A stretch of DNA of 11,310 nt from Candidatus Atribacteria bacterium. Lineage in GTDB: Bacteria; Atribacterota; JALVIU01. Location of the stretch: the NCBI GenBank assembly GCA_027028665.1, contig JALVIU010000217.1:1-11310 (forward strand), written 5' to 3'. The notes beneath the pieces are model-generated. The model was given only the letters and a program-made list of their open reading frames with translations. It was not told the origin of the DNA and did no database searches. Positions within the stretch are counted from its first letter, which is position 1. Every line of letters starts with the position of its first letter. Below, piece by piece: positions 1-11,310 of this stretch. Both the position numbers and the translations under genes were made by a program.

Positions 1-557
1 ACTATATCATCTCCATAAACCTCTTGTATTAGTATATCTTTCATAATCCCTTTTTTCAGGTCTATAAACTTTGCATACAATATTCGGTCTACATCTCCTA
101 TATGCACTTTCCCTATAAAATCCCTTTTACTAATACTTATAAGTCCAAGATTTCTCATCATATTTGCTCTCTGAATTGTAGCCTTGGGGACAACATATTC
201 TCCCCCCAATAGCATTAAAAAAAACGGAATAAGAGAAAAAATAATTACAGATAAAGTAATACGAAAAAGACCAATTCCTGCGGCCCTAAAAGCTATTATT
301 TCTCCATTTTCAAAAAATTTCCCAAATGAAATAAGTATACCCAAAAGGAGGGCCATGGGTAAAGTTAATACAATAATATCAGGAAGACCTAAAAGAAAAA
401 GTTTTATCGTCTGGAAAAATGTAGTTTCCCTTTTTATGAAGAGCTTTGCCACTTCAAATAGTAACCCTCCTGAAGCTATAAGAAGTGTAAAGATCATTAT
501 ACCTGATATAAATGTAGGGAATACAGTCTTTATAATGTATCTATCTAATAATTTCAT
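1..557 (-). CDS. LptF/LptG family LPS export permease, N-terminal part (cut by window edge)
   Basis: This is the first 185 residues of an inner-membrane permease of the LptB2FG complex, which extracts LPS from the inner membrane and drives it into the LptC-LptA bridge. The start is the ATG at 557, which overlaps the lptB stop as ATGA. There is no good ribosome binding site, so translation probably depends on coupling to lptB. Visible are a short amphipathic start (MKLLDRYI), a membrane segment at about residues 11-34, a hydrophobic stretch at about 51-79, the family signature ENGEIIAFRAAGI at 83-95, a third membrane segment at about 99-118, and then the beginning of the periplasmic beta-jellyroll domain. 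The reading frame stays open to base 1. LptF and LptG share this architecture and cannot be told apart from this half, so no symbol is given. A partner may follow to the left of the window. Confidence 0.93.
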   Translation of the reverse strand, partial: MKLLDRYIIKTVFPTFISGIMIFTLLIASGGLLFEVAKLFIKRETTFFQTIKLFLLGLPDIIVLTLPMALLLGILISFGKFFENGEIIAFRAAGIGLFRITLSVIIFSLIPFFLMLLGGEYVVPKATIQRANMMRNLGLISISKRDFIGKVHIGDVDRILYAKFIDLKKGIMKDILIQEVYGDDI

Positions 558-1288
558 AGAAGTACGAAATCTTTTCCAAGGAAGTGTTTCCTCACCTTCT
601 CCTCATTTGCAATAACCTCTGGAGTTCCTGAAGCTATAATATTGCCATCATGCATAATATAGGCCCTATCTGTAATATTCAATGTCTCCCGAACATTATG
701 ATCTGTAATAAGGACTCCTATATTTTTCTCTTCTCGAAGATATCTTATAATCTCCTTTATTTCAGTAATAGTAATCGGGTCAATCCCGGTAAAAGGCTCA
801 TCAAGGAGGATAAAAGAGGGATCTATTGCAAGAGTTCTTGCTATCTCTACTCTTCTCCTTTCACCTCCAGAAAGTGCATATCCCTTATTACTTGCAAGGT
901 GTGTAATAGAAAATTCTTCCAATAGGGCATATGCCTTCTCCTTTCTCTCCCTATAAGATAAAGGTAGAAATTCTAAGACTAATAATAGATTTTCTAAAAC
1001 AGTCAGTTTTCTAAACACAGAGGGTTCTTGAGAGAGATAGCCTATACCCATCCTTGCCCTTCTATACATAGGTACAGAGGTAATATCCTGACCATTTAAA
1101 TATACCTTTCCCCTATCAGGCTTTACAAATCCAACTATCATATAGAAAGTAGTTGTTTTACCTGCACCATTTGCGCCCAATAATCCTACTATCTCTCCCT
1201 TATTTATACCTATATCTATCTCATTTACAACCCTTCTTGTCTTATATGTTTTTACAAGACCTCTCGCGAATATTCCACTCTCTATCAT
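554..1288 (-). CDS. lptB: LptB, LPS export ABC transporter ATP-binding protein
   Basis: This is the cytoplasmic ATPase of the LptB2FG exporter, which powers LPS extraction from the inner membrane. At 244 residues it matches the usual LptB length of about 240. Every ABC motif is intact: Walker A GANGAGKT at residues 38-45, Q-loop Q87 (YLSQEPSVFRKLTV, a stretch typical of LptB), signature LSGGERRR at 139-146, Walker B FILLDEP at 159-165, and switch histidine H197 in ITDHNVRETL. The ATG at 1288 is preceded by GAGGAG three bases upstream, which is close spacing. It lies 10 bases after the lptA stop, and its own stop overlaps the start of the permease gene. The LptB-specific Q-loop and H-loop wording, together with lptA next door, separate it from LivF-type branched-chain amino acid ATPases. 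Confidence 0.97.
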   Translation of the reverse strand: MIESGIFARGLVKTYKTRRVVNEIDIGINKGEIVGLLGANGAGKTTTFYMIVGFVKPDRGKVYLNGQDITSVPMYRRARMGIGYLSQEPSVFRKLTVLENLLLVLEFLPLSYRERKEKAYALLEEFSITHLASNKGYALSGGERRRVEIARTLAIDPSFILLDEPFTGIDPITITEIKEIIRYLREEKNIGVLITDHNVRETLNITDRAYIMHDGNIIASGTPEVIANEEKVRKHFLGKDFVLL

Positions 1289-1298
1289 ATGCTCCTCA

Positions 1299-1949
1299 CT
1301 ACTTATTTACAATAACCTTTACCTTTCCCTTAGTAATAATCTTTTTAGTAGCGAAATCCACTATTATGTTATCTGCAATAATAGTATTTTTTCCATCATT
1401 TATTTTCACATATTTTGAAAGCATTATCTCTTTTTTAGATGGCAAATATTTTATCTCCTGGGCCTCTCCCTTTAGATTATCATATACAAAACTACATCCA
1501 TCTTTTGCATAGATCTCATCTATCCCCTTTTTATCTTCTTTAAAAGTGAATTTTACGGAAAAGGTCTTTCCCTTAATCTGCCACTTCTTATCTCCTTCTT
1601 TCCCTTTCGCCTCTGTACCTTTTTCTAAAAGGGCAATACCCTTTTTAAAATCCATATCTACACTTAGGGCAGTTATACTTATATCTTTACTTTCTATCTT
1701 TATTCCACCCTTTGCCGAAAGACTTTGATTTTTTGTATCAAAGATTACGTCTTTTACAGTAATTACAAAATCCTTACCCTTTAATACAAGTTCTCCCTCA
1801 GAAACTATATTCCCTGTGTTAATATCATATGTAAAATCTGCACCCTCTATCTCAAAAGAAGAAAGTATATCTTCATCTGCCCAAATATTCATAGAAAAAA
1901 GAAATATAACAGCTATTGCTATGTAAAAGATCTTACTAAATTTATTCAT
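1299..1949 (-). CDS. lptA: LptA/OstA-like periplasmic LPS transport protein
   Basis: This is the periplasmic bridge protein that carries LPS from LptC to LptD at the outer membrane. It has 216 residues and a clear Sec signal peptide: a basic start, a hydrophobic core at about 8-20, and a likely cleavage after NIWA at residue 24. The mature part is a run of alternating beta strands rich in Lys, Asp and Glu, as in the OstA/LptA jellyroll. Repeating units of the type 'G.I.SEGELVLKGKDF.I...' and 'KGGIKIESKDI.I.A' are visible. It starts at the ATG at 1949, which overlaps the lptC stop by 8 bases, with a perfect AGGAGG 8 bases upstream. Beta-jellyroll proteins diverge fast, so the call rests on the fold pattern, the signal peptide and its position between lptC and lptB. 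Confidence 0.88.
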   Translation of the reverse strand: MNKFSKIFYIAIAVIFLFSMNIWADEDILSSFEIEGADFTYDINTGNIVSEGELVLKGKDFVITVKDVIFDTKNQSLSAKGGIKIESKDISITALSVDMDFKKGIALLEKGTEAKGKEGDKKWQIKGKTFSVKFTFKEDKKGIDEIYAKDGCSFVYDNLKGEAQEIKYLPSKKEIMLSKYVKINDGKNTIIADNIIVDFATKKIITKGKVKVIVNK

Positions 1950-2466
1950 CCTTCTCCCCTCCTATCATAATTTTAGCCAAATTTGGTAAAAATACAATCC
2001 TTTTTCCAGAAAGAGAAACTTTATTATTAATATATATTATACCATGGAATATAGTATATATATTCTCTTTAGCATTATATATTATCTTATCTCCCTTTAT
2101 TGTCTTCTCCATATACTCTATACTTGGATTACCTGTGGCAGTAAAAGAATAGTTCTTTTTTGAAAGTTCTATCTTATCCGCATAGAAAAAAAACTTTTCT
2201 CCTTTTTTTGTATTTCCTTCACCTTTTACAAAAAAAAGAATAACATCATTACCTTTATCTTCCATACTCTTGGCAGTAAGTCCCCATACCTTTTTCCCAT
2301 CCTTTAGTTGACTAAAGGAGACATTCTCTAAATTCCCTACACCGCTTTCTTTTTTGGGAGAAGGAGACCCTCTTTGAGAAACAGGATGAGGAGAAGAAGA
2401 TAAAAATACTATTATTACAGTAATTAGTATTACAAAAAATGATATATAAATTATTCCTTTTTTCAT
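1942..2466 (-). CDS. lptC: LptC, LPS export bitopic periplasmic protein
   Basis: This is the inner-membrane-anchored member of the Lpt bridge, which takes LPS from LptB2FG and passes it to LptA. It has 174 residues, close to the E. coli length of about 190. An N-terminal membrane anchor spans about residues 4-23 without an evident cleavage site. A Ser/Pro-rich linker follows (about 24-44), then a periplasmic beta-jellyroll. The segment SFSQLKDGKKVWGLTAKSME matches the conserved opening of the LptC domain, where a Trp-x-Leu-x-Ala core begins the first strands. Later strands include SFTATGNPSIEY and VSLSGKRIVF. The ATG at 2466 has an AAAGG 7 bases upstream and follows the preceding stop by 17 bases, the longest gap in the window. 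It is less conserved than LptB, but its position directly before lptA supports the call. Confidence 0.88.
   Translation of the reverse strand: MKKGIIYISFFVILITVIIVFLSSSPHPVSQRGSPSPKKESGVGNLENVSFSQLKDGKKVWGLTAKSMEDKGNDVILFFVKGEGNTKKGEKFFFYADKIELSKKNYSFTATGNPSIEYMEKTIKGDKIIYNAKENIYTIFHGIIYINNKVSLSGKRIVFLPNLAKIMIGGEKDE
1958..1963 (-). promoter_or_regulatory. Ribosome binding site of lptA
   Basis: A full consensus AGGAGG lies 8 bases before the lptA ATG, inside the coding end of lptC. It supports the ATG at 1949 as the true lptA start. Together with the 8-base overlap it suggests that lptA can be initiated both independently and by coupling. Confidence 0.8.
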
Positions 2467-2483
2467 ATAAATACCTTTTATTT

Positions 2484-3638
2484 TCAGATTGACCGTAATA
2501 TGTATTTGACTATAAGAATTATACCATTTTTTCCCACTGTTTCTTTACCCTTTATGGATAAAAACTTAAGATATTCTTTATCAAATGCAACCTTAATAAT
2601 TCTCTTGGCGATCTCTTTTTCATCAAAATATGGAAAATATATGAGATTTTCTCTCAAAAGAGGCTTTTGTCTTTTTGTAAACCTTTCTGGAGTAGCATGT
2701 GTTTTGGGTAGAGGAAATGCAATTACTGGTTTTCCAAGGGCCACTGATTGTTCGTTTGCAGTACCTGAAAGCCCTACAACCACATGGGACCGGGAGAGCA
2801 CATCAGCAAAGATATTTGTATAAAATGGAATTTCTACATTGGTCTCCATATTATAAAGACTACCCTTTACAGGTAAATCATTATGTAAAATAAACCTCCA
2901 CTTATTATTAAATATGTGAGGAAAATCAGAAAAATGTGTCAGAGAAGAGAGATGAAAATAAAAATCAAAAGAGTTTCCTCTACCTAATGTCACTACCTCA
3001 TCTATTATTTTTAGCATATTAGAGATATTTCTAACTATATCTTTTCTACTCCCTGGCAAAAACAATATACCTCTCTTTTTGAGTTTTTTTCCTTTCTTTT
3101 CCCTTACATCACCTATAACAGGATTTCCAAGATAAATAGCTTCTATTCCTCTTTTCTTCAATAAATAAAAGGTCTCTGGGTCCCGGACAAATATCTTCTG
3201 GGTGGCCTTCTTTAACAAAAAGTATTCAAGATTTGAAAAATCACCTATCCTGGCAGACCTTGAGGTCAAGATAAGATAGGAATCACGCTTCCCAGAGATA
3301 TATAACAAAAAAACAGGATAAAGATCACCTACAATTATAGAAATACTATTATCTTTAACAATTTTTGTTATGGAACTTACTATATGGAAGGGTTCTGAGA
3401 TTAAGCCAGATCTTACATCATTTAAAAATGAACGAAAACCTTCTCTTAAAGAAAGCCCTCCACTTGGTAACTCTTTTCCTTTATAATATACTTTTATGCC
3501 TTTTTTTAAAAAAAACCTTCCTGTTCCTACCAGAGGAAATACTCCAATATTCTTTACATGTCTTCTCAACTCTTTAATCAAGGAATAAGCTATTGCATCT
3601 TCTCCATGACCATTTGTAAATACAATTATATTATTCAT
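2484..3638 (-). CDS. Lipid-A-disaccharide synthase-related GT-B protein (TIGR03492-like)
   Basis: This is a predicted GT-B fold protein of 384 residues, related to LpxB but clearly a different family. It resembles the 'lipid-A-disaccharide synthase-related' group that I remember mainly from cyanobacteria and Deinococcus (TIGR03492), whose function is not established. Visible signatures are NGHGEDAIA near the N-terminus, FPLVGTGR, the diagnostic ELPSGGLSLREG near residues 56-67, VGDLYP at 103-108, YLGNPV at 169-174, FLPGSRKD at the start of the C-terminal Rossmann domain (about 194-200), and GLSGTANEQSVALGKPV at about 289-305, where LpxB binds its UDP-sugar. There is no signal peptide or membrane span, so it is probably cytoplasmic or membrane-associated. 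The ATG at 3638 is preferred because it gives the same 8-base ATGAATAA overlap seen elsewhere in the operon. A TTG at 3644 would add two residues. Substrate and product are unknown; glycosylation of a lipid A precursor is inferred from context. Confidence 0.85.
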   Translation of the reverse strand: MNNIIVFTNGHGEDAIAYSLIKELRRHVKNIGVFPLVGTGRFFLKKGIKVYYKGKELPSGGLSLREGFRSFLNDVRSGLISEPFHIVSSITKIVKDNSISIIVGDLYPVFLLYISGKRDSYLILTSRSARIGDFSNLEYFLLKKATQKIFVRDPETFYLLKKRGIEAIYLGNPVIGDVREKKGKKLKKRGILFLPGSRKDIVRNISNMLKIIDEVVTLGRGNSFDFYFHLSSLTHFSDFPHIFNNKWRFILHNDLPVKGSLYNMETNVEIPFYTNIFADVLSRSHVVVGLSGTANEQSVALGKPVIAFPLPKTHATPERFTKRQKPLLRENLIYFPYFDEKEIAKRIIKVAFDKEYLKFLSIKGKETVGKNGIILIVKYILRSI

Positions 3639-5310
3639 ATGCAAAGAACCTATCTACCTCATGAAATTCTATAGGCTTTATCTTTCCATTTTTTACTAGA
3701 AAAACCCTATCTGCCATCTCAATTTCCTCTCTATAGTGAGTAATAAATATGGTAGTACGGCCTTTCATTATCTTACTTAAAAACAGCTGGAACTCCTTTC
3801 TTGAGGAAGGATCTAAAGAACTTGTGGGCTCATCCAATAGTAACACTTTGGGATCAAGGATAAGGGTCCGCGCAAGGGAGATTCTATGCCTTTCTCCACC
3901 TGAAAGTTTTGTTCCCTTCTCTCCGATTTTAGTATTTATCCCATCTGGTAATTTTTTAAAAATTTCCTTAAAACCAAGAAAATCTAATATACTATCCAGT
4001 TTTTCTTTTGATACACTATTTACTCCATATACAATATTTTCATATATAGTGCCAGGAAAGAGGTGTGTCTCCTGAAGTACAATTCCTATAGATTTTCTTA
4101 AAAAATCAATATTAATATCTTTAAGGTTTATATTATCAATCATTATTTTTCCTGATGTAGGATCGAAAAGTCTTAGCAAAAGATATAGAAATGTACTTTT
4201 CCCTTCGCCATTTGGCCCAATGATCGCTATCTTCTCTCCTGGTTTTATGCTTAAATTAAGACCTGAAAATACAAATTTTTTTCCATAAGAAAAAGAAACA
4301 TCTATAAAATCTATACGTCCGTCTATTTTTTTTGGTATTATATCTTTTTTAGAAGGAGCTACTATTTGACTTACATCCAGAAGCTCAAACAGCCTCTCAA
4401 ATGCCCCTTGAAGTTTCTTTAGAGAATAGTAAGTATTGCTTAACCTTGAAAGAGGTGAAGATGCAAGCACAAGATATCCAAGAAAGGCAATCAATTCCCC
4501 TGATGTCATATTACCTCCGATAACCTCTTTTCCCCCAAACCAAAGTACAAATGTAAGACCAATAGAAAGAGAAAATTCCACCAGAGGAGGAAGTATAGAC
4601 TTCAATTTACTATCCTTTATTGAAAGCGCCATTGCCTCATCTGCAAGCTGATTAAACTTTATCTTTTCTTTTTCTTGAGTGGAAAAGGTAAATATTACTG
4701 ATATTCCAGAGAGGGAATCAGATATATGTGAAGTAAGATCTGCCATTTTTTCTTGAATTCCCTTTGATAGCTTTCTTATGATTTTCCCTATGTAATTTAT
4801 AATAAATCCTATAAGGGGCAGAAGTACAAAAGAAAGAATAGCCATTTTAAAATTGATTATGAATAAAAATGTTATAGAGCCTACAACTATCAAAAAGTCT
4901 AAGATGCCATTAAAAAAAGAGAGAGAAAGAACAGATTGAATTAAATTTAGATCATTTATTATATATGAAGTAATATCTCCAGAGTGCTTTTCTTTAAAAT
5001 AACTAAATGGAAGTGCGATAACATGTGCATAGAGTTCTTTCTTAAGTTTATTGGATACAGATAGGGCGACTTTCTGAGAAAAATAATTCTGCACATAGGC
5101 AAATATACCTTTTAAAAGAAAGAGAATAGGAATAGATATAGATATTAGATTTAATATATAAAAATTCTTCTGTATAAGTACCTTATCTATAAGATTTTTT
5201 ACAATAAAAGGAATCAAAAGATTTGTGCCTGCCACTATAATAGAAGAAAAGAGAGAAAGAAATATATGGCTCTTATAAGGTAAAAAATAAGAAAAAATCC
5301 GTTTATTCAT
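3631..5310 (-). CDS. msbA: MsbA-type lipid A exporter, ABC half-transporter
   Basis: This is a homodimeric ABC exporter with fused membrane and ATPase domains, expected to flip lipid A or LPS from the inner to the outer leaflet of the inner membrane. At 559 residues it is slightly shorter than E. coli MsbA (582). The membrane domain covers about residues 1-310, with hydrophobic segments near 15-37, 50-72, 130-150, 155-175, 245-258 and 271-285. The ATPase domain follows: Walker A GPNGEGKST at 365-373, Q-loop Q413, signature LSGGERHR at 469-476, Walker B VLLLDEPTSSLD at 489-500, and H525. The ATG at 5310 overlaps the previous gene by 8 bases and has only a weak ribosome binding site. The ABC exporter assignment is certain. 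The lipid A substrate is inferred from its place among lpx and lpt genes, since MsbA cannot be separated from multidrug exporters by sequence alone. Confidence 0.9.
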   Translation of the reverse strand: MNKRIFSYFLPYKSHIFLSLFSSIIVAGTNLLIPFIVKNLIDKVLIQKNFYILNLISISIPILFLLKGIFAYVQNYFSQKVALSVSNKLKKELYAHVIALPFSYFKEKHSGDITSYIINDLNLIQSVLSLSFFNGILDFLIVVGSITFLFIINFKMAILSFVLLPLIGFIINYIGKIIRKLSKGIQEKMADLTSHISDSLSGISVIFTFSTQEKEKIKFNQLADEAMALSIKDSKLKSILPPLVEFSLSIGLTFVLWFGGKEVIGGNMTSGELIAFLGYLVLASSPLSRLSNTYYSLKKLQGAFERLFELLDVSQIVAPSKKDIIPKKIDGRIDFIDVSFSYGKKFVFSGLNLSIKPGEKIAIIGPNGEGKSTFLYLLLRLFDPTSGKIMIDNINLKDINIDFLRKSIGIVLQETHLFPGTIYENIVYGVNSVSKEKLDSILDFLGFKEIFKKLPDGINTKIGEKGTKLSGGERHRISLARTLILDPKVLLLDEPTSSLDPSSRKEFQLFLSKIMKGRTTIFITHYREEIEMADRVFLVKNGKIKPIEFHEVDRFFAYE

Positions 5311-6487
5311 CTTTGAGTATCATTTCCTTTAGTTTAAATTTTCTAAAGACGTATTTGTTTTTAAAGTCTATGAGAACTCTTTTCATGTTATAAAGCTTCT
5401 TTTTAGATAGAAATTCTTTTTCTATAGTAACTGCTACGCTTGAAGATGTAAGTACACCTCTTATCTCTTGCACAATCTTTCTATCCTCTATTATATTAGG
5501 AAGAGCAAAATATGGCCTCCTTTTTAACACATAAGCTACAATCTTTCTTTTAAAAATTGGCCCAATGTATGGAAAGACATCTATAAAATTAATAATACCA
5601 TTTAAGGGGATTATTTCGAGCTTATTAAGTGGTGATACTACAAACATAGGAACACCATAGTATGTTAAGGTCAGGGTAGATGTACCTGGTGTAGTAATAG
5701 CAAAATCTAAAATTCCTATATCTTCATGTTTAGTCTTAATAGATATATACAATCCCTCTTTAGATAAAATATAAAATCCATTATCTTTGGCTACTATTTT
5801 TCCCAAAGAATAATCTAGTACATTATATGTAGGCCCTTTTAAAAGTACATTCTCTAAGAAATCAAAAGTTATAAAAGGAGAGAGAAAAAGATATGAATCA
5901 ATGTCTATAAAAGAAGAAAGATTCTCTAAAATCTTTATAAAAAATGGAAGTAGATGTTCAAACTGAATTTTTCTACTTCCTGGAAATATTCCCACTTTAT
6001 ATTTTTTATTTGCTTTTCCTTTTTTATAAATCCCTTTCCTTTTTTTCTTTTTTCTATCAAAAGATAAGTTTCCTATAAATAAAGACTTATAAAGAGGAAT
6101 ATTCCTTTTCGCCTTTTTAGAATATGGAAGTAAAAATAGTTTAACAAAAGGTTTAAAAGAAAAAAAAGTAGTATAGGAATATAGGCTAACACCTAATAAA
6201 GTAGAAAAAATAGTAGGATAAAAAAGGTCTCCCCCTAAGTGAAATATTATATCTATTTTAATATGAATAAGATATTTATATAAACTAATGAATTTTCTTA
6301 GTCTAAAGATTTCGTTAAAAAGAGAAGAATCTCTTGCAACATCATATTCGCTCCCTGACGAAAATTGACAAGGAGTAAGAATTAAGATTATATTAGGATC
6401 ATTAAAACTATTTTTTAAAAACAAGGCAAAAGGAATAGCTCTTTCGTACACTTCTCCAGGGCCATTCGCAAAAATTGCTATATTCAT
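5303..6487 (-). CDS. Divergent LpxB-like GT-B glycosyltransferase of unknown substrate
   Basis: This 394-residue protein shares the LpxB fold but is not LpxB, which lies directly upstream. It opens with FANGPGEVYERAIPF in place of the LpxB GE-SGD/E loop. It then has LTPCQFSSGSEYDVAR (38-52), a stretch I associate with cyanobacterial LpxB-like proteins. FHLGGDLFYP follows at 82-91. VGIFPGSRK (165-173) starts the C-terminal Rossmann half, and ITTPGTSTLTLTYYGVP (264-280) aligns with the LpxB SSGTATLEAAILGVP sugar-nucleotide loop. FALPNII at 327-333 echoes LpxB IGLPNLV, but the following PELVQ is replaced. A very basic linker of mostly Lys and Arg at about 146-163 joins the two halves and could contact acidic phospholipid. 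The ATG at 6487 overlaps the lpxB stop as ATGA, with no strong ribosome binding site. A sugar transferase acting on the LpxB product is a fair guess, not a demonstrated role. Confidence 0.82.
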   Translation of the reverse strand: MNIAIFANGPGEVYERAIPFALFLKNSFNDPNIILILTPCQFSSGSEYDVARDSSLFNEIFRLRKFISLYKYLIHIKIDIIFHLGGDLFYPTIFSTLLGVSLYSYTTFFSFKPFVKLFLLPYSKKAKRNIPLYKSLFIGNLSFDRKKKKRKGIYKKGKANKKYKVGIFPGSRKIQFEHLLPFFIKILENLSSFIDIDSYLFLSPFITFDFLENVLLKGPTYNVLDYSLGKIVAKDNGFYILSKEGLYISIKTKHEDIGILDFAITTPGTSTLTLTYYGVPMFVVSPLNKLEIIPLNGIINFIDVFPYIGPIFKRKIVAYVLKRRPYFALPNIIEDRKIVQEIRGVLTSSSVAVTIEKEFLSKKKLYNMKRVLIDFKNKYVFRKFKLKEMILKDE

Positions 6488-7602
6488 GTCAACATAGATA
6501 CCAGCTCATCTCCAATTCTTTCCATAACTCCTTCTTCGCCAAGCATTTCCCTTATACGTATAAGCTTATCTACCATTCGAGCTGTCACTTTTTGGTCTAC
6601 AATAAACTTTATCATTAAATATTCCAAGGAATAAGGATTAAAATCCCATTGAACAAGTTCAGGTATAATAAGTTTTCCATATACTAAATTTGGTAACCCA
6701 ATAAAATTAGATTTTACCATAAACTTTGCAAAAAGCCAATTTAGAAAACTCATTCTGTAAAAAATAATCTCTGGCACACCCAATATAGCTGCTTCAAGGG
6801 TTGCTGTCCCAGAAGATGTAAGGATAAAATCAGAAACCTTCATTACTTCATATGCATGATCAGTAACTATTTTATAAGGAAAACTATATTCACTTAGTTC
6901 TTCTTCCAGGATATATTCAAATTCTGAACTGGGAGAGGCTATTAAGTAAGTCACATCGGAGAATTTACTGCTTATTTTTTCCATTGTCTTTCCTAATATG
7001 GGAAAATGATTACGAATCTCTGAAACCCTGCTTCCAGGAAATATCCCTATGACTCTATTTGATGTAAATTGTTCCTGTAATCTGGCAATGTAATCTTCAT
7101 TTACTCTTATTATGTCTATAAGGGGATGCCCTAAAAACTTAACATTAATTTTATTTTTTCTATAAAAATCCTCTTCAAAAGGAAGTCCTACAATTATTTT
7201 GCTTACCAGTCTTAATGTTTCTACCCTCTTTTTCCCCCAAGCCCATACCTGAGGAGGAAATAGATAGGCAGTTTTTATTTTCAATTTTTTTGCATAAGAG
7301 ATGAGTCTAAGATTTATACCGGGACTATCTATAAATATTATAAGGTCTGGTTTCTCGGTTTTTATAGATTTCTTCAATTTATTATATAAGCCATAAATAG
7401 AGAAAAAGTTTTTAAAAATATCCGTAAATCCTATAGTTGCATAAGGAGATATATCTCCTATAACTCTTATATCATGACCTTCAAGGCGAGAACTTCCTAT
7501 CGCTATAAATTCCACATTATTAAGTTTTTTTTGAATTATCCTTTTTAAATGAATAGCATAGTTTTCACCGGATAATTCTCCTGTAGAAAAGAGGATCTTC
7601 AT
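6484..7602 (-). CDS. lpxB: LpxB, lipid-A-disaccharide synthase
   Basis: This is a GT19 enzyme that joins 2,3-diacylglucosamine 1-phosphate (lipid X) to UDP-2,3-diacylglucosamine, giving the beta-1,6 disaccharide of lipid A with release of UDP. It is a peripheral inner-membrane protein. At 372 residues it is near the usual length of about 380. Visible motifs are the N-terminal STGELSGEN loop at 6-14 (GE-SGD in E. coli, here with Glu), IIFIDSPGINLRL at 88-100, PPQVWAWGKKR at 116-126, FLGHPLID at 156-163, IGIFPGSRVSEI at 185-196, TSSGTATLEAAILGVPEI at 262-279, and IGLPNLV...IPELVQ at 301-318. The ATG at 7602 has AAGGAG six bases upstream and lies 15 bases after the lpxI stop. It is the only one of the three LpxB-like proteins here that carries the full canonical motif set. 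Confidence 0.96.
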   Translation of the reverse strand: MKILFSTGELSGENYAIHLKRIIQKKLNNVEFIAIGSSRLEGHDIRVIGDISPYATIGFTDIFKNFFSIYGLYNKLKKSIKTEKPDLIIFIDSPGINLRLISYAKKLKIKTAYLFPPQVWAWGKKRVETLRLVSKIIVGLPFEEDFYRKNKINVKFLGHPLIDIIRVNEDYIARLQEQFTSNRVIGIFPGSRVSEIRNHFPILGKTMEKISSKFSDVTYLIASPSSEFEYILEEELSEYSFPYKIVTDHAYEVMKVSDFILTSSGTATLEAAILGVPEIIFYRMSFLNWLFAKFMVKSNFIGLPNLVYGKLIIPELVQWDFNPYSLEYLMIKFIVDQKVTARMVDKLIRIREMLGEEGVMERIGDELVSMLT

Positions 7603-7608
7603 ATTACT

Positions 7609-7614
7609 CTCCTT
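7609..7614 (-). promoter_or_regulatory. Ribosome binding site of lpxB
   Basis: AAGGAG lies six bases before the lpxB ATG at 7602, in the short 15-base space after the lpxI stop. This is one of the few junctions where the genes do not overlap, and the site fixes the start. Confidence 0.75.
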
Positions 7615-7617
7615 AAT

Positions 7618-8403
7618 CTATATAGAAAAACCCACAACTTTAATATCATTTTCATTTGCAACCCTTATGGCCTCTGTCTGTTCAAGAAAAAGAGTAGTAT
7701 CTTTTTCGATTCCTATTATTCTAATATTTGATTCTATTGCAACATTTATAGTTTCAAGTCCTATAGCTGGTATCTCTAAATCAAAACCTTGTCCTGTCCT
7801 CCCAGCTTTTATCAATACTCCTTTTTCTATCCCATAATGTTTTGTCCTTCTCATACATTCATTTGTACCTTCTATAGCTTCTACGGCATATACTATTTTA
7901 TCTTTTACTATAATTGTCTGTCCTATCTCCATATCTGCCAAGACTTTTATTTTACTTTTTGCAAAATTTATATCCTCCCATTCTTTCTCTGTAGGCCCTT
8001 TCTTTGTGTATATCTTCTCTTGTGTAATATATGGAAATAAATACCTCTTAAGATCCAGCAGAGAAATTCCTTGACTCTCTAGAAGACCTTTTAAAGCAAT
8101 TAATAGATTTATATCACCCTTTTCCAAAGAGGCATATGATTCACTTAGAGATATGTGAAATTTTTCCAATATCCAGGTTTTATCAACCTTTCCAACAAAT
8201 GCTATATGGGTTACGCCTTCTCTTCTTAATAGCTCCAAAAACTCTTCTACACTGGATATGGAAAAAGAAAGTGTATCCGCAAAGGTATCAGCTTTTCTTT
8301 TACCAGATAGATCTATAATTATTGGGTCTAATCCATCGTCCTTCAAGGCTTGAAAGATCAAATCTACAATGCTTCCATACCCTGATACTAATGCCACCTT
8401 CAT
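7618..8403 (-). CDS. lpxI: LpxI, UDP-2,3-diacylglucosamine pyrophosphatase
   Basis: This enzyme hydrolyses UDP-2,3-diacylglucosamine to lipid X plus UMP, the step done by LpxH in E. coli and by LpxG in Chlamydia. The 261-residue length agrees with Caulobacter-type LpxI (DUF1009). The N-terminal half begins with MKVALVSGYGSIVDLIFQAL and has an alpha/beta layout. The C-terminal half carries the family block VYAVEAIEGTNECMRR at about 171-186, then VLIKAGRTGQGFDLEIPAIG at about 196-215, where the acidic residue around D208 fits the metal-dependent active site region of the family. The block ends with NIRIIGIE and IKVVGFS. The ATG at 8403 overlaps the lpxA stop as ATGA, with GAGGGG about nine bases upstream. 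Its position between lpxA and lpxB is the usual one in LpxI-bearing operons. Confidence 0.95.
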   Translation of the reverse strand: MKVALVSGYGSIVDLIFQALKDDGLDPIIIDLSGKRKADTFADTLSFSISSVEEFLELLRREGVTHIAFVGKVDKTWILEKFHISLSESYASLEKGDINLLIALKGLLESQGISLLDLKRYLFPYITQEKIYTKKGPTEKEWEDINFAKSKIKVLADMEIGQTIIVKDKIVYAVEAIEGTNECMRRTKHYGIEKGVLIKAGRTGQGFDLEIPAIGLETINVAIESNIRIIGIEKDTTLFLEQTEAIRVANENDIKVVGFSI

Positions 8404-9170
8404 CTTATAATACCCCTCGAAGATCTATTAAAAAATTCTATAAATGCATCAATCTCCTCATAATTAACAAACTCTTTGCTTAATATTTCTCTTATCTCTT
8501 TTAAAGTGTTAGACTTATCATATAAAAGTTTAAATACTTTTTCTATTCTCTGAATCTGTTCTTCCGTAAACCCTGCTCTCTTAAGGCCAACTATATTTAT
8601 ATTAAACATCTTAGGAGGGGTACCTGCTATAAGTAAATATGGGGGTACATCCTTTGAAATCTTTGAATATCCTTCTATCATTGTTAATTTACCGATCTTT
8701 ACAAACTGATGCACACCTACATACCCACTTAAAAAAGCCCTATCATCTACTTCTACATACCCAGAAAGAGCTGAATAATTCGCTATTGTAACCCCATTTC
8801 CCAATTGACAATTATGAGCAATATGGGCATAAGCCATTATATAACAATCTTCCCCGATTTTTGTGGAATTTCTCTCTCCTGTCGCCTTATGAATAGTTAC
8901 ATACTCACGAATAATAGTATTTTTACCTATATAAACCTTTGAATCTTCACCTTTATAGCTTCTATCCTGAGGTGGAGTTCCTATCACCGAGCCCTTTCCT
9001 ATATATACGTTCTCTTTTATTTCTGTAACACCTGTAATATATACTGCGGGACCAATCTTTACATTATCACCTATAGTTACTCCTTTATCTATTACTGTAT
9101 ATGGACCAATATCCACATTATTTCCAATTATTGCCTTATCAGAAATAACAACAGTAGGATGGATAGACAT
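8400..9170 (-). CDS. lpxA: LpxA, UDP-N-acetylglucosamine O-acyltransferase
   Basis: This enzyme carries out the first step of lipid A synthesis, moving a 3-hydroxyacyl chain from ACP to O-3 of UDP-GlcNAc. It is a cytoplasmic homotrimer. The 256 residues are almost all left-handed beta-helix hexapeptide repeats (IGNNVD, IGDNVK, IGKGSV, IGEDCY, LGNGVT and so on), followed by a helical C-terminus ending in FFNRSSRGIIR, as in E. coli. The catalytic base is the second His of AYAHIAHNC (residue 119), and the substrate loop IGTPPQDRSYKGED is intact. The position matching E. coli G173, which sets acyl length, appears to be Gly (LLIAGTPP). The ATG at 9170 is preferred: it forms TGATG with the fabZ stop and has GAGGTG at suitable spacing. 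A GTG at 9173 would add one residue. Confidence 0.96.
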   Translation of the reverse strand: MSIHPTVVISDKAIIGNNVDIGPYTVIDKGVTIGDNVKIGPAVYITGVTEIKENVYIGKGSVIGTPPQDRSYKGEDSKVYIGKNTIIREYVTIHKATGERNSTKIGEDCYIMAYAHIAHNCQLGNGVTIANYSALSGYVEVDDRAFLSGYVGVHQFVKIGKLTMIEGYSKISKDVPPYLLIAGTPPKMFNINIVGLKRAGFTEEQIQRIEKVFKLLYDKSNTLKEIREILSKEFVNYEEIDAFIEFFNRSSRGIIR

Positions 9171-9601
9171 CACTCACCTCTTTCCCCTAAGCTAAACATA
9201 ATTTCTGCCTCAGCTACTACCTCCTCATTTACAAAAGCCGTGGTCTTTATTTTTCCTACTGTACCTCTAAATCTTAAAAGTTTTGCTTCTATTTCAAGTT
9301 TATCTCCAGGAAAAACAGGTTTTCTGAATCTAGCTTTATCTATTCCTATAAGGTATGCAAGCTTATCTTTATATTCTGGTTTTAAAAGCACCAAAAAAGC
9401 ACCGGTTTGCGCCATTGCTTCTATTAAAAGGACGCCTGGCATTACAGGATTTTCTGGAAAATGCCCTTGAAAATATGGTTCATTAAACGATACACATTTA
9501 TAGCCTTTTACCCTATCATCTGAAACTTCTTCTACCCTATCTACTAAAAGAAAAGGGTATCTATGAGGTAATGTACTTAGAATTTCCTTTGGCTCCAACA
9601 T
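9170..9601 (-). CDS. fabZ: FabZ, 3-hydroxyacyl-ACP dehydratase
   Basis: This hot-dog-fold enzyme dehydrates 3-hydroxyacyl-ACP to trans-2-enoyl-ACP in fatty acid elongation. It competes with LpxA and LpxD for the same 3-hydroxyacyl-ACP pool, which explains its place in lpx operons. At 143 residues it has the usual length. The sequence shows LPHRYPFLLVDRV at 11-23 and the active-site stretch GHFPENPVMPGVLLIEAMAQTGA at 46-68, with catalytic His47 and Glu61. The ATG at 9601 lies just 2 bases after the lpxC stop. A perfect AGGAGG sits inside the last codons of lpxC, 9 bases upstream. In Bacteroidetes LpxC and FabZ are fused; here they are separate proteins. A missing Leu/Glu signature of FabA-type isomerases supports FabZ rather than FabA. 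Confidence 0.96.
   Translation of the reverse strand: MLEPKEILSTLPHRYPFLLVDRVEEVSDDRVKGYKCVSFNEPYFQGHFPENPVMPGVLLIEAMAQTGAFLVLLKPEYKDKLAYLIGIDKARFRKPVFPGDKLEIEAKLLRFRGTVGKIKTTAFVNEEVVAEAEIMFSLGERGE
9175..9180 (-). promoter_or_regulatory. Ribosome binding site deciding the lpxA start
   Basis: GAGGTG lies in the last codons of fabZ. Its GAGG core is six bases before the ATG at 9170 but only three before the GTG at 9173. The spacing therefore favours the ATG, which overlaps the fabZ stop as TGATG. Confidence 0.65.
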
Positions 9602-9603
9602 CT

Positions 9604-10422
9604 TTATATACCTCCTACACCTTTTAACTTTCTTACAAGTTCCAAGTGTAATTTATGACCTGCCTTTATAAGAATAAAATCTCCTATTAAAAACTTTCCT
9701 AAAAGTGAAATGTCTCCTAAAAAATCTACTATTTTATGCTTTACAAATTCTCGCTCAAGAGACATTTTTCCCAAAATCCTATTCCCCTTCACTACAATGG
9801 CATTTTCTAAATTTCCGCCTAAAGAAAGACCACTCTTTTTAAGGTTTTCTATGTCTTCATATAAAACAAAGGTTTTTGCCCTTGATATATCCTCTATAAA
9901 TACTCTCTCATCAAACAAAAAATCGTAGCATTGAGACCCTATGTATGTATTAGGGTAGTCTATTAAATATCTTATCCTAAAGGACGAAGAAGGTAGCGCT
10001 AAAGCTATCTTATCATTATTCTTTATATATATTGGATTTTCTATTTTATAAATTGCTCTCTCCCTTTGTTGTTCTACTATTCCTGCTTTCTTTATCAACT
10101 CTATAAAAGGAGCTGCACTTCCATCAAGAATAGGTATTTCATTTTTATATTTTATTATTACATTTGTAATACCCATGGCATATAAAGCAGATAATAAATG
10201 TTCGGGAGTAAGAACAAAAGCCTTATTAGATCTCAATGTAATAGCTCTTCTATCATCTACTACATTTTCAATTGTAGCCTCTACCCTATATCCTGTATCA
10301 AGATCATCAAATACTATTCCTGTCCCCTCATCTGCAGGATAAAGTATTATCTGACCTTTCTTTTTACTATGAAGACCTATTCCTTCTGCGGAAACAATAC
10401 TTCCTATCGTTCTTTCCTTCAT
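9604..10422 (-). CDS. lpxC: LpxC, UDP-3-O-acyl-N-acetylglucosamine deacetylase
   Basis: This is the zinc-dependent deacetylase that commits UDP-3-O-acyl-GlcNAc to lipid A synthesis. It has 272 residues, shorter than E. coli LpxC (305) and close to Aquifex LpxC. Both repeated LpxC domains are present. Motifs are GIGLHS at 14-19, TPEHLLSALYAMGI at 72-85 with Zn ligand His75 and catalytic Glu74, IPILDGSAAPFIEL at 96-109, SRAKTFVLYEDIENLKKSGLS at 180-200 with the GLSLGGN loop, and REFVKHKIVDFLGD at 224-237 with Zn ligands His229 and Asp233. KAGHKLH at 253-259 carries the conserved His256. The E. coli C-terminal extension, which FtsH uses for turnover, appears to be lacking, so control of LpxC level may differ. 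The ATG at 10422 overlaps the methyltransferase stop as ATGA, with GAGG 8 bases upstream. Confidence 0.96.
   Translation of the reverse strand: MKERTIGSIVSAEGIGLHSKKKGQIILYPADEGTGIVFDDLDTGYRVEATIENVVDDRRAITLRSNKAFVLTPEHLLSALYAMGITNVIIKYKNEIPILDGSAAPFIELIKKAGIVEQQRERAIYKIENPIYIKNNDKIALALPSSSFRIRYLIDYPNTYIGSQCYDFLFDERVFIEDISRAKTFVLYEDIENLKKSGLSLGGNLENAIVVKGNRILGKMSLEREFVKHKIVDFLGDISLLGKFLIGDFILIKAGHKLHLELVRKLKGVGGI
9611..9616 (-). promoter_or_regulatory. Ribosome binding site of fabZ inside the lpxC 3' end
   Basis: A perfect AGGAGG is formed by the final codons of lpxC, 9 bases before the fabZ ATG at 9601. Ribosomes ending lpxC would uncover the fabZ start two bases downstream of the stop, keeping both products in step while leaving fabZ a strong site of its own. 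Confidence 0.8.
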
Positions 10423-10973
10423 TTCACCAACCTCAATGCAAACAATATAATAATCACCATTTCTACGAGAAAGGTGCTTTTTTCATTTTTAATTGCTGAA
10501 TAAAAATCAAACTCCTTTATACGTTTATATGGCCTAATCTTAGGAATAATTCTTCGTACATGTTTTTTATAGTGCATATAAGTATCCTTCCATTTTTTCT
10601 CTAAAAATTTTTCTTCTAAAGGAATAATAATGCTATACCCAAAAAAATACAAAGTAAAAAATAGTACATAACCCCACAATACATTGCTTATTACAGAAAT
10701 TCCCAGACCAATAAAAAAATTTCCTATATAAAGGGGATTTCTTACATAGGCATATGGTCCATAGGTTATAAGTTCTGGAGCATCTACACTGGATGTTCTA
10801 TATTTTTTTATATAACCAGCAGCCCATAGTCTTATAAGCTCTCCCACAGATAAAATAAAAGAGCCGATAATTAAAGAATGAAGGGTAGGAGAAGAAAAGA
10901 TATACACTACAAGAAAAAAGGGTATAGGTATGATTCCTCTCAAGTTAAAAATATAATTACTTAGTTTACTCAC
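10419..10973 (-). CDS. ICMT/PEMT-type membrane methyltransferase, possible lipid A phosphate methyltransferase
   Basis: This is a 184-residue integral membrane protein of the isoprenylcysteine carboxyl methyltransferase / phospholipid methyltransferase superfamily, which uses S-adenosylmethionine. Hydrophobic segments lie at about 12-28, 31-48, 83-119 (probably two spans) and 167-182. The SAM-binding signature is clear: [15 protein letters not shown] at 71-85, followed by the conserved Glu pair in [12 protein letters not shown] at about 117-128, then the Tyr...Tyr...Val-Arg-Arg-Ile-Ile-Pro ending. It starts with GTG at 10973, overlapping the lpxD stop by 8 bases, and its stop overlaps the lpxC start. 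Position inside the lpx run suggests a lipid A substrate. Leptospira LmtA, a member of this superfamily, methylates the lipid A 1-phosphate. That specific function is inferred here, and a role on phosphatidylethanolamine or another lipid is possible. Confidence 0.85.
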
Positions 10974-11310
10974 CTTTTATCTCGTCTAATTCCTTTTCGA
11001 TTTTCTTTATCTTTTTTACCAAGTCTGGAAGTTGATACATAAAAAATTTTGCCCTGTAATCTTTCATATGATCGACTGCAGGGGATCCCGAAACAATAGC
11101 ACCAGAAGGAATATCACTAATAACCCCAGAATCTGCAGCAATAACTACATTATCTCCTACAGATATATGATCAGCAATTCCAGATTGACCTCCCATTTTT
11201 ACATTATTGCCTGTTTTAGAGCTACCTGCTATGCCTACTTGAGCAGTAATGATATTGTTTTCTCCTAATACTACATTATGTGCAATTTTTACAAGAGCAT
11301 CTATCTTTGT
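10966..11310 (-). CDS. lpxD: LpxD, UDP-3-O-acylglucosamine N-acyltransferase, C-terminal part (cut by window edge)
   Basis: These are the last 114 residues of the enzyme that adds the second 3-hydroxyacyl chain, to N-2 of UDP-3-O-acylglucosamine, after LpxC. The frame is open to the window edge; the start and the N-terminal uridine-binding domain lie beyond it. Visible is the left-handed beta-helix with [18 protein letters not shown], where the His of the IAHN motif is the catalytic base in characterised LpxD. Repeats follow ([28 protein letters not shown]), then the closing segment [19 protein letters not shown] short, charged helix rich in Lys and Glu ends the protein ([20 protein letters not shown]) and resembles the C-terminal helices of the LpxD trimer. 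Order of residues and the KID...IAHN block distinguish it from LpxA, which is also present. Its stop overlaps the methyltransferase start by 8 bases. Confidence 0.95.

Follow-up and report, generated by a model that had tools for sequence, protein, structure and literature searches.

Lipopolysaccharide (LPS) is often assumed to be built on Kdo-lipid A universally. Cyanobacterial LPS has been reported to be devoid of Kdo, heptose and lipid A phosphate (PMC4515613, PMC4390846), and some older cyanobacterial reports list Kdo. In the lipid A of marine Synechococcus, C4' is substituted with galacturonic acid and C6' with a chain of glucose (PMC4515613). Of the nine pathway genes, Opiyo et al. (2010, PMC3087551) credit Cyanobacteria with only lpxA, lpxC, lpxD and lpxB. 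In the searchable literature, we found no enzyme named for the addition of the first core sugar in cyanobacterial LPS. For the two enzymes with which we compare our proteins, the site residues of LpxB are given as E15, S17, D98, P198-R201, T277 and E281, and the catalytic base of WaaA is listed as E31 in a table (PMC5785501).

The window analyzed here, 11,310 nucleotides in length, is an entire contig (C217) from a bin of 1.79 Mb that comprises 413 contigs and is 90% complete. The recognized genes are all encoded on the minus strand in a single run and form a tight operon with the order lpxD-MT-lpxC-fabZ-lpxA-lpxI-lpxB-X-msbA-Y-lptC-lptA-lptB-lptFG, in which MT denotes a methyltransferase gene and X and Y are the two genes of interest (Table 1). 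The end of lpxB and the start of X share 4 bp, the end of X and the start of msbA share 8 bp, and Y begins within the end of msbA. Since these gene starts are nested in the ends of the preceding genes, lpxB, X, msbA and Y are likely to be co-expressed. A sequence-only reading of the window had proposed three LpxB-like open reading frames in one operon, two of them flanking msbA, and all three were found where it had placed them; its length of 384 residues for Y is correct if counted from an ATG located two codons inside the TTG start that yields 386 residues. The genome contains a single PF02684 match at E<=0.001, which is lpxB. The best NCBIfam match of the methyltransferase is LmtA, the lipid A 1-phosphate methyltransferase of Leptospira, at a score far below the cut-off, and a similar gene recurs in loci of diderm Bacillota, placed there between lpxA and lpxI. 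Methylation of a lipid A phosphate is a possible function of this predicted protein.

Table 1. Genes recognized in the window and evidence for their assignment
Feature	Position	Strand	Evidence
lpxD, C-terminal part, truncated at contig end	10966..11310	-	ORF and sequence
PEMT/ICMT-like methyltransferase	10419..10973	-	PF04191 45.6 bits; best NCBIfam match LmtA_Leptospira 53.7 bits (cut-off 325)
lpxC	9604..10422	-	PF03331 280 bits
fabZ	9170..9601	-	ORF and sequence; synteny
lpxA	8400..9173	-	ORF and sequence; synteny with lpxA of relatives
lpxI	7618..8403	-	PF06230 and PF17930
lpxB, canonical lipid-A-disaccharide synthase, 372 aa	6484..7602	-	TIGR00215 224.8 bits (cut-off 190.25); PF02684 266 bits
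X, NGPGEV protein, GT-B, 394 aa, candidate first core glycosyltransferase	5303..6487	-	PF02684 23.5 bits; Foldseek; tree
msbA-like lipid flippase, 559 aa	3631..5310	-	MsbA_rel 410 bits, MsbA_lipidA 390 bits; full length, both below curated cut-offs
Y, NGHGED protein, GT-B, TIGR03492-like, 384-386 aa	2484..3644	-	TIGR03492 201 bits; Foldseek
lptC-like	1942..2466	-	TIGR04409 25.4 bits, below cut-off
lptA-like	1299..1949	-	PF03968 35.9 bits
lptB	554..1288	-	TIGR04406 355 bits
lptF/G, partial, truncated at contig end	3..557	-	ORF and sequence

All three LpxB-like proteins contain a PGSR motif (residues 189-192 in LpxB, 169-172 in X and 197-200 in Y) and a second loop, which reads SGTATLEAAILGVP in LpxB, PGTSTLTLTYYGVP in X and SGTANEQSVALGKP in Y; the residue preceding its glycine is L or Y, not L or V as had been described. 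The N-terminal loops GELSGE (LpxB), NGPGEV (X) and NGHGED (Y) were all present. Profile-profile comparison gave E values of 7e-34 over 346 columns for X and LpxB, 3e-22 over 355 columns for Y and LpxB and 1e-17 over 263 columns for X and Y. These values are far beyond chance and bear out the proposed common kinship of the three proteins. The donor half (C-terminal domain) of X aligned with that of LpxB at E 1.6e-32 (hhalign), the acceptor half reached only about 1e-3, and acceptor-domain alignments alone were weak, with probabilities below 21%.

Only the first of the three is a canonical LpxB, as had been suggested. It passes its own models, TIGR00215 and PF02684 (LpxB is family GT19), and the other two stay below the TIGR00215 cut-off of 190.25 bits (X, no hit; Y, 12.9 bits). 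X matches no named family in NCBIfam, and its match to PF02684 is marginal and confined to residues 118-198. TIGR03492 was not hit by X from the window and was matched by X of other phyla in the donor region only (28-45 bits). Neither X nor Y hit PF04413, the N-terminal domain of Kdo transferase (WaaA/KdtA, GT30), at E<=1, and phmmer searches of both against PDB sequences returned nothing useful. LpxB and X were separated in a quick tree at 100 SH-aLRT, with X outside the LpxB clade. In the tree of X, sequences cluster according to phylum, with one clade each for Cyanobacteriota and Deinococcota, a pattern that suits long vertical descent; the tree was made by a quick method and has some long branches, including that of X from the window, the placement of which is thus unsure. 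The view that X is a mere divergent LpxB was discarded in light of its own clade, its different acceptor loop and the normal LpxB in the same genome.

AlphaFold models of X and Y (pLDDT 86 and 87) both adopt the GT-B fold that kinship with LpxB had led the sequence-only reading to expect. The top PDB match of X in Foldseek was E. coli LpxB, and the matches of Y included PglA, LpxB and A. aeolicus WaaA. With VIA-align, X and Y scored Z values of about 20-24 against MurG and UDP-GlcNAc 2-epimerases; for MurG 3s2u, Z was 21.7 with X (rmsd 3.2 over 308) and 22.9 with Y (rmsd 3.4 over 308). LpxB was not among the best 50 VIA-align matches of X. The C-terminal segment of LpxB is domain-swapped, so this absence is no argument against kinship. 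As the GT-B fold is common to transferases and UDP-GlcNAc 2-epimerases, the fold alone is no proof of a transferase, and such epimerases were indeed among the top VIA-align matches (Z about 22-24). Nevertheless, we regard it as very improbable that X and Y are nucleotide-sugar epimerases or other donor-making enzymes rather than transferases, because their profiles match LpxB, neither protein hit PF02350 and MurG scores equally by fold.

PGSR is conserved in both families, as is the GT in the second loop. The GE.SG acceptor loop, which holds E15 and S17 in E. coli and in which S11 and G12 are invariant in LpxB, is replaced by N[GS]PGE in the X family and by NG[HY]GE in the Y family; a pattern search recovered the former type of signature from almost all of the X sequences inspected. 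In profile alignments with weak statistics for this half, the GE that is invariant in X and Y coincides with that of WaaA, likewise invariant; this hints that the Glu of the N-x-x-GE loop may act as general base, as in WaaA. In the X-LpxB profile alignment, the GGD conserved in X is found two positions past the column of LpxB D98. Where LpxB uses Glu to hold the ribose, X from the window has Thr, which counts against the role proposed below for X, although most X sequences keep Glu.

For Y, the match to TIGR03492 (2-384/396) falls 18 bits short of the curated cut-off of 219.2, and the description of Y as a canonical TIGR03492 protein was softened because of this score. A match to polysaccharide pyruvyl transferase (PF04230, E 0.003) was set aside, being below cut-off and weaker than that to TIGR03492. 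A literature search on TIGR03492 and LpxB-like names, in a collection with few subscription journals and preprints, found no functional study. In the control genome of Deinobacterium chartae, TIGR03492 is matched over cut-off and LpxC gave no match, so Y may have another acceptor. Hence the assignment of Y is less certain than that of X.

The distribution of the two families was determined by profile searches. In 386 genomes, the X profile gave a clean separation, the sequences called as X scoring 154 bits or more and the next best matches, which were LpxB cross-matches, at most 86 bits. X was present in 47 of the 386 genomes, with most or all of the profile covered and a few sequences truncated by contig ends, and LpxC was present in all 47. 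Taking PF04413 over cut-off as WaaA, the 309 genomes with LpxC comprised 45 with X but no WaaA, 248 with WaaA but no X, 14 with neither and two with both; WaaA thus occurred in 2/47 genomes with X versus 248/262 without. The X genomes belong to 21 family codes, and f129 is the only family in which X and a full WaaA share a genome (two genomes); by tree position, it is placed with Synergistaceae. This exclusion is phylogenetically structured, X genomes being mostly non-proteobacterial diderms, and genome counts therefore overstate independence, although a switch is seen within one genus. For this reason the argument is based on the counts and not on the P values, in which genomes are treated as independent.

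A set of 68 LpxC-containing genomes was also searched for LpxK, KdsB and TIGR03492. WaaA over cut-off occurred in 38 of them and X and/or Y in 30, with no genome having both or neither. For X and WaaA taken singly, 27 genomes had X only, 38 WaaA only, three neither and none both; the figures for Y were 26 with Y only, 38 with WaaA only, four with neither and none with both. X and Y go together (both in 23 genomes, X only in four, Y only in three, neither in 38). LpxK was absent from all X or Y genomes of this set, and KdsB over cut-off was found in 0/27 X genomes and in none of the Y genomes. The genome of the window likewise lacks WaaA, LpxK and KdsB over cut-off (best KdsB score 24.3 bits, cut-off 155.2), as judged, like all absences here, from profile searches of draft bins, its own being 90% complete; the pattern recurs in the near-complete relatives G002 and G016 (one contig each, 97-98%). 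Among 50 named genomes fetched by X, an overlapping sample, 47 had no WaaA over cut-off and three had both; those without WaaA include metagenome-assembled genomes labelled Halanaerobiales, and published Halanaerobiales carry waaA and lpxK (PMC5007114, PMC2626281). X and Y thus occur almost only where WaaA is lacking, and this near-exclusion makes them strong candidates for starting the sugar core of a Kdo-free LPS.

Two further observations concern the window's phylum. Six of its genomes (G005, G015, G025, G029, G035 and G047) have KdsB over cut-off and no LpxC match, and CMP-Kdo may serve another glycan there. The listed genomes of families f2 and f5 gave no LpxC match, and these families thus seem either to have lost LPS genes or never to have acquired them.

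Within the same phylum, genus g13 displays what resembles a replacement series, drawn from draft assemblies of this one genus. In genome G034 (92% complete), the order is lpxB-X-msbA, and WaaA gave no match. In G049, an intact X is accompanied by a C-terminal WaaA fragment at a contig start beside an lpxL gene; the fragment alone has no Pfam hit and was identified by a weak PF04413 match and gene order. Finally, G022 carries a kdsB-waaA-lpxL cassette, and all that is left of X between lpxB and msbA is a 419 bp stretch containing in-frame stops (L188:479-896). The flanks of this remnant are 81-83% identical to G034 in a DNA alignment, and about 466 and 163 bp (approximately 630 bp) are missing. 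Such decay is expected if WaaA makes X dispensable.

The same series bears on the question of which enterobacterial enzyme is replaced. X or Y might substitute for LpxK instead of WaaA and cap the distal glucosamine at C4' with an acidic sugar (for example, galacturonic acid) where a 4'-phosphate would otherwise be, the core at C6' being begun by another enzyme. This would agree with the absence of LpxK from every X and Y genome tested and with the phosphate-free, galacturonic acid-bearing C4' of Synechococcus lipid A (PMC4515613). We consider it unlikely, as the switch in g13 involved kdsB-waaA-lpxL and LpxK was not found in the g13 genomes; loss of X upon arrival of WaaA without the kinase points to a WaaA role.

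We also compared gene neighborhoods in other lineages. Of 79 named loci, X is immediately preceded by lpxB in 28 and followed by msbA, at a distance of up to two genes, in 29; in 25, Y lies up to three genes beyond msbA. These loci are mainly from diderm Bacillota, together with Margulisbacteria/Saganbacteria/WOR-1 (X-msbA-Y) and Aerophobetes (X-msbA). In relatives from the window's own phylum, lpxI-lpxB-X-msbA is common and Y is located elsewhere in the loci read; Y adjoins msbA in diderm Bacillota and Margulisbacteria but not in the one cyanobacterium-like genome with positions compared. In Cyanobacteriota, X lies away from lpx genes and X and Y are scattered. Scatter away from lpx and msbA genes, which the sequence-only reading had named as evidence against itself, is thus seen in part for Y, and for X in Cyanobacteriota. 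In Vulcanimicrobiota, X is also remote from lpx genes and directly follows hldE1-hldE2 in 10/12 loci, gmhA usually being located upstream; the single fully annotated locus (L133:3660-11694) has two heptosyltransferase-like genes after X. This is an inner-core setting arrived at independently of lpxB. The Vulcanimicrobiota genomes combine this ADP-heptose core module with, mostly, a lack of WaaA. Two loci of X-bearing metagenome-assembled genomes have additional genes in the lpx operon, namely a DegT-type aminotransferase in the fabZ/lpxA interval (L062:6863-8002) and a nucleotidyltransferase in the lpxC/fabZ interval (L064:4727-5716), which hint at an amino-sugar lipid A or a dedicated donor sugar.

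Could the acceptor of X and Y be a different lipid or glycan, such as a glycolipid or an undecaprenyl-linked sugar, and could the two merely mark lineages that never had Kdo? The scatter of both genes in cyanobacteria, the position of X in Vulcanimicrobiota and the Deinobacterium chartae case would fit. We hold this to be distinctly unlikely, considering that LpxC accompanied X in all 47 X genomes of the 386 searched, that the order lpxB-X-msbA is common to several phyla, that the alternative neighbors in Vulcanimicrobiota are ADP-heptose genes and that a genome which acquired WaaA holds a decayed X. In Deinococcota, loci L107, L114, L124 and L137, and L203 which groups with them, have the order fabZ-lpxA-X-msbA and no lpxB in the flanks, and in G353 the X profile search gave no LpxB cross-match. 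Here X may stand in for LpxB, or lpxB may be located elsewhere. These cases, and the strongly LpxB-like C-terminal half, could mean that X serves as an additional lipid-A-disaccharide synthase or as a subunit accessory to LpxB. We judge this improbable, since the window genome has a normal LpxB, X has N[GS]PGE in place of the GE.SG loop, and it is X and not LpxB that disappears when WaaA is gained.

Taken together, we propose, with a probability of roughly 60%, that X, probably with Y, glycosylates the lipid A disaccharide before MsbA in a Kdo-free LPS pathway. X would be an inverting GT-B glycosyltransferase at the cytoplasmic face of the inner membrane, accepting the tetra-acyl lipid A disaccharide just made by LpxB. 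Its donor would be a nucleotide sugar, probably UDP-linked because the donor half is LpxB-like. In the position of WaaA, X would attach the initial core sugar and so occupy the place held in enterobacteria by LpxK and WaaA (Kdo addition); Y would most likely add a second sugar at the same stage, and the product would be flipped by MsbA and then exported by the Lpt machine. The Synechococcus lipid A, with its substituents at C4' and C6', would need two such activities. Fold, homology, operon order, the lack of WaaA, LpxK and KdsB in the window's own bin, the near-exclusion of WaaA by X and the decay of X in a WaaA-bearing relative are computational results; catalysis, donor, acceptor, linkage position and the use of the invariant Glu as general base are inferences. 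The sequence-only reading had suggested a core route built from LpxB relatives in place of WaaA. For X, this is well supported by the near-exclusion of WaaA, the lack of LpxK and KdsB where tested, the order lpxB-X-msbA in several lineages and the decay in a relative; for Y, the case is weaker, as it shares the phyletic pattern and adjoins msbA in diderm Bacillota and Margulisbacteria but lies elsewhere in other genomes.

On a wider scale, X, usually with Y, could constitute a second, Kdo-independent start of the LPS core that is perhaps ancestral in several non-proteobacterial diderm phyla and was displaced in some lineages by imported kdsB-waaA cassettes, a proposal whose chances we consider even. 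The phyla concerned may be Cyanobacteriota, Deinococcota, Vulcanimicrobiota, diderm Bacillota, Margulisbacteria, Aerophobetes and Synergistota, and genus g13 would then present the displacement half-finished. If X and Y do add the first core sugar, they would supply the missing step for a large share of diderm diversity and serve as a genome marker for Kdo-free LPS. The matter would bear on the nature of the ancestral outer-membrane glycolipid and could be tested with one protein and one lipid substrate.

In comparison with described systems, X and Y resemble LpxB in the GT-B fold, the PGSR donor loop, the GT..LE..GVP loop, an LPN...PEL stretch and their location in the same operon. They differ from it in the acceptor loop and in being separate families that co-occur with a normal LpxB in their own genome. 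WaaA/KdtA shares with them the predicted slot in the pathway, the alignment of its catalytic GE with their invariant GE and, for Y, a place in the Foldseek list; however, X and Y lack a PF04413 match, their donor half is LpxB-like and CMP-Kdo is not a likely donor, as X genomes have no KdsB. TIGR03492, 'lipid-A-disaccharide synthase-related protein' of unknown function, is matched by Y over its full length, though under the curated cut-off, whereas X matches it through the common donor domain only. The nearest described pathway is the Kdo-free route with four enzymes that Opiyo et al. (2010, PMC3087551) reported for Cyanobacteria and Dictyoglomi. It comprises lpxA, lpxC, lpxD and lpxB without lpxK and waaA, and in the portion of that work cited here no enzyme is named after LpxB. 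X occurs in cyanobacteria, and X and Y would fit the steps left vacant after LpxB. New here is the phyletic near-exclusion between WaaA and X or Y, and to the four-enzyme route the window adds lpxI, msbA, the lpt genes and the candidates X and Y.
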